In this document: positions 1 through 64,000 of the stretch, in pieces | Position numbering within the stretch: position 1 is the first letter of the stretch | How the letters are laid out: each line of letters begins with the position of its first letter | Assembly (NCBI GenBank): GCA_903851445.1 | Contig: CAINOH010000009.1 | Coordinates: 149,908-213,907, forward strand | DNA length: 64,000 nucleotides | Origin: an uncultured Microcaldota archaeon | GTDB lineage: Archaea; Micrarchaeota; Micrarchaeia; Norongarragalinales; CAINOH01 | Direction: 5' to 3' | Made by a program: the position numbers and the translations under genes | The notes under the pieces: generated by a model | Seen by the model: the letters and a program-made list of their open reading frames with translations, nothing else | What the model was told of the DNA's origin: nothing | Databases searched by the model: none

Positions 1-31
1 GAAAAATAAAAGGAAGGAATGCCCGGGGGAA

Positions 32-346
32 CTACTTCTTGTCCTCGGGGAACTGCATGTACTTTTCCAGGAGCTCTACTGCGCGCTTTATCGACTGACC
101 GATCTGCTTTTCGCTCTTTGCGCCGGAGCAGATTATCTTGCCGTTCTTGAAAAGTAGGAGCGTGGTGCCGATTTCCTTCAGGCGCATGATTGCGCCGGGA
201 AACTGCTCGGGCTCGTACTCGACGTTGTCTATCTCCATCGCTATGTTGAAAAGGTCGAGCTCGACTTTGAGGTTCGCCGAGGCGACTATGTTCTCAACCC
301 TGAATGCGGTATCGATTCTCCGCTTTGGTTTTGACTGCTTTGCCAT
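32..346 (-). CDS. tbp: TATA-binding protein, single TBP repeat only
   Basis: VENIVASANLKVELDLFNIA..VEYEPEQFPGAIMRLKE..TTLLLFKNGKIICSGAKSEKQIGQSIKRAVELLEK matches one TBP repeat; stop at 32-34; start at MAKQSKPK (346) with TATA-like TTTAAATATCC about 25 nt upstream. Confidence 0.88.
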   Translation of the reverse strand: MAKQSKPKRRIDTAFRVENIVASANLKVELDLFNIAMEIDNVEYEPEQFPGAIMRLKEIGTTLLLFKNGKIICSGAKSEKQIGQSIKRAVELLEKYMQFPEDKK

Positions 347-517
347 CGTGACACACCAACCGTAAAGGATATTTAAAGGCATTAGAATAACTTTTAAACC
401 CTTTTTAAACGTTCGGGCGGCGGGACCGGCCGCAAGGCGTTTGCCAGCCGCGCCTTTGCGGTGGCTTTTTCTTCTGCCGCCGGATTATGGTTGTGGCAAT
501 ACAAAAAGTGAGTTCTA

Positions 518-1960
518 TTGGACGCCGAGATAATCGAAGACTACCCGATGTGCCGGTACACCGTGCGGCCCGACGAGCTTACGAAAGACGAGCTTGCGCT
601 TGCGCAGAAGTTCTGCGACCTCTTGGCGGATAAGACCACGCTTGGAGCGTTCACAAAGGCAATGGGTTTTGCCGACACCGGCGCCCTGGAGTCGTTCATA
701 TCCTCGCGCGACAAGACAACAACGGGAAAGCCCCTTTCCAAGGAGGCTTTTGACGCGTTCCGCGATGCCATCGAGCAGTTTGCAGCTGCGGCCTCGAAGA
801 AGGTGGACGCGCGGATTGTCGCCGATTACGTTGCCGACGCTGTGCACGGTTACCGCATCATACAGCCGCTGTTTCGCGACACTGACCTTGAGGAGGTAAT
901 CGTCAACGGCCCGGGCCAGCCGGTCATCGTGTACCACCGAAAGTATGGCATGTGCCGCACCAACCTGGTGCTCCGCAACGACAACGAGATGCGCGCGCTG
1001 CTTACGCAGATCGGGGCTGACGAAAGCAAGCCTTTCAACAACCTCAGGCTTGCGGACGGGTGCAGGGGCAATGTCGTGTTCGAGCCAACCGCGTTCAGGA
1101 CCGCCATTACCATCCGCAAGTTCCAGTACAAGCCTATGAGCATCATTGACTTGCTCAACAACAACACCCTCACGCTTGATGTCGCAGCGTTCCTGTGGAC
1201 CTGCCTCGACGGTTTCACAGTGTACCCGCTGAACATCTTCATCGTGGGCGGCACGGCAAGCGGAAAGACAACAACGCTGAACGCCCTCCTGAGCCTGGTC
1301 CCGCAGAACGAGCGCATCGTCTCAATCGAGGACACTCTTGAAATCAACCCAAGCCTGAGGGAGAACTGGGTGCGCCTCGAGTCCAACCCGGCTGCAAGCC
1401 TGGAGGACCTTGTCAAGAACGCGCTGCGGATGCGGCCCGACAGGATAATCGTTGGCGAAATCCGCGGTTCGGAGGCGGAGGACCTGTTCACGGCCATGAA
1501 TGTGGGCCACCGCGGGATGCTTGCCACGCTTCATGCGAACTCCGACAGGGACACGGTGCGCAGGCTTGAGAACGCGCCGATGAACGTGCCGCACTCGCTC
1601 ATACCCCTTGTTGACATCATAGTCGTGCAGAACCGGCTGCGGTTTTCGGGGAACGAGACCAAGCGCCGCGTGGTGCAGGTCAGCGAAGTCTCCAGCCTCG
1701 ACGACCGGGTCGCGCTGAACGAGATTTTCGCCTGGAACCCCGAGTCGCGCAGCCTTGAGCGGACCAAGCTGCCAATACAGTCCAAGGAAAAGCTCGCAGC
1801 AGTGACCGCAAAAAGCATCAATGACGTCAGCGACGAGATCGAGCGCCGGAAGGCCGTGCTTTCCTACCTGGTTTCCCACGGCATCAGCCAGAATGACGAC
1901 GTCTGCAAGTTCATGGACTCGTTCTACGCAAAAATGAATGAGAGCCAGTTCGGAAAATAG
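518..1960 (+). CDS. Type II/IV secretion-type ATPase (GspE/TadA/ArlI family)
   Basis: Walker A GGTASGKTTTLNALL; VSIEDTLEI; RMRPDRIIVGEIRGSEAEDLFTAMNVGHRGMLATLHANS. Confidence 0.9.
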   Translation: MDAEIIEDYPMCRYTVRPDELTKDELALAQKFCDLLADKTTLGAFTKAMGFADTGALESFISSRDKTTTGKPLSKEAFDAFRDAIEQFAAAASKKVDARIVADYVADAVHGYRIIQPLFRDTDLEEVIVNGPGQPVIVYHRKYGMCRTNLVLRNDNEMRALLTQIGADESKPFNNLRLADGCRGNVVFEPTAFRTAITIRKFQYKPMSIIDLLNNNTLTLDVAAFLWTCLDGFTVYPLNIFIVGGTASGKTTTLNALLSLVPQNERIVSIEDTLEINPSLRENWVRLESNPAASLEDLVKNALRMRPDRIIVGEIRGSEAEDLFTAMNVGHRGMLATLHANSDRDTVRRLENAPMNVPHSLIPLVDIIVVQNRLRFSGNETKRRVVQVSEVSSLDDRVALNEIFAWNPESRSLERTKLPIQSKEKLAAVTAKSINDVSDEIERRKAVLSYLVSHGISQNDDVCKFMDSFYAKMNESQFGK

Positions 1961-2029
1961 CGCTTGAAGGTTTTTGCCTTTCGAAGGGATTTATAATCAG
2001 CCAAAGGCAAAGAAACCTTAGAGTAAAAA

Positions 2030-2893
2030 GTGGTTATTATGACACAAAAAATCCATCTCCTGATTACGGTCGTCTTTTTCTTCGCGCTTTTCGCACAGCT
2101 TGCGGCTGCGGCATATATTGAGATTACCGCGCCGGTCGCTGCCACCGCGTATGACGGAACAGTGGTGGACTTTGGCGCAGTTGGCCCGGGCCAGAGCCTG
2201 GAGATAGGCGCAAGCGAACCTTCAGGAGACCCATCCTACGGGAACCCCAACGTGATTGCGGTATGGGATCAGCTCAACTTCGTGCCGGAGTCGGTCCCGG
2301 GGGGCTGGTCGTTTGAGAACGGCAAGACATACGAGCGCAACTTCCATGCGTTTCTCCTGGTGTCACCCCAGGCTGCTGACGGCGACTACACTTTCAAAAT
2401 GAAGCCCGTTGATGAATACGAAGGCTCGGGCGACGTCACGTTCACGGGAAAGGTACGCGTAAACCACGACGTCTTCGGCCTTTCGGCCTCGCCCTCGCAG
2501 GCAACTGTTGCAGTCGGCACTCCGGCGCTTTACACGCTTGTGCTTGAGAACAGGGCAATGGCAACGGACACCTACAACGTGACCGTCTCCGGTTTCCCCG
2601 GTGCAGCAAAATACTCGAAGAAGGCGACTGTTGTGCGCCAGTCAAAGGCAACGGTGCCGTTCGAGGTCGTGTCCAACGAGCAGGCGACCTACCCGGTTAC
2701 GTTCACTGCAGTGTCGCTTTCAAGCAGCCGCATAACCGCAAGCGCAAGCGCGAAGATAACCTCGAAGGCGTCGCTTTTTGAGGATGTGCAGTCCGCAGGC
2801 TACGGCCTTCTGTTGTTCTCAAACTCGCAGCAGGCTGTTGTGGGTTTCCTTGCTTTTGCCGCGAACACGTACGACGCCTTGATGGCAAAATGA
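2030..2893 (+). CDS. Secreted/exported protein with N-terminal signal peptide and beta-sandwich-like domain
   Basis: Hydrophobic N-terminus ITVVFFFALFAQLAAAA; repeated beta-rich ectodomain. Confidence 0.6.
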   Translation: MVIMTQKIHLLITVVFFFALFAQLAAAAYIEITAPVAATAYDGTVVDFGAVGPGQSLEIGASEPSGDPSYGNPNVIAVWDQLNFVPESVPGGWSFENGKTYERNFHAFLLVSPQAADGDYTFKMKPVDEYEGSGDVTFTGKVRVNHDVFGLSASPSQATVAVGTPALYTLVLENRAMATDTYNVTVSGFPGAAKYSKKATVVRQSKATVPFEVVSNEQATYPVTFTAVSLSSSRITASASAKITSKASLFEDVQSAGYGLLLFSNSQQAVVGFLAFAANTYDALMAK

Positions 2894-2950
2894 GTGCAGG
2901 GGGTTCCGGTGAAAATAGCCCCCGTTTTTACTTCCTAGCGGTGCTTTTGC

Positions 2951-4609
2951 TTGGCGTATGACTTCGACAGGATTGACGCAAGAAAGTTCTTCAAGACCGG
3001 CCGCATATTACTGACGCCAGAGGCCGACGTGCAAATGCGCGAGGATGCGGTCCGGCAATTGTGCGACCAGATTGTAAAGCAAACGCCGGACAAGCAGGGG
3101 TTCGAGCGGCTCAAGAACGCTTATTCGAAAAAATACAAGCTCGCCAACGTCATAAAGAGCGCGGAAGTGTTCTCCGAGCTTGAGGCCCGCGGAGAGGGCA
3201 TTACAGGAAAGCTCGCGGGCCTGCTCAAGGTCAAGGACGTGCGCGGCCTGTCCGGAATCACAAACATCGCAATCATGACACGGCCGCTTGACAGCTGCCC
3301 GTTTTCCTGCATCTACTGCCCGCAGGGAATCGACGCGCCCAAAAGCTACACTGGCTTTGAGCCGAGCGCGCGCCGGGCAAAACAGAACGGCTTTGACGCG
3401 TACAGGATGACTTGCGCGCGGCTTGAGCAGCTAAGGATTAGCGGCCACCCGTCAACAAAGTGCGAGCTCATCATACAGGGAGGCACGTTCAACCGCCAGC
3501 CGAAAAAATATAGGGAAGACTTCTTGCGCGGCGCGCTTGACGCGTTCAACGAAAAAAAGTCGAGGACGCTCGCCATCGCCTTGAAGGCCAACGAGCACGC
3601 ACGACATCGGATGATAGGCCTTACCATCGAGACCCGACCGGACTGCGCAAGCAAGGAGGAAATAATCGACTTGCTGCGAATAGGCACGACGAGGATAGAG
3701 CTTGGCGTGCAGACTTTGTCCGATGATGTTTATCGAAAGGCAAAAAGGGGGCATTCTGTTGCCGATGTCGCCGACGCTACAAAAAACTGCAAGGATGCGC
3801 TCCTCAAGGTTTGCTACCACATGATGCCCGGGCTCTTTGCGACGCCAAAGGACGACGAGAAATATTTCCGTATGCTCTTCGACGACCCGCGCTTTCGGCC
3901 GGACATGCTCAAGATTTACCCTACGCTCGTGATGCGGGGCACCGGCCTGTACGAATTGTGGAAAAAGGGCGAATACGAGCCTTATGACGAGAAGACCGCG
4001 CGAAAACTCCTGACCCGGATCAAGGAACGCGTCCCAAAATACGTGCGGATAATGCGAATCGAGCGTGACATCCCATCCAACCTGATCAGCCACGGCATCA
4101 AGGCGCTCAACATACGCCAGCTGGTGCGCGAAGATATGCAGGCGCACGGGAAAAAGTGCGGGTGCATACGCTGCCGCGAAGTCGGGTTCCGGACAAAGCA
4201 CGAGAAAATCAAGCCGGACTACTCGGCAGTGGAACTTGAGCGCATCGACTATGACGCAAGCGGAGGAAAGGAAATCTTCCTGTCGATGGTGGACAGGACA
4301 AACGACGCGCTCATGGGAATCTGCCGGGTGCGCAAACCTTCTGACGAGACGTATGTGAAGCAAGTCGGCGACAACTGCGGGGTACGGGAGTTGCACGTCT
4401 ACGGCGAGGAACTCCCCATCTCCGAGCGCAAGGCGCACGCCGCACAGCACAAGGGATACGGCAAGGCGCTGCTTGCAGAGGCGGAAAGTATTGCAAGGGA
4501 AGATTTCGACTCGAAAAAGCTCCTTGTAATCAGCGGCGTTGGAGCCAAGGAATACTACTACAAGCAGGGCTACAAGGCGGACGGGACGTTTGTAAGCAAA
4601 AAGCTTTGA
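2951..4609 (+). CDS. elp3: Elp3: radical SAM / GNAT tRNA uridine-34 acetyltransferase
   Basis: Radical SAM CPFSCIYCPQG, IQGGTFN, TIETRPD; C-terminal GNAT HKGYGKALLAEAE. Confidence 0.95.
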   Translation: MAYDFDRIDARKFFKTGRILLTPEADVQMREDAVRQLCDQIVKQTPDKQGFERLKNAYSKKYKLANVIKSAEVFSELEARGEGITGKLAGLLKVKDVRGLSGITNIAIMTRPLDSCPFSCIYCPQGIDAPKSYTGFEPSARRAKQNGFDAYRMTCARLEQLRISGHPSTKCELIIQGGTFNRQPKKYREDFLRGALDAFNEKKSRTLAIALKANEHARHRMIGLTIETRPDCASKEEIIDLLRIGTTRIELGVQTLSDDVYRKAKRGHSVADVADATKNCKDALLKVCYHMMPGLFATPKDDEKYFRMLFDDPRFRPDMLKIYPTLVMRGTGLYELWKKGEYEPYDEKTARKLLTRIKERVPKYVRIMRIERDIPSNLISHGIKALNIRQLVREDMQAHGKKCGCIRCREVGFRTKHEKIKPDYSAVELERIDYDASGGKEIFLSMVDRTNDALMGICRVRKPSDETYVKQVGDNCGVRELHVYGEELPISERKAHAAQHKGYGKALLAEAESIAREDFDSKKLLVISGVGAKEYYYKQGYKADGTFVSKKL

Positions 4610-4628
4610 CGCGTGCTTTTGGAACGCA

Positions 4629-4943
4629 CTACTTCTTTTTGGGCTTGAAAACCGTGTCCGCTTTTTTCAACTCGGCGGTTGACGGGAGCTGCTCATCTGC
4701 ATAAAGCCGGGCTATGATGCGCTTGTCTTTTGACAGAAGATAATCCTGGTCCTTAACGCAGCTCCAGGCGTCGGGGTGGGCCAGGACCGACTCGTAGGGG
4801 TGCTTAATCTTCCTGATTCCGGCAAACGGCTTTGCCCTTGCAACCGCATACAATATCTCGTTTGTAGGCTTGAGCCTACGGACCAGGTAGTGTGTCCCGT
4901 TAAGTTCCACCAAGTCCCTATGCAGGGGGTTTGCAGCTGCCAT
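4629..4943 (-). CDS. Hypothetical protein
   Basis: ORF 104 aa starting MAAANPLHRDLVELNG; no recognised family. Confidence 0.5.
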   Translation of the reverse strand: MAAANPLHRDLVELNGTHYLVRRLKPTNEILYAVARAKPFAGIRKIKHPYESVLAHPDAWSCVKDQDYLLSKDKRIIARLYADEQLPSTAELKKADTVFKPKKK

Positions 4944-5024
4944 AGCAAGGACTGTTGCCTGCAGAAAATATAATACGAAGCGAGTGTGCAGCCGATACTG
5001 TGGGACTTTGGAAGAGGTACCGAT

Positions 5025-6140
5025 TCAACCCCCGACTTTTTCAATCGGCCCGTCCGGGCAGTTCAGCAGGAGGGCATCCGACTCGTCGAATGACACGAAG
5101 ACCGCATCCCCGGTCTTGAAGCCCCTGCCGAAACCCAGCCGCCGCACGATTATGGGCCGAGAGCCGCAGGACAGCTCGTAACGGATTTTCTCCCCAAGGA
5201 AGCGACGCGACCCGATTTTTGCCTTGACAAAATTGGCATGGTAGGGCTGGCGCTTGCTTAGCACCAGCTTCTCTGGTCGGAAGACCGCAATTGCCTTGTC
5301 AGCGCCGTCGGGTATCCTGGACGCATCGGCTTTTGATAGGCGGAAGTCCTTTCCCAAAAAGTTGACCTCGAGGGCCTTTGCGGTTCGGCGCTTGATTTTG
5401 CACTCGAAAAAGTTTGCTTCGCCAACGAAGTACGCCACGAACAGGTTGGCCGGCTTGAAGTAGACCTCCTCGGGCGTGCCCACCTGCATTATCTGTCCTT
5501 TGTTCATCACGACAATCGTGTCCGCCATGCTCATGGCCTCCTCCTGGTTGTGCGTGACGTGTATGGCCGTAAGGCCGAGCGTCTTTACGATGTTGCGCAG
5601 CTCGAGCCGCAGCTCCTCGCCAATCTTTGCGTCCAGCGCGCAGAGCGGCTCGTCCAAAAGCAGGAGGGAGGACTGCGATGCGAGTGCCCGGGCAAGCGCA
5701 ACCCTCTGCTGCATCCCGCCCGAAAGCTCCGACGGGAATGCCGATGCGCGGTCTGATGGGAACTTTACAAGCTCAAGCATGCGCATTGCTATCTCCTTCG
5801 TCTTTTCCGCGCTAAGCTCGCGGATTACCGGGCCGTAGGATACGTTCTTTTCAGTTGAAAGATGTGGAAACAAGGCGTAGTTTTGGAACATCATGCCCAC
5901 ATTATGCTCCTCTATGGGAAGGCTGGTGACGTTCCTTGCGCCGATGTGCACGCTTCCGGAGGTTGGTGGGTAGATTCCGGCAATCGTCTTGAGCAGCGTG
6001 GTCTTGCCGCAGCCCGACGGCCCTAAAAGGACCACGTAGTCTCTGTCCTTGACAACCAAGTCCATTCCCTTGAGGGCGACTATGTTGCCGCTGAATGTTT
6101 TGGAAACTCCTTTAAGCCGCACTTCGGGCACGCCTAACAC
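5025..6140 (-). CDS. ABC transporter ATP-binding protein (Fe3+/thiamine/sulfate/molybdate-type)
   Basis: Walker A GPSGCGKTTLL; signature LSGGMQQRVALARALA; Walker B LLLLDEPL; C-terminal TOBE-like region. Confidence 0.93.
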   Translation of the reverse strand: MLGVPEVRLKGVSKTFSGNIVALKGMDLVVKDRDYVVLLGPSGCGKTTLLKTIAGIYPPTSGSVHIGARNVTSLPIEEHNVGMMFQNYALFPHLSTEKNVSYGPVIRELSAEKTKEIAMRMLELVKFPSDRASAFPSELSGGMQQRVALARALASQSSLLLLDEPLCALDAKIGEELRLELRNIVKTLGLTAIHVTHNQEEAMSMADTIVVMNKGQIMQVGTPEEVYFKPANLFVAYFVGEANFFECKIKRRTAKALEVNFLGKDFRLSKADASRIPDGADKAIAVFRPEKLVLSKRQPYHANFVKAKIGSRRFLGEKIRYELSCGSRPIIVRRLGFGRGFKTGDAVFVSFDESDALLLNCPDGPIEKVGG

Positions 6141-7662
6141 CTCTACGCATCACAAGCAAAAGAACGAAGGATATCGCAAACAGGATGGCGCAGGCAACCG
6201 CGGCATCGGCAAGCTGGTTCGCCTTCACCATGTTGACTATCAGCACAGGTATCGTGGAGACGCTCTTTGCAACTGCAAGCGTGGCGCCGGTCTCGCTGAT
6301 GCTCCGCATGAAACCCATCACCACGCCAGCAAGCACCGAAGGCAGGATGAGTGGGAGGGTGACTGATGACAGGACCTTGAAGGGCGTGGCACCCAGCGTG
6401 GAGGCCGCCTGCTCGAGGTTCTTGTCCAGCGCCGAAATCGCGGCTGCAATCGGCGTCACCACAAAGGGAAATGTGAATGACAGGTGCGCAAGCGCTATCA
6501 CCAAAAGCTCGGGAAACTGCAGCCCGCTCCAGTAAAACGCAAGGGAAAACCCAAGGGCGGACGTGGGAACAACCAGCACCACCTCGTTTGCGGACTCGAA
6601 AAGCTTTCCCAGGCCCCACTTGTTCCTGCCTATGAACATGGCAAGCAAAAAGCCAAAGAACAGGTTGACTGCGGTGACCGCGCAGGCTATCAGGAATGAC
6701 GTCTCCAGGCTGCTGAAAATCAGCGCCATCTGGTCCGCTTGCGGCAGCGCCTTGAGCTGGAACAGGAAGATGAACAGGAAAAACGCGGGAATGATGATAA
6801 GGATGAAGAAGAAGGCCAGCACGGTCCCGTTCTTGAAGAAGCTGAACTTGACGAGCCGCTTCTCAAGCCGGGGGGAGATTCCGTCGATTGATATTGACGC
6901 TTTTCGCGCAAGGTGCTTTGCCAGGAAAAGGAATGTGACTGCAAAGACGATGAGGATGAACGAAATGGAGGCTGCTGCAGGGATGTTGCCCGCGTTCTTG
7001 TAGGCAAGGACCTGCATTGGCGCGGTTGACGCAAGGCCGGCGACCATCATCGTCGCGCCGGTCTCGCTCAGGCTGTGCGTGAACGCCAGCATCCCGCCGA
7101 TTATCGCGCTCGACTTTACAAGCGGAAGCGAAATCGTGCGGAAGGCGGTCAGCGTATTTGCACCAAGCGAGCGCGAGGCGGTCTCGTAGACCGGGTCGAG
7201 CTCCTCGAACGCTGCTGCCACGGTCCTGACCACGTAGGGGAACACGAACGCGGTGTGCAGGAGCGCTATCATCCAGAACCCCTTCTCGATTAGCGCAAGC
7301 CCGTACTGCGAGCCCCAGAAGAGGTAGACGGAGAAGCCCAGGGCCGCAGTTGGCAGGATGAGCGGCATGTCCACAAGGGTGTTGAGGATTTCCTTTTTCC
7401 AGCCAGTGGAGCGAAAGACAAGCCACGCCATCGGCACGCCGAAAAGCAGGGAGAGCGCGGTTGCAATAAGGGATACCCCGAAGGAGGTTTCAAGTGCGGC
7501 CACGACTTCGGGGTTGAGATCTACCCGCAGGCCCATTGAAATGACGAACACCGCGGGGAAGAACACGAAAAAGAGGAAAAAGAGGACTGCTGCCGCGTAC
7601 AGCGCGGGCGACACCCACTTTTTCTTCGACAGCTGGCTGACCGCCCGTATGAAACGATTCAT
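6112..7662 (-). CDS. ABC transporter permease, two BPD_transp domains fused (ThiP/FbpB-like)
   Basis: Two permease halves with EETASRSLGANTLTAFRTISLPLV and EQAASTLGATPFKVLSSVTLPLI EAA loops; start MNRFIRAV; 3' end overlaps the ATPase start. Confidence 0.88.
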   Translation of the reverse strand: MNRFIRAVSQLSKKKWVSPALYAAAVLFFLFFVFFPAVFVISMGLRVDLNPEVVAALETSFGVSLIATALSLLFGVPMAWLVFRSTGWKKEILNTLVDMPLILPTAALGFSVYLFWGSQYGLALIEKGFWMIALLHTAFVFPYVVRTVAAAFEELDPVYETASRSLGANTLTAFRTISLPLVKSSAIIGGMLAFTHSLSETGATMMVAGLASTAPMQVLAYKNAGNIPAAASISFILIVFAVTFLFLAKHLARKASISIDGISPRLEKRLVKFSFFKNGTVLAFFFILIIIPAFFLFIFLFQLKALPQADQMALIFSSLETSFLIACAVTAVNLFFGFLLAMFIGRNKWGLGKLFESANEVVLVVPTSALGFSLAFYWSGLQFPELLVIALAHLSFTFPFVVTPIAAAISALDKNLEQAASTLGATPFKVLSSVTLPLILPSVLAGVVMGFMRSISETGATLAVAKSVSTIPVLIVNMVKANQLADAAVACAILFAISFVLLLVMRRGVRRARSAA

Positions 7663-7879
7663 GCCAAGATGACATCCCGCGCTATTGGCGCGTAATACCA
7701 GAAGCTCCGAAGCTGATAGAAATGAAAGGGGATGGTCGGGTTTAAAGGCACTTTGTTGGCTGGACTGCGGTGATGAAAAGGTGTGAAGACACAACAAAGG
7801 CAGGTTACTAAGACACGATGGGGAATGCTTACGAATAAAAATTCGCAAAAACAACTCTTGGTGTCGTGATGACCCCGCT

Positions 7880-9217
7880 ATGGACATGCTTACCCGGCTT
7901 CTTGAAAAAAACAAGGCAAGCGAACTTGACCGCGTGTCAGTAAAGACCTCGGATGGCATGCGGCTTGAGGGCCTTGTGATGCCGCGAATCGAGTACGGCG
8001 ACACCGACTGCCTCATACTCAAGCTCGACTCGGGCTACAATGCGGGAATCGCTGCGGGTAAAATAGTCGAGATGAGAACGATTGCGAAAGCCGGGGCGGC
8101 AGCAAAGAAGGCCGCAAAACCAAAAGGCCGCGCGGGCCCTGCCTCAAACAGCCTTCCGCAAATCGCAATGATTGCAACCGGCGGCACCATCGCGTCAGTC
8201 ATCGACTACGCAACAGGCGGAGTGCACGGAAAGCTTGATGCGGAAGACATTGCGGCGGCCATTCCCGCACTTTCAAGTCACGTGCAAATCTCCGCGTTCC
8301 ACTCGCCGTTCCGGGTATTCTCTGAGGACATGACACATCGCGAGTGGCAAAAGATTGCCGAGATTGCCGCAAAGGAACTTGAAAACGGGGAAACCCGCGG
8401 GGCGATAGTCACCCACGGCACGGACACGCTGCACTTTACAGCGGCTGCACTTTCGTTCATGCTTTCAGAATACAAAAAACCGATTGCGCTTGTGGGAGCG
8501 CAGCGTTCCCCTGATAGGGGAAGCTTTGACGGGATAATGAACCTGACCTGCGCCGCAACGTATGCCACTAGCGACATTGGCGAAAAGGCAATCGTGATGC
8601 ACGCGACAACAAACGACGACTACTGCTATGCAAGCCGCGGAACGAAGGTGCGAAAGCTCCACTCGTCAAGAAGGGACGCGTTCCAGCCGGTGAATGATGC
8701 CGCGCTTGCGAAAATCTGGCCCGACGGGAAAATCGAGAAGACAAATGCAAGCATTGTAAAACGCCAGGAGACACCGGACGCAAAACCACTTGTGGGATTC
8801 GAGCCCAAGGTCGCAATAGTCAAAATGTATCCGTCAAGCGACCCCGAAATCCTTGACTACTATATTTCAAAAAAATACAAGGGAATAATCATCGAGGGAA
8901 CCGGCCTGGGCCACGTGTCAACCAACCCGCTTCGCAAGGAGAACTGCTGGCTGCCAAACGTCAGGGCGGCAACCGGTGCGGGCGCGCACGTCTGCATGAC
9001 CACACAATGCATCCATGGAAAGGCCAATCCCTTCGTCTATTCCGCGGGCAGGCTGCTTTCACAGGCAGGCGTACAATACCTATCAGATATGCTCACTGAA
9101 ACGGCCTATGTCAAGCTCGGCTGGGCGCTTGGCCAGAAGAAGAACGCAAAGGACGTTGCCGAGCTGATGGCGACAAACGTCGCAGGCGAGTACAACGAAA
9201 GACACGAATATTACTAG
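7880..9217 (+). CDS. gatD: Glu-tRNA(Gln) amidotransferase subunit D (asparaginase-like)
   Basis: IATGGTIASVIDYATGGV; VTHGTDTLHFTAAALSFML; directly followed by gatE. Confidence 0.95.
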   Translation: MDMLTRLLEKNKASELDRVSVKTSDGMRLEGLVMPRIEYGDTDCLILKLDSGYNAGIAAGKIVEMRTIAKAGAAAKKAAKPKGRAGPASNSLPQIAMIATGGTIASVIDYATGGVHGKLDAEDIAAAIPALSSHVQISAFHSPFRVFSEDMTHREWQKIAEIAAKELENGETRGAIVTHGTDTLHFTAAALSFMLSEYKKPIALVGAQRSPDRGSFDGIMNLTCAATYATSDIGEKAIVMHATTNDDYCYASRGTKVRKLHSSRRDAFQPVNDAALAKIWPDGKIEKTNASIVKRQETPDAKPLVGFEPKVAIVKMYPSSDPEILDYYISKKYKGIIIEGTGLGHVSTNPLRKENCWLPNVRAATGAGAHVCMTTQCIHGKANPFVYSAGRLLSQAGVQYLSDMLTETAYVKLGWALGQKKNAKDVAELMATNVAGEYNERHEYY

Positions 9218-9252
9218 TGTTACCGATGGACGATTGCTAAGAGTGATTTTGC

Positions 9253-11139
9253 TTGGAAAAACTCGACATCAAGTGCGGCATTGAAATCCACCAGCGGCTC
9301 GCCACGAAGCACAAGCTGTTCTGCGGCTGCCGGACGGTGCTTGATGACGCGCCGATAAAGGCAAGGGTGCGGCGCAGGCTTGCGGCGGTGTCCGGCGAGC
9401 TTGGCGCTTTGGACCCTGCAGCCAGCTTTGAGGCTGGCCGGAAGCGCGAGTTCGAGTATCACCTGCCTGAAAATTCCGCGTGCCTTGTCGAGACCGACGA
9501 GGAGCCGCCTTTTGAACTGAACCGCGACGCGCTCGAGACCGCGCTCCTGGTTGCGAAGATGTTCCACTCGAAAGTCGTTGATGAAATCTTCGTAATGAGA
9601 AAGACGGTAGTTGACGGCAGCGCCACGAGCGGATTCCAGCGCACCGCACTTGTCGCGCTCGGCGGCTACGTGGAAACTTCTTTTGGAAAGGTCGGGATAC
9701 AGACGGTTTGCATCGAGGAGGAAAGCTCGGGAATCGTTGCCAATTCCGATGCAAATAACCCGGATGCGAAAAACCCAAATGCAGTCACCTACAGGCTCGA
9801 TCGCCTGGGCATTCCCCTTGTCGAAATCGCAACAGACCCGGACATCAAAAGCGGGGCGCAGGCAAAGGAAGTTGCGCTGAAAATAGGCACGATGCTACGC
9901 TCAACCGGAAAGGTGCAGCGTGGAATCGGCACCATCCGGCAGGACCTGAACGTGTCGGTGTCCGGCGGGAACCGTGTCGAGGTAAAGGGCGCGCAGGAAC
10001 TCGACGTCCTTGACAAGCTGGTGGACAATGAAGCGGAGAGGCAGGCTGCCGTTGCCGCACTTGCAAGGAAGGCGCCGAAGAAGGTTGGGGCCGCAGAAAT
10101 TGTCGATGTTACTGCATTGTTTTCAAGGGCAACTGCGCCGTTCATAAAAAAAACGATTTCGTTCGGGGCGACTGCAACAACCAATTCGCCTAAAGCGACT
10201 GTTGCCGCAGGCGCTTTCGCCATCCGCATATCTGGTTTTTCCGGCCTCCTTGGCACTGAACTTATGGAAAACCACCGCTTCGGCACCGAGCTTTCCGCAT
10301 ATGCAAAGGCAGCTGCCGGAGTCGGCGGCATAATCCACTCCGACGAGGATTCGGAAGCAAAATATGGCATCACAAAAGAAGCTGCAAACGAAATCGCCAG
10401 GGCCGTAGGCTGCAAGAAAGACGACGCCTGGGTTGCGGTTGTTGCGGACAGGCACAAGGCAGGCCGCGCGCTTGATGCCGTTGCCTGGCGGGCCGGCCTT
10501 GCGCACGAAGGAGTTGTAAAGGAGACACGGAAGGCTGTTGGTGAATGGACGGAGTATATGCGGCCGCTTCCGGGCAGCGCGAGGATGTACCCCGAGACCG
10601 ACGTGCCACCGGTTGCGGTAACTTCGAGGATGCTTGACGCGATCGAGATTCCAAAAACGTTCGAGGAAAAAACAGTGCAATACCAGAAGGAATACGGGCT
10701 TTCTGCTGAGATGGCCTCGCGGATTGCACGGGATTACTCCGAACAGTTTAACACTTATGCCGAAATCCGCGATATTGACGCGAACTTCGTCGCAACCACG
10801 CTTGCTGAGACAATGACTGCGGTTCGCAGGAAGGGCGCGGACACTTCGAAGCTTTCGCAGGCCGCGCTTGCGGGTTTCTTTGAGCTGTATGCGCAAAAGA
10901 AGTTCACAAAGTCAGCGGCACCGCTAATCCTTGAGGGCTTGTGCTCTGGCAAAAGCCTGGCGGCCGTTCTTTCTGCCGGGCTCGCAAGGCTTTCCAAAAA
11001 AGAGGTGGCCGAGCTTGTTGCAAGAAAGAGAAAGGAAAAGCCCGGCGTTGCCGCAAACGTGCTCTTTGCTGAAATCATACGCGACAACCGACTGACCGCC
11101 GACCCCGTCGACCTGTCCCTTGCCGTCGGAACCAGGTAA
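9253..11139 (+). CDS. gatE: Glu-tRNA(Gln) amidotransferase subunit E
   Basis: LDIKCGIEIHQRLAT.HKLFCGC; GIGTIRQDLNVSVSGGNRVEVKGAQELD; downstream of gatD. Confidence 0.96.
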   Translation: MEKLDIKCGIEIHQRLATKHKLFCGCRTVLDDAPIKARVRRRLAAVSGELGALDPAASFEAGRKREFEYHLPENSACLVETDEEPPFELNRDALETALLVAKMFHSKVVDEIFVMRKTVVDGSATSGFQRTALVALGGYVETSFGKVGIQTVCIEEESSGIVANSDANNPDAKNPNAVTYRLDRLGIPLVEIATDPDIKSGAQAKEVALKIGTMLRSTGKVQRGIGTIRQDLNVSVSGGNRVEVKGAQELDVLDKLVDNEAERQAAVAALARKAPKKVGAAEIVDVTALFSRATAPFIKKTISFGATATTNSPKATVAAGAFAIRISGFSGLLGTELMENHRFGTELSAYAKAAAGVGGIIHSDEDSEAKYGITKEAANEIARAVGCKKDDAWVAVVADRHKAGRALDAVAWRAGLAHEGVVKETRKAVGEWTEYMRPLPGSARMYPETDVPPVAVTSRMLDAIEIPKTFEEKTVQYQKEYGLSAEMASRIARDYSEQFNTYAEIRDIDANFVATTLAETMTAVRRKGADTSKLSQAALAGFFELYAQKKFTKSAAPLILEGLCSGKSLAAVLSAGLARLSKKEVAELVARKRKEKPGVAANVLFAEIIRDNRLTADPVDLSLAVGTR

Positions 11140-11204
11140 CCGCTGCGTTGCTCCAACTCACAATCAATTTATAGCGCGGTTGCCCAATAGGTTGTGACAT
11201 CCTT

Positions 11205-12272
11205 ATGCCCGCACCAAGGTTTGACGAGACGGACTCCGAAGACGAGGAGGATTCCGGCCAGAAGGCCGCAAAGGCAGCCCAGGCAATCTTCGCGCAAGGC
11301 AAGGACATAGGCGAAAAATACGGCGCGGCGATACTTACGGTCCTGGTGCTTTTCGGCCTGCTTTATTTCTGGTTTGTAATCGTCCCGAAGCCGCTGACGG
11401 TCACGGTTTCCGTTATCGAGGCGGACACCGGCCTGACCATAACCGGCGCGCAAGTCTCCGCGGACTACCTTGCATCGCCGTACATATTCACCTCGGTCAA
11501 GAAAAACTTTGCCAGCCCCCAGGGCGACGGGGAATATGCGCTGCGCAACGTGCCAAGCAACACGGACAACATCACCATAAGCGTAAAAAAAAGCGGAGAT
11601 TATGAAAACGGTGGCATCGTGTTCAGCACGGGCGCCTCGGCAGACACTGCTTATGTCAAGATGTTCAAAAAGACGCAGTTGCAGATTGAAAGCAAAGTTA
11701 TCTTCGGCTCGATTGGGCCGTCGTGCACAAAATCCTTCAATGTGCCTATCAACAACACCAATATGGAAAATGACCTCGATATAGCCCTTGTCTCAACCAA
11801 CCTACCGTACTTCGTCTCTGATAAGAAAACCATAGCGGCCGGCGAGACTGCCAACGTTTCCTTCTCGATAATGACCAGTTACCCGGACTCGGACAAGAAC
11901 CCCGCATTCATAGCCGGAGAAGTGCATATCGTCGGCACGTCGAAACGCGCCGTTGTGAACCTGACGCTCACGCGAAAGCCCGAACTCCGTCTTGACTCGG
12001 CTGAAATCGTGAATAAAATCGGTGAAGTGAAGCTTGTCAAGATATCAAACGCGGGCAAGGGCAGGATAACCGGCGTGAGGCTGACTATGGACGACGCGTC
12101 AAGGGACCTCGTCGGCCTTACGGGAATAGCCGAGAACGAGGAGTTCGACCTCGAGCCGGGCCAGGTCAAGCCCGTGTACGTGACTGCCAGGACACAAGGT
12201 GAGGGGTTCATAAGCGTCGGCGCGGACTGCACGACGCCCTTGGCGCTGGCATTAAAGATAAGCGCGGACTAA
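11205..12272 (+). CDS. Membrane-anchored protein with extracytoplasmic beta-rich domains
   Basis: TM YGAAILTVLVLFGLLYFWFVIV after charged N-terminus; beta-rich repeats; precedes secretion ATPase. Confidence 0.55.
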   Translation: MPAPRFDETDSEDEEDSGQKAAKAAQAIFAQGKDIGEKYGAAILTVLVLFGLLYFWFVIVPKPLTVTVSVIEADTGLTITGAQVSADYLASPYIFTSVKKNFASPQGDGEYALRNVPSNTDNITISVKKSGDYENGGIVFSTGASADTAYVKMFKKTQLQIESKVIFGSIGPSCTKSFNVPINNTNMENDLDIALVSTNLPYFVSDKKTIAAGETANVSFSIMTSYPDSDKNPAFIAGEVHIVGTSKRAVVNLTLTRKPELRLDSAEIVNKIGEVKLVKISNAGKGRITGVRLTMDDASRDLVGLTGIAENEEFDLEPGQVKPVYVTARTQGEGFISVGADCTTPLALALKISAD

Positions 12273-12331
12273 GGCGGTTTTTCGTCCGAATCGGCATCCT
12301 TTTTTAGCCCTCCTTCTTAATCTAATCCGAA

Positions 12332-13903
12332 ATGGCCTATCTAGACTCTTTGCTATTGGAGGCAAAGCGCTCCGCGCCCAAGGAGGCCAAGCCTGCGGCT
12401 GATTCCGCGCCCAAGGAAGCGACTGAATCCGAACCGGCGGCTGCTGAAGATAAGGATGAAAAGCTCCTTGTCGAGACCTACGAGGACGTGCGGATTTACC
12501 GCATCCCCTCCAAGAACTGCTACTATTACGAGGTTCCCGCGCCAAGGTACTTCGGGGAAGAGCGCGCGCTCATCTACTCGCTCATCGACGTCGCGTCAAA
12601 CGTAATCAACGTGGACTCGAAAGAGGTCGTTTCGAGGGAAAAGATCGACAAGGTGTACAAGGAAAGGATTCTCGAAGTCATAGAGCAGACACCGGAGCTC
12701 AAGGTGCCCATCAACTCGCGCGAGTTCTACGCGGACGTCGTGCTCAAGGAGATGTTCGGCTTTGGCGTCATCGACAACCTGGTCAAGGACGACCGGCTTG
12801 AGGAAATCATGGTCATCGGCCCAAACAAGCCGGTCTACGTGTTCCACAGAAAGTACGAGATGATGCCCACAAACATCAGCTACTACTCCGACGACGACAT
12901 CAAGAGGCTCATCGACCGCATCGCACGCATCATCGGCCGCAGGATTGACACGCAGGTCCCGCTGCTTGACGCGCGGCTTCCTGACGGCACGAGGGTGAAC
13001 GCCACGCTGCCGCCAACCAGCATCGACGGCTCAACGCTCACACTGCGCAAGTTCCGGAAGGACCCGTACACGGTAATCGACCTTATCGGCTACAACACGC
13101 TCAACCTCGAGACTGCCGCGTTCCTGTGGATGGCAACCGACGGCATGGGCGCAAAGCCGGCGAACATCCTCATCGCTGGCGGCACGGGCTCGGGCAAGAC
13201 CACGCTTCTGAACACGCTCTGCTCGTTCGTGCCAACTACCGAGCGCATAGTGACCATAGAGGACACCGCGGAACTGAGCATCCCCCTTTCGCACCTGATC
13301 AGGTTTGAGACGCGGCCGCCCGGAATCGAGGGCACCGGCGAAATCACAATGGACATGCTGGTGAAGAACACGCTAAGGATGAGGCCCGACCGCGTCATCG
13401 TTGGCGAAATCCGCGGGGCCGAAGGCTTTACGATGTTCACCGCCATGAACACGGGGCACGACGGCTGCTTCGGCACCATCCACTCGAACTCCGCGCGAGA
13501 GACGCTCACGCGCATCACTGCGCCGCCCATCAGCGTGCCGGAGATAATGATCGGCGCGCTCACGTTCATAGTGATACAAAAGCGCATCCACGACAGGCGA
13601 AAGGGCGTCATAAGGCGCGTAACGGAGATAGCCGAGGTGACGCAGGCAAGCGACGAGAAAAGCGACATCGAGATAATCTACCAGTGGGACGCGTCAAAGG
13701 ACGTGCTCGAGCCAACCGGCGTTCCGCCGCGCTACCTGCAGACGCTGTCAAGCTACACCGGGCTGTCCCGCAACACGATCCTTGAGGAGCTTGAGGAGCG
13801 CAAGAGCATCCTTACCGACCTTAAGAACAAGGGGATGCGCAGCATGGACGAAGTGTGCAAAGAGACGCAGAGCTACACGCTCAAGAAAGCGAGGAAATTC
13901 TGA
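12332..13903 (+). CDS. Type II/IV secretion ATPase (TadA/ArlI-like)
   Basis: AGGTGSGKTTLLNTLCSFVP; IEDTAELSIP; RMRPDRVIVGEIRGAEGFTMFTAMNTGHDGCFGTIHSNS. Confidence 0.93.
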   Translation: MAYLDSLLLEAKRSAPKEAKPAADSAPKEATESEPAAAEDKDEKLLVETYEDVRIYRIPSKNCYYYEVPAPRYFGEERALIYSLIDVASNVINVDSKEVVSREKIDKVYKERILEVIEQTPELKVPINSREFYADVVLKEMFGFGVIDNLVKDDRLEEIMVIGPNKPVYVFHRKYEMMPTNISYYSDDDIKRLIDRIARIIGRRIDTQVPLLDARLPDGTRVNATLPPTSIDGSTLTLRKFRKDPYTVIDLIGYNTLNLETAAFLWMATDGMGAKPANILIAGGTGSGKTTLLNTLCSFVPTTERIVTIEDTAELSIPLSHLIRFETRPPGIEGTGEITMDMLVKNTLRMRPDRVIVGEIRGAEGFTMFTAMNTGHDGCFGTIHSNSARETLTRITAPPISVPEIMIGALTFIVIQKRIHDRRKGVIRRVTEIAEVTQASDEKSDIEIIYQWDASKDVLEPTGVPPRYLQTLSSYTGLSRNTILEELEERKSILTDLKNKGMRSMDEVCKETQSYTLKKARKF

Positions 13904-13929
13904 CGCGTTTGGGCGGATGATTAGCTGAC

Positions 13930-15045
13930 TTGGCCAACGAACGCATCGAAAAAATCCGGAAAGTGATGCAGTCGGACGAAGACCGCGACGCGCTCGACAT
14001 AGAGAAGATAATCAAGCGACTCAAGGCCGCCCAAAGCGAGGCGAAAAGGCCGGTCATAGGCGAGGGTTCGCTGCGGGAACGCCTCGAGGGAAGACCCGAA
14101 AGCGTCATTGACTTTTCCAAAACGCCCTTTGCACCGGCCGCCTCGGACCAGGCGGCGGTGCAGAAGGACTCCTTCCTGACCTTCGTGGGCAGGTTCTACG
14201 CGGCATTCCAGCGCCCCGTGTCCTGGCTTGCGAACGTTGTCTCCAAGATGCCGGGCGTGTCCGCGCTCCATGCAGACTTGGAGGCTGCTGACATCAACCT
14301 GTCGGTTGAGGCATACATCATAGCTTCAACGATAACCGGAATGATTGCGGCGTTCTTTTCGTTCCCGCTGCTGGGCTTGATCATTGCAGCCGCAAAGCTA
14401 AGCCCGGCCGTGTTCGGGTTCTGGGTGCTTCTGGCCCCCGCGGTGTTCTTCGCCACGGTGCTAGTCGCACTATACTACCCAAAGACCCTGATAACGGAGA
14501 AGACCACGCGCATCAACCGCGAGCTTCCTTTTGCGCTCCGCCACCTCTCGACCCAGATCAAGGCAGGTGTGAGCTTCCACCGCGCGCTTTCGTCCGTGAC
14601 CGCTTCGGACTATGGCGACCTTTCGCTTGAACTTAAGAAGACGCTCAAGGAGCTTGAGCGGGGAAGCAGCACCGAGGAGGCGCTCCTTAGCCTCGCAAAG
14701 AGGACGCGCTCAACTGGCCTGAAAAAGGCGATTATCCAAATCATCCGCGCGCTCAAGACCGGCGGGAACCTGTCGCAGGTCATCAACGACATTGCCGATG
14801 ACACCTCTTTCGAGTACCAGATGCGGCTGCGCGACTTCGTCGAAAAGCTCAACATAGTGAACGTGGTGTTCACGATGATTGCGGTTGTCGGCCCGGTCAC
14901 CATCACGATAATTTCGGCTGTTGCCCAGCTTCCCATGCTTGGCGGCACGCTGCCGTTCGCAATGGTGGTCGCCATGCTTGGCGCCGACGTGGCTGCGATG
15001 GTATTGATAGTGTGGTTCATAACAAAGATGGAGTCAAGCGTCTGA
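13930..15045 (+). CDS. T2SF/TadC/ArlJ-like membrane protein (1)
   Basis: RHLSTQIKAGVSFHRALSSVTASDYGDLSLELKKTLKELERGSSTEEALLSLAKR; multiple TMs; follows ATPase. Confidence 0.85.
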   Translation: MANERIEKIRKVMQSDEDRDALDIEKIIKRLKAAQSEAKRPVIGEGSLRERLEGRPESVIDFSKTPFAPAASDQAAVQKDSFLTFVGRFYAAFQRPVSWLANVVSKMPGVSALHADLEAADINLSVEAYIIASTITGMIAAFFSFPLLGLIIAAAKLSPAVFGFWVLLAPAVFFATVLVALYYPKTLITEKTTRINRELPFALRHLSTQIKAGVSFHRALSSVTASDYGDLSLELKKTLKELERGSSTEEALLSLAKRTRSTGLKKAIIQIIRALKTGGNLSQVINDIADDTSFEYQMRLRDFVEKLNIVNVVFTMIAVVGPVTITIISAVAQLPMLGGTLPFAMVVAMLGADVAAMVLIVWFITKMESSV

Positions 15046-15057
15046 GGTAAGACAAGA

Positions 15058-15987
15058 ATGGACGAGCAGGAGGAGACGTTTTTCCAGAAAAAGTGGAAGG
15101 AACTCGAGGAGTTCTACGCCGGCACCGGCTACGGCATCAGCCTGCGCCAGTTCATTATGCTGATGTTCTTCCTCGCGCTTGTCGGTGTTGTGCTTACTTA
15201 CGCGCTCACCCTCCTGCTCAGGGTCGAGTCGTACACGCGCGTGATGCTGCCGCTTGTCTCGTTTTTTTCGATGCTCAGCCTCATCCTGGGCCTGCCGCTT
15301 TACATGAGGAACTCGCGGGTCTCAAAAATCGACTCGGCGCTTCCGGACGTGCTCAAGCACATCTCGTCGGTGCTGAAGGCTGGCGGGACCATCGAGAGCG
15401 CGCTTGAGGAAATCTCGGAGTCCGACTACGGCCCGATGAGCGCGGTCGTCTCGACGGGGCTGAAGCACCTGCGCGAGGGGAAGACGGTCGACGACGTCAT
15501 AATAGAGATGGCACAGGGCAGCGGCTCGAAGCTGTTCAAGCGGACCGCGAAAATCATCATCGACTCGAAAAAGTCCGGCGCCGGGCTTTCGGAGGTGCTT
15601 GAGGCGATTGCGGGTAACACGCGTGACATCATGCACATCCAGCGCGAGAGGCTCTCGCGCACCACCATGCACGTGTCGTTCCTCTACATCACTTCGCTTG
15701 TCCTTGTACCGTTCATCTTCGGCTTCACCATCGCAATAATAAAGTTCATCTCAACCGGGATGGCTGCTGCCAACATGTCGGGCAACGGCAACCTGGGCAA
15801 CTTCGACCTCCTGCTCATCGTATTCCAGATGATACTCGTCACCCTCTCAAACATCGCAGCGGGCGTAATCAGCGAGGGCAAGTACGAAAACAAGCTCATC
15901 TACATACCGTTCATGATATTCATCGCCCTTGCAGTCTATCAGGGCGGGTGGTTCCTTGGCCAGACCATGATCAAGGCGGGTGGCTGA
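15058..15987 (+). CDS. T2SF/TadC/ArlJ-like membrane protein (2)
   Basis: LKHISSVLKAGGTIESALEEISESDYGPMSAVVSTGLKHLREGKTVDDVI; multiple TMs. Confidence 0.85.
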   Translation: MDEQEETFFQKKWKELEEFYAGTGYGISLRQFIMLMFFLALVGVVLTYALTLLLRVESYTRVMLPLVSFFSMLSLILGLPLYMRNSRVSKIDSALPDVLKHISSVLKAGGTIESALEEISESDYGPMSAVVSTGLKHLREGKTVDDVIIEMAQGSGSKLFKRTAKIIIDSKKSGAGLSEVLEAIAGNTRDIMHIQRERLSRTTMHVSFLYITSLVLVPFIFGFTIAIIKFISTGMAAANMSGNGNLGNFDLLLIVFQMILVTLSNIAAGVISEGKYENKLIYIPFMIFIALAVYQGGWFLGQTMIKAGG

Positions 15988-15988
15988 G

Positions 15989-16114
15989 ATGGTGGAAAAG
16001 ATGCGCACGCACGGGCAGACCTCAATAGAATACCTGCTGATAATTGCGGCGGTAATCGTCTTCGTCGCATTCATAGCATTTATGGTGAAGGGCGTTGTGG
16101 CCACTGCGGGCTAG
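15989..16114 (+). CDS. 41-aa class III signal-peptide pilin-like protein (not in supplied ORF track)
   Basis: Translation MVEKMRTHGQTSIEYLLIIAAVIVFVAFIAFMVKGVVATAG*; G|QTSIEYLL cleavage motif plus hydrophobic helix; 1 nt after the TadC-like stop. Confidence 0.8.
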   Translation: MVEKMRTHGQTSIEYLLIIAAVIVFVAFIAFMVKGVVATAG

Positions 16115-16121
16115 CACGATC

Positions 16122-17174
16122 CTATGCCGGTGCGCAGTCCGCACCTTTTTTTGAGATGCCCAGGGGACCACACACGGAAAACGACGATGCCGCAAGCCCG
16201 TCCGCAACCGCATCCGCCCCGTTTTCGTAGCAGAATGCAATCACCCCGCCAAAAAAGCCAGACGATTTTGCGGCGAGGGCGCCCGCCTTCTTTGCCGCCG
16301 TGACTGCAGCAGCGCAGGATGCGGGGACCGCGCCCGATGCCGAAAGCAGCTCCTGTTCGCACTCAAGGTAAATCGCGGTCTTTTCGGCTGACGGGCTTTC
16401 CGCGGCAAGCTCCTTTGCAAGCCGAGTGGTGATTGAACTGAACGCCTCGCTTGCATTGGCGCGCTCTCCGGAAGTCATCTGCAGCGCGGTCTTTGCCCTG
16501 TTGCCCGACACGCAGGCCGCCTTGGAGAAGGCAGATATCTTCCGTGACATCTCTTCGCGCAGGTCTTTTGTGCCTGCGGGCTCCGCGTACAACAAAGTCG
16601 TGCCATCTGGCATTGCCGCGCGGGCCTTTTTGGATGCAAGCTTGACCGTGCCGTCAAGGAGAAACGAGCGCGTAAGCACGAGAGCCGAGTCCGATGCCAT
16701 CAGGCACACGTCGGCATCCATTATGCTGTCCGCCCCGGCGGTCGAGTACGCCTTTGAAAATGCGTCACGTGCGCCTTCCTTTTCGGCGTAGTAGGAAAAA
16801 ACACCAGAAAAAATGGCCGAACAGAGCGATGCCGAAAGGCCCAGCGACTCCGGCAAGGCCGGCTCCAGGGACATTGAAAAGCTGGTGTCCATCGTCTCAA
16901 GGTCTATTCCTGCAGCAACAAGGCCGGCCTTGGCTGCGCCAAGGTATTGCCGCAGCCCGCCGTCGCCCTTCACGCGGCCGTTGGGCATGAGCGAGGCAAT
17001 CGTCTGGCCGGAATACGCCACGATTTTCCCGGGCGTTTCCTGGAACGAGAAGGTGACGCTGTTGCGCTTTCCTGCGGCCTCAACAGGCAGCGAAAGCGCC
17101 TTGGCGCCGTACTCGAATGCGGCCTCGCCGGCCAAAAACACCCTTCCGGGCGCGCTTGCAAGAATCTTGTCCAT
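16122..17174 (-). CDS. GHMP kinase, probable mevalonate kinase
   Basis: ILASAPGRVFLAGEAAFEYG; PESLGLSASLCSAIFSG; next to GGPP synthase and IDI-2. Confidence 0.72.
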   Translation of the reverse strand: MDKILASAPGRVFLAGEAAFEYGAKALSLPVEAAGKRNSVTFSFQETPGKIVAYSGQTIASLMPNGRVKGDGGLRQYLGAAKAGLVAAGIDLETMDTSFSMSLEPALPESLGLSASLCSAIFSGVFSYYAEKEGARDAFSKAYSTAGADSIMDADVCLMASDSALVLTRSFLLDGTVKLASKKARAAMPDGTTLLYAEPAGTKDLREEMSRKISAFSKAACVSGNRAKTALQMTSGERANASEAFSSITTRLAKELAAESPSAEKTAIYLECEQELLSASGAVPASCAAAVTAAKKAGALAAKSSGFFGGVIAFCYENGADAVADGLAASSFSVCGPLGISKKGADCAPA

Positions 17175-17315
17175 CAGTAACCACGTCTTTTGCGCTTCGC
17201 CAGAAGACGATGCAAGGGGGTTATGCAATCAACATTAATATTCCAAACTGGCATAATGTCTTTGCCTGGGGGCCGCGCCTGTTGCGCGCGTCCTTTTGGC
17301 AGCGCGGTCTGTAAG

Positions 17316-18395
17316 GTGAATTGGGCCATAACAAGGGATATTGAGAGGATTCTTGAAGGCTACAAGCCGGTTGTTGACGCGGCCATAGAACGGCACATCC
17401 CGCGGAAGCTTGACGTGAGGGGGATGGAACGGTGCGTTGGCAGGCCAAGCTACGCGTTCGACCCGAAAGCTGCAACCGGGGCGGTGAACGGACCCATATG
17501 GGACCTGCTTGACCGCGGCGGGAAAAGGTGGAGGCCCGCGCTTACGATGATAGTCGCAGGCTGCCTTGGAAAGGACCCCGAGTCGCTTGCGGACGTTGCG
17601 GCAGCGTCCGAAGTGATACACAACGGCACGCTGATGGTGGATGACGTCGAGGACAGCTCGGACCTGCGGCGCGGCAGGCCCTGCACGCACATAAAGTACG
17701 GCGTGGACGTAGCGGTTAACGCGGGCAACGCGATGTACTACCTTTCCATGCTCCCGCTTTTGCGCGACCGCAAAAAGTACGGAGAAAAGGAGACGCTCAA
17801 GGCGTATGACGTTTATATTGAGGAACTGGTCAGGCTTTCCTACGGCCAGGGGACGGACATTTACTGGCACCGCGGCAACGCCGGCGAGGTCACTGAGAGG
17901 CAATACCTGCAGATGTGCGCATTCAAGACGGGCACCATAGCCCGTCTTGCGGCAAAATGGGGCGCCATCTTCGCTGGCGGGACGGATGACCAGGTTGAGG
18001 CAGCAGGAATGCTTGCCGAGAGCATCGGCGTTGCATTCCAGATACAGGATGACGTGCTCAACCTGCTTGGCGAGGAGGGAAAGTACGGAAAGGACCCCGG
18101 CGGGGACATCTCCGAGGGCAAGAGGACGCTCCTGGTCATCTACGCACTGAAGCACAGCAAAAAAGACGATGCGGCAAGACTCATTACGACGCTTGACTCG
18201 CACACCAAGGACAAAAAAAAGATTGCAGAGGCGATTGCGATCATACGGCAAAGCGGCGCGTTCGAACACGCGAACGGCGTTGCACGGAAAATCGTGGCAA
18301 CTGCATGGAAGGGGTTCGACAGCAGCTTCCCGAAGTCAAAGCACAAGGAAGTGCTGCGGCTCCTTGCGGACTACGTAATAGACAGGTCGGTTTGA
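17316..18395 (+). CDS. Geranylgeranyl/polyprenyl diphosphate synthase
   Basis: GGKRWRPALTMI; DDVEDSSDLRRGRPC (DDxxD); second Asp-rich FQIQDDVLNL. Confidence 0.94.
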   Translation: MNWAITRDIERILEGYKPVVDAAIERHIPRKLDVRGMERCVGRPSYAFDPKAATGAVNGPIWDLLDRGGKRWRPALTMIVAGCLGKDPESLADVAAASEVIHNGTLMVDDVEDSSDLRRGRPCTHIKYGVDVAVNAGNAMYYLSMLPLLRDRKKYGEKETLKAYDVYIEELVRLSYGQGTDIYWHRGNAGEVTERQYLQMCAFKTGTIARLAAKWGAIFAGGTDDQVEAAGMLAESIGVAFQIQDDVLNLLGEEGKYGKDPGGDISEGKRTLLVIYALKHSKKDDAARLITTLDSHTKDKKKIAEAIAIIRQSGAFEHANGVARKIVATAWKGFDSSFPKSKHKEVLRLLADYVIDRSV

Positions 18396-18416
18396 GTTTT
18401 CGGCGGGGTTTCAAAA

Positions 18417-19451
18417 ATGTCACCGGTAATGCAGCAACAGACTAAGAAAAGGAAGGGCGAGCACGTCGAGATAGTGCTCAACAAGGACGTCCAGTACTTG
18501 CACGGCACCGGGCTTGACAAGGTCAAGTTCGCCCACTGCGCGCTTCCGCACATTAACCTGGACCGAATCCAGTGCAGGGCGCTTTTCTTGGGAAAGCGGC
18601 TCGAGCTCCCATTTATGATTACTGCCGCAACAGGCGGCTACCAGAAGGCCGAAAAAATCAACCGCGACCTTGCCGCTGCCTGCCAGGAAAAGGGCATCGC
18701 CTTCGGCCTAGGCTCGCAGCGGGCGATGATAGAGGACCCCTCTCTTGGGAAGACCTACCGCGTGCGCGATGTCGCACCGGACGTGTTCGTATGCGGCAAC
18801 ATCGGCGCGTACCAGCTTGCGCAATACTACAAGGCCGGCGAGTTCGCAAAAGTCGAGGCCGCTATGAACAGGATTGACGCCGACGCGCTTTGCATCCACC
18901 TTAACGCGCTGCAGGAGGCCATTCAGCCCGAGGGCGACCGCGACTGGACGGGCGTGCCGAAGGCAATCGAGGCCGCGTGCTCAAGACTTTCAATCCCGAT
19001 TATTGCAAAGGAGACCGGCGCAGGGATGGACGGCCAGACCGCAAAGGCGCTTGAGAGGATGGGCGTAAAGGCAATAGACGTTTCCGGCTCTGGCGGCACC
19101 TCGTGGAGCGCCGTTGAACTTGAACGGCACCTGGAACAGGACCGCATAGCGGAATTCCGCGACTGGGGCCTGCCGACGTCGATTTCAATCGTGGAGTGCG
19201 CGAGCCAGGTCAAGATCCCGATCATAGCGTCTGGCGGGATACGGAGCGGCCTGGATGCCGCAAAGGCGATGCGCCTCGGCGCAACGCTTGCGGGCGCGGC
19301 GTACCCGTTTGTCAAGGCGCAGAACAGCGCGGGCAGGGCCGGGGTGGTTTCCGAGATTTCGCGCTGGGAGCGCAGCCTCAAGACGGCGATGTTCCTTACC
19401 AACAGCCAGAACCTCGAACAGCTTTCCAAGGCCCGGCTTTTGGTCTACTGA
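18417..19451 (+). CDS. fni: Isopentenyl-diphosphate delta-isomerase type 2
   Basis: MITAATGGYQKAEKINRDLAAACQEKGIAFGLGSQRAMIEDP; VKAIDVSGSGGTSWSAVE; IIASGGIRSGLDAAKAMRLGA. Confidence 0.95.
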   Translation: MSPVMQQQTKKRKGEHVEIVLNKDVQYLHGTGLDKVKFAHCALPHINLDRIQCRALFLGKRLELPFMITAATGGYQKAEKINRDLAAACQEKGIAFGLGSQRAMIEDPSLGKTYRVRDVAPDVFVCGNIGAYQLAQYYKAGEFAKVEAAMNRIDADALCIHLNALQEAIQPEGDRDWTGVPKAIEAACSRLSIPIIAKETGAGMDGQTAKALERMGVKAIDVSGSGGTSWSAVELERHLEQDRIAEFRDWGLPTSISIVECASQVKIPIIASGGIRSGLDAAKAMRLGATLAGAAYPFVKAQNSAGRAGVVSEISRWERSLKTAMFLTNSQNLEQLSKARLLVY

Positions 19452-19554
19452 GACGGCAAAGTGCCGGAAATACAATAGGAACAAAAGCGTTGTTTTGCAG
19501 TTACTAATACGCAACAACAGGAAAAGTTGCGCATGGGCTGAAGACTAAACCAAA

Positions 19555-21288
19555 GTGAACGACATTATGGACGAAAATACGGCAGGAGCCATCCGCGCCC
19601 TTGCCAAGAAATTCGCGCTCAAGAATGCGAAAGACTACGGGAAGGCCGACGCCAAGGCGATACTTGGAAAGGTTCTCGCAGGCTGTGCGGACGCAAAGAA
19701 GGACATGACGGCGACGATGGGAATCGCAACAGCCGCCGCTGCCGAGGCGAACGCGATGGACAGGCCCGCGCTTCTGGCTGCACTTTCCGCATTTGAATTT
19801 GCCGAGAAACCCAAAAAAGAGGGGCAGAAGAAAGTCGAGCTCCCGAATGCCGTGCAGGGAAAGGTCGTTACCCGTTTCCCGCCGGAGCCCAACGGCTTTC
19901 CGCACATCGGCCACGCAAAGGCGGTGCTGCTCGGGTACGACGCCGCGAAAAACTACGGCGGCAGGTTCCTGGTGCGCTGGGACGACTCGAACCCGGAAAA
20001 GGAGAAGGCCGAGTACGTTGATGCGATACGCGAAAGCCTGGGCTGGCTTGGCGTGAAGCCCGACGGCGAAAGCTACGTGTCGGACGACCTGGGCGTCCTT
20101 TACGGCTACGCATCGCAGATGATAAAGGCCGGGAAGGCGTACGTGTGCTTCTGCCAGCAGCCGGTGATGAAGGAATTGCGTGCCGCAGGGAAGGACTGCG
20201 ACTGCAAGAAAAAGGCCGTTGAGGAGAACGTTGACGAGTGGCAGGGAATGCTGAACGGCAGGTACCGCCACAACCAGGCGGTGCTGAGGTTTGCGGGCGA
20301 CATGACAAGCCCCAACACGGTGATGCGCGACCCCGTGCTTTTCCGCATACTCGACGCTACGCACTACAGGCAAAAGGACAAGTACAAAGTATGGCCCACG
20401 TACGATTTCGAGGGCCCTGTTGAGGATTCCATTACCGGCGTGACCCACGCCATGCGCTCCAAGGAATACGAGCTTCGCGACGAGCTTTACTACGCGATAT
20501 TGGACTGCCTCGGGTTGCGGAAACCGGTGCTTGTCGAGTTCTCGCGCCTTTCAATCAAAGGAATGCCTATTAGCAAGCGCCTTTTGAAGGCGCTGATAGA
20601 CGATGGCAGCGTGATGGGCTGGGACGACCCGCGGCTGCCAACCCTTGCAGGCTTGAGACGGCGCGGAATCACTGCTGAGGCAATCCGAAACTTCGTGCGC
20701 GCATTTGGCCTGAGCAAGGTCGAGAGCGAACCGCCCATTGGCCGGCTCCTCGTGGAAAACAAGAGGATAATCGACCCGGCTGCAAACCACTATTTTTTCG
20801 TGCCAAACCCAGTCAGGCTCCACGTAAGGAACGCAACCGAGCGCACGGTAACACTCAAGCGCCATCCGACCGAGGACCGGGGCGTGCGCACAATAATTGC
20901 AAAGAACGACTTCTACATCCCTAAACGCGACGCAGACCTGCTTTCAAAGGGCGAGACATTCAGGCTCAAGGACCTTTACAACTGCAAGGTGATGGACTGC
21001 GGCACCAACTTCGTCGAGGCCGAATATTCCTCGGACGAGGGCGTGGTTGAAAAGAAAATCCAGTGGGTCGCGCACGGCGAGCAGGCGGCTGCGACAAAAC
21101 TCCTGGTTCTCGGCGACCTTTTGGACGAGAACGAAAAATACCGCAAGGAAAGCTTGGAGACGCTCGAGGGCTACGTCGAAGCGGAGTGCAGGAAACTGAA
21201 GAAGGGCGACGTGGTGCAGTTTGAGCGCGTCGGCTTTGCTGTTCTTGATGACGAGAAGAAGATGACATTCGTACTGACGTCGAAATAG
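19555..21288 (+). CDS. gltX: Glutamyl-tRNA synthetase (archaeal)
   Basis: VVTRFPPEPNGFPHIGHAKAVLL; LVRWDDSNPEKEKAEYVDAI; SKRLLKALIDDGSVMGWDDPRLPT. Confidence 0.96.
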   Translation: MNDIMDENTAGAIRALAKKFALKNAKDYGKADAKAILGKVLAGCADAKKDMTATMGIATAAAAEANAMDRPALLAALSAFEFAEKPKKEGQKKVELPNAVQGKVVTRFPPEPNGFPHIGHAKAVLLGYDAAKNYGGRFLVRWDDSNPEKEKAEYVDAIRESLGWLGVKPDGESYVSDDLGVLYGYASQMIKAGKAYVCFCQQPVMKELRAAGKDCDCKKKAVEENVDEWQGMLNGRYRHNQAVLRFAGDMTSPNTVMRDPVLFRILDATHYRQKDKYKVWPTYDFEGPVEDSITGVTHAMRSKEYELRDELYYAILDCLGLRKPVLVEFSRLSIKGMPISKRLLKALIDDGSVMGWDDPRLPTLAGLRRRGITAEAIRNFVRAFGLSKVESEPPIGRLLVENKRIIDPAANHYFFVPNPVRLHVRNATERTVTLKRHPTEDRGVRTIIAKNDFYIPKRDADLLSKGETFRLKDLYNCKVMDCGTNFVEAEYSSDEGVVEKKIQWVAHGEQAAATKLLVLGDLLDENEKYRKESLETLEGYVEAECRKLKKGDVVQFERVGFAVLDDEKKMTFVLTSK

Positions 21289-21362
21289 AAAAAGCGGCTG
21301 GGTCTTGCGCAGGATTTATAAAAAAATCGTAGCTATAGCAATATACCGTTGGAGATGAAAAG

Positions 21363-21680
21363 ATGAAACGACCCATATCCCCTGAATACGACAAGGTTCG
21401 GCGTGCCGCGCTTAGCACATTAAAACAACAGACCCCCAAGTTCGTTGAACACTACCGCACACTACAACCGGCAAAGCCCGAACACATAGAAATATTCGAG
21501 ACGCTTGAAGATGGTTTTCTTGCCAGAAGTGGCGGTCATTCTCACATAGATCACGAAGACAAAACGTTCAGCCTGGTCCCAAATTACCGGCTAACCAAAG
21601 AAGCAATAGAACACTATTACGGCGAAGAGGACACGCGCACTAACCGGCTTAAGCGATGGGTCAGGAGAAAGTTAGGATAA
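21363..21680 (+). CDS. Hypothetical protein (lineage-specific small ORF)
   Basis: ORF 105 aa; TATA-like TTTATAAAAAA upstream. Confidence 0.5.
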   Translation: MKRPISPEYDKVRRAALSTLKQQTPKFVEHYRTLQPAKPEHIEIFETLEDGFLARSGGHSHIDHEDKTFSLVPNYRLTKEAIEHYYGEEDTRTNRLKRWVRRKLG

Positions 21681-21726
21681 ACGAAATCCACTGGTTTGTT
21701 TTTTCTTGCGAACCTGCAATTCGCAA

Positions 21727-23253
21727 TTACTTTTTCTTCTTCGCTTTCGCGGCCCCTGCCTTTTTCCGCTCCGCTTTCCTCTTTCTGGCAAGAACCGCCC
21801 GCGCCCTCTTCAACTGCACCAGCCGCTTCTTTCTTGCGCGTGCAATCTTCGCCTTCTTTGCCCGCGCCTTCTTCAACTGCGCCAACTTTTTCTTCCTCGC
21901 ACGCACCGCTTTTGCCTTCGCGGCCCTTGCTTTCTTCAACTGCGCCAATTTTCTCTTGCTTGCAATGCTGGCCTTCCCGGCTTTTTTCCTGCGCGCCGAA
22001 AGGTACGTCTGGTACTCGCTGATTTTCTTCTGCGCCTTGTCGGAAACAGTTGCGTTCGCCCACGAAAGGTGCGCCTGCTTGTCTGCGGCCCACTTTGCGC
22101 TCTCGCGAAGAGCCTTGACGTTGGTCTGGTACTCGCTGTCGGTGTGGTCAAGCTTGCGCAACGCCGATGCGAGTTCCGATTCGAGCCGGTTCATCTGAAG
22201 CTTGAGCTCGGAAATCCCCGGATCCGACTCGGACGACAGGACCTTTATTTCAGCGTGAAGCGAATCGACCTGGCGTTCGAGCTCCTTTTGCCTTGCAAGA
22301 AGCGTGTAGCACAGTTGCGCCAGCTCCTCGAAAGAGCGGATTGCCGCAACTTCTTCCTCGCTTGCCCTTGGCGTTCCCTGTTCGCATGCAGCTGCCTCAA
22401 AGGCAGCCGAATCGCCTTCGGCTGACGCTGCAGGCCGCGTGTTTGCATTTGCAGGCCAGAAGCCGTGCTTGTCCGGAATTACGCGGCCCTCAAGATACAG
22501 GCCGCGTAGGATTGAGCGGCACAAGTAACGGTTTAGCCCCGTTGAGTGCGATATTTCCGAGAGGGTGATGCCGGGCGACTGCACTACGGTATTGAATACC
22601 GTGCTTTCGACGGACGCCCCGAAATAGTCCGCTGCAAAATCTGCCGGCTGGTCTGTTGCCACCCTGCTTGCTGCCATTAGCGCCGCCTTCAGGCCGCACA
22701 ACAGCCGCTCGACTGAAAGCGGGGAATATAGCCCCTTGAATGACACTGCTGTTGCAAACCCCCGGTTGTCATTGCCGTGGATTACGAGAGCGCCGTCGTG
22801 GCGCGAGATGAGCGCGTCGGCCATTGCGACAAAACCGGAAACTTTCCCCTGTTCGAAGGATATTGCGCGCTGGGTGGAAAGCACGCTGGTGCGGCCTTGG
22901 TGGTGGCCGGCAAATACAAGCTTCTCGCCGGAATAAAGGGCGGCGCTTACGAAGTCCGGGACCTGCGGCGTTGCCTGCAGGAACACCAGGGGAACTGCGG
23001 TTGCGGTCTGGCCGTCGGACTCGACAATTTCAACAAAAGCCGCCGACCCCTCAACGAGCCCGGGAACCGTGACTTTGAACTTGCCCCAGGTAGACACACC
23101 CGCCTGAACCTTTCGGTCTATGAGCGTGCCTTTTTGCGCGCGGAAGTCAAAGCGCGAGCCTGCCGAAAGCTCGAAAACCTCGCAAAAGTCACGATGGGAA
23201 CAGTACTGCGCCCACTCGACTATGGACGCGACCTCGAAATCAGCAAAGGCCAA
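21727..23253 (-). CDS. wHTH/coiled-coil protein with ~90-aa Lys/Ala/Arg-rich repeat tail
   Basis: wHTH-like SILRGLYLEGRVIPD; coiled coil QKELERQVDSLHAEIKVL; tail KLAQLKKARAAKAKAVRARKK repeated about 3x. Confidence 0.75.
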   Translation of the reverse strand: MAFADFEVASIVEWAQYCSHRDFCEVFELSAGSRFDFRAQKGTLIDRKVQAGVSTWGKFKVTVPGLVEGSAAFVEIVESDGQTATAVPLVFLQATPQVPDFVSAALYSGEKLVFAGHHQGRTSVLSTQRAISFEQGKVSGFVAMADALISRHDGALVIHGNDNRGFATAVSFKGLYSPLSVERLLCGLKAALMAASRVATDQPADFAADYFGASVESTVFNTVVQSPGITLSEISHSTGLNRYLCRSILRGLYLEGRVIPDKHGFWPANANTRPAASAEGDSAAFEAAACEQGTPRASEEEVAAIRSFEELAQLCYTLLARQKELERQVDSLHAEIKVLSSESDPGISELKLQMNRLESELASALRKLDHTDSEYQTNVKALRESAKWAADKQAHLSWANATVSDKAQKKISEYQTYLSARRKKAGKASIASKRKLAQLKKARAAKAKAVRARKKKLAQLKKARAKKAKIARARKKRLVQLKRARAVLARKRKAERKKAGAAKAKKKK

Positions 23254-23315
23254 GGAAAACCACCACCAAAAATATTCTCAACTACTCTTAATCAAGCCCT
23301 ACGGTCGCGGGAAAA

Positions 23316-24182
23316 TCAGCCGTGCACCGGGCACCCTTGCCGCCGCTCAACCGAAAACACGGCCTGCGTATTGCGGACTCCGTCGTAAAAAAGGTATTTG
23401 CCTACGAGCGTGTTGCCAAAAAGCCATTTCGCCTGCTCGACATTGCTTTGCCCGCCCTGTTCTTCTCCGACGACTTTGGGCTGCGGCTTTCCTCCCTTCC
23501 TTTCAAGGCTTGCCGCACAGTGCACCAGCTTTATCATCTCGTTTACCTGCAGGGCCGCTATGATGCTGTTTGTTGTGGAGAGCGCAGGGGTCTTGGGGTC
23601 GATGAAGTCCAGCGGGTCGCCGACGCAGGAGTATTTGCGCCACAGGAACTGGTAGTCCTGCTCGCTCATCGCGCACTCAAGGCACGCCGAGGGCGCTATC
23701 ACCACCTGCACTTTCCCGAAAAACCCCGTTGTGCCCCCGTCAATGAGCGGGACCTTACCGTAACAGTGCGAGTTCAGGTGCAGCCTGGCGCCGAGGTTGT
23801 CGAGGCAGGAGAACACGTAATCGAATTGCGAGTAGAAATTTTCAGGAAGCTCCTCAACATTTTTTAGTATCGGGGTAATCCTGATTTTCTTGTTTATAGA
23901 GCGTGCGCGGGTTGCGATGACGCGCGCCTTGAAAAGGCCGTTCGCCGCGTCCATCGGGCAGAAGAAGACGCAGCGGTTGAGGTTTGCCTTGACAATCCTG
24001 TCAAAGTCAACAAGGGTTATTCTGCCTACGCCGATTTGCGCAAGGCCCTTGACCACCTCGTTGCCAAGCGCGCCCGCACCCACCACCAGCACGTTGAGCT
24101 TGGATATCGCATCCTGGTCCCAGCCAGCTATGCGCTTCTGGCGGTCGAACTGGTCCGCATCTATACTTGGCTTTTCGAGCAT
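23316..24182 (-). CDS. E1-like ubiquitin-activating enzyme (ThiF/UBA family)
   Basis: LNVLVVGAGALGNEVVKGLAQIGVGRITLVDFDRIVKANLNRCVFF; PLIDGGTTGFFGKVQVV; CLEC ... C-terminal CPVH. Confidence 0.93.
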   Translation of the reverse strand: MLEKPSIDADQFDRQKRIAGWDQDAISKLNVLVVGAGALGNEVVKGLAQIGVGRITLVDFDRIVKANLNRCVFFCPMDAANGLFKARVIATRARSINKKIRITPILKNVEELPENFYSQFDYVFSCLDNLGARLHLNSHCYGKVPLIDGGTTGFFGKVQVVIAPSACLECAMSEQDYQFLWRKYSCVGDPLDFIDPKTPALSTTNSIIAALQVNEMIKLVHCAASLERKGGKPQPKVVGEEQGGQSNVEQAKWLFGNTLVGKYLFYDGVRNTQAVFSVERRQGCPVHG

Positions 24183-24248
24183 AGGTAGTTGATGGGGGCA
24201 AAAGGTTTAATTTTCGATTAGGTGAACCTTATTTGTTGGTGAGAGAAA

Positions 24249-24581
24249 ATGCCATTGGAAGGGAGGGTCTATCATCGTACGCAACTGCTTCCGGATGAAC
24301 ACGCATTATTCAGAAGGCAGTCGGACAAGACGCAGCTTAAGCATGAAGTAAAAACGGCGCTTAGGAAGATTAAAATGCCTGCAAGCAGCGTGTCTTTTAG
24401 AAAGCCTAGAGGAACGGACGCCCACTTTATGAAAGTCTACTTGAAAGACGTGCCTGCGCGAATAGAGCAATTGCCGAAAGCAGAAGAGGCCATACGAAAA
24501 GTCCTGCGAGACGGCGGCATTAACCACCTACTCGGCACTTGGACGACAATATCAAGGCCAAAGCAATTATCGCGCAAGTAG
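24249..24581 (+). CDS. Hypothetical protein inserted in opposite orientation within the Ub cluster
   Basis: ORF 110 aa; no recognised family. Confidence 0.5.
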   Translation: MPLEGRVYHRTQLLPDEHALFRRQSDKTQLKHEVKTALRKIKMPASSVSFRKPRGTDAHFMKVYLKDVPARIEQLPKAEEAIRKVLRDGGINHLLGTWTTISRPKQLSRK

Positions 24582-24582
24582 C

Positions 24583-25518
24583 CTAATCAAACAGCTTCTT
24601 GATTGCGCGCACCGCGTCCTCTGACGCTTTGTCCATCCGGATCTGGAGTTTTTTGCCGCAGCGCACGCACGAGTTCTGCGAGTTGACCAGGTGCTCGTAG
24701 CAGTCCTTGTGGTAGGCCGCGCCGCAGAAGCAGTAGCCGTACTTGGGGTTGTTCTCAAGGGCGTTGACTGACAGGCGGAACGGCGCCTGGCAAAGCTCGC
24801 ACGCGCCGGCCTGCGTGGTCTTCTCAATCATTTCCTTTACCGCGTCCCTCCCGCCAAGGGACTCGACCTGCTTTTCGAACGGAATTGCCTGACCGGTTGG
24901 CGATGCCGCGATTGCCGTCTGGATTCTTGCCGCCACGCCGTTGCCGTTCTTTGGCGAGCCCTTGCGCAGCATTTCAAACAGGTCGAGGTCTGCCTGTTTT
25001 GCTGGCTTGTGCCCGGGACCCGGGACGTAGAATAGCGAGCTGTCGTTCTCTGTGAGCTTTGGAGTGGGGGGGTTTTTTGGTTCTGAATAACTGTTCCCAG
25101 AAGAATCGGTTTTTTCTGCTGGCAACCCCGGGGTGACCGTCTTTGCTTTCTTCGCTTTCTTTTCCTCTGAAGCCTTCCTTTTTGCAAGCTCGTCATACCC
25201 TGATATTCCCAGCCGGAATACGCTGGGATTCGCGCTGTCGCGGCACAGAAACCCCTTGGAGCAAAGGAAGTCCGCGCGCTTTGCAAACTGCAGCGGGTCA
25301 ACCCCAGTAAGCAAAAGAAGCGAGTCCTGGGAGTTGTTTCCGGACTTGACCATCTCAAAAAGGTCGATGTCGAACAAGAGAAGCTTTTTCGGCGTTCTCG
25401 GCGGCTTGACTGCCGCTTGCCTTGCGGGCCTTGCTTTCGCTTGCTCGGGTTTTCTCATGCTCGGTTCGTTCGTGGGTGTTTCCATGACGCTTTGCCACCG
25501 TGCGCCAGCTTTCGACAA
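24583..25518 (-). CDS. RING-type zinc finger protein, candidate E3 ubiquitin ligase
   Basis: C-terminal CELCQAPFRLSVNALENNPKYGYCFCGAAYHKDCYEHLVNSQNSCVRCGKKL = C-x2-C-x18-C-x-C-x4-H-x2-C-x10-C-x2-C (C4HC3). Confidence 0.82.
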   Translation of the reverse strand: MSKAGARWQSVMETPTNEPSMRKPEQAKARPARQAAVKPPRTPKKLLLFDIDLFEMVKSGNNSQDSLLLLTGVDPLQFAKRADFLCSKGFLCRDSANPSVFRLGISGYDELAKRKASEEKKAKKAKTVTPGLPAEKTDSSGNSYSEPKNPPTPKLTENDSSLFYVPGPGHKPAKQADLDLFEMLRKGSPKNGNGVAARIQTAIAASPTGQAIPFEKQVESLGGRDAVKEMIEKTTQAGACELCQAPFRLSVNALENNPKYGYCFCGAAYHKDCYEHLVNSQNSCVRCGKKLQIRMDKASEDAVRAIKKLFD

Positions 25519-25564
25519 CTAGGACGAAGGCAACTAAGTTAAGCGTATGCGGGAAGGCGCCCCT

Positions 25565-26029
25565 TCAGGGTATGGCCGCGAATGAAATTTCACGGTAGCG
25601 CGGCGATTGTGCGGGTTCCAGCCGGTAAACCCGCTTTTTTGCGCCGCCTGCGGAAAGCGGGTCTACCACCACCGCTATTGACTGCGGGTGGTCAAAATAA
25701 CGCTGTTGCGTCGCAATGTCGGTGTGTGAAAGGAAGCACCCAAGGCCCGGGTGCGAATGAAGCCAGCCTACGACCACTTGACGCGCGTTGACTGCCGTAA
25801 AGAGCTTGGATGAAAGCTCGCCAAACGATGCTTCGGAAAACCTGACGGACACCGATGACGCTTCGTTCGGCGCGGTCACATACCCCTCGACAAGGACCCA
25901 AGACCGGCCCCTGCTCTGGCAGAACCTGCCGACCAGGAGACCCATCGTCTCAACGCGAACGCTGGCACCGGACTTTGCGTGGGAGAGCGCGGAGTCGAGC
26001 GCGGACTTGCGGAAGTAAACGTCGTACAC
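25565..26029 (-). CDS. JAB/MPN (JAMM) metalloprotease, Rpn11/CSN5-like deubiquitinase
   Basis: VETMGLLVG; VVGWLHSHPGLGCFLSHTDIATQQ = JAMM motif H-x-H-x7-S-x2-D. Confidence 0.93.
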   Translation of the reverse strand: MYDVYFRKSALDSALSHAKSGASVRVETMGLLVGRFCQSRGRSWVLVEGYVTAPNEASSVSVRFSEASFGELSSKLFTAVNARQVVVGWLHSHPGLGCFLSHTDIATQQRYFDHPQSIAVVVDPLSAGGAKKRVYRLEPAQSPRYREISFAAIP

Positions 26030-26180
26030 GAAGAGGATTATGGAAAACCAAAGAAGAAAAAGAGTGTTATAAGGGAAACCGAAAAAAAGGAGTGCGGACC
26101 GGCGCAGAAAAACGAAAAGGCAGGATGACTGTAAGAACCGGGAACGCCCCTTGCGGACGCGGGCTGCTTATCCTTGGCAA

Positions 26181-29100
26181 CTATTGCTGCTCCTTTTCTT
26201 CTGCTGCCTCGGAGTCTTTCTTCTCGGGCTTTGGGACCGCTTCACCCAATATCTTCCCGCGGAGCTCCTCCATGAGATCCATCGCCTGCTTGTCCGCCTC
26301 TGTTTGCGCGCTGAATTCCGCATCACTTTGGGGTGCAAACTCCGATTCGCGGTATTGCTGCACCCTCTGGGCGGGGCGGGCGGCTGGCCGGAAGGAGGGC
26401 GTATGGCCCCCGAGCGGCTCTCGGCGGATTGATTGCTCGGCATGGGGTGCGTAATATTCCTGATGCCGCTGTTGCGGCGGCGAAACGTACTGCGTGGCCT
26501 GCCGCTGCACAACGGGTTGCGGTTGCCTGACGAATTGCGACTGCTGCCTTGGGAACTCGGCGGCGCGCGGGGGCGCTGCGGGCGCCTTGGTTTCCATTTC
26601 AGCAAGGGCTTTTTCCAGGTCTGAAAGGCCGGATTTGAGTGCATCCGCCTGTTGCTCTGCTGGGCCGGGTGATTCTGCAACTGCGCGTTCTGCGGTTGCC
26701 TGGACGGGCGCCTGCCTTGCGATCGCCGCACGCGGAGCGTTGGCGACACCCGACACATTGTTACGGCTGGCGTCAAGTTCCCTCGAAAGCGAGGCAATGT
26801 TCTCAAGCGCAACAAACAGGTTTGCAACCTTCTGCTCCAATAGCGCGCTCGATGCCTTGACTGACGCACGTTCCTGCTCCTGGCGGAGCTCCCCTGCGCC
26901 CATTGCGGAACGCAAGGATGCGACCGTCTTGTTGGTTTCGGATATCGAGGCGACCAGCTGCTCCGTGGAGGATGCTGACCGTGCGGCAATCTGTTCTATT
27001 GAAGATGACGAACGTGCGAGGCCCTCGACGGATGCTGAAAGTTTCGCATCGGCGTCCTGGCTTGCCTTGGCTGATGCTTCCTGGGCTTTGCGCAGCCCCG
27101 CAAGCTCCGCTGCAACGTCGGTTTTCGTGGCGGAAAGCAACTCCGAGATTGAGCGTGAGAAGGCGTCCTGCGTGTCCATACGCTCGGCCATTCCCGCGAT
27201 GTTTTTTTCGGAATCTGCCTTCTGCATAGCCAGCTGGGCTGTTGATGCCGCTGAACGGGACAGCGCTTCGATTGACGCTGCTGAACGCGCAAATCCGTCG
27301 GATACTGCGGCGGTAAGCCGCGAGTCCGTGTCTTGGAGGGTTCTTGCCAGTTCGTCTTGGGCTTTGCGCACGCACGCCAACTCGTTTGAAAGGTCTGCTT
27401 TCGTGGTGGAAAGCTGCTCTGAAATTGAATGTGACAATGAATCTGCCGCACCAGCACGTTCAGACAGCGCGTCCTGGGATTTGCGCAGCCCCGCAAGCTC
27501 CGCTGCAACGTCGGTTTTCGTGGTGAAAAGCTGTTCTGATATTGAGTGCGAGAATGCGTCCATCGCGCCAGCGCGTTCAGACAGGGCTGCAATGGCTTTT
27601 TCGGAATCGCTCTTCTGCGCCGCTAGGCCTGCACGCAGGTCATCTATCGAATGTGAGGCCTGGGACTCGCGCACCTCAAGGGTCGCTGTAAGGTCCGCTT
27701 GGCGTTTGTCAAGCGCGGCTATGGCCTCGGCCTGCTTCGAGTCAAGAGCTGAAAGTGCCTGGGTTTGCTGGGCCTCGAACGCCGCAAGCATCTGCGACTG
27801 GCTGGACTCGAAGGTTTTGACTGACGTGGATGTTTTTGACTCGAAATCGGAAATGATTTTCGACTGCTGTGCCTCGAACGCGGCTGTTGCTGAGGATTGT
27901 CTCTTTTCAAAATCGGCCAATGCCCAGCCCTGCTTTCTCTCGAACCCAACGGTTGCCTCGGTCTGCTTCTTTTCAAAATCAGTCAGCAGTCCGTCCTGTT
28001 TTTTCTCGAAACCGACAATCTTTGCCGCCTGCTCGGCCATCCTTGCGCCCTGCTTTGTGTCAATGGCGGAAAGCGCTTCCGCATGGCGCGACTCTGATGC
28101 CGCCACTGCAAGCCGGATCTTTTCCGGCACCGCGTCACGGAACTCGGTGAATTCGAGTGTCTGCTGGCCCGTTGCCTGTTGCGCCTTCAAAAGGCGCTCT
28201 GCTGTCTGCGAAAGCTTCGCGTCAACTGCCGCAAGGGCTTTTGCCTGTCGCTCCTCGGCAGCAGTAATAACACCTATTTTTTCAGGAAGCGTGGTCTTGA
28301 GGCCGGAAAGGTCGGCACCGAGGCGGTCGGACTGGGTCTGCAGCTGCGAGAACCGCTGCCCCACTATCGTAGAAACGTTGTTTTCGGTTTCCGCAAGCTT
28401 GGACGACAACAGTTCGGTCTGCACCTTGAGCTCGTTGAGAAGCGTCTTGGTTTCTTCCACCTGCGTCTGGGAGAACTGCTCGTCCGCAACTGCGGCAGCC
28501 TGCTTTTCCGAAATTACCGATGCAACTTCCTGCATAAGCTGTGATTGTGACGAGGATAGCGCGTCTACTTTTGCCGAGACGCCCTCTGCCTGCGTTTTCC
28601 ATTCGCCAAGCTCGGCATCTAACCCCTCAAGGCGTGCGAGCCTGGTCTCGAGCTGCCGGAGGCTGTTGGCGTTTTCTGGCGCGGTAAACTGCGTGTTTGG
28701 GTCATTGCCACCATCTCCGGCGTTTGACGCGGGGATGTGAAGGGAGAATATGCTCCGCTCAAGCGCGTCGACTCGCGAAAGAAGGTTGCCGGCCTGGCTG
28801 GGCGTTGTTGTTGCGCTTGCAAAAGTCACGCGGCCGTCAGCGGACGCAAAAACTTCGTTGGATGGGGAACCTGCAACTTGGAGCGCGTCCACCTGGGCCT
28901 TGAGCTTCGACACGCTCTTTGAAAGGTTGGAAAACAACACCGTGTTCTCGTGCTCTATTGAATTGATTTTGGCGCCTAGGGCGCCAAATCCCTTTTCCAC
29001 AACCGCTATGCGTGCAGCGTCCTGGCCGCCCGAGATGCCTTCCATCCTGTGCTTGAGTTCGGAAAACCCGGTTGTGACGTTTACAAAAAGGGCGGCGTTG

Positions 29101-30521
29101 TTGGCCTCGGAATCCCTGACCTTGCCCTCGACGCGCAAGATGATTTCTTCCATGCTGGCGATTTTTGCCGCCTGCTCCTGGAATGCCTCGGCCTTCTTTG
29201 CAAGGTCGGCCACTGTTGACGAAAGCGCGTTGGTCTCGTCTATAAGGCGCGTTTGCTCGGCACGGGTGGCGCCCGTGCTCTGCAGCGGCTCTCCGGGAAC
29301 GCGCGGGCCGCCCGCTTGCGACGCCTCGTACTGCATGCCGGTTATCATCAAACGTGTTTCTGCGACTGCGCGCGCGTTCTGCTCGACTTTCTGCGAAAGC
29401 TCGGCGGCAATCCTGCGGTAGTCCGCAATGCCGTGCTCGTGCTCGGCCTTGAGCGCGCTGATGTCGCGGAGCACCGCGTCGTGGGTGGAATTGATGGTGT
29501 CTGACGTGAGCTTGTATTCCGAGAGATTCTTTTGGATCTCTGAAAACACGGCTTGCATCTTGTTGGACTGCGCGGTAAGCAGCCGTTCAACCGCCTTTAC
29601 CTGCTCGTAGTTTGCGGAGACCTCGGCGCGGGTCTTTTCAAGTTCCTTTGAGTAGTCGCCCAAGACCGCCATGCCGGTGCCGGCGCGCAGCTCCGCAATT
29701 GCTTTTTCGTGGGCGTCTACTTTCGCCTCCACGCCAGTCGCGCCTTGCGGTCCGTAGGCAGCTGCACCGCCCGCGACCATGCTGTTTAGCCGGTCAACCG
29801 ATGTGGACACCTGCGATACTGTGTCGCGGAGCGAGTCGATGGAAAGTCGGAGCTGCTGGCGGTCCACGTCAGCCATCTTCGAGTATTTCTCGAATTGCGC
29901 ACGCGACATTATCTGCTCCGAAGGGTAGTCCGACTTCAGCGCTATCTTACGTTCAAGCTCCGCTATCTTGTTGTGCGCCGCGTCGGTCTTGATGAAGTAG
30001 TCCTTGTCCCGGTCCGCCCATGCTTTTAGCTGCTCGAGCGCGACTTCCATCGGCCGCAGGCGTGAGGACTGCTCGGTGTACTCGGCCTCGAGCTTGCGCA
30101 CCGCGCTTGAAATACCGGACTCTGCTGGCTTGTCCGCTGAGCCCTGCAGACCTGTTTGTTTGATTGTTGAAAGTTGTGCGCGCAGGTCGGAAATTTCAGA
30201 CCCCAGCTTGTCGGGCTGGACGCGGTCTATTATGGTGATAATCTGCTCTGCCTTTGACTGCGCGGCCTGGATGTTGTGTTCAAGAGCCGAGACGCGGTCC
30301 GAAAGCTGGGAGAGTCCCTGGCCGAACGAAGCGAGCGCGCCTTCGGTCTTTTGCCTAAAATCAGGCGGACCGCCTGCTGCTGCATTGGTGTTTTGCTGGC
30401 TTGTTGCTGTGAAAGCGGCAAACGGGGCTTGGCCTGCGGGGCTTGTGCTGGGCGCTTGAGGCGCGTTTTCCTTTTGAGCTGCGTTTTTTTTCAGAAAATC
30501 GTCCAAATCCAATACTGGCAT
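26181..30521 (-). CDS. Giant (1446 aa) hendecad-repeat coiled-coil protein with P/Q-rich C-terminus
   Basis: Repeats of type xFExKQxxxxx (DFEKKQTEATV/GFERKQGWALA/DFEKRQSSATA/AFEAQQSKIIS...) over most of its length. Confidence 0.85.
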   Translation of the reverse strand: MPVLDLDDFLKKNAAQKENAPQAPSTSPAGQAPFAAFTATSQQNTNAAAGGPPDFRQKTEGALASFGQGLSQLSDRVSALEHNIQAAQSKAEQIITIIDRVQPDKLGSEISDLRAQLSTIKQTGLQGSADKPAESGISSAVRKLEAEYTEQSSRLRPMEVALEQLKAWADRDKDYFIKTDAAHNKIAELERKIALKSDYPSEQIMSRAQFEKYSKMADVDRQQLRLSIDSLRDTVSQVSTSVDRLNSMVAGGAAAYGPQGATGVEAKVDAHEKAIAELRAGTGMAVLGDYSKELEKTRAEVSANYEQVKAVERLLTAQSNKMQAVFSEIQKNLSEYKLTSDTINSTHDAVLRDISALKAEHEHGIADYRRIAAELSQKVEQNARAVAETRLMITGMQYEASQAGGPRVPGEPLQSTGATRAEQTRLIDETNALSSTVADLAKKAEAFQEQAAKIASMEEIILRVEGKVRDSEANNAALFVNVTTGFSELKHRMEGISGGQDAARIAVVEKGFGALGAKINSIEHENTVLFSNLSKSVSKLKAQVDALQVAGSPSNEVFASADGRVTFASATTTPSQAGNLLSRVDALERSIFSLHIPASNAGDGGNDPNTQFTAPENANSLRQLETRLARLEGLDAELGEWKTQAEGVSAKVDALSSSQSQLMQEVASVISEKQAAAVADEQFSQTQVEETKTLLNELKVQTELLSSKLAETENNVSTIVGQRFSQLQTQSDRLGADLSGLKTTLPEKIGVITAAEERQAKALAAVDAKLSQTAERLLKAQQATGQQTLEFTEFRDAVPEKIRLAVAASESRHAEALSAIDTKQGARMAEQAAKIVGFEKKQDGLLTDFEKKQTEATVGFERKQGWALADFEKRQSSATAAFEAQQSKIISDFESKTSTSVKTFESSQSQMLAAFEAQQTQALSALDSKQAEAIAALDKRQADLTATLEVRESQASHSIDDLRAGLAAQKSDSEKAIAALSERAGAMDAFSHSISEQLFTTKTDVAAELAGLRKSQDALSERAGAADSLSHSISEQLSTTKADLSNELACVRKAQDELARTLQDTDSRLTAAVSDGFARSAASIEALSRSAASTAQLAMQKADSEKNIAGMAERMDTQDAFSRSISELLSATKTDVAAELAGLRKAQEASAKASQDADAKLSASVEGLARSSSSIEQIAARSASSTEQLVASISETNKTVASLRSAMGAGELRQEQERASVKASSALLEQKVANLFVALENIASLSRELDASRNNVSGVANAPRAAIARQAPVQATAERAVAESPGPAEQQADALKSGLSDLEKALAEMETKAPAAPPRAAEFPRQQSQFVRQPQPVVQRQATQYVSPPQQRHQEYYAPHAEQSIRREPLGGHTPSFRPAARPAQRVQQYRESEFAPQSDAEFSAQTEADKQAMDLMEELRGKILGEAVPKPEKKDSEAAEEKEQQ

Positions 30522-30665
30522 TTTCTGCTCCCCTTGAAAGAGTGGTCATGCCGGCCAGCAGTTCTTTCAGAGTCGGTTACGAAAAGTCCGTTATTAAGCC
30601 TGCGCAAATAGTGGAACAGTTCGTCAAATGACTAACGCCGCGATAAGTATAGGAAAAACGCAGGC

Positions 30666-31106
30666 TTATTTCCCGGTTATTTTGCGGGAAATTACGTCAG
30701 CAAGGCCTTTGATTGCGTAAAGGAGGCCGGGAACGCTCTTTGGCTCGGTTTTCGGGGCTTGCTGGCCGGCCTGTGACTTTTCGTTCTGGGTGTTGTCTGG
30801 TGACGCGACGGTCGAGGCGAATGCTTGGGTGACGTCATTTGCCATCTTTTGCTCTTCTGCATCCTTTTCCGCCTGCGACAGGGTCTGCTCGGTCCAGTCC
30901 GCCTCTGACGTGGGATCCGCGCTGACAGTGTGTCTGGCTGCGCCGGCCGGGTTGGGTGGCTGTGGCTGCTTGTTTGTTGGGATTTCCGGTTGCGGCGTTG
31001 CCTGTATTTGTGTGAGCACCCGCGGCTTTGAAAGCTTTGGCTGCTCGGGCTCGGAAACCGAGAGTATCTTGGGCCGCTTTGGGTCTGCGGGCGTTGGTTG
31101 ATCCAT
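30666..31106 (-). CDS. Hypothetical low-complexity (P/Q/T-rich) protein
   Basis: MDQPTPADPKRPKILSVSEPEQPKL...; divergent from the Ub-like gene. Confidence 0.55.
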   Translation of the reverse strand: MDQPTPADPKRPKILSVSEPEQPKLSKPRVLTQIQATPQPEIPTNKQPQPPNPAGAARHTVSADPTSEADWTEQTLSQAEKDAEEQKMANDVTQAFASTVASPDNTQNEKSQAGQQAPKTEPKSVPGLLYAIKGLADVISRKITGK

Positions 31107-31213
31107 GTTGAAATCGGTGCCAAATGCTTAGAGAAAAGAGGCTGGCGCAAAAATAAATATCGGCATACTGGACTGCGGCGCGCTTTTTAAGTTTGAGGCT
31201 GAAAAGTAGTGTT

Positions 31214-31456
31214 ATGGCCGAATACAACATCACTGTTGTCCACACCACGAGCGGAAAGGAGACGCTTCTCGCTGTTGAGGAGGCGTTCTCGGTCGCGTCC
31301 GTGCTCGAGGTGCTTGCTGAGAGTCTTCACCTTAAGGACCGCTTTGTGCTTGCGACCAAGGAAAACAAGATACTCGACCCGCAACTTACCCTAAAGGATG
31401 CGGGTGTTGCTGCGGGTGCTGTGCTTCTTCTGATGCCAGACCCAACTGGCGGCTGA
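31214..31456 (+). CDS. Ubiquitin-like beta-grasp protein with terminal Gly-Gly (80 aa)
   Basis: MAEYNITVVHTTSGKETLLAVEEAFSVASVLEVLAESLHLKDRFVLATKENKILDPQLTLKDAGVAAGAVLLLMPDPTGG*; Ub-like length and TLKDAGVxxG..L region; stop directly after GG; TATA-like CTTTTTAAGTTT upstream. Confidence 0.88.
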   Translation: MAEYNITVVHTTSGKETLLAVEEAFSVASVLEVLAESLHLKDRFVLATKENKILDPQLTLKDAGVAAGAVLLLMPDPTGG

Positions 31457-31473
31457 AAAAACAGAAAAAACTA

Positions 31474-32256
31474 TTACGGGTTCAGCTGCGCCGCCACATA
31501 GTTGACGCTGCCGCCGGGGTAATAGTTTGTCGTGCCGTCGTAGAGGTACTTGTCCACCGCGGGAGTTGAAAAGTTCAGTTCGGGTGTGGAGATGCAAGTG
31601 CTGTTCGCGCAAACCTCGACGTCAAAATAGTACGTCTTGCCTGGAGAGAGGGACAGCAGGGGTTCGTACTGCGAAAACGCGGCTGGCTGCGCAACAAGAT
31701 ATTGCCTGCGCACTCCGGGCGAATCGCCGTAACGCAGGGTGCCGGTCGCATTGGCGTTGGTGAACCAGTATATGTCGGCGTTTGATGTGCGGATTCCGCT
31801 GACGGACATGTTGATGAACGCCGGAGCTGAAGAGTTCACAACGGGCAAGGGCGTTGCGGAAGGCACAACGGATGCGATTGCAGTTGGCGTGGCTGTGGCG
31901 TTCGGTACTGTGGGTATTGCAGACGCGTTCTCTGTTTCCCCTATTGTCTCATTCGGGCCGAACGTCTTCGTGCACTCGCTGCGATTCTCGAACGTACTGT
32001 TGGATACCCACACACCGTTGACGCACTCGTAATACGTCTGTCTGCCGCTGATCGAACCAATACACAAGAAATCCTTTTTAGTGCCGTTGACGCACGCAGG
32101 TGCGCTTGGCGCGGGCGTAACCGACGCGACGGCGTTGTTCGCCGGGTTGGCGCCGCGGTTGCCCACCAGCACGAATGCGGCTGCAAGCAGGATAATGACT
32201 GCCACTGCTACGGCGTAATAGATTCGGTTGTCGTTGTCAAGCAGGTTTTTTGCCAT
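31474..32256 (-). CDS. Membrane-anchored extracellular protein with fibronectin III-like domain
   Basis: N-terminal TM YAVAVAVIILLAAAFVLVG; YWFTNANATGTLRYG...LSPGKTYYFDVEVC. Confidence 0.6.
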   Translation of the reverse strand: MAKNLLDNDNRIYYAVAVAVIILLAAAFVLVGNRGANPANNAVASVTPAPSAPACVNGTKKDFLCIGSISGRQTYYECVNGVWVSNSTFENRSECTKTFGPNETIGETENASAIPTVPNATATPTAIASVVPSATPLPVVNSSAPAFINMSVSGIRTSNADIYWFTNANATGTLRYGDSPGVRRQYLVAQPAAFSQYEPLLSLSPGKTYYFDVEVCANSTCISTPELNFSTPAVDKYLYDGTTNYYPGGSVNYVAAQLNP

Positions 32257-32289
32257 GGTAATGTCTCACTTCCTTTTTGGCTGAAAAAA

Positions 32290-32526
32290 TCATTTCTTTT
32301 TATTGCCGCGAACGCCCTTTTTTACCGCTGCTTTCTTGGCGTTCCCTGTGGCTTTTGCGGTTTTCCTTGCCGCCTTCTTTGCGACCGCCTTTTTGGCTGC
32401 TTTCGCACTTGACGCGCGGCCGAGATACTCAAGCACGTGCTGCTGCACCTTGCCCGCCCTGCGCACGGATTCCACGCGGTAGCGGTAAAGGATGCCCTTG
32501 ATGCGCTTGGTGCGGGTGAAGGCCAT
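32290..32526 (-). CDS. Small basic protein with K/A-rich tail
   Basis: MAFTRTKRIKGILYRYRVESVRRAGKVQQHVLEYLGRASSAKAAKKAVAKKAARKTAKATGNAKKAAVKKGVRGNKKK. Confidence 0.6.
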   Translation of the reverse strand: MAFTRTKRIKGILYRYRVESVRRAGKVQQHVLEYLGRASSAKAAKKAVAKKAARKTAKATGNAKKAAVKKGVRGNKKK

Positions 32527-32577
32527 GCGACATATATTACGGGTTGGGCGAAGTATTAATACGATTCGAAAGGTGTA

Positions 32578-33381
32578 GTGAATGTGGACGTTTGCGATAT
32601 GGATGAGCACCTGAAAGCGGCCTGCGCCGCAGCAAGAAAGGCAGCAGAATATCTCTACCGCAAGCAGGGCGCGGGAAAGACACGCTACAAGCGCGGCCGC
32701 GAGCTCGTCACCGAGGCAGACCTCGAGTCGCAGGAAATAATCTTCGACGAACTTGAGCGCTTCGGCCTACCGTTCCAGTCCGAGGAAAAGAATTCCAAAC
32801 TCACAAAAGGCACGCGCTGGGTCATAGACCCCATTGACGGGACGGAACATTTCGTGCGCAACGCGCCGTTCTATTCAGTGTCAATCGCCCTTGTAAAGGA
32901 TGACCTGCCGGTGGTCGGTGCGGTGAACGTTCCGGGCTTGGGCTTGGAATACTGCGCACAGGCGGGGGCGGGGGCGTTCAAGAACGGAAAGCCCATCCAC
33001 GTCTCGCGGGTGGTCTCGCTTGACTACGCATCGGTGTTCATCCACCCGTACAAGCGTTTCAAGATGGCTGGCTATGAGGGCGCGTTCTTGGAGCTTTCCA
33101 AGAAGATACGCCACCCTCGCTATTTCGCCTCAAGCGAGTTCGAGCTCGCGTTCATGGCGGAAGGTGCGGCAGACGCGGTCGCAAAGTCTGCATTCAGGCT
33201 CTGGGACGTGGCGGCTGGTGCGGTCATCGTGACCGAGGCAGGCGGAAAGACCACCGACTTCGACGGGCGGCCCTGGAATGCCAACTCCAACGCACTCCTT
33301 GCATCCAACGGCAGGGTCCATTCCGCGCTTCTGGCGCTGATAAGGCGGGAGCGCTCGAAAGGGAAAAAGCGCAAAAGTTAG
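32578..33381 (+). CDS. Inositol monophosphatase / archaeal FBPase family
   Basis: VTEADLESQEIIFDEL; WVIDPIDGTEHFVRNAPFYSVSIAL; LWDVAAGAVIVTEAGG. Confidence 0.93.
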   Translation: MNVDVCDMDEHLKAACAAARKAAEYLYRKQGAGKTRYKRGRELVTEADLESQEIIFDELERFGLPFQSEEKNSKLTKGTRWVIDPIDGTEHFVRNAPFYSVSIALVKDDLPVVGAVNVPGLGLEYCAQAGAGAFKNGKPIHVSRVVSLDYASVFIHPYKRFKMAGYEGAFLELSKKIRHPRYFASSEFELAFMAEGAADAVAKSAFRLWDVAAGAVIVTEAGGKTTDFDGRPWNANSNALLASNGRVHSALLALIRRERSKGKKRKS

Positions 33382-33432
33382 GCACTACAACCTGAAGGCC
33401 GCAAAAAAAGGAACTTGGAGAAAACTAAAAAA

Positions 33433-33783
33433 TTACGCGGTTCTTCTACCGAGTGGAAACACCGAGCCGCACTTCTTGCAGGTCTTTTCCTTGCGCTTCC
33501 AGTTGAAGTCGAACTCCGCGCCGCCGCAGTCCGGGCAGGCGCGCATTTCGGAACTGTGGAAGGACGCCCAGCCGGCCTTGGTCTCGGAGTAGGCGTGGCG
33601 GTTGGTTGAATAGGCGACTTTGGGCTCTCCGCCAGCGGGCTTTGCCTCGGTTACCTGGCTGCTGCCTGAAAACTCCTTTTTCTTCTCAAACGCCCGCTCG
33701 AGGTTCTTGCTCGAGCAGCGCGGGCAGATTACGGCGTCGTCAGCGTCGAAACGCAGGTTGCAGTTCTTGCATAAGTATTTCAC
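33433..33783 (-). CDS. Two-zinc-ribbon protein
   Basis: GTG start VKYLCKNCNLRFDADDAVICPRC; C-terminal CPDCGGAEF...CKKCGSVFP. Confidence 0.7.
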   Translation of the reverse strand: MKYLCKNCNLRFDADDAVICPRCSSKNLERAFEKKKEFSGSSQVTEAKPAGGEPKVAYSTNRHAYSETKAGWASFHSSEMRACPDCGGAEFDFNWKRKEKTCKKCGSVFPLGRRTA

Positions 33784-33954
33784 GGGGGCCCCCTCACTTC
33801 CACTAATAACGTGGGCGCGAAAAGCTAAAAGCCCGTTGTTTGCGTTTTTGGTTTGCTTTAGCGGGCGCAAGAAAAAACAAAAGACGAAGCGGTCTCTGGC
33901 GTTTGCCTGCTGCTATTTTGGCTGTTGCCCTGTTCGTGGCTCTCTGCCTGTTTT

Positions 33955-35232
33955 CTATTTCTTGAACGGGTTCCGGTACCTTGCCTTGCTTCCAAGCCTT
34001 GCCTCAATTTCAAGCAGCCGGTTGTACTTGCAGGTGCGTTCGCTTCTTGCCGGTGCGCCGGTTTTGATCTGGCCTGCGCCGATGCCTACGGCAAAGTCCG
34101 CGATGAACGAATCCTCTCCTTCTCCTGACCTGTGAGACACCACAACGTTCCATCCGGCATCTTGGGCTAACCTTGCTGCCTGCATCCCTTCTGTTACTGT
34201 TCCGATTTGGTTGATTTTGAGAAGGAGCGCGTTGCACGCGTTCATCGCTATTGCTTTCTTAATTCTTGTTGGGTTGGTTACAAGCAGGTCGTCTCCTACT
34301 ACTTGGTGTTTGTTTGTCTTTGTGAACGCGGCAAATTCATCATACCCCACTTCCTGAAAACCGTCTTCGATTGAACGCAAGGGGTACTCCTCTTCCAGTT
34401 TGCCATAATACTTTGCCAATTCGCTTGACGTGCGTGTTTTGTTGTCAACCGCGTACTTTCCGTTTTTGTAGAAGTTGGATGCCGCTGGGTCTATTGCTAT
34501 TGTAAAGTCGTTTTCATAACCTAGGTTTGCAACAGCGCCCAAGCAAAGAGCAAACGCGTCGCCCATCGTCTTTACCGGTGGCACGAAACCACCCTCATCG
34601 CCAAGGTTGGTGAAGGTTCCACCAAACTTGCTTGAGATCGACCTCTTCAATTCGTGATATGCCTCCACGCTTTCTCTCAACGCAACGGAATAGCTCTTCG
34701 CGTAGGCCGGCTGGATCATCACTTCCTGGCAAGCAAGACCACCAGAGGCGTGCTTGCCCCCGTTGATTACGTTGAGCATGGGAACTGGAAGAAGGTTGGT
34801 TGCCTTTGGCTTGTAGATTCCTGCTAGGTATTCGTATAGCTCTTTTCCTTGCGCCAGCGCGCCCGCTCTTGCCAGAGCCATAGATACTGCAGTTGTTGCG
34901 TTCGCCCCAAGCACGGACTTCCCTTCCGTGCCATCAAGCGCAATCATCGCATTGTCAAGCTTTTCCTGCTCTTCAACGTTCATTCCAACGAGTTTCTTCG
35001 CTATCGGCCCGTTTACGTTTGCTACGGCCTTGCTTACTGACTTTCCTTCATATTCCTTACCGCCGTCACGAAGCTCCAGCGCCTCGAACTTTCCGGTTGA
35101 CGCGCCGCTTGGCGTTATTGCCTTTGTAGTGCCTAACTTTGTCCTTACGGTTGCCTGCACCGTCGGGTTGCCTCGCGAGTCAAGGACCTGCATCGCGCCT
35201 ATGAATTCTATCTTGGTTGCCACAGTACACAC
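33955..35232 (-). CDS. eno: Enolase
   Basis: QVLDSRGNPTVQATVRT; SGASTGKFEALELRDG; SHRSGEGEDSFIADFAVGIGAGQIKTG. Confidence 0.98.
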   Translation of the reverse strand: MCTVATKIEFIGAMQVLDSRGNPTVQATVRTKLGTTKAITPSGASTGKFEALELRDGGKEYEGKSVSKAVANVNGPIAKKLVGMNVEEQEKLDNAMIALDGTEGKSVLGANATTAVSMALARAGALAQGKELYEYLAGIYKPKATNLLPVPMLNVINGGKHASGGLACQEVMIQPAYAKSYSVALRESVEAYHELKRSISSKFGGTFTNLGDEGGFVPPVKTMGDAFALCLGAVANLGYENDFTIAIDPAASNFYKNGKYAVDNKTRTSSELAKYYGKLEEEYPLRSIEDGFQEVGYDEFAAFTKTNKHQVVGDDLLVTNPTRIKKAIAMNACNALLLKINQIGTVTEGMQAARLAQDAGWNVVVSHRSGEGEDSFIADFAVGIGAGQIKTGAPARSERTCKYNRLLEIEARLGSKARYRNPFKK

Positions 35233-35269
35233 CCTCTTGTTTCAAAGGCAAACAGCGACAGGCAGCGTC

Positions 35270-35791
35270 TCAGACGCCGCGCTGCTTCTTGAAGCTCCCC
35301 TCATATTCCGTTCCTTTTTCCACGTAGTCGAAGCGTATCTGGCATATCTTCATACCCGGGAAGAGCGTAAGCGTAAACGGCGAGACGTTGAGTATCTCAA
35401 GCACCTGCACGTTGTCAACGCCGGGGTGGACGAAGTTGGAGCTGATGTGCACCATCACGCCAAGCCGCGCAAAGCGGCTCCTGCCCTGCAGCGTGCCGCA
35501 CAGGTTTTTCGAGAGAGTGATGCGTTCCTGTGTAGTGCCTAACACCATCTGGAACGGCTTGAGCGTTATGCCGTCCTTTCCTGCGGTAACTTTTTTTTCG
35601 CACTTGCGGAATTCCTTTGAAAAGTAGGTGTCTTCATGCACTGCAATCTTGCATTTTCCCTTGGGCACCAGGAACGTGCTGCCAAGCCGCAGGTCGATTG
35701 ACGCTGCGCCCAGGGTTTCCTTCGCAAAAGGAGTAATCTTGAGTTCCCCTTTCTTCATCATTTCCAGTATTTTCGTCTTTGAAAGCACCAT
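35270..35791 (-). CDS. dcd: dCTP deaminase
   Basis: MVLSKTKILEMMKKGEL; ASIDLRLGSTFLV; LQGRSRFARLGVMVH. Confidence 0.9.
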   Translation of the reverse strand: MVLSKTKILEMMKKGELKITPFAKETLGAASIDLRLGSTFLVPKGKCKIAVHEDTYFSKEFRKCEKKVTAGKDGITLKPFQMVLGTTQERITLSKNLCGTLQGRSRFARLGVMVHISSNFVHPGVDNVQVLEILNVSPFTLTLFPGMKICQIRFDYVEKGTEYEGSFKKQRGV

Positions 35792-35949
35792 CAGCAAAAG
35801 CACCAACAAATTTACTAGACGGTCACCGGCCTTAAATTGCCTTTGTTGGCACGCCCGCGCCAAAACAACTAATTAGTGGAAGTGAGGGGGGTCTGGGTAA
35901 AAACCAGGCAAAAAGCCCGCACAAATTCTTAAATTTAAGAACGTCTTAC

Positions 35950-36438
35950 TTGTTTTGTGATTTTTTGGACCAACAACCCGCCACGACCAGCCCCGAAAGC
36001 GCAGCCAGCCTGACCACCCAGATAAAGCACACCGTCTCGAAGAGGAAAAGAACGGGCAAGACCGCGGACCACTACGCCCGGCAAAAGGCCACGTGCTACG
36101 CGTATTTTCGGGTGAACATCGACGAGCAAAAAAAGACCAAGGCCGCGCAATACACGATTTACGACTTCGTCAACGACTCGTTCCACTTCTCGCCAACCAA
36201 AAAGGAGTTGACCATCCGCGTGCTTGAGGCGCTGAAGGAAAAGCCCATGGACTTTACGGAGCTCGCAGCGCGCCTTTCCGCAAAAAAGAGCACGCTTTAC
36301 CTTTTGCTTACCGCACTTCACCGGTCGGGCCTCATTGACCGCGAGACCAAGCGCCAGCCCTACCGGCTTTCCATATCCTTCTCGTCGATGCTTCGCGAGT
36401 ATTCATATTGGTGGGAGAACTGGGTGCGCATAAATTAG
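35950..36438 (+). CDS. Winged-helix transcription factor-like protein
   Basis: PMDFTELAARLSAKKSTLYLLLTALHRSGLIDRETKRQPYRLS. Confidence 0.6.
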   Translation: MFCDFLDQQPATTSPESAASLTTQIKHTVSKRKRTGKTADHYARQKATCYAYFRVNIDEQKKTKAAQYTIYDFVNDSFHFSPTKKELTIRVLEALKEKPMDFTELAARLSAKKSTLYLLLTALHRSGLIDRETKRQPYRLSISFSSMLREYSYWWENWVRIN

Positions 36439-36650
36439 TTGTATTATTGACGGACAGTGATTTTGTATAAACACGGCCAGCAACCAAACCCGGGCGCAAA
36501 ACGCCTGGCGCGACGACGTCGAAGAGATTGGCGACGCAGAGGGCGGCATCATCAAAAAATATGTATATCTTGCGATGGCATTGTTGATACTGACTGCCAT
36601 ATTGTTGATTTTTCTGAGGTTTGTGCTATACCTCTGGTAGATGATGCTTT

Positions 36651-36827
36651 TTGACCGAAGACACAACCACAGCAACCGTCTGCATCGAGGTGCCCCTCAA
36701 GCGCGACCGCAAAACCGCGGAGGAGCAGCGCACGCGCCTGCTAATATCAATCCTCTATGGTTTGGGCGGCGTCTTCGTCCTTGCGCTCTTCCTGTTCATA
36801 GGGTACCGGCTGCTTTACCCGTACTAA
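36651..36827 (+). CDS. Small single-TM protein (58 aa, TTG start)
   Basis: (M)TEDTTTATVCIEVPLKRDRKTAEEQRTRLLISILYGLGGVFVLALFLFIGYRLLYPY*. Confidence 0.4.
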   Translation: MTEDTTTATVCIEVPLKRDRKTAEEQRTRLLISILYGLGGVFVLALFLFIGYRLLYPY

Positions 36828-36970
36828 ACAATCCCCGTCCGGGCGCCGGCACGCGGTCTTTGCTACCCAAACCCGCAATTCAGATGCCATTAAAAGCTGC
36901 GCAACCAATAAAACTTCCTAGCTCTCTTAGGATTCCTAGAGGCAAAAAACCACCGAGGGTGTTTATCGTT

Positions 36971-37381
36971 ATGGGCATCACAGACCTGCTTTTTGGGAAG
37001 AAGAAAGTGCCGTCCTTCTCCACCAACGTGTTCACAATCGACACGACCATCCACCCGTTCCGCATCGCGGCGCGCAAGGCCGACTATGCGCAGCTTGACG
37101 TTGTCGTGACCAACAAATTTGAGAAGGAACTCCTCACATCCATAATCATAAGCGTGCCCAAGGCGCTTGGCTTTGAGCAGTCAACGCTCTCCCACCAGCG
37201 CGAGATACGCGCGGGAACCCTGGCCCCGGGCGAGTCGAAGACCGTGCGCGTGCAGGTCTGGGGGACCGTAAGAACCGACCCGGGCACTTACGAAATCAAG
37301 ATTTTCGCGCTTTCGCACTACCGCGACTACTCATATGTGCTCAACGAGGTGCGCAAAACAGTGGAACTGAGGGCGGCGTAA
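36971..37381 (+). CDS. Conserved hypothetical beta-rich protein
   Basis: MGITDLLFGKKKVPSFSTNVFTIDTTIHPFRIAARKADYAQLDVVV... Confidence 0.55.
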   Translation: MGITDLLFGKKKVPSFSTNVFTIDTTIHPFRIAARKADYAQLDVVVTNKFEKELLTSIIISVPKALGFEQSTLSHQREIRAGTLAPGESKTVRVQVWGTVRTDPGTYEIKIFALSHYRDYSYVLNEVRKTVELRAA

Positions 37382-37459
37382 CCATTTAAAAAGCGGCCTT
37401 GCATTTTTCTCTTGTCAATAATAATCCAAGCGCGCAAAGCGCCTCGTAGGTGAACTAAA

Positions 37460-37783
37460 ATGGCGGTAAGAGTTTCTGCTCTCATGGGAATGGACGTATT
37501 CACGGACACTGCAAAGTTCGTAGGCAAGGTCTACGACATCATAATCGACCTGCAAAAGGGAGAAGTCACGCGCCTCACGCTCGAGCCAATCAAGGTTGCG
37601 AACAAGGACGACGCCAGGCGCATCTTCAAGGAAAAGACAATACTCTACAAGAGCGTGAAGGCAGTTGAGAAGATAGTCATCGTCTCCGCAATCCAGCCGG
37701 TTGACACGGAGCCGGTTGAGGAAGAGGCGCCAAAGGAGCCCGAGAAGCCCTTCCAGCACTACTCTTACAAGTACAGGAGATAG
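37460..37783 (+). CDS. PRC-barrel domain protein
   Basis: TAKFVGKVYDIIIDLQKGEVTRLTLEP. Confidence 0.7.
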   Translation: MAVRVSALMGMDVFTDTAKFVGKVYDIIIDLQKGEVTRLTLEPIKVANKDDARRIFKEKTILYKSVKAVEKIVIVSAIQPVDTEPVEEEAPKEPEKPFQHYSYKYRR

Positions 37784-37889
37784 TTCTTTCCAGCCCTTTA
37801 TTTTTCAGTCCTTTTTCTCAATTTTAGAAACGCGACCCGGCCGCCGGGAGTTCTTTTTCTGCGGCAAGGGCAACAACATCCGCCAAATA

Positions 37890-38192
37890 CTACTTGGCGT
37901 TCTTTCGGTATTTTTCGTATCCCCTGTAAAGTTTCTCCATCTTCCCCTCGTCCGTGGCTATTTTTGCCATTACTTGCGTTTCCAGCGAAGGTTTTTCGGG
38001 GGTTATCCCGCGCGTCCCAATGTTGAGCGGGGCATTTACTGTTGCGGGCTGTCTTCCGCTTACAACCGTCGGGTGGTACTGGCCGAGGTTCTTTCCGAGG
38101 TTCTCCTCTGCGACATTCACAACCCGGTGGGGAAGCAGGCCCCCCTTTTTTGGCAGTGCTTTCTTGTGAAGTGGCGGCGCCCTTGGTTCCAT
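37890..38192 (-). CDS. Hypothetical protein
   Basis: ORF 100 aa MEPRAPPLHKKALPKKGG... Confidence 0.45.
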   Translation of the reverse strand: MEPRAPPLHKKALPKKGGLLPHRVVNVAEENLGKNLGQYHPTVVSGRQPATVNAPLNIGTRGITPEKPSLETQVMAKIATDEGKMEKLYRGYEKYRKNAK

Positions 38193-38305
38193 GTAAATTC
38201 CCCCGTTCGAATCGTTAAGACGATTAGCAAAGCGGGAGTTTAAAAAAACAGCGCAGGTGCGCGTAGTGCCTAACTTTTATCCGGGCGGTTAAGAAAAAGA
38301 GAGCA

Positions 38306-38380
38306 TAGCGGGGAGAGGATTTGAACCTCCGATCTCCGGGTTATGAGCCCAGCGGGCACTCCTGGCTACCCTACCCCGCT
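38306..38380 (-). tRNA. tRNA-iMet(CAT)
   Basis: RC: AGCGGGGTAGGGTAGCCAGGAGTGCCCGCTGGGCTCATAACCCGGAGATCGGAGGTTCAAATCCTCTCCCCGCTA; archaeal initiator A1-U72 acceptor. Confidence 0.95.
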
Positions 38381-38502
38381 TCGAAAGAAGAAGCGTGCGG
38401 CTGCGGTCGTTGCAACCATATACCTAATTAGGCGCGTTAGATTCTCTTGCCTGTCAACGAATATAATACGCGCGGGCTTGCAGGTGCCCGCACGCGTCAG
38501 CG

Positions 38503-39195
38503 CTATTTCTTGCACTCGGCGATGAGCGTCTCGCCCTGCGGCTGCAGCTGGGGGGTTGGCGCTGACAAAGCACCGATGAACTTTTCCATCGTCTTGATGC
38601 GCTCGACGATTTTTCGCGTGTCCACTTCGCTGTTTTCGTAGCGGAGCATGCCCTTGCATTTCGGGCAGCGGAACTGGTTCTCCATCGCGTCGTCGAACTC
38701 GCAGCGCACGCAACCCTTGCGGCACTTGTAGACGCACGCGCTCTCCGCGTAGGCGACGCGCGCTCGCAGGTCGTCATACTCGCGCTTCTTCATGGAAAGG
38801 TAGTTGGAAAGGGCGCGTTCGCGGTTTAGGTTCCAAGTATAAGTGAACCAGCCGTTCTGCATGTTCTTCTCGCGGCGGTACTCGACAACACCGTAGGAGT
38901 GCAGGTGGTTGAGTATGCAGCGCACCTCGGCTATCTTGATGCCGGTCTTCTGCTCGATGGCCTCGTCAGTGCACCCCTCGTCGCCTATTGTCTCGATGAT
39001 GTACATGCCGTCCTTTCCGGCGATTTCCTTGATGAACGCCTCGAGGTGCTCGCCAACGGGCTGGAATGGCATTGGCGCGGCAACAGCCGGCACCGGCAGC
39101 GCTTCCTTGGCGATTTTTTTTGCAGAAGAAGTTTTCAGCCCGGCATGCCTGCTCGCTTTTTTGCAAGCAAGTTTCAGCGTCTTCTTGGCGGGCAT
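38503..39195 (-). CDS. tfe: Transcription initiation factor TFE alpha
   Basis: IGDEGCTDEAIEQKTGIKIAEVRCILNHLHSYGVVEYRR; zinc ribbon CVRCEFDDAMENQFRCPKC; extra basic N-terminus. Confidence 0.92.
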   Translation of the reverse strand: MPAKKTLKLACKKASRHAGLKTSSAKKIAKEALPVPAVAAPMPFQPVGEHLEAFIKEIAGKDGMYIIETIGDEGCTDEAIEQKTGIKIAEVRCILNHLHSYGVVEYRREKNMQNGWFTYTWNLNRERALSNYLSMKKREYDDLRARVAYAESACVYKCRKGCVRCEFDDAMENQFRCPKCKGMLRYENSEVDTRKIVERIKTMEKFIGALSAPTPQLQPQGETLIAECKK

Positions 39196-39313
39196 GAATA
39201 TTCCTTCTTTATTTTAGTTTAAATACCTTATTCAAAAACAGCCCCTTTTACGAGGAAAAACGGTTTTTTTCGTCGCGTTTTGGTTTTTTTCATTTTTTCC
39301 CGGCGGTTTTTCT

Positions 39314-39880
39314 TCATTTTGCCTTTGTTTTTTTCTTCCCGCGGTTTGCCACAACCCTTCTCTTATCAACAACCGTCTTTCTTTTTGCGGAGGGCGTAAT
39401 CTGGATTTTTGCGTCCGGAAACGCCGCGGGGGTTCTTCCGGAAAGCTCGTAAAGGAACAGGCCGAGCGCAGCCACCTCGGAGTGCGGCTGGTTGCCAACC
39501 GCGGAGTTCACGTCGCACAGGGTGTACAGTTCTGGCGGCACCTTTCCCGCGCCAACCACAAGCATCACTTTTCTTGGCCTTGTTTTTTGTAGGTCCTCTG
39601 CGGTCTTCCGGAAGTCCTCGCCGTACATCGTAAGGTGAATTTTCTTTCCCTTAAAGGTCTTCAGCGCCCTTTTCCAGTCTTTTTCATAGCGCGCGTGGAA
39701 CTTTCCGCCCCATTTTTTTGAAAGAGCCGAAAGCCGCAAGGCAAGTTCATCGTCCTCTTCGCCGCTGATTATCATCTTTGACGCGCCAAAGGCCCGTGCC
39801 GTAAGGCCGCAGTGCGTGGTAATCCTCTTGTCGCGCGACGGCCGGTGGCCAAGGCGCAGCACGGTGATTTCGGTTTTCAT
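39314..39880 (-). CDS. tRNA (cytidine56-2'-O)-methyltransferase
   Basis: VLRLGHRPSRDKRITTHCGLTARAFGA; LTMYG; VVGAGKVPPELYTLCDVNSAVGNQPHSEVAALGLFLYEL. Confidence 0.92.
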   Translation of the reverse strand: MKTEITVLRLGHRPSRDKRITTHCGLTARAFGASKMIISGEEDDELALRLSALSKKWGGKFHARYEKDWKRALKTFKGKKIHLTMYGEDFRKTAEDLQKTRPRKVMLVVGAGKVPPELYTLCDVNSAVGNQPHSEVAALGLFLYELSGRTPAAFPDAKIQITPSAKRKTVVDKRRVVANRGKKKTKAK

Positions 39881-39895
39881 CCTGTCAACGACCCC

Positions 39896-40783
39896 TCACG
39901 TTATTTTCGCAACAAGCCGCCGTGCGTCTTTCATCCAGGCGTAAATGGTGCCCCGCCTGAACGCGATTACGTAAAGCGCGCCAACAGCCGCGCCGGCAAC
40001 GTGCGCGGCATCGGCTGTGCCCGACGCGGCCTCGCGTTTTTTAGCCTCAGCCTGGGCGTCGAGTTGTTGCTGCCTTTCCTGGGCAATCGAAAGCTGTTGT
40101 TGTGCCTCGGCTGGTTTTTGCGCTGCGGCGAGCTCTTGCGCTGCCTGCTCCGCCAGCTGTTTTTGTTGCTCAAGGTTTTTGTAGTTCTCCTTTGCAACCC
40201 AGTCTGCGGCTTGCGGAGCGGCCCAGTTTACCGCGAGCGCGACGAATGCAAGGGCGAGAATTCCCTTCTTCGGGTCAGCCAGAAGCCCCGCAACCGCCAA
40301 GCCGACGATTCCCGCACTGGCCCCGATTATTTTCATCTGCGGGGACACGAGAACGAACGCAAGCCCGCCGGCAATCCCAGAAAGGAAGTATATCGCAAGT
40401 GCGTCCTTGTAGGAGAGTGCGGCTTCGGCTACAAGGCAGAACACCGCAAGCCCGACCAAGTTCTCAAGCAAGTGGCCCAAGCCCGCGTGGATGAACAGGT
40501 ACGTCACCGCGCCAAAGGGCAGGGTTTCAATCCCAAGCGCTCCAGCAGTTATGAACGAGCTTGGCAGGTATGGCGCGCCGTTGGAAAGGACAAAGTAAGT
40601 AATGGCGGTTGACGCCACAAGGATGAACGTCGCAGCCCCGAAAGGCATCGGTTTGGGGTTCTGTCGGGTTTGTCTGAGGCCCTCCTTCGCGGCAACAGCT
40701 GCCTTTTTTGTCTTTTTCTTCAACAAGGACACCGCTAAGCCTTTACGCTCAGCGGCATAATAAGAACTGGGTCGCAAGACCAT
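39896..40783 (-). CDS. Rhomboid intramembrane serine protease with coiled-coil insertion
   Basis: TYLFIHAGLGHLLENL; IIGASAGIVGLAVAGLL (catalytic Ser); AAHVAGAAVGALY (catalytic His); Q/A-rich insert between. Confidence 0.85.
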   Translation of the reverse strand: MVLRPSSYYAAERKGLAVSLLKKKTKKAAVAAKEGLRQTRQNPKPMPFGAATFILVASTAITYFVLSNGAPYLPSSFITAGALGIETLPFGAVTYLFIHAGLGHLLENLVGLAVFCLVAEAALSYKDALAIYFLSGIAGGLAFVLVSPQMKIIGASAGIVGLAVAGLLADPKKGILALAFVALAVNWAAPQAADWVAKENYKNLEQQKQLAEQAAQELAAAQKPAEAQQQLSIAQERQQQLDAQAEAKKREAASGTADAAHVAGAAVGALYVIAFRRGTIYAWMKDARRLVAKIT

Positions 40784-40938
40784 AACAAGACCCGCCGTTA
40801 TGCGGGCATGGCGACCAGTTCAACCCACCTTCATAGAATCCGTAAGATAACTTCGGAGGGGGCGAATAAAAGTCTTGCGGGCTTAAAAACCCGAAATTCC
40901 GGTATTTGGCAAAGCCGGCGCTGGCAGCGGCAAAAAAG

Positions 40939-41011
40939 CGGGCCCAGAGGGGTTCGAACCCTCGACCGTTCGATTAAGAGTCGAACGCTCTACCGGCTGA
41001 GCTATGGGCCC
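40939..41011 (-). tRNA. tRNA-Lys(CTT)
   Basis: RC: GGGCCCATAGCTCAGCCGGTAGAGCGTTCGACTCTTAATCGAACGGTCGAGGGTTCGAACCCCTCTGGGCCC. Confidence 0.95.
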
Positions 41012-41174
41012 AATAATCACAGCAAAACGGCAAGTCCGAAAACAAGCCCGCGTTTTGCTTATTGCGAACAGAACGCCTTTAGGCCTGTTTTCAGTTCGCA
41101 ATAGGAAATAGCATTCTGCACGAAATGGAATAAGAAGATTGCGTTTTGGCTGGCCTTTCACGTTATTGGGAAAG

Positions 41175-41245
41175 AGCAGAGGGAGGGAGTCGAACCCCCT
41201 TGAATCGCTCTGCAGGCGATCGCGTAGCCGTTCCGCCACCTCTGC
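41175..41245 (-). tRNA. tRNA-Cys(GCA)
   Basis: RC: GCAGAGGTGGCGGAACGGCTACGCGATCGCCTGCAGAGCGATTC...CCTCTGCT; anticodon loop CTGCAGA. Confidence 0.93.
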
Positions 41246-41315
41246 GTAAGAATCAGAAATAAATTATTGAGCTAAAGGTAGAAAAAGAGCAGGGGCCGGC
41301 GTTTGCACGCAGTGC

Positions 41316-42071
41316 CTACTTGAAGACGTCCTCTATCTTCTTGACTACAACGCCCTTCCCGGTGACTATTTCCATCGGGTGGATCTCGAGCGAGTGGTCT
41401 GTCCCGCGCATCTTGCGTATGTACAGGGTGCGCGTTGCGCCGCTTCCGACGCCCAGGAAGTTGAGGAGGATGACCCCGTCCGCGACGTATTCCTCGACTT
41501 CGTACTTGGAGAAGCTCATGCTCTGGCCCGAGCCGAGCTGCTGTTCATTGACTTCCGTTGTCATTATGCACGTCATGCCGGAACGCGATATGATGTACGC
41601 CATTTTCAGGATTGCCTTGCGTATGTCCGTGTCCTTGTTGAGCTGGAAGCCCATTGCGGGGATGGAGTCGATTACCAGTCGCTTTGCGCCCATGTGCCGG
41701 CAAATCCCGAGGATATCCACCAGGACCTTGTCAAAGTCAAGCTGGCCGGGGAACATCGCGTGCTCCTCTTCCGAGGGCATTCCTGCGCGCGCGCTTGCGG
41801 CGTCAACCAGTGCGATTTGGCCACCGTCTTCCGCTGCCTTGATGTCCCAGCCGAAGTTGAGCATATCCTGGCGCATCTTTTCCATCACTTCGTCGAAGCT
41901 CACGTAGACTCCCGGCTCGCCGAACTCGAGCGCGCCGCGGTAGATGAACTGCATGCAGAAGATGCTTTTTCCGGTGCCGCAGGCGCCGGACAGGAGGATG
42001 TTCCTCTTTTTCGGGAAGCCGCCGCTAAGTAGTTCGTCAAGGCCGTAAATGCCCGATGGCGTGCGTTCCAT
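41316..42071 (-). CDS. KaiC-like RecA-superfamily ATPase
   Basis: TPSGIYGLDELLSGGFPKKRNILLSGACGTGKSIFCMQFIYRG; KRLVIDSIPAM. Confidence 0.92.
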   Translation of the reverse strand: MERTPSGIYGLDELLSGGFPKKRNILLSGACGTGKSIFCMQFIYRGALEFGEPGVYVSFDEVMEKMRQDMLNFGWDIKAAEDGGQIALVDAASARAGMPSEEEHAMFPGQLDFDKVLVDILGICRHMGAKRLVIDSIPAMGFQLNKDTDIRKAILKMAYIISRSGMTCIMTTEVNEQQLGSGQSMSFSKYEVEEYVADGVILLNFLGVGSGATRTLYIRKMRGTDHSLEIHPMEIVTGKGVVVKKIEDVFK

Positions 42072-42176
42072 TTGAAGCCCTCCCCTCTTAACCGGTTACG
42101 CTCGCGCAAGATAAAAGGCTTTCACAATGCCTTTGCGGCAGGAGGGTATTTCAACAGCAGGGCAATAACCCTTTTT

Positions 42177-42512
42177 ATGCCGGCGCAGGACGACGTGGCA
42201 TCGAAACTGGCCCTCTTGCAGGCCGACGTGGAGCAGCTGTGCTTGGAGCTTGACGAGCAGAAAAAGGCGCGCGCGGCGCTGGAAGCCAAGGCGGCTTCAC
42301 TTTCCGACGGGCTTTTAGAGGCGCGTTCAGATTACGAGGCGCTGGAAAGGAAACAGGCCGAACTGCGGCTGTCCGTCGAGCGTTCGTCCGCGCTTCTTAA
42401 GGCAATCGAGCCCGAAAAGCTCGCGGTGGAGCTTTCCCGGCTTTCCTTTGCGGTAACCTGCCTTCGCGACAGCCTGCGGCGGCACGAAACCGATGGAAAG
42501 CAGCTAGTTTGA
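42177..42512 (+). CDS. Small coiled-coil protein upstream of E2
   Basis: MPAQDDVASKLALLQADVEQLCLELDEQKKARAALEAKAASL... Confidence 0.6.
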   Translation: MPAQDDVASKLALLQADVEQLCLELDEQKKARAALEAKAASLSDGLLEARSDYEALERKQAELRLSVERSSALLKAIEPEKLAVELSRLSFAVTCLRDSLRRHETDGKQLV

Positions 42513-42597
42513 CTGCAGCCCCGGCTTTCGTCAATGCGCGCCGCAGTAGAAGCTTATTCTTTTGCCTCCTATCTAGTAATTCGAGTGCGTGTACTGT

Positions 42598-43068
42598 ATG
42601 CCCCAGCTTCCTACTGAGATTTGGAGACGCAGGATAGAAAGCGAGTACAATCAGCTGCGCAGCCGGGGCTTTGACTTCGACGTGAACCCGGACCACACGG
42701 AATACACTTTCCGCATACTTGGCGATGCGTTGTGCGTGAGGGACGGTGCGCTTGTGCCCGTCAACAGGCACGTGGTATTCCTGCGGCTTGCGCGCGAATA
42801 CCCTTACGCCGGCGGGTTTGAGCTTGTCTGGAAGACGCCGATTTTTCACCCAAACATCGACGAGAAGGGGAAGGTGTGCATCCGGCTTGTGAACCTCTGG
42901 GCTGCGGGCCAGACCGTGGCAAGCATCGTCGATGCGCTTGTGCAGCTTTTGGAAAACCCGAATCCCGACTCGCCGCTAAACTACGAGGCGGCCCAATATT
43001 ACCTTGAGAACCCCAAGCCAAAGGCAACAGCGGGCTTCCGGCTTTCGCGGCCAAAGATAGTTGGCTGA
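42598..43068 (+). CDS. E2 ubiquitin-conjugating enzyme (UBC fold)
   Basis: TPIFHPNIDEKGKVCIRLVNLWAAGQTVASIVDALVQLLENPNPDSPLNYEAAQYYLEN: HPN motif, catalytic Cys, conserved W and PNPDSPLN. Confidence 0.95.
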   Translation: MPQLPTEIWRRRIESEYNQLRSRGFDFDVNPDHTEYTFRILGDALCVRDGALVPVNRHVVFLRLAREYPYAGGFELVWKTPIFHPNIDEKGKVCIRLVNLWAAGQTVASIVDALVQLLENPNPDSPLNYEAAQYYLENPKPKATAGFRLSRPKIVG

Positions 43069-43167
43069 ACCGGTCAGCGCAAAACAGCAGGGTGGGCTGT
43101 TGCTGTTGGAAGGGTTGAAAAAAGCGAGTTGCCTAAAGAATGCGCAGAGCCTGTTTTGTGGTTTCAA

Positions 43168-44400
43168 ATGTCGTTCCTTGAGCGCTTACTTGGTTACGTG
43201 CAGCTTACTTCAAGTCATCTCGGGTTCTCAAAAAAACGGACTTTCCTTACGCTCATCGGCCTGACCATCGGAATCACCGCCCTAGTGTCGCTGATTTCGC
43301 TTGGCAACGGCCTGCAGGCAACGGTCAACCGGCAGTTCGAGTCGCTTGGCACCAACAAGTTCATAGTTGCGCCGGGCGGAAGCTTCGGTTCGGGTGCGGG
43401 CACCGCGCTCGGGCTTACTGAACGCGACCTGGACGCGGTGCGCGCCGCCCGCGGGGTAAAGGAGGCGACAGCGGTGATGTCCAAGGCTGGCCGCGTTGAT
43501 TTCGGGAGCCAGCTTTCCGCATACCTGTTCGTGGGCGGGATTGAGACAACTGCGGCGTCGCGCGACATATTCCTCCAGACCGCCACCTACCGCGTGGACC
43601 GGGGCCGGCTGTTTTCAATAGGCGAGCGCGGCAAGGCGATGATTGGATGGGGCCTTGCGAACGGGAAATATACTTTTGAGAACAGGAACATCTCGATAGG
43701 CCAGACGCTTACGATAAACAACCGGAGCTTCCGCATAATCGGCTCGTTCGCGCCGCAGGGAAACCCGATAGACGACTCGCTCGTTTACATTTCCCTTGAG
43801 GACGCAAAGGAAGTGTTTTCCTCCGACAGGTTTGCTGAGATCGTTGCGATGGCCCAGGACGGCGTCTCGCCAGAGGACGCTGCTGCAGCTGCTGCGAAGA
43901 AGCTGCGCACGCTGCACAACGTAAAGGAAGGCGAGGAGGACTTCACCGTGCAGACTCCGGGCCAGCTTGCCGAGACTTTCAATTCAATCATCAACGTTGT
44001 CGTGGCTGTTGTGGCGGGCATCGCAGTCATATCCCTCATAGTCGGGGGCATAGGCATCATGAACACGATGTACACGTCCGTCCTTGAGCGCACAACAGAA
44101 ATCGGGATAATGAAAGCTGTTGGCGCGACAAAGGACGACATCCTCTACCTCTTTGTTTTGGAGTCGGGGACCCTGGGACTTGTTGGCGGGGCGTTCGGAG
44201 TCCTGATAGGGATGGGAATAGCGAAAGTGGTCGAGTATGCCGCGCTCGCATCCGGCATCCCCGACTTTTACGCGACGTTCTCGCCCGAGCTCATAGTCGG
44301 CTCGCTCGCGTTTGCGTTTATCCTTGGGACCCTTTCGGGCGTGTTCCCCGCGCGCCGCGCAGCCGAGCTTGCGCCGATTGACGCGATTCGCGGCGTGTAG
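43168..44400 (+). CDS. MacB/LolE-type ABC transporter permease
   Basis: N-terminal TM TFLTLIGLTIGITALVSLISLGNGL; VGGIGIMNTMYTSVLERTTEIGIMKAVGATKDDI; GVFPARRAAELAPIDAIR. Confidence 0.92.
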   Translation: MSFLERLLGYVQLTSSHLGFSKKRTFLTLIGLTIGITALVSLISLGNGLQATVNRQFESLGTNKFIVAPGGSFGSGAGTALGLTERDLDAVRAARGVKEATAVMSKAGRVDFGSQLSAYLFVGGIETTAASRDIFLQTATYRVDRGRLFSIGERGKAMIGWGLANGKYTFENRNISIGQTLTINNRSFRIIGSFAPQGNPIDDSLVYISLEDAKEVFSSDRFAEIVAMAQDGVSPEDAAAAAAKKLRTLHNVKEGEEDFTVQTPGQLAETFNSIINVVVAVVAGIAVISLIVGGIGIMNTMYTSVLERTTEIGIMKAVGATKDDILYLFVLESGTLGLVGGAFGVLIGMGIAKVVEYAALASGIPDFYATFSPELIVGSLAFAFILGTLSGVFPARRAAELAPIDAIRGV

Positions 44401-44440
44401 GTTTGGGAAATTTTCGGTCCTGCAGGGTAAAAAAGGAGCA

Positions 44441-44513
44441 TAGCCCCGAGCGGAATCGAACCGCTGTCTTCAGGTCCAGAGCCTGACATACTTGGCCGCT
44501 ATACGACGGGGCT
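44441..44513 (-). tRNA. tRNA-Gln(CTG)
   Basis: RC: AGCCCCGTCGTATAGCGGCCAAGTATGTCAGGCTCTGGACCTGAAGACAGCGGTTCGATTCCGCTCGGGGCTA. Confidence 0.95.
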
Positions 44514-44562
44514 GCGACAAAACCAGGCCACGAGTTGTGGAAACATTTTTTTGCAGACGATA

Positions 44563-45093
44563 CTATAAAACCCGGTGGCTTGGCTTTTCTTTGCCCCAGC
44601 CGAGGATGACGTGCGCCCAGACGAGCACGACAACAACCGCATCCGCAAACCACAGCAACACGTGCGCGGGGTCGAACGCGCCGGCACCCAGGGTTGTTTC
44701 TGCCCAGACTGCAAACAGCACTCGCGCGATGTTGAACGCGAACAGGAACGGCGCGTAAAACGCAAGGGCGTAGGCAACCGCCCTCATTTTCATTTCAGAC
44801 GCATATAGTGCGGAAGCTAGCAACGCCATCATCACCAACCCGGTGCACTCGATTGCCATCGAGTATTTCGCCGCGCCGGCAACCACCGTAATTCCCTGCG
44901 CGGTTGCGGTTATCCCAACAGCCGAAAGGAGCGGCACAAGCGAGAGGGCAACAAGGCGCTGGAGCGGGTAAAGAAGGCCGGGCAACGCATAGTCGATTGC
45001 GTGGATTGCAGCGTAGAGCAGAAAGAACGCAGCCAGGAACCGGAGGATGAAGCGCTTCTCGTCCGTTGGCCTTCGCGGGTTATGCACAGCCAA
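44563..45093 (-). CDS. Archaeosortase/exosortase family protein
   Basis: Polytopic; AIECTGLVMMALL (Cys), FNIARVL (Arg), PAHVLLWF (His). Confidence 0.8.
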   Translation of the reverse strand: MAVHNPRRPTDEKRFILRFLAAFFLLYAAIHAIDYALPGLLYPLQRLVALSLVPLLSAVGITATAQGITVVAGAAKYSMAIECTGLVMMALLASALYASEMKMRAVAYALAFYAPFLFAFNIARVLFAVWAETTLGAGAFDPAHVLLWFADAVVVVLVWAHVILGWGKEKPSHRVL

Positions 45094-45097
45094 AGCA

Positions 45098-45661
45098 CTA
45101 CCAGGGGACGTTCTTTAGTCCGACCTTGAAAGCTATCCAGTTGAAGAGCACGTGCGCGCCATAGCTTAGTGCGAGCAGGAACACGAAGCCTTCCCAACCT
45201 ATGAGGGAGCCAAGTTGTGGCGCGGTAAAGCTTGCAAACAGCAGGCTGAGGATTACAAAGCCGAGCTGGTCGAAACCCGGCAACTGGTTTCCGCTTTCGA
45301 CGTTGAGCCTGCGCTTTACGAAGCTTCCGAGGACGTCGCCCGCGTGCGCGCCGGCTGAGAGGAACAGCGAGACCAAGAACCACTGATCGAATGAAAAACC
45401 CGTGGGCACGAGGCCGACCCAACCCATCACAGTTCCCACAAGCCAGCCAACAGCAACGCCCCCAATAAGGCCTTCCCAGGTCTTGTTGTCGCCAAGGATT
45501 CGCCGGCCATCCCAGAAGTTCTTGCCGCCGTCAATCGGCGTGGTCTTGATTTTTCCTGCCTTGCCGCCCGAGGGGTTGAGCCAGACCGGGGCCGCGTTTG
45601 CAAAATAAGCCGGCAGTATGAGCAGTACGAGTGAGAACATCCACTGGAGAGTGATTTCCAT
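45098..45661 (-). CDS. carS: CDP-archaeol synthase (CarS)
   Basis: AYFANAAPVWL...TPIDGGKNFWDGRRILGDNKTWEGLIGGV; AHAGDVLGSFVKRRLN. Confidence 0.92.
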   Translation of the reverse strand: MEITLQWMFSLVLLILPAYFANAAPVWLNPSGGKAGKIKTTPIDGGKNFWDGRRILGDNKTWEGLIGGVAVGWLVGTVMGWVGLVPTGFSFDQWFLVSLFLSAGAHAGDVLGSFVKRRLNVESGNQLPGFDQLGFVILSLLFASFTAPQLGSLIGWEGFVFLLALSYGAHVLFNWIAFKVGLKNVPW

Positions 45662-45810
45662 CCTTGTATTCTACCTTTTTTTCCAGATATTTAATCCTGT
45701 TGTTGAGACGTCCATATCCTGAACCGTTGTTAGGGCACGGATACTAATCAACGTGGAAATGTGGTCTGGGAGAGCGTATAAATCATTGGGTTTGTAGTAG
45801 TGCGCGCGCA

Positions 45811-46950
45811 TTGTTTATGAAATCTTATCGTTTCAGGGTGTATGCGAACAAGCAGCAGGATGCGGTGATGCGCCAGCACTTGTGGGCTTCGAAGAACTTG
45901 TGGAACAGCGGTTTGACACTGGCAAAGCAGATGTACGACGATTTTGGTAAGTTCCCAACCCGAAAGACACTTCAAGAGATAAGCAAGGATTCAGGATTGT
46001 ATTCGCAAGTGGCGCAGGGTGTTTTCGTTCGTCTTTCTCTCGCGTTAAAAGCTAATACTAGACGCAAGAAGGCGGGGTTGAAAGGCGGTTTTCCGCGTTT
46101 CAAATCTTTCGATAGGATGAAGAGCTTGCATTATCCGCAGTCTGGTTTCGAGTTGTTACCGAACAAAAAATTGCAAGTCACTCCTTTCGGCAAGTTGAAC
46201 ATCAAACAACACCGCCCAATTGAAGGTAAAATCAAGGCGTTGACGCTGAAGCGGGAAGCTTCTGGCAAGTGGTTCGCCATTTTCACAATAGAACAGGACG
46301 AGATAGTGCCGTTGGTGAACAACGGTGGGCGAGTGGGCATCGACTTGGGTTTGACTACGCTCGCCACGCTTTCAAACGGGTTAAAAATAAAGAATCCACG
46401 TCATTTTGATGGGCATCGGGAGAAGTTGGCGAAGTTGCAGAGACGTTTGTCAAGGGCGTTGAAGGGTGGCAAGAACAGGCGCAAAGCCAAGTTGAAAGTT
46501 GCATTGGCACACGAGAAGATTGCCAATGTCCGCAGGGACTTCTTGCACAAGGCCACCGCCAACTTAGTGAATTCATATTCCTTTATCGCGTTGGAAGAGC
46601 TTTCCAGCCAGAGGATGGCGGAACAAAATTTCGGCAAGCAAATCAATGATGCGGGTTGGGAAACGTTCGCGGGCATGATTGCATACAAAGCGGTGGAAGC
46701 TGGTTGCAAAGTAGTGTTCGTGAACCCGAAGAACACTACACAAGAGTGCAGCGGTTGTCACGAGTTAGTCAAGAAAGATTTGACCGTGCGAGTACATGAT
46801 TGCTCGCACTGCGGCCTAGTGCTGGACCGTGATGTGAATGCTGCAATAAACATACTCGTCAGAGCTACCGTCGGAACGACGGAAAGTAACGCCTGTGAAG
46901 ATGGAGCGATAGTTCCGTCTGTGAAGCAGGAAGCCACGACTTGTCAGTAG
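45811..46950 (+). mobile_element. tnpB: Solo IS605-family TnpB (RNA-guided nuclease-like), RuvC residues intact
   Basis: GIDLGLTTLATLS (RuvC-I), FIALEELS (RuvC-II), CSGC..CSHC zinc finger, DRDVNAAINI (RuvC-III); no TnpA ORF nearby. Confidence 0.95.
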
Positions 46951-47025
46951 GCAGGTTAAGGTAGTTCACCGGCATAACTACTAAAACTTCTACAGTGCCT
47001 GTTTGTACAGTGGTTTTTGATGCTC

Positions 47026-48081
47026 AATGGATGGAAGATAGTGGCCCGCACGGATATGCGCACCAGCATTGGCCGCGACTCAACAGGCGAGACGCTGGAA
47101 ATACTCCACCACGACGGCCTGGTTGACGAGTATGACGTGCACTCCGTGCTTTATTCGGCCACCCGCGATTCGCAGGCGTTCATGGTGCTTTCCTGCGACG
47201 GGCTCTACGAAATAGATGCCTCGGCTTTCCGCATCTCCCCCCCGCCGTCGCCAGTCGAGATGGCAATGCGCGAGCAGAAGGTCCAGGACCGGGCGAGGGT
47301 TGCGGATTTCTTTTCAAAGGCAAGCGAGGCGCTGGCGGCCCTTCCCAAAAAGGACGTCGTACTGCGCGTGCTGGAATATGCCAAGGCAAACCCCGCGCCC
47401 GAGCGAGCATTTTCCCACCCAAAGCTTTCCTTTCTCGACATTGGGTGCGGCAACGGAAGGCGCGTGCTTTTCGAGGCGTCGGCTGAGGCGGGCGAGTGCG
47501 TGGGCGTTGACTTTCACCCGCCAATCTACAACGACTACCCCAACGTGTCGTTTTACCGCACCGAGGCGTCCGAGTTCCTGCGAACGCACAAGCAGCGACA
47601 AATCGAAATTTCCAGGATAAACGCGGACTTTTTCCTCGGCAGGCTTTCAGACCCAGGCCGGACGTTCATCCTCGAGAAAATCGTTGCCGCGCTAACTGAT
47701 GGCGGCGAGTTCTCATTCTGCGAGACAGTCGCGGTTGCAAAGAAGGTCGTCGCAACGCTCAAGATGTTTCCCGGAATCAGCGTCCGCGCCGCCGACTACT
47801 GGCAGTCAGCAGAGCACATGTCACGCTCAAGCGTAGGCAGGCGCGAAGTGGAAAAGTTTTTGCGTTCGCATCCCGAATACGCGCAGAAGCCGGAAGCGGG
47901 CGCCGAAAAGCCGGAGTCGCGCACCGTTCCTGCGAGCATGCCGATTTTGGTGGTTGCAAAAAAAGAGGATCCGGCAACGGTTGCACAGCAAGAGGCAAGC
48001 TCAAGCCGGGCAGACCAGGACGAGACACTACTGCCTGAATTGCAGTCAGTAGTCCGACAGCCATCCAACGGTGCGGTTTAA
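47026..48081 (+). CDS. Class I SAM-dependent methyltransferase-like protein
   Basis: LSFLDIGCGNGRRVLFEAS..CVGVDFHPP. Confidence 0.7.
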   Translation, partial: NGWKIVARTDMRTSIGRDSTGETLEILHHDGLVDEYDVHSVLYSATRDSQAFMVLSCDGLYEIDASAFRISPPPSPVEMAMREQKVQDRARVADFFSKASEALAALPKKDVVLRVLEYAKANPAPERAFSHPKLSFLDIGCGNGRRVLFEASAEAGECVGVDFHPPIYNDYPNVSFYRTEASEFLRTHKQRQIEISRINADFFLGRLSDPGRTFILEKIVAALTDGGEFSFCETVAVAKKVVATLKMFPGISVRAADYWQSAEHMSRSSVGRREVEKFLRSHPEYAQKPEAGAEKPESRTVPASMPILVVAKKEDPATVAQQEASSSRADQDETLLPELQSVVRQPSNGAV

Positions 48082-48153
48082 AATTCGGCGGGGCTAAAAA
48101 CCTTTACTTCTTCTAATCATTGTCCCGCTGCGCTCACTTGGGGGAATGTTACT

Positions 48154-49794
48154 ATGGAATCTTTCACAGAACAGGAAACGCAAATCCTGCTCAATTTCTG
48201 CTCGAACACGGACAAGCGGGTGTTCGTGCTCAAGAACCTGCCCGAGGCAATCAAGGGCGCGCTCTTTTCGCGCTACTCGCGCTCAACAAAGTCCCTTCGC
48301 AGGCTCCTTCTTGACGAGTTCCTCTCATCAAAGGAATCCGGGCTCATGGAGCTTGTAGGGCAAGGCACGGGGCCAGACTTGGCAGCTGCCACGCTCAAGG
48401 CCGAGGAGTTCTACAACCGGGTTCTCGACGGTTTTGGTGACGACTCTGTTGGCGAGCTTGGCGGCGCGCACGTTGCAATCGAGGACGTCTCAATCGTGTC
48501 CACGAAGACAATCGAAGACGCGCGCGTCGGCGGCTCCCCGCTTGAAAAATCCACGCGATACGTGTATTTCGACCAGAAGCGCGATGGAAAATGGCTCTAC
48601 TACCGCGAGCCCGCGATAATGGCATCCACATTCGCAGACGAGTATTCTGCCTCCATGGATTCTCTTTTCGAAACATATGCCCGCCTCGTTCCGACTCTCA
48701 CGAAATACGTCGAGGAGCAGTGGCCGATTGAGCAGTTCGAGTTCCAGCCCGACCGCACGCAGCCGGCGGTTCTTTTCGGCAAGCTTGCTGATGAGAAGGC
48801 AATCAAGCGCGCAAAAGTCGCCTACACTGGCGCAGTCCGTGCAAAAGTCTGCGATGCCTTGCGCTACCTTCTTCCTGCAAGCACACTCACCAATATGGGC
48901 TTTTATGGGAACGGCCGCTTCTGGCAGAACATGATTTCCCGGCTATATTCGCATCCGCTTGCGGAGTCGCAGGAACTTGGTGCGGCCATGCACAAGGAGC
49001 TTGGCACAGCCATCAAGCCGTTCGTGCGCCGCGCAAAAAAAGACGAGTATTTGGCGGGCCGGCAAGGGCGAATGAAAAACGCCATTGCAGGAATCGCGGC
49101 AGGAGAAAACAAAAACAGGGTTGAGCTTGTTGGTTATGACAACGATGCTGTTGACCGTACAGTTGCAGCTTGCCTCTATCCATATTGTGACGCGCCAATG
49201 ACCGCCCTGTTGCAGAAGGCGCAGGCAATGACCGAACAACAGAAAGCGGAAGTTGTTGAAGCTTATGCGGGCGGCCGCAATACGCGGCGCGACAAGCCCG
49301 GCCGCGCGTTTGAGCAGGCCTACTATGATTTTGACGTCTGCGCGGACTACGGCGCCTACCGTGACATCCACCGCCACCGCATACTCACGCAGGAGCGCCA
49401 GCTCCTAGGGTGCAGGCACGGTTTCGAGACTCCCGAAGAATTAGTGCAGGCGGGTCTTGAGAAGGATTATTCGGATGCGATGAAGTCAGCGGCAGTTCTT
49501 TACAACAAAATCGCAGAGCAAATGCCGTTCGAGGCGCAATACTGCGTTCCCCTGGGCTACAGGATTCGCTGGCGCATGAAAATGAATTTGCGCGAGGCCT
49601 ATCACTTCTGCGAAATCCGCAGCGGCATGCAGGGTCACACGTCATACCGCCGTGTTGCGCAGGATGTTTACAGGCACATCAACAATGCGCACCCCGCGTT
49701 GGCACGGAACATGTCATTCGTGGATATGAAAGAGTACCCGCTTGGTCGCATCAATGCCGAGATGAGCAAGGAAAACAAGCGCGCATTGCAATAG
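48154..49794 (+). CDS. Double-length ThyX-like flavin-dependent thymidylate synthase family protein
   Basis: N-half ..SPLEKSTRYVYFD; C-half YRDIHRHRILTQERQLL (degenerate RHRx7S); GDDSVGELGGAHVAIEDVS. Confidence 0.72.
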   Translation: MESFTEQETQILLNFCSNTDKRVFVLKNLPEAIKGALFSRYSRSTKSLRRLLLDEFLSSKESGLMELVGQGTGPDLAAATLKAEEFYNRVLDGFGDDSVGELGGAHVAIEDVSIVSTKTIEDARVGGSPLEKSTRYVYFDQKRDGKWLYYREPAIMASTFADEYSASMDSLFETYARLVPTLTKYVEEQWPIEQFEFQPDRTQPAVLFGKLADEKAIKRAKVAYTGAVRAKVCDALRYLLPASTLTNMGFYGNGRFWQNMISRLYSHPLAESQELGAAMHKELGTAIKPFVRRAKKDEYLAGRQGRMKNAIAGIAAGENKNRVELVGYDNDAVDRTVAACLYPYCDAPMTALLQKAQAMTEQQKAEVVEAYAGGRNTRRDKPGRAFEQAYYDFDVCADYGAYRDIHRHRILTQERQLLGCRHGFETPEELVQAGLEKDYSDAMKSAAVLYNKIAEQMPFEAQYCVPLGYRIRWRMKMNLREAYHFCEIRSGMQGHTSYRRVAQDVYRHINNAHPALARNMSFVDMKEYPLGRINAEMSKENKRALQ

Positions 49795-49860
49795 TTTTTT
49801 TTGGGTTAGCCGGCAGTGTAAGCGGTTTTCGCTGGCCATGCAGCTTTTCCGCACCCGTTG

Positions 49861-50430
49861 CTATTTAGTCGCTTTCAGCAAGTCGCTCTTTGAGACTATC
49901 CCCGCGACTTCCTGTCCTCTCATCACAAGAACAGCGGGCGCGTACTTCAGCAGCCCCACAACAGCAGTCGCCGGCGTGCGGACGGAGACGCAGGGGAATG
50001 GCTCATCCATCGTGTCGCCGACTTTTTTTGCGGAAACCTTGGCGTAGTTTTCATTGGACAGCAGTTCAAGCATCCAGCGCTCGGAAATGCTCCCTATTGC
50101 CTTGCCGTTTTCCATCACCGGCATCTGGGAAATGCCGTTCTTTCGCAGTATCGCAACAGCGGCGCCGACCTTTTCAGATGGCCTCACCGAATACACTTTC
50201 GGGGTCATGATTTCGCCGGCAACTGCGCCGCTTGCGGCCTCGAGCGAGTCGAGCGCGGAAAAGACTCTGCTTGCAAGGGCGTACGCGGGGTCGAGCTTTC
50301 CCGTCTCAAGCTTTGCTATGAACGACTGGCTGGTTTGCGAGGCCTTGGCAAGCTGAGCCTGCGTGATGCCCAGGCGCCTCCTGCGGGAGGGTATTGTTGA
50401 AATCTGCGGAAGCAAGCAACTCGCCCTTCT
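49861..50430 (-). CDS. HTH (Xre-like) plus tandem CBS domain regulator; start approximate
   Basis: RRRLGITQAQLAKASQTSQSFIAKLETGKLDPAYALASRVFSAL; then IMTPKVYSVRPSEKVGAAVAILRKNGISQMPVME (CBS). Confidence 0.82.
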   Translation of the reverse strand, partial: RRASCLLPQISTIPSRRRRLGITQAQLAKASQTSQSFIAKLETGKLDPAYALASRVFSALDSLEAASGAVAGEIMTPKVYSVRPSEKVGAAVAILRKNGISQMPVMENGKAIGSISERWMLELLSNENYAKVSAKKVGDTMDEPFPCVSVRTPATAVVGLLKYAPAVLVMRGQEVAGIVSKSDLLKATK

Positions 50431-50487
50431 TCTGCATCTGTCACGTTCGGCGTCGGTTAAATACCTTTCAATCGCTAATGTGTCTAC

Positions 50488-52185
50488 GTGATTCCAATCG
50501 TGACTCGCAGGATACTCATCACTTCGGCTTTGCCCTATGCGAACGGCGACATCCACTTCGGCCACATAATGAGCACCTACCTGCCGGCCGACGTCTATTC
50601 TCGCTACTGCAAGCTCGCCGGGTACGACGCACTCTACATCTGCGCATCTGACGAGCACGGCACCCCAATCGAGCTTGCAGCCCAGAAAGCCGGAAAGGAC
50701 GCGGCGACGTTCGTGAACGAGTTCCACGACCGCCAGGCAGCTGACTTTGCAGCGCTCGGCATACGCTTTGACGAGTACTACCACACCAATTCGGACGAGA
50801 ACACCAAGGTCGCGCAGGAGTTCTTTGCCGAACACAAAAAGAAAGGAGACATTTACGAAAAGGAAGTTGAGCAGACGTTCTGCGAAAAGGACGGCCGCTT
50901 CCTTCCAGACCGCTTTCTCCGCGGCACCTGTCCGTTCTGCAGCGCAGAGGACCAGTACGGTGACAGTTGCGAAAAGTGCGGCAAGACCTATGGTGCAGGC
51001 GAGCTTTTGAACCCGCGCTGCGCGGTCTGCGGCGGCACGCCCATACGCAAGAAGTCAAGGCACCTGTTCTTTTCCCTCTCGAAATACTCCCAGTGGCTCG
51101 AAAAATACCAGTCCGAACAGCCGTTCCCGCGCGAGGTGGTGAACTACCTGGGAAAGTGGATTTCCGAGGGCCTTGCTGACTGGGACATAACCCGCGACGG
51201 CCCGTACTTCGGCATCCCCATCCCCGGCGAGGAGAACAAGTTCTTCTACGTCTGGTACGACGCGCCCATCGGGTACATATCCTCCACGCTTCACTACTGC
51301 AACGCCCACGGAAAGAATTTTGAGGACTATTGGAAGGGAACGGACGCCGAGCTCGTGCACTTCATAGGAAAGGACATCGTCTACTTCCACTTCCTCTTCT
51401 GGCCCGCGATGCTCAAGGAAGCAGGTTATTCGCTTCCCCACCGCATCCCGGTCCGCGGCCACGCCACGATACAGGGCGAGAAGATGAGCAAGAGCCGCGG
51501 GAACTTCATCGGGCTTTCGGAGTTCCTCGCAAAATACCCGGCGGACTACCTGCGCTTCTACTACAACTCCGTCACGCCCAACAACTCGTCTGACGCGGAC
51601 TTTTCCTGGGAGGAGTTCGGCGCGAAGACGAACAGCGAGCTTGTCGGCGCGCTGTGCAACTACTGCTACCGAGTGCTCTCCTTCACCAGCAGCCAGTTTG
51701 AAGGGCAAGTCCCGGTGCCCGCGCCCGGGCTTTTGGACTCCAAGCTTGAGAAGGAATTCTCAGCAAAGATTGACGCAATGCCTTCCGCAATCGCAGACCA
51801 GCTTGAGCAGGTGGAAATCAAGGCCGGCCTGGAGGCGGGGATGGCCTTTGTCAACGACTGCAACCGCTACTTCAACGACCGCGCGCCCTGGAAGCTCGCA
51901 AAGGAAAGGCCGGAGGAAGCGAAGGCCGTGATGTTCCTTGCGGCAAAGGCGGCGTACGCCATCTCAATCCACTTCCAGCCGTTCATACCCTTCTACTGCC
52001 AGAAAATCTACTCCCAGCTCGGGTTTGAAGGGGACGTTTCGGCAGTGCGCTGGGCAGACCTTTCGGCGTTTGCGCCCGGCAGGAAGCTTGCAAAGCCGGA
52101 GATAGTCTACCGGCCGCTTGAAAAGGAAGTCCTCGCGGCCGAGGCTGCAAAGCTTGCCGCTGCTTGCAAAAAAATAATCGTTTAA
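50488..52185 (+). CDS. metG: Methionyl-tRNA synthetase
   Basis: ILITSALPYANGDIHFGHIMSTYLPADVYSRY; CPFCSAEDQYGDSCEKCG; GEKMSKSRGNF. Confidence 0.97.
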   Translation: MIPIVTRRILITSALPYANGDIHFGHIMSTYLPADVYSRYCKLAGYDALYICASDEHGTPIELAAQKAGKDAATFVNEFHDRQAADFAALGIRFDEYYHTNSDENTKVAQEFFAEHKKKGDIYEKEVEQTFCEKDGRFLPDRFLRGTCPFCSAEDQYGDSCEKCGKTYGAGELLNPRCAVCGGTPIRKKSRHLFFSLSKYSQWLEKYQSEQPFPREVVNYLGKWISEGLADWDITRDGPYFGIPIPGEENKFFYVWYDAPIGYISSTLHYCNAHGKNFEDYWKGTDAELVHFIGKDIVYFHFLFWPAMLKEAGYSLPHRIPVRGHATIQGEKMSKSRGNFIGLSEFLAKYPADYLRFYYNSVTPNNSSDADFSWEEFGAKTNSELVGALCNYCYRVLSFTSSQFEGQVPVPAPGLLDSKLEKEFSAKIDAMPSAIADQLEQVEIKAGLEAGMAFVNDCNRYFNDRAPWKLAKERPEEAKAVMFLAAKAAYAISIHFQPFIPFYCQKIYSQLGFEGDVSAVRWADLSAFAPGRKLAKPEIVYRPLEKEVLAAEAAKLAAACKKIIV

Positions 52186-52203
52186 CCAGTTACGCGTGGT
52201 CGT

Positions 52204-52491
52204 GTGGATAATCCAAGGAGCAGACGAAGAGTAGGTTTACATGAGTCTACGCCCACTGTTGACGTTCACGTCAACAACGCCACGAAAATTGCCGGCCGGC
52301 CGGTAACGGGCCTCATTGAGGCGCTGCACATCGAGGGTTACCATCCGAAAAAAGACGAGCAGCACATCATCCGCGTTTTTAAGGAAGAAGCAGAAGAACG
52401 CAACATTTCACCAGAGGACCATGCGCGCGAGATGCTGGTTTTGTTCCAAAGGCATTGGGAAAAGAATAACGCAGGCAACCCGCGCGGCTGA
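52204..52491 (+). CDS. Hypothetical protein
   Basis: ORF 95 aa. Confidence 0.45.
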   Translation: MDNPRSRRRVGLHESTPTVDVHVNNATKIAGRPVTGLIEALHIEGYHPKKDEQHIIRVFKEEAEERNISPEDHAREMLVLFQRHWEKNNAGNPRG

Positions 52492-52572
52492 TTTTTGGCA
52501 GTTGCCTCCGAACCACATCTCCCAAGCCCGTTTTATTTATTTCCACCACCATACTATCTTCCGTAATCGGAT

Positions 52573-52833
52573 GGGGTTATGGTATAACCTGGCAGAACAG
52601 CAGAGGCAACGGAACCTTCGGGTCCCAAGCCGCTGAAGCTCCAGCAAAACCTGCGCCTCAAAACGCACGTTTGGATTAACTTCCTGTCAGGGAGCAAGGT
52701 TTTCCGAGCAGCAGCGCACCAGTTGCGTTGCGTGCGATGACTGAAAGACTGGAGCGCGGATTGGCCTTCGGGCCAAGATGAACGCGCCAAATGGAGAAAC
52801 CTGCGGATCGGGGTTCAAATCCCCGTGACCCCA
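52573..52833 (+). ncRNA. Candidate structured ncRNA with tRNA-like ends (acceptor-like GGGGTTA/TGACCCC-A and T-arm CGGGGTTCAAATCCCCG) and a large structured insert
   Basis: Terminal pairing plus canonical T-arm; internal perfect helices GCTCCAG/CTGGAGC and AAAACC/GGTTTT; TTCG hairpins; TATA-like GTTTTATTTAT about 30 nt upstream; no convincing coding ORF. Confidence 0.6.
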
Positions 52834-52901
52834 TTTCATTTCTTTCTGGTTTTTGAGACTTTTTCGCCGGAGTTTATATTTTCGTTGTTTCTAATGCTGT
52901 C

Positions 52902-53270
52902 ATGCAAATCAACTTCAAGCGCTATCTCCTCTACCTTGTCCGCTGGCAGCTTTCCACGCCCATACTTGCGTTCGTGATATTGTGGATGGCCGGCTACGAC
53001 ACGCTTACCGCGACCATCGTCGCAAACATCATCGGAGGCCTCATCTTCTTCTGGGTCGACCAGTACATCTTCACCTCAAAGGACCTCGCCGCCCAGTGGG
53101 AAGTCAGGGAGAACGTCAAGTGTTCGGACTGCGGCAAGCTGGCGCGCGGCTATAGGCTCGTAAGGACCGAGAACTACGACAAGACAAGGGACGCGGCACC
53201 CAAGTTCAGGTGCGAGTCCTGTTCGCAGAGGAAATCGGAAGAGCTCAAGAAGACGGGAATAAAGGTCTAG
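52902..53270 (+). CDS. Small 2-TM protein with C-terminal zinc ribbon
   Basis: Two hydrophobic helices then CSDCGKLARGY...FRCESC. Confidence 0.6.
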   Translation: MQINFKRYLLYLVRWQLSTPILAFVILWMAGYDTLTATIVANIIGGLIFFWVDQYIFTSKDLAAQWEVRENVKCSDCGKLARGYRLVRTENYDKTRDAAPKFRCESCSQRKSEELKKTGIKV

Positions 53271-53935
53271 GCTTTTGCCTGTCCTTTGGCCGGCTCTTTG
53301 TTTGAAATTATTTCATCTATAGCATAAGCAATCTTTTTGGAAATTTCCGGGTCAAGGAATTTTTGTTGCTCTGGCTGGCGTATCTTACTGTAGGTTAGGT
53401 TGTGGTCCGGATCCAGTTTTTGGCTAACCGAGTAGTTGTTTGCAATGTTCTTTATTCTTGTGAGTTTTGTTTTCATTTTTTTATGCAGTTGTTTTGGCAA
53501 GGCGTGGTCAATCGCAGGAACTTCCACGTAGTAGTTCCCGCCAAATTTGATTAGAAGAATCTCGTGAGGATACCACAAACCCGGCGCGCCCATGGGTCCG
53601 ACTTTGAATTTTTTTGGTTTGGCTTTTTCGGCATGACCCAGTATGTCCGGCGAAGATGAATGAAAACTGAACACTGTCGCGTCGTGTCTTTTTCTGTATT
53701 TTTGCAGGGCAGATCCAAAATCAAAGCTGCCGTCTCGGGTTTTTATTGCCATTATCTTAGCTGCCAGCTCTGGTGTTTCGTCCCTGGCAATCCCATATGT
53801 CGTTTTTTCAACAGGATTCTTTTCCAGCACGACCTCGTGGCCTAGTGTCCGAAGGATGCCAGCGCATTTTCGTGCGTGGTGTCCAGCGACAGTTTCCAAG
53901 GGGTGCTCGTTCCACAGGATAACTACTTTTGCCAT
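53267..53935 (-). CDS. Conserved hypothetical protein
   Basis: ORF 222 aa MAKVVILWNEHPLETVAGHHARKCAGIL...; family not assigned. Confidence 0.6.
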   Translation of the reverse strand: MAKVVILWNEHPLETVAGHHARKCAGILRTLGHEVVLEKNPVEKTTYGIARDETPELAAKIMAIKTRDGSFDFGSALQKYRKRHDATVFSFHSSSPDILGHAEKAKPKKFKVGPMGAPGLWYPHEILLIKFGGNYYVEVPAIDHALPKQLHKKMKTKLTRIKNIANNYSVSQKLDPDHNLTYSKIRQPEQQKFLDPEISKKIAYAIDEIISNKEPAKGQAKA

Positions 53936-54016
53936 GATTTGATTCGTTGCCCGGCATTTTATTCCTATGGCGCGGCCGCCATACTCCTTTATTTTCAGCT
54001 TCCTACAGTACTTGCA

Positions 54017-54703
54017 ATGGACTACGTAATCGGCTGCGACGAGGCAGGCCGCGGCTGCGTTTTAGGCGCCCTAGTCATGGCCGCGTTTGCGGTTCCCAAG
54101 GAGCGCGAGCTTGAGCTCAAGGCGGCAGGCGCGCGGGACTCGAAGGAGCTTACCCCGCAAAAGCGCGAGGAGCTTGCAAAGACTTTGGGTGCGATTGGCA
54201 AGTACGTGACACGCCACGTCTCCGCATCCGAGATCAACGCCGCGATGCTGAAGAAGAAGTCGCTCAACGAGCTTGAGGCGGAAATCATCGCAGAACTGTT
54301 GGACGCTTTCGTTTTGGGTTTGCAAAAAAAAGGCTCCACCATCAACACCATTTACGTCGACTCCCCGGACCCGGTCCCGAGAAAGTACGAGCAGCGCATC
54401 AGAAAGCACGCGAAGAACCTGGCGAAAATAAAGATAGTCAGCGACAACCATTCCGAAAACAAGTACCCGTGCGTAGCTGCGGCGTCGATAATGGCAAAGA
54501 CCGAGCGCGACTTCGAGCTTGAGAAAATCCACAAGATTTTCAAAAATGAGGAAATCGGCTGCGGTTACACGCACGACAAGGCCACCATTGCCTTTGTGCG
54601 CAGGCACCTGCACGACGAGAAGCTCGCGCCCTATCTCAGAACGCAGTGGAAAACCGTGAAAAACATGCAAATCGTGCAAATTGACCTGAATAAATTTTTC
54701 TAG
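54017..54703 (+). CDS. rnhB: Ribonuclease HII
   Basis: MDYVIGCDEAGRGCVLGALVMAAF; IYVDSPDPVPRKYEQRI; AAASIMAKTERD. Confidence 0.95.
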   Translation: MDYVIGCDEAGRGCVLGALVMAAFAVPKERELELKAAGARDSKELTPQKREELAKTLGAIGKYVTRHVSASEINAAMLKKKSLNELEAEIIAELLDAFVLGLQKKGSTINTIYVDSPDPVPRKYEQRIRKHAKNLAKIKIVSDNHSENKYPCVAAASIMAKTERDFELEKIHKIFKNEEIGCGYTHDKATIAFVRRHLHDEKLAPYLRTQWKTVKNMQIVQIDLNKFF

Positions 54704-54817
54704 TTTTCGGCAGTTTGACCAGCCTTCCACTATTCCGCGTCTTGGATTTTATCATTGGAACTCCGATACGCGAACTGCGGTCGGGTCGACTTTATATACT
54801 GAAACTTTTTACTCATA

Positions 54818-55120
54818 TTCCCCCAACTTCAACAAAACCCAAAAACAAAAATTGCGGGTTTTGGAAGAATCCGAGTGTAAATGCGTTTCGGCTCAATTAA
54901 TTGGGCTGTTTGAGTGGATTCGTAGAGCGAAGGAGTTCCACCGGCTTGTCCGTGTTCGGAAATCTCCCTCTTTGCGGAACCGCACAAAGAGCTCCAATTG
55001 CAAACGTTCGGCCGAACTGGAGAAAAATTTATGCAGGGCCCTAAACCAGCCCGAAAATTGGTTTGTCTCCGAACCGAAACGCAAAGCATGAATCGGGCGC
55101 TTTCAAAACCCGCCTTTTTC
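54818..55120 (+). ncRNA. Candidate structured ncRNA in a 510-bp intergenic region
   Basis: TATA-like TTTATATACT at 54791; terminal inverted arms GCGGGTTTTG (54854)/CAAAACCCGC (55104) and TGCGTTTCGG/CCGAAACGCA; hairpin CTCTTTGCG-GAAC-CGCACAAAGAG; T-rich 3' end. Confidence 0.45.
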
Positions 55121-55212
55121 TATTTAAAGATTGGGCAAAGCAAAGGCTCTTTTTTCATCGTTGCAAGAAACAGCGAAAGCAAGAGAATACGGGAAGCCTG
55201 CATCTGCTTTTT

Positions 55213-55800
55213 CTATCTTTCCTGCAGTTCTTTGAGCTTGAAGAAGCACTTGGCGCAAGCTTCGGCGTCCTTGTACGCGCTGTGCGAACCTGAAAGTTCC
55301 TTTGCAAATAATTTCCAGTGAAGCTGCGAGAGCGTCGGCCACTTGTACCCGTAGCCATATCCGGTCTTCGGTATTGCGCAAAGGTCAGTAGTTGATTTCA
55401 TCGTGCAGAACTTCTCAATCTCCTTGAGCGTTTCGATGTCGGAGTGCAGACCCAGTCGGTAAAGCTCGGCGCCGAGGATTTTTTGGTCAAAGTCAATGTT
55501 GTGGCCAACCAAGGTGTGCGCCTCATCAAGGGCATCGATGAACTTTTCAAGGGCGTCCACAAGGGCAATTCCGTCTGCAAGCGCGCGCTCGGTTGTAATG
55601 CCGTGGATCCTTACAACGTCTTCAGGGATTGTGAACCCTTCGGGCTTGATAATCAGGTCCGCGCTTTCCTTGAGCTTGCCCGCATCATCATACATTAGGA
55701 AGCCCAGCTGAACCATGCGCGGCCAGTTGTCCGTGTCGCAAAAGTCCGCATCCCAGCGCACAGGCAGGCCGGTTGTCTCGGTGTCGAAGAAGAGGTACAC
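55213..55800 (-). CDS. DnaQ-like DEDDh 3'-5' exonuclease
   Basis: VYLFFDTETTGLPV; TLVGHNIDFDQKIL; SHSAYKDAEACAKCF. Confidence 0.88.
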   Translation of the reverse strand: MYLFFDTETTGLPVRWDADFCDTDNWPRMVQLGFLMYDDAGKLKESADLIIKPEGFTIPEDVVRIHGITTERALADGIALVDALEKFIDALDEAHTLVGHNIDFDQKILGAELYRLGLHSDIETLKEIEKFCTMKSTTDLCAIPKTGYGYGYKWPTLSQLHWKLFAKELSGSHSAYKDAEACAKCFFKLKELQER

Positions 55801-55849
55801 TATGTTCTTACCATCCTGTAATCTTTTTAGCTGATTGCCAAGCGCAGCT

Positions 55850-56707
55850 TCACTGCGCCTGCTGGAAGTGTTCGAAGAACTTGCGCGTGGGCTTGAGCAG
55901 CCGCGTGTTGCCCTTCTTTTCGGAGATGATATAGCCGCGTTCCTTAAGCTCGGCAACATACTCATAGATTTCGCCGCGGAAGTAGTTCTTGAGCCCGCTC
56001 TGCAGTATCTGGCCTTTCTTTGCGATGAGCGCGAGAATCTTGAGCGATTTTCTTGAAAGCTCAATTTCCTTTGAAAGCTGCGAAACTGCGGGAAGGTAGA
56101 TGCTGCGCACCTGCAGCCGCGCCTCGTTGTTTATGAATTCAATCATCAGTGCGGACTGTCTTTCGTCGTATTCCGCCTGCAGGTTGTAGACAAAGCGGGT
56201 GGCTTGTTTTACCGTGCAGTGCGAAAGCAATGCAAGTTCTGCCGGAGTGAGTGGCTTGTTTGCAAGTAGCAACGCTGCCTCGATTACCTTGGCCTTGTCC
56301 AGCTCGGGTCTTTCCTTTGCAACCTCGGAAAGCTTGTCAAGTGCAGACTGGCCTATGTCGCCTTCCTCCTCGTATTGCGGCTCCTCCTCTTCAGCGTCTT
56401 TTGTTGTCATCGAGCCTTTGGAGTCGCCTTCGGAGGATTCCGTGTCAGCACCAGCAATGGTCTTTTCGGGGGTGATTGTCTCCATTAGCCGGGTTTCTTT
56501 TTTGTCTTCCGCTTCAGCGGCCTTCTGCTCCTCAATGGCTTGGCCTATCGCGTCGGAAGTCTTCTCAAGCTCGGCGCCGCCAATCTGCTCCTCGTGGGCG
56601 TTGATGGCCTCTTCATTGATGGACTCCACAAGCTCGGCCTCCATTCTGTCCGCCTGTTGCCTGAGGTCCTGGACTTCAGCAGTTGGTTTTACTGGCTTTC
56701 TTGCCAT
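55850..56707 (-). CDS. ScpB-like SMC-complex winged-helix protein with acidic N-terminal extension
   Basis: IEAALLLANKPLTPAELALLSHCTVKQATRFVYNLQAEYDERQSALMIEF..; ELSRKSLKILALIAKKGQILQSGLKNYFRGEIYEYVAELKERGYI. Confidence 0.75.
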   Translation of the reverse strand: MARKPVKPTAEVQDLRQQADRMEAELVESINEEAINAHEEQIGGAELEKTSDAIGQAIEEQKAAEAEDKKETRLMETITPEKTIAGADTESSEGDSKGSMTTKDAEEEEPQYEEEGDIGQSALDKLSEVAKERPELDKAKVIEAALLLANKPLTPAELALLSHCTVKQATRFVYNLQAEYDERQSALMIEFINNEARLQVRSIYLPAVSQLSKEIELSRKSLKILALIAKKGQILQSGLKNYFRGEIYEYVAELKERGYIISEKKGNTRLLKPTRKFFEHFQQAQ

Positions 56708-56872
56708 AGGCGTTACACTCGGTCTTTGCTTGCAACTCTAGTGGGTAATAGTAGTCAAGGCGGGGTTTTATAAAAATGCTTCAGCCCAAGCAATAGCGGC
56801 AACAGCCGGCTTTGCGCTGTTGACTAACTGCCTGCGTGTTGTAACAAGGGCATTGAAACTTAGGTGTAGACT

Positions 56873-57460
56873 ATGGCAGAGACTCTGCTTCCACAGGAAA
56901 AATATCTCGAATCGGGCATCCACATCGGGACCAAGACCAAGAACGGCGGGATGCGCGCATTCATCTACAAGGCGCGCGAGGACGGCCTCCACGTGCTCGA
57001 CCTCAAAAAGATGGACGAGCGCATGAGGCTTGCTGCAGGAATGCTTGCGGCATACGAGCCCTCCACAGTGTACATAATCGGCAGCAAGGACAACGCCTTC
57101 GGTCCAATCAACAAGATGTGCGAGCTTACGGGCTTTAACGCCCTGAACAACCGCTTCACTCCCGGCCGCTTCACAAACCCCGAGCGCGCCGACTTCGTCG
57201 AGCCGGCACTCATCTTCGTGACCGACCCCGGGGTTGACAAGCAGGCCGTAAAGGAGGCCAACGTCATCAACGTGCCCGTAATCGCGCTTTGCGACACCAA
57301 CAACAGCACCCGCTTCGTCGACCTGGTAATCCCGGCGAACAACAAGGGAAAGAAGGCCATCGCACTCGCGTTCTGGCTCATCACCCGTGAAGTGCTCAAG
57401 CTGAAGGGCTCAATCTCAGGCTACGAGGAGTTCACGGCAGTGCCGGCGGATTTTGAGTAA
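56873..57460 (+). CDS. rps2: 30S ribosomal protein uS2
   Basis: YLESGIHIGTKTKNGGMRAFIYKAREDGLHVLDLKKMDERMRLAAGML; DTNNSTRFVDLVIPANNKGKKAI. Confidence 0.96.
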   Translation: MAETLLPQEKYLESGIHIGTKTKNGGMRAFIYKAREDGLHVLDLKKMDERMRLAAGMLAAYEPSTVYIIGSKDNAFGPINKMCELTGFNALNNRFTPGRFTNPERADFVEPALIFVTDPGVDKQAVKEANVINVPVIALCDTNNSTRFVDLVIPANNKGKKAIALAFWLITREVLKLKGSISGYEEFTAVPADFE

Positions 57461-57508
57461 GTTCATTTAGGCGGTTTCTCCGCCATCATCTTTCTTTTTC
57501 TTAAAAAA

Positions 57509-58294
57509 TTAGATTTTTACAACAAGGCCTTCCTTAGCCGCAACCGCCTTCACTCCAGTCTCCTTTTCAAAGCGCGTCAGTTCCTTGTCTATCCCTGCCT
57601 TGAGGAAGCGCTCGCCAAAGTGCGAAAAGACGATCATCTTGGGCTTGTTTTTCATGGACGTGACCCCGGCGATGACTTCATTGAGGCACAGGTGGAACTC
57701 GAACCGGTCGGAAGCTGGCCGCAGGCAGTTCACCACAAACGCGCCAAGCCCGCCTTCCAAGTCATATTGCTTCCATAGCCCTGCAAAGACCTGCGTGTCA
57801 GCTGTGTACGCGACGGTCTTGCCGCCTGCTGACTTGTAGATGAAGCCGATTGACGAGGGGTCCTCGTGGTCGCACGCAGTGGCGGTGAGCTTGCCTGCAT
57901 CGAGCAGCTGGCGGCACTCGCCCGGAGTCATTGCCTTGCAGTTGAGAAGAAGTGACTTGAAGTATTCGGGGACCTCCTTTTCGAACTCGCCGATTCCCTC
58001 AACCACGCTCCGTGCCGCAAGCAGGGTGCCGAACTTCTTGTGCCAGTGGTCAAGGGTCATCGCCTCAATCACAATCTTGGCGTCGCCAACGTGGTCGAGG
58101 TGGCAGTGGGAGACAAAGACCGTGTTGAGGCCCTTGAAGGAAAGCTTGTTCGAGAACGTCTTGAGGAACGCTCCGGGACCCGGGTCGCAGTGCATCACCA
58201 GCTTGCCGTCAGTTAGCCGAAAGCCGCCCGTAGGCATGGCCTGCGTGTCAAGCACTACCCGACCGCCCCCGCAGCCTAGGAAAAAGAGTTCCAT
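57509..58294 (-). CDS. MBL-fold metallo-hydrolase
   Basis: VFVSHCHLDHVGDAKIVIEAM; VAYTADTQVFAGL. Confidence 0.85.
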   Translation of the reverse strand: MELFFLGCGGGRVVLDTQAMPTGGFRLTDGKLVMHCDPGPGAFLKTFSNKLSFKGLNTVFVSHCHLDHVGDAKIVIEAMTLDHWHKKFGTLLAARSVVEGIGEFEKEVPEYFKSLLLNCKAMTPGECRQLLDAGKLTATACDHEDPSSIGFIYKSAGGKTVAYTADTQVFAGLWKQYDLEGGLGAFVVNCLRPASDRFEFHLCLNEVIAGVTSMKNKPKMIVFSHFGERFLKAGIDKELTRFEKETGVKAVAAKEGLVVKI

Positions 58295-58371
58295 TGCAAT
58301 ACAATGGGCGCGGGAAGAAAATAAAAGGCTGAAGCGGGGTTGCCGAACGAAATAAAAAAGCGCTCGCAGTC

Positions 58372-59229
58372 GTGTCTTTCGTGATGTATATGGGTAGGTC
58401 TCAAAAGGGTTTTATTCGCGATATCAACGCCGGGCGTGCAAGCAACCGTCCTTTTTGGACGGAACAAAAGAGACAGGCTGCCCAGACGGCTCAAGCCAAC
58501 GCGGCCAGGGAAAAGGAACTGGCCGTGCTGAAAGCCAGGTCAGAAGAGCTTCGGAATTCATATTCCGCCGCCTTGAAAGCCAGAGATTTCGTGAAGTGCA
58601 GGGACACTTTGCAGCAACTATCGCGGGTTTATAGAGAGCGAAGTATGGATCACCACTATGATGTTGTGATGGGGCGTTTGGATTCTGCGGACAAAGTCGT
58701 CGATTCCCTTCATGAGATAAACGAAATCCGCGCCAAATACCCTGCGGAACAGAGGACTGCGGTCGGAGTTAGCAAACCATCGAAGACGGATTCTGAAGAC
58801 CTGTACACGCATCACATCAGAGCCGCAACCAACATAGCAAAGCTGTTCAAAAAGCCAGTAGAGGAGCATCCCCTTTCAAAGGCGCACTCAAACGAAGCCG
58901 CGGCCATCAAGGAGCATTATTCCTCGTTGGTTAAGGTGGAGCGCATAAAGCGTATAGAAAAGGACTTGGCGATGCTCAAACCCGAAAATATTGGTTCACT
59001 CAAGGACTTGTTAATGGGAGAGCTCGCCCGGTTGAACGGTTCTCCCTCGGAGGCACGGACGCACTACATGCGTGCTTTTGCACCCGGCAAGGAACAGCGC
59101 GACAATGTCCGCTTCATCGTAGATCTGAACGGCCGGGAAACTGCCCGTAATATCCTTGAACTTGCCGCGCCTGAAGGCGAAAAACCTACGTTGTTCGCCC
59201 GAAGGATGTTTGCGGAACATCTCTACTAG
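58372..59229 (+). CDS. Hypothetical helical protein
   Basis: ORF 285 aa. Confidence 0.55.
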   Translation: MSFVMYMGRSQKGFIRDINAGRASNRPFWTEQKRQAAQTAQANAAREKELAVLKARSEELRNSYSAALKARDFVKCRDTLQQLSRVYRERSMDHHYDVVMGRLDSADKVVDSLHEINEIRAKYPAEQRTAVGVSKPSKTDSEDLYTHHIRAATNIAKLFKKPVEEHPLSKAHSNEAAAIKEHYSSLVKVERIKRIEKDLAMLKPENIGSLKDLLMGELARLNGSPSEARTHYMRAFAPGKEQRDNVRFIVDLNGRETARNILELAAPEGEKPTLFARRMFAEHLY

Positions 59230-59283
59230 ATGAAATAAGTAGAGCTTTAAAATAAGAAATAAAAAGAAAAAGTGAAAGAGGAA

Positions 59284-59454
59284 CTATGTCCTCTTTGCGT
59301 ATTTCTTGGTCCAGCGCAGGTGCAGCGGGTTCCTCGTCTTGGAGTTTACCTCGCACTTGTGCGAGCAGTAGTGGCTCACTACGCCCTGCTTGGTGATGAA
59401 CGTCACGCCGGTGCCCACCGGGTACTTGTTTCCGCAGAATGTACAGACTGCCAT
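59284..59454 (-). CDS. rpl24e: 50S ribosomal protein eL24 (not in supplied ORF track)
   Basis: Reverse-strand translation MAVCTFCGNKYPVGTGVTFITKQGVVSHYCSHKCEVNSKTRNPLHLRWTKKYAKRT*. Confidence 0.93.
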   Translation of the reverse strand: MAVCTFCGNKYPVGTGVTFITKQGVVSHYCSHKCEVNSKTRNPLHLRWTKKYAKRT

Positions 59455-59769
59455 TTATTTGGTAGCACCCCGTGGCTTGATCGGCTTTGCCTCGCGCTCG
59501 GTCTCAAGCAGTATCAGGTAATCCCCCTTGCGTATGGGGCCCTTTACGTTGCGCCTAATGACACGGCCCTGGTCGCGGCCCGAGAGCACCTTGCACATTA
59601 CCTGGATGACCTCACCGAACACCCCTGACCGGCCGAGGATTTCGACTACCTGCGAGGGGTAGCCTTCGAAGTTGGCTGGGATTGCAGATGCGTCGGACGC
59701 CTTTGTCTCGAGTGACTTGGCCTGCTCCTCCTTTTCCTTCTTGGATTCAATCTTCTTTTTTCCGCCCAT
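59455..59769 (-). CDS. rps28e: 30S ribosomal protein eS28 with N-terminal extension
   Basis: [58 protein letters not shown]. Confidence 0.93.
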
Positions 59770-59807
59770 TGTAACACGTCTCTAAAAGTAAGTCAAGCTA
59801 GATGGAG

Positions 59808-60197
59808 TTATTTCTTCTTCTCCTCTGCCTTGGGCGCGAGGGCAACAGCCTTCTCTACGACCTCCTTGAGCACGGCCTCGGCCTTGTCCGCCTTGGCCAC
59901 TGCGACTGCCGCAGTCCCCACTCCCAGGCCAGCGGCCTTTCCAAGCGTGAGCTTCTCCGAGATGAACACGTACGGCACCTTCTTCTCACCACAGAGCATC
60001 GGAAGGTGCATGACGATTTCCTCAGGGTCGACGTCAGCTGCGATGAGCACGAGCTTTGCGTTCCCGCGCTCGATGGCCTTTGTCGCCTCGTTGGTTCCCT
60101 TTCGGAGCCCGCCGCACGCAAGGCCGGCCTCCACTACCTGGAGTGCCTTCTGCTGGACGTCGGAGGGGGTTTCGTACTTTACATAAGATTTTGCCAT
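59808..60197 (-). CDS. rpl7ae: Ribosomal protein L7Ae (eL8)
   Basis: LRKGTNEATKAIERGNAKLVLIAADVDPEEIVMHLPMLCGEKKVPYVFI. Confidence 0.96.
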   Translation of the reverse strand: MAKSYVKYETPSDVQQKALQVVEAGLACGGLRKGTNEATKAIERGNAKLVLIAADVDPEEIVMHLPMLCGEKKVPYVFISEKLTLGKAAGLGVGTAAVAVAKADKAEAVLKEVVEKAVALAPKAEEKKK

Positions 60198-60398
60198 TTA
60201 CAGATTCACCTTTCTCAATTTCGCTTTCATTGAAAGACGTTTCATCGCTTTCCCCGGGCAGCAGTCGCCGTCCCGGGTCATAAAGCCAGAGTCCGCAAAA
60301 ACGCGGAGAACTAGCGAAGTATTTTAGTGCAAATAATGATTTAAAAGCGGATAGGATTACAAGAAACCTTAGGCAAATGGCAGGAGCGATGAGTATGA

Positions 60399-60749
60399 AT
60401 GGACAGACGAGAACGGCAACCCCTGGCAGAGTCCCCCGTTAGGAGTAAAGCCGCGCAGGAAGTCGCCTTCGATCACATAAAGTTTTTAGATACGCTTGAC
60501 CCGAAGGTTCATTGCGAGCTAAACCACCCTATCTACACGGAGTACGCCCGCGAAGTTTTTAACAAGACCAACTGGTCTGCTAAAAGCGCCCGCGTGGACG
60601 AGCTGCTGCGCTTTGCAGGAAGCAAGATGCCGGAGTTGACGGGCAAAACCCTACGTCCGGGAACGGCGCGGTTTGAGAAGGCATTCATAAAACATTACTC
60701 GAACTCGCTTGCGTCAATGTGCAGTTCGATACTTCGAAACATGAAGTAG
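60399..60749 (+). CDS. Hypothetical protein
   Basis: ORF 116 aa. Confidence 0.45.
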   Translation: MDRRERQPLAESPVRSKAAQEVAFDHIKFLDTLDPKVHCELNHPIYTEYAREVFNKTNWSAKSARVDELLRFAGSKMPELTGKTLRPGTARFEKAFIKHYSNSLASMCSSILRNMK

Positions 60750-60767
60750 CCGAAAGGACCGCTTTCC

Positions 60768-61781
60768 CTACAGCCAGTCCTCTTTCTTGAAGTACAGCGT
60801 GGTGCCTACCATCATCACAGCCATCACCGCAAGGAGCACGTAGAAGCCGTACTCGAATTCGGTCTCGGGCATGTTGTGGAAGTTCATCCCGAAGATTCCG
60901 GCAAGGAGCGTGGGCGGCATCAGGATGGTGGATATTGCTGCCACCCGCTTCATCGACTTGTTGAGCGTGTTTGACACGGAAGACAGGTACGCTTCCATCA
61001 CGTTGGTGACCATGTCGCGGTTCATCTCTACGTTGTCCAATAGGCGCACGAGGTGGTCGTAGGTGTCGCGGTAGTACGGCGCGTTCTGGTCGCGTACAAA
61101 GCGCACCTCGCGCCGCGAAAGCGACCCGGCGACGTCGCGGAGCGGCTGGACTTCCTTGCGGAACGTAAAGAGCAGCTTCTTCATGCGCAAGGCTTCTGAA
61201 AGCGTGGCCTTGGTGGGCTGGCCGAGCACCTCGTCCTCGAGACAGTCGAGCTTTTCCGTTATTGCGTTGAAAAGCGGGAAGTAGTCATCGACAGTCGCGT
61301 CCATCACCGCGTACAAAAGGTAGTCCGCGCCAAGCGAGAGCAGGTACGGGTTCTTCTTGGCCTTCTCGTAGACGACTTCCTGCGTGGTGGCATTGTCAAT
61401 GCTGTGGGTGATTATCCAGTTGTCTCCAAGGAAGAAGTTGAGCTGGGTGGTCTTTCCGCTCACAACGTCCGTCTCGTCCGGGCCTATCTCGTAGTCCGGC
61501 CCGGCGCCTGCGGGGATTGCGGGCACCTTGAACGAGTGCACCACCACGAACGCGTAGTTCGGGTAGACTTCGACCTTCGGCCGCTGGTTGGTCTTTCGCG
61601 CGTCCTCGATGGAAAGCTCGTGAAGCCTGAACGCGTGCGCAAGCCCCTCAGTTTCCTTGGGCGTTGGTGCGTCCACATCCACCCACACGGTGTTGGACTT
61701 TACCGCAGCTGCCTTGGCTATTGCCGCAAGGTCGGACTCTTCCCTGGCCTTTCCTTTCGAGTAGATGAGCGCGCGGATCAT
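60768..61781 (-). CDS. corA: CorA-family Mg2+/divalent cation transporter
   Basis: C-terminal AAISTILMPPTLLAGIFGMNFHNMPE...GFYVLLAVMAVMMVGTTLYFKKEDWL. Confidence 0.95.
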   Translation of the reverse strand: MIRALIYSKGKAREESDLAAIAKAAAVKSNTVWVDVDAPTPKETEGLAHAFRLHELSIEDARKTNQRPKVEVYPNYAFVVVHSFKVPAIPAGAGPDYEIGPDETDVVSGKTTQLNFFLGDNWIITHSIDNATTQEVVYEKAKKNPYLLSLGADYLLYAVMDATVDDYFPLFNAITEKLDCLEDEVLGQPTKATLSEALRMKKLLFTFRKEVQPLRDVAGSLSRREVRFVRDQNAPYYRDTYDHLVRLLDNVEMNRDMVTNVMEAYLSSVSNTLNKSMKRVAAISTILMPPTLLAGIFGMNFHNMPETEFEYGFYVLLAVMAVMMVGTTLYFKKEDWL

Positions 61782-61863
61782 TTTTTCACTTGATTTGAAA
61801 ACGGCCCGGCGCAAATTAAAGCTTTTTATTGCGGGCTTACGATTGTGATGTGGACGCGGTGCA

Positions 61864-62574
61864 TTGGGGTTGGGCTACAAAAAAGGGCAACTGGTTCTTT
61901 TCGACCTCGACCAGACCATTGTTGATGCGATTCCCCTTTACGACCGCGCGTGCAGGAGGGCCTTTCGCGAGCACTTCAACGTTGAGTGCAGCGCATACGA
62001 GTTGGACTTTGCTGGAAAGACCATGCCCGCGATAATTCGGGAGGGTTGTGAAAAGAAGGGCGTGCCAAGAACGGAGTACGATGCCAAAGCGCACCTTGTG
62101 ATTCGCGACTTGATACGGTATTTCGACAGCTACGTTTCGCAGAAGGATTCGAATATCAGGGTCCTTCCGGGTGCAAAAGAGCTGCTTGAGGCGCTTTCCA
62201 AAAAGGGCATCCTGCTAGGCATAGTGACCGGGAGCGCGGAAAAAAGCGCAAACAAGCTTCTTTTTCGGGCGGGGCTTCGGCGGTATTTTGCGTTCGTGGT
62301 CGGCGGCGAGCGTGCTGCTGACAAGAAGCAGGCTGCCAAAGAGGCGCTTTCCGAAGCCAAAAAGGCGTTGGGGTGTTTTCCGAAAAAAGTCGTCTTCGTG
62401 GGCGATTCTCCACGCGAGGCGCAGGTTGCAAAAGCCGAAAACTTCGCTTTTATCGGAACCGCAACAGGTTATCACACGAAAAAACAGCTCAAAGATGCCG
62501 GGGCGGCCTTCGTGTTTGCGGACCTTTCAGGCACCAAAAAAGTCCTGGCTGCGATATTGTCGCAACTTAAATGA
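61864..62574 (+). CDS. HAD-superfamily hydrolase (phosphoglycolate phosphatase-like)
   Basis: LVLFDLDQTIVDAIPLYDRA; ILLGIVTGSAEK; KKVVFVGDSPREAQVAKAENF. Confidence 0.9.
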   Translation: MGLGYKKGQLVLFDLDQTIVDAIPLYDRACRRAFREHFNVECSAYELDFAGKTMPAIIREGCEKKGVPRTEYDAKAHLVIRDLIRYFDSYVSQKDSNIRVLPGAKELLEALSKKGILLGIVTGSAEKSANKLLFRAGLRRYFAFVVGGERAADKKQAAKEALSEAKKALGCFPKKVVFVGDSPREAQVAKAENFAFIGTATGYHTKKQLKDAGAAFVFADLSGTKKVLAAILSQLK

Positions 62575-62620
62575 TTGCTTAGTTTGTAGTGCCTAACTTT
62601 CTTCTTTTGTTGGGTTCCGC

Positions 62621-63637
62621 CTAGCCCGTTTTCAGCATCCTTTCCCTTTGCGCCTTCTCGTCCCTGCACAAAAGCGTGACCGCGCTCGGTCCGTGCTCGT
62701 CGGTGACAAGGTATCCAGTTTCCTGCGCAAGCTTCTGCGAGAAGTCGTTTATTTGCGCCTGTGTCGGCATCTCATCCTTTTCCAAAATTATGTATGACGC
62801 GCCGACATGCATATAGCTCTTGGCCTCGACGTAGTCCGGCTGGGCTTTTTCTATCAGTTTGGTAAAGCCATCGATCGCCGCATCGGTCATATTCAGGTTC
62901 CTCATCAAGGTCATCCGCAGGACAGTCCGTGCCTTTCCTTTCAGGCTTGCCATCAGCTCAAGCGACGCCTCGTATTTTTTCCAAGTGTCAGGCTCCTGCG
63001 GCAAAAGGAGTCTTTCGTGCGAGAACTGGTCGAACGCGGCAAGCGAAAGGTAAAGCTGGGTCGGAAGCGCCCGTTCATCAGCAAGTCGTTCAACCATTTC
63101 CGGTCGCGTGCCGTTGGACGCAAGGAACGTCGTCAGGCCCATCCTGTGGAACTCCTTGACAAGTTCCGGAAGCTGGGGGTAGAGCGTGGGTTCGCCTGCA
63201 AGCGAAATAGCCACATGCCTTGGCTTCTGGCTTCTCTTCCAGGAGGCCATATTCACTTTTGAGTTGCCAGGGAAGCCGTTGAGGTTGTGAAGCTGGGCTT
63301 TAATCGCCCCTTCAGCAATGTCTTTCGCACCATCAACTCCGGCCGTCCACTGCGCGGAGTAGCTTGCAGGGTCGCGCCAGCAGAACACGCACTTTTGCGT
63401 GCAGAACGGCAGGGCCGGCGTGAACTGGACGCACTGCTCGCTTGAAATGCCGTAGAACCTGTTCTTGTAGCACGAGCCTCCGGTGAGTATTGCCTTCTTG
63501 CACCAGTGGCACACCTTCACAGCCGAGTGCCTGTGCGGCCCGACAAGCTCGTAGCCTGCCTTTTCCAGGCGGTGAAGCTGTTCCTTGGAGAGGGCAGCAG
63601 GCTGGGTGGTTCCTGCAGGCTCAAGGCAAATGGCCAT
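62621..63637 (-). CDS. taw1: Taw1/TYW1-like wyosine-synthesis radical SAM enzyme
   Basis: CTQKCVFCWRDPASY; ISLAGEPTLYPQLPELVKEFHRMGLTTFLASNGTRPEMVERL. Confidence 0.93.
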   Translation of the reverse strand: MAICLEPAGTTQPAALSKEQLHRLEKAGYELVGPHRHSAVKVCHWCKKAILTGGSCYKNRFYGISSEQCVQFTPALPFCTQKCVFCWRDPASYSAQWTAGVDGAKDIAEGAIKAQLHNLNGFPGNSKVNMASWKRSQKPRHVAISLAGEPTLYPQLPELVKEFHRMGLTTFLASNGTRPEMVERLADERALPTQLYLSLAAFDQFSHERLLLPQEPDTWKKYEASLELMASLKGKARTVLRMTLMRNLNMTDAAIDGFTKLIEKAQPDYVEAKSYMHVGASYIILEKDEMPTQAQINDFSQKLAQETGYLVTDEHGPSAVTLLCRDEKAQRERMLKTG

Positions 63638-63738
63638 AGAATCTGTTTTTGCCTGCCAAGGTATTTAGTGCCTGCGGATGGGGGCAACAGCGGTTTTTAA
63701 TCGGTGGCGTTTCTAATGTTTTCAGAAGGTGGTTTGGA

Positions 63739-64000
63739 ATGACTCCACAAAACGAGGCTACCCGCAAAGGCAATCTTCCCGTTTCTCAAGTTATGGAAAT
63801 GAAGGGAAAATTAGCCCATCTTGATGTGCACATGCCGGATTCAGACCATTATTTGCACAGTTTTGGGAAATTCCTATCCAAGAGGATATGCGACCACCAA
63901 CTCGCCCCCGCAGGTTTTCATACTGCCGCACAGCTGGCGCTTTTTGATTTAGAACGGGGGAAGGACGGCTATACAGGAGAACCCATACGTCATGACTTGG
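63739..64000 (+). CDS. Hypothetical protein, truncated by window end
   Basis: MTPQNEATRKGNLPVSQVMEMKGKLAHLDVHMPDSDHYLHSFGKF...; open to the edge. Confidence 0.45.
   Translation, partial: MTPQNEATRKGNLPVSQVMEMKGKLAHLDVHMPDSDHYLHSFGKFLSKRICDHQLAPAGFHTAAQLALFDLERGKDGYTGEPIRHDL

Follow-up and report, generated by a model that had tools for sequence, protein, structure and literature searches.

The 64,000-nucleotide stretch of micrarchaeal DNA analysed here, which we call the window, encodes an 80-residue ubiquitin-like protein (Ubl) that very probably acts as the tag in a complete ubiquitin-like conjugation cascade conserved within one order of Micrarchaeota, made with its Gly-Gly already exposed and taken off again by a JAMM isopeptidase. 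Besides Ubl, the cassette comprises a compact E1, a UBC-type E2, a winged-helix and RING-like E3 candidate, an Rpn11-like JAMM protein, and a disordered partner that we call X (Table 1). Outside eukaryotes, complete ubiquitin cascades are known chiefly from Aigarchaeota and Asgard archaea; such a gene set is now seen in almost all genomes of an order of micrarchaea of roughly 1 Mb, the window genome itself being a 1.09-Mb assembly that is 81% complete. A complete tagging kit of this kind in a micrarchaeon is apparently unreported: our search of the open literature yielded no publication describing a ubiquitin cascade in Micrarchaeota, and prior notice is possible in subscription papers and preprints, which lay outside its scope. 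We suggest that the micrarchaeal set would function as a novel version of the ubiquitin cascade of archaea.

Table 1. Features of the ubiquitin-like cassette and its surroundings in the window.
Feature	Position	Strand	Description	Basis
E1	23316..24182	-	Compact, ThiF fold, GAGALG, NLNR, CLEC...CPVH zinc ligands; candidate catalytic Cys186 (codon 23625-23627) in YSCVG	
E3 candidate	24583..25518	-	N-terminal winged helix, disordered linker, C-terminal RING-like CELC...CFCGAAYHKDC...CVRC; TTG start	
JAMM/MPN+ isopeptidase	25565..26029	-	HSHPGLGCFLSHTD; nearest solved relatives Rpn11	Motif, PDB match
Coiled-coil protein	26181..30521	-	1446 aa, between JAMM and X	ORF, cluster comparison
X	30666..31106	-	146-aa disordered protein, divergent from Ubl; position conserved in relatives	
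Motif in X	31014..31028	-	KPRVL	
Motif in X	31062..31076	-	RPKIL	
AT-rich stretch	31149-31160	+	AAAAATAAATAT, upstream of Ubl	Sequence
TATA-like stretch	31183..31191	+	CTTTTTAAG, -31 to -23 from ATG, weak	Sequence
Ubl	31214..31456	+	80 aa, ends -DPTGG, then stop	Translation, homologs, model
Gly79-Gly80 codons	31448..31453	+	TGA immediately 3'	Sequence
E2	42598..43068	+	UBC fold, HPNI motif, catalytic Cys codon 42877-42879; moved from ancestral site directly after Ubl	Sequence, matches
C-terminal E2 motif	43048..43065	+	RPKIVG	P[KR][IV][IV] in 26/26 orthologs

The ubiquitin-like gene and its fold

The earlier note had described an 80-residue ubiquitin-like protein ending in -DPTGG, and the translation bears this out, giving MAEYNITVVHTTSGKETLLAVEEAFSVASVLEVLAESLHLKDRFVLATKENKILDPQLTLKDAGVAAGAVLLLMPDPTGG up to the stop, of which DAGVAAGAVLLLMPDPTGG would remain after cleavage at Lys61. 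Its start codon is a conserved ATG, and an in-frame TTG lies further upstream, at 31193. Among 60 related genomes searched, homologs at 48-75% identity turned up in 26 of the 29 belonging to the same order and in none of the 31 others of the class. When a profile was run against 301 genomes of the phylum, the protein was once more confined to these 26, with no Ubl in any of the 272 Micrarchaeota outside the order. The named relatives are Ca. Micrarchaeota MAGs, and a cyanobacterium, Microcoleus, gave one more match. Over 153 pairs, the mean pN of 0.21 lies well under the mean pS of 0.74, and the protein is therefore under purifying selection; likewise, the third positions of the DPTGG codons vary, with the peptide itself almost invariant. 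At the level of sequence, this confirms that the reading frame is a real conserved gene and not a chance one.

The beta-grasp fold that the earlier note had proposed, naming structure prediction as its check, is also predicted with confidence. An AlphaFold2 model built from five sequences reached a pLDDT of 87.1 with a strand-strand-helix-strand-strand topology, and Foldseek placed ubiquitin, ISG15, and SUMO at the top of its matches (TM about 0.8-0.85, and about 0.85 for ubiquitin), the best PDB fold matches being Cdc34-ubiquitin and ISG15.

Conservation of the cassette and its predicted enzymes

The cassette genes accompany Ubl throughout the order: among the 29 genomes, Ubl was found in 26, E2 in 26, JAMM in 27, the RING-like gene in 26, and the cassette E1 in 25. 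Two genomes (G004 and G022) have none of these five genes, and another one (G024) has JAMM, E1, and RING only, without Ubl and E2, its JAMM lying 533 bases from the contig start. Ubl, E1, E2, RING-like protein, and JAMM thus occur together as in the Caldiarchaeum-type operon, the RING assignment being weaker than the rest.

In the mechanism that we propose, translation would yield a Ubl whose conjugating Gly-Gly is free from the outset. Gly80 would be adenylated by the compact E1, which would then bind Ubl in thioester linkage through the Cys of YSCVG. The E2, of the UBC type, would next accept Ubl on its own Cys, and the winged-helix/RING-like protein would guide Ubl to target lysines, from which the Rpn11-like JAMM would remove it again. 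The modified targets might then be handed over to the genome-encoded 20S proteasome, whose subunits are encoded in all 30 genomes.

The residues that such a relay would need are conserved. In the E1 family, the NxNR motif, the CxxC motifs, and the aligned Cys are each present in 25 of 25 sequences, the adenylation residues are kept, and the candidate catalytic Cys sits in YSC[VT]G. Its best PDB match is UBA1, and the chain is about 240-290 residues long and ends at the CPVH motif, with neither a UFD or Ubl domain nor the large Cys domain of ubiquitin E1s. Since the UFD and the large Cys domain are missing, the step from E1 to E2 is one that we infer. The HPN motif and the Cys of E2 are conserved in 26 of 26 sequences, with UBC enzymes as the best PDB relatives, and all 27 JAMM proteins of the order carry H-x-H-x7-S-x2-D, with Rpn11 as the best PDB match (E 4e-16).

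The assignment of the E3 candidate, made by its ligand pattern, is the weakest of the set. A C-x2-C...C-x-C-x4-H-x2-C...C-x2-C module closes the protein in 24 of 26 sequences, one exception being cut by the contig end, and the RING part gave a weak Pfam match (0.03) and a low-confidence model too poor for a fold search. The winged helix (residues 36-118) was modelled at a pLDDT of about 90 and has Lrp/AsnC-like matches; the true start of the protein probably lies further in than the TTG.

Naked and tailed C-termini

As the earlier note had stated, the stop follows the GG directly in the window Ubl. The contrast that it drew with Caldiarchaeum subterraneum holds as well, given that the ubiquitin of this archaeon (CsUb) is an 87-residue precursor with a 9-residue tail removed by Rpn11 (PMC5654768, PMC6043591). 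A naked GG is not new in itself; in eukaryotes, ATG12, FAT10, and URM1 are translated already mature (PMC11354881).

The earlier note had counted homologs lacking the GG terminus as evidence against its reading. We found that the GG was never lost, being kept in 26 of 26 orthologs, yet it is terminal in 19 of them and followed by 1-18 further residues in the other seven. These tails are YEKGLAQSSKSTRGKYSS in G018, YQRSPRTPNAANGC (14 residues) in G020, NFSNIARE in G002, LN in G015, SA in G019, N in G028, and F in G017, mutually unrelated in sequence and spread over four families (f2, f3, f4, and f6), and even within a single genus G005 is naked while G020 carries its tail of 14 residues. On a tree of the concatenated E1, E2, JAMM, and RING proteins, at least six changes between naked and tailed ends are needed, so the naked end is common but not fixed, and tails come and go. 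In four of the seven tailed genes the first tail codon (TAT, TAC, TTA, or TCA) is one base away from a stop, as expected if a stop had been lost.

The consequences for the JAMM protein are as follows. In C. subterraneum, the tailed ubiquitin could not be activated until Rpn11 had removed its 9 residues, and a ubiquitin stopped after the GG was activated without Rpn11; in vitro reconstitution of the homologous set of this archaeon has been achieved (PMC5654768). By analogy, JAMM should mature Ubl in a tailed micrarchaeon and need only deconjugate in the window species. In the window organism no maturation cut would be needed, and the JAMM would act on conjugates only, a role with which its presence in all 19 naked-GG genomes fits; in the seven tailed sister species (of 26), the same JAMM probably trims the precursor too. 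The earlier claim that the JAMM protein solely deconjugates is therefore tenable for the window species, which has no tail, but it cannot hold for the family, seven of whose 26 orthologs are tailed: the first reading was right for the window genome and too general for its relatives, and is thus partly supported. Probably, the family combines maturation in some species with deconjugation only in others, including that of the window, where the sole role is deduced from the missing tail and the enzyme could also trim other precursors.

The same scatter of tails over four families, their differences within a genus and lack of a common sequence, the six or more changes, and the proximity of first tail codons to stops also agree with a reading that we neither favor nor disfavor, namely that the JAMM would have the dual role of maturation and deconjugation order-wide, with the naked window Ubl as one end of a tail polymorphism drifting by stop loss and gain, and with a tail length devoid of function. 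Against it, 19 of the 26 ends are naked, which makes the tail dispensable, and the naked species retain their JAMM without any need of maturation. This alternative refines our main explanation rather than excluding it, and the confidence placed in one is not to be added to that placed in the other. In either case, the mixture of naked and tailed ends within an order, and even within a genus, amounts to a natural experiment that parts maturation from deconjugation.

A short motif common to E2 and the disordered protein X

The E2 chain ends, behind a variable linker, in P[KR][IV][IV] plus 0-5 residues in all 26 genomes, where shuffled sequences would be expected to give about 0.3 matches over the whole set. 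The motif recurs in X, a common form for both proteins being P[KR][IV][ILV]: of 21 X sequences, 16 contain one or two copies of [KRQ]P[KR][VIL][VIL], mostly close to the N-terminus (24 matches vs. 0.4 in shuffles; the X of a few genomes could not be cleanly extracted), and given that the pattern was picked after viewing E2 and X, the shuffles gauge its strength rather than serving as an independent test. A motif of the P[KR][IV][IV] type was absent from Ubl, JAMM, and RING, and in E1 there is a single linker match, in the window genome only. The X protein itself matched no family; in relatives its length ranges from 82 to 440 residues, and its C-terminus is often basic and amphipathic-looking.

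The simplest reading of this common motif would be docking on a common partner. Going further, we tentatively consider it possible, though rather doubtful, that this DPANN order possesses its own independent ubiquitin system, with an E1 that lost or never had the E2-docking UFD, and in which the P[KR][IV][IV] end of E2 would dock on a partner instead, and X, repeating the motif, would compete for or recruit to the same site as an adaptor, a regulator, or the main substrate. The simple E1, together with the motif of E2 and X, makes the minimal needs of a ubiquitin relay testable in vitro.

Sulfur carriage and secretion as alternative roles

A naked GG is typical of sulfur carriers, and the E1 has the size of ThiF and obtains scores with ThiF models, both of which would suit a ThiS/MoaD/Urm1-like Ubl serving tRNA thiolation or a cofactor instead of being conjugated as a tag. 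We hold this to be very unlikely because E2 and RING-like genes accompany Ubl order-wide, and no role of E2 and RING in sulfur transfer is known; moreover, the E1 matched no rhodanese domain, and most relatives (20 of 30) have a separate ThiS-family protein. The nearest Pfam families by sequence, all of them weak, are YukD, Rad60-SLD, and ubiquitin. The window Ubl had no match to the ThiS family, which two of 16 orthologs matched (best 0.055), and none at E<=1 to the ubiquitin family PF00240, which 14 of 16 orthologs matched at E<=0.1 (best 0.001); a whole-genome PF00240 search without any match carries no weight, since its controls were silent too.

Least probable of all, and indeed barely credible, is a role for Ubl as an unconjugated secretion-system partner of the YukD/EsaB type, to which its best single-protein Pfam match would point (YukD, E 1.4e-5, 26.2 bits, just under the cut-off of 27), given that the conserved C-terminal GG and the E1, E2, RING, and JAMM neighbours indicate conjugation and that none of the window ORFs read was recognized as a type VII secretion gene.

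Relation to known systems

The conjugation cascade that we favor shares with the operons of C. subterraneum and Asgard archaea the same five functions (ubiquitin, E1, E2, small RING protein, and Rpn11), the canonical E2 motifs, and an Rpn11-like JAMM gene transcribed opposite to the ubiquitin genes. It differs from them by the winged helix and C4HC3-like RING of its E3 candidate and by the extra partner X. The Cys domain and the C-terminal UBL domain of the C. subterraneum E1 (PMC5654768) are both missing from the window E1. CsUb was not among the PDB matches of the window Ubl up to E 1.

In cyanobacteria, Microcoleus L031 (8387-13122) has a compact E1-Ubl-E2-JAMM operon followed by a VirD4-like gene, with a Ubl ending in LLLMPDMGGA, and on the Crinalium plasmid NC_019754 the same set, again trailed by a VirD4-like gene, includes two Ubls, of which one ends in EGGY and the other lacks GG; no RING gene was seen adjoining either operon. 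Compared with the cyanobacterial proteins, the window Ubl is 52% identical over its last 31 residues, the C-terminal half being its best-conserved part, the E1 38% (to that of Microcoleus), and the JAMM 34%. The proteins of the micrarchaeal cassette resemble partly eukaryotic (E2 and JAMM) and partly bacterial (E1 and Ubl) relatives.

The SAMP/Urm1 systems are alike in having an E1-dependent archaeal Ubl with JAMM reversal, and URM1 is also made tailless, but SAMPs are conjugated without E2 or E3 (PMC11354881), in contrast with the E2 and RING that accompany the micrarchaeal Ubl order-wide. The bacterial antiphage Ubl systems (Bil, Bub, and CBASS Cap2/Cap3) have similar E1, E2, and JAB parts, and the bacterial Ubl-deubiquitinase entry 8tyx of the PDB matches the window Ubl fold; however, PADLOC and NCBIfam scores of the micrarchaeal set are weak, and with 26 of the order's 29 genomes carrying the Ubl its distribution is not sporadic, so we rejected an antiphage-defence system.

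Arrangement of the genes in the window

In relatives, the E1 gene is followed by the RING-like, JAMM, and X genes on the opposite strand and then by Ubl and E2, diverging from X on the strand of E1, with the start of E2 usually no more than tens of bases away from the Ubl stop. In the window genome, the segment 23316-26029 (-) contains the genes of E1, the RING-like protein, and JAMM; E1 is flipped with respect to the other cassette genes, and E2 is displaced by 11 kb. Ubl had been described as divergent from the rest of the cluster, which is correct for X, JAMM, RING, and E1, all on the minus strand, but not for E2, which is on the plus strand and ancestrally the next gene after Ubl. A putative TATA-like element 5' of Ubl is plausible, being seen only as AT-rich stretches whose spacing differs among relatives.

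The gene of the coiled-coil protein is probably a lineage-specific insertion outside the core system; we rejected it as a core part because it had no counterpart in the clusters of 20 relatives. A 110-residue ORF between the E1 and RING genes (24249-24581) matches no family. Many genomes of the order also encode a distinct ThiS/SAMP-like Ubl at a distance of 3-5 kb from a gene for a proteasome subunit (for example, at G011:C43:3777-8963); the window's genome yielded none. Finally, a TnpB-like transposon protein, recognized by eye from its translation, is encoded at 45811-46950 (+), 2.7 kb from the displaced E2, and might be related to the rearrangement of this gene.

Follow-up and report, generated by a model that had tools for sequence, protein, structure and literature searches.

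A ubiquitin-conjugating enzyme encoded apart from the E1-RING-JAMM-Ubl gene cluster of a micrarchaeal genome, and its probable origin within that cluster

The operon of Caldiarchaeum subterraneum encodes the same five kinds of components as those described here, i.e., an E1, an E2, a RING protein, a ubiquitin-like modifier (Ubl) and a JAMM metalloprotease (PMC5654768, PMC6043591), and its E1/E2/RING cascade has been reconstituted in vitro (PMC5654768). In the E2 of C. subterraneum, the loops L4 (PxxPP) and L7 (D/ExWSP) are the features that contact the E3 (PMC5654768). Clusters with some of these components are also found in Lokiarchaeia (JAMM-E1-E2; L204-L207), and E1-Ubl-E2-JAMM operons are widespread in Methanomassiliicoccales and the other Thermoplasmata loci that we fetched (L208-L257). 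In the open-access literature, to which the search was confined, we found no earlier description of ubiquitin systems from Micrarchaeota. In the 64,000-nucleotide stretch of micrarchaeal DNA analyzed here (the window), the following features were identified:

23316-24182, minus strand: E1-like activating enzyme of 288 aa with a ThiF fold; PF00899 (2.4e-44), alignment and Uba1/Uba3 profile matches
24583-25518, minus strand: protein with a winged helix and a RING-like domain (wHTH-RING), candidate E3; alignment and wHTH model
25565-26029, minus strand: JAMM/Rpn11-like metalloprotease, candidate deconjugase; PF01398 (3.1e-15)
31193-31456, plus strand: Ubl ending in PDPTGG; YukD (1.8e-5), alignment and PDB profile matches
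42177-42512, plus strand: coiled-coil ORF, 111 aa plus stop; codon score, no convincing ortholog in the order
42598-43068, plus strand: E2 (UBC fold), 156 aa; PF00179 (6.3e-18), 26-genome alignment, AlphaFold (AF2) and Foldseek

The gene at 42598-43068 encodes a genuine ubiquitin-conjugating enzyme. Its ORF starts at the ATG at 42598 (an alternative GTG is at 42589) and ends at 43068. The original prediction of a UBC-family protein was borne out by the match of the product to UQ_con (PF00179), which scored 65.2 bits (E = 6.3e-18) and thus exceeded the curated Pfam cut-off of 27 bits. The AF2 model (pLDDT 88.7) has the UBC fold, and a Foldseek search with this model returned 369 solved E2 chains at E ≤ 1e-3, with UBE2L3 and others at E ~1e-8. 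The landmarks include HPN at residues 84-86, the catalytic Cys94, which is placed 10 residues past the HPN His as in members of the UBC family, Trp101, a PNPDSPLN block and a C-terminal PKIV tail, the latter modeled with low confidence as expected for a flexible tail. In the alignment of 26 E2 orthologs, H84, P85, N86, C94 and W101 are invariant. The catalytic core is intact, and Cys94 would be the residue that forms a thioester with E1-charged Ubl. The HPN, Cys, Trp and PNPDSPLN features on which the original prediction was based are all present in the window sequence. Its description of them as entirely eukaryote-like is accurate for the catalytic core, but not for the E3-contact motifs, as PxxPP is absent from all 26 E2s of the order and WSP from 25 of them. 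The L4/L7 loop motifs of the Caldiarchaeum type are thus missing, or nearly so, from these proteins. Eukaryotic E2s (e.g., UBE2L3, UBE2D and RAD6) share the fold, HPN, catalytic Cys, Trp and PNPDSPL block with the window E2, but are only ~25% identical to it and have unlike E3-contact loops.

The E2s of the order share a feature at their C-termini. All 26 end in P[RK][IV][IV], which is placed 0-4 residues from the C-terminus and follows a linker of variable length. A similar tail (P[RK][IV][IVL]) was found in 16 of 55 archaeal E2s from outside the order, nearly all of them from Methanomassiliicoccales and their relatives. Six E2s of the Asgard type have an acidic-hydrophobic C-terminus instead. 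The Thermoplasmata/Methanomassiliicoccales loci thus resemble the system described here in the HPN and tail of their E2s, and their E1s mostly match the E1 profile at ~1e-60 to 1e-80. Their clusters differ, however, in having another gene order with all genes on one strand and no match to the order's RING profile. In the Lokiarchaeia clusters, the E1 and JAMM match the profiles strongly and the E2s are ~32-36% identical, but the E2 tail is acidic-hydrophobic (DDIIIIDD) and no match to the order's RING profile is found nearby. The E2 of a contig titled Bathyarchaeota (L202) closely resembles that of Sigynarchaeum (L203), and this contig is possibly a mis-binned Asgard contig.

The other four components share several features with those of Caldiarchaeum, with which the system has in common the HPN and catalytic Cys of the E2, the D/NR/K adenylation residues and zinc cysteines of the E1, and a JAMM. 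The window E1 contains a GAGALG loop, NLNR, Lys85, a CxxC...CxxH zinc site and a conserved Cys186, and the adenylation residues, zinc site and Cys186 are invariant in the E1 alignment. Its profile matched Uba1/Uba3 (~1e-34) ahead of MoeB (8e-26) and UBA5 (2e-20). Most sister E1s are 244-288 aa long, and in all of them no more than a few residues follow a CPVH-type motif, which means that they lack a C-terminal ubiquitin-fold (i.e., E2-recruiting) domain. Thus, of the catalytic Cys and C-terminal UBL/ubiquitin-fold domain that characterize an E1 of the Caldiarchaeum type, Cys186 is present but the domain is not. The candidate E3 also departs from the small RING-H2 protein of Caldiarchaeum, as its eight Cys/His zinc ligands, which are invariant in the alignment, are in C4HC3 order and lie behind a winged helix. 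It matched zf-RING_2 at 0.028, below the Pfam cut-off. The model of its wHTH resembles MarR (Z ~11), and a fold search with the protein was filled by matches to the winged helix, with a single weak match to the RING of TRIM21 (E = 0.015); matches to cullin winged helices were weak (E ~0.1). The JAMM carries the metal-binding motif of a Glu plus H-x-H-P...S-x2-D, with Glu27, H91-x-H93, Ser101 and Asp104 invariant among 27 orthologs. The Ubl, whose ATG start is probably at 31214, matched YukD just below the cut-off, and its profile matched ubiquitin chains in the PDB. The diglycine is invariant in 26 Ubl orthologs, and nearly all have the PDPTGG ending. Most of them end exactly at GG without the pro-peptide found in Caldiarchaeum. 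Seven of the 26 extend past GG by up to ~18 residues (e.g., L141:3020-3316, L149:921-1205 and L135:7478-7762), and these would need to be trimmed.

The sample includes 29 genomes from the order Ca. Norongarragalinales (Micrarchaeota), to which the MAG LFW-144_1, type material for Ca. Norongarragalina meridionalis (PMC8561730), also belongs. Each of E2, E1, wHTH-RING and Ubl was found in 26 of these 29. The window genome (G000) is the sole member of its family in this sample. All parts of the system are absent from G004 and G022, while the sets in G026, G014 and G024 are partial where a contig end cuts the cluster; the E1 match in G014 is only a distant ThiF relative. Proteasome genes were found in all 29 genomes. 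The other genomes searched of the same class yielded no E2. Among 301 genomes searched across the phylum, a single E2 match came from beyond the order, and this was a fragment interrupted by two stops (E = 1e-3). A DNA-pattern search of the genome contigs with the single window E2 gave no matches, while the alignment-based search succeeded. No second E2 was found in the window's own genome, a 1.09-Mb draft of 25 contigs that is 81% complete, a result in favor of the original prediction, which a second E2 next to E1 elsewhere would have contradicted. The possibility raised with that prediction, that E1 and E2 are inherited independently, is contradicted by their co-occurrence and by their being neighbors in the sister genomes, in nearly all of which the E2 lies inside the cluster.

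In the window, the end of the Ubl gene (31456) and the start of the E2 gene (42598) are separated by 11.1 kb, consistent with the ~11 kb estimated originally. In Caldiarchaeum the E2 is not displaced in this way, and in most genomes of the order the E1, E2, Ubl-GG, JAMM and RING are likewise encoded together. The commonest gene order in the sister genomes is E1(+) RING(-) JAMM(-) Ubl(+) E2(+), and in 24 of the 25 other E2-bearing genomes the E2 gene is directly downstream of the Ubl gene on the same strand, with a spacing that ranges from an overlap up to ~1.2 kb. In G005, G009 and similar sisters, the genes past the end of E2 encode a Zn-ribbon protein, a PRC-barrel protein, two unknown proteins and enolase, and dCTP deaminase and/or TFE and Trm56 are also encoded near the cluster in sisters of this type. 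In the window, the interval from Ubl to E2 contains the genes for Zn-ribbon and PRC proteins, the genes at 35950 and 36641, and those for dCTP deaminase, enolase, TFE and Trm56. As these are the neighbors found on the E2 side of the cluster in the sisters, the E2 gene appears to have been displaced within a conserved neighborhood. The cluster breaks up occasionally, given that the E2 of G015 is likewise separate from Ubl, on a 19-kb contig that does not carry Ubl, and that the E1 of G006 (L130:4973-5764) is on another contig than its E2, Ubl, JAMM and RING (L129), well away from them. The original suggestion that operon-based finders would miss this E2 therefore holds for the window genome and at least G015, but not for nearly all of their relatives, whose E2 is inside the cluster. 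In addition, the E1 gene of the window is inverted relative to RING and JAMM, unlike in the sister genomes. Downstream of E2, a MacB/FtsX permease gene is confirmed at 43129, and an exosortase-family membrane protein gene (44563-45093, minus strand; PF09721, 1.4e-7) lies beside a CDP-archaeol synthase gene. A gene for an IS605-type TnpB/OrfB (45811-46950, plus strand) is located 2.7 kb downstream of E2; we would only guess that it could have helped the rearrangement.

Taken together, the window E2 is very probably the single E2 of a five-part system (E1, E2, wHTH-RING, Ubl and JAMM) inherited across the order, an ortholog of the Ubl-adjacent E2s of the sisters that was shifted by ~11 kb through local rearrangement. 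Comparison among the genomes establishes, at the level of sequence, its orthology, its co-occurrence with the other components, the former adjacency and the invariance of the catalytic residues. An assembly join is an unlikely source of the split between Ubl and E2, because one 452-kb contig carries both the E2 and the cluster and because the intervening genes are the old neighbors of the cluster in the sisters. The location outside the cluster might also be explained if the E2 had arrived by horizontal transfer and did not descend from the ancestral E2 of the order. In the E2 tree, however, the window E2 groups with those of G005/G020 (support 96/85) inside the clade of the order, a position on which we reject this origin. 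It is also 42-52% identical to the sister E2s and no other E2 is found in the genome, which makes a horizontal origin extremely improbable.

The 112-codon coiled-coil ORF upstream of E2 was originally proposed to be paired with it. The ORF exists (111 aa plus stop), and with a codon score of 0.37 per codon, compared to 0.21-0.75 in reference genes, and coding-like GC3, it is not a chance ORF and is probably a real gene. Its being on the same strand as E2 with a gap of 85 bp and coding-like codon use would fit a new functional pair (e.g., with an adaptor or a dedicated E3) that drew the E2 away from the cluster. The pairing itself did not hold up, though: none of the sister E2s has an ortholog of the coiled-coil protein as its neighbor, and the order as a whole yielded no convincing one. 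Its weak matches (E from 6e-5 to 0.08) were mostly to long or unrelated ORFs, none of which adjoins an E2, and we rejected it as a conserved E2 partner on that ground. In G015, which has the other displaced E2, the gene upstream is a weak MazG-like match instead. Such a pair is therefore very unlikely, and membership of the coiled-coil protein in the Ubl system is unsupported. Another coiled-coil protein, of 1446 aa, is encoded between JAMM and Ubl (26181-30521, minus strand), where the antisense plus-strand ORF is not coding-like; no similar genes were found in the sister clusters examined.

Given that the window E2 is the ortholog of the cluster E2 in the sisters, its predicted function together with E1, RING and Ubl, as was also assumed originally, is well supported by orthology, co-occurrence and adjacency in the sisters. 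By analogy to Caldiarchaeum, a sequential E1-E2-RING cascade is most likely. In such a cascade, E1 would adenylate the C-terminal Gly of Ubl and hold Ubl on its conserved Cys, from which Ubl would pass to Cys94 of E2. With the HPN Asn, and with wHTH-RING positioning the E2~Ubl thioester, Ubl would then be transferred to substrate lysines, and JAMM would trim the C-terminally extended Ubl precursors where these are present and remove the tag. The presence of proteasome genes in every genome of the order makes tagging for proteasomal degradation possible. As PxxPP and WSP are not conserved, the E2-RING step is the weakest of the proposed mechanism; judging from the related archaeal system, wHTH-RING probably promotes the transfer to lysines, but this is its least secure part.

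The E2 might instead work mainly without RING, transferring Ubl directly, with wHTH-RING acting as a transcription factor or other regulator. This would be in line with the missing RING-contact motifs, with the resemblance of the winged helix to MarR repressors and with the Thermoplasmata loci, where direct transfer would be needed as no RING-profile match is found. On the other hand, the RING gene is kept next to JAMM in 26 of the 29 genomes, its zinc ligands are invariant, and RING stimulates a related archaeal E2 (PMC5654768). We therefore regard RING-independent action as unlikely, and RING-assisted transfer as the preferred reading. It is possible, though doubtful, that the linker and P[RK][IV][IV] tail of the E2 serve as a docking peptide for E1, Ubl or wHTH-RING, replacing the ubiquitin-fold domain of E1 and the RING-contact loops; if so, a minimal E1-E2-E3 cascade would here recruit its partners by a logic of its own.

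A complete E1-E2-RING-Ubl-JAMM system, together with proteasomes, is conserved through one DPANN order, so that ubiquitin systems of a eukaryote-like kind are now known from a wider range of archaea than Asgard and Caldiarchaeum. Judged from its sequences, the cascade would apparently work without an E2-recruiting domain on E1 or classical RING-contact loops on E2, so that the minimal requirements for ubiquitin transfer may become testable with this system.
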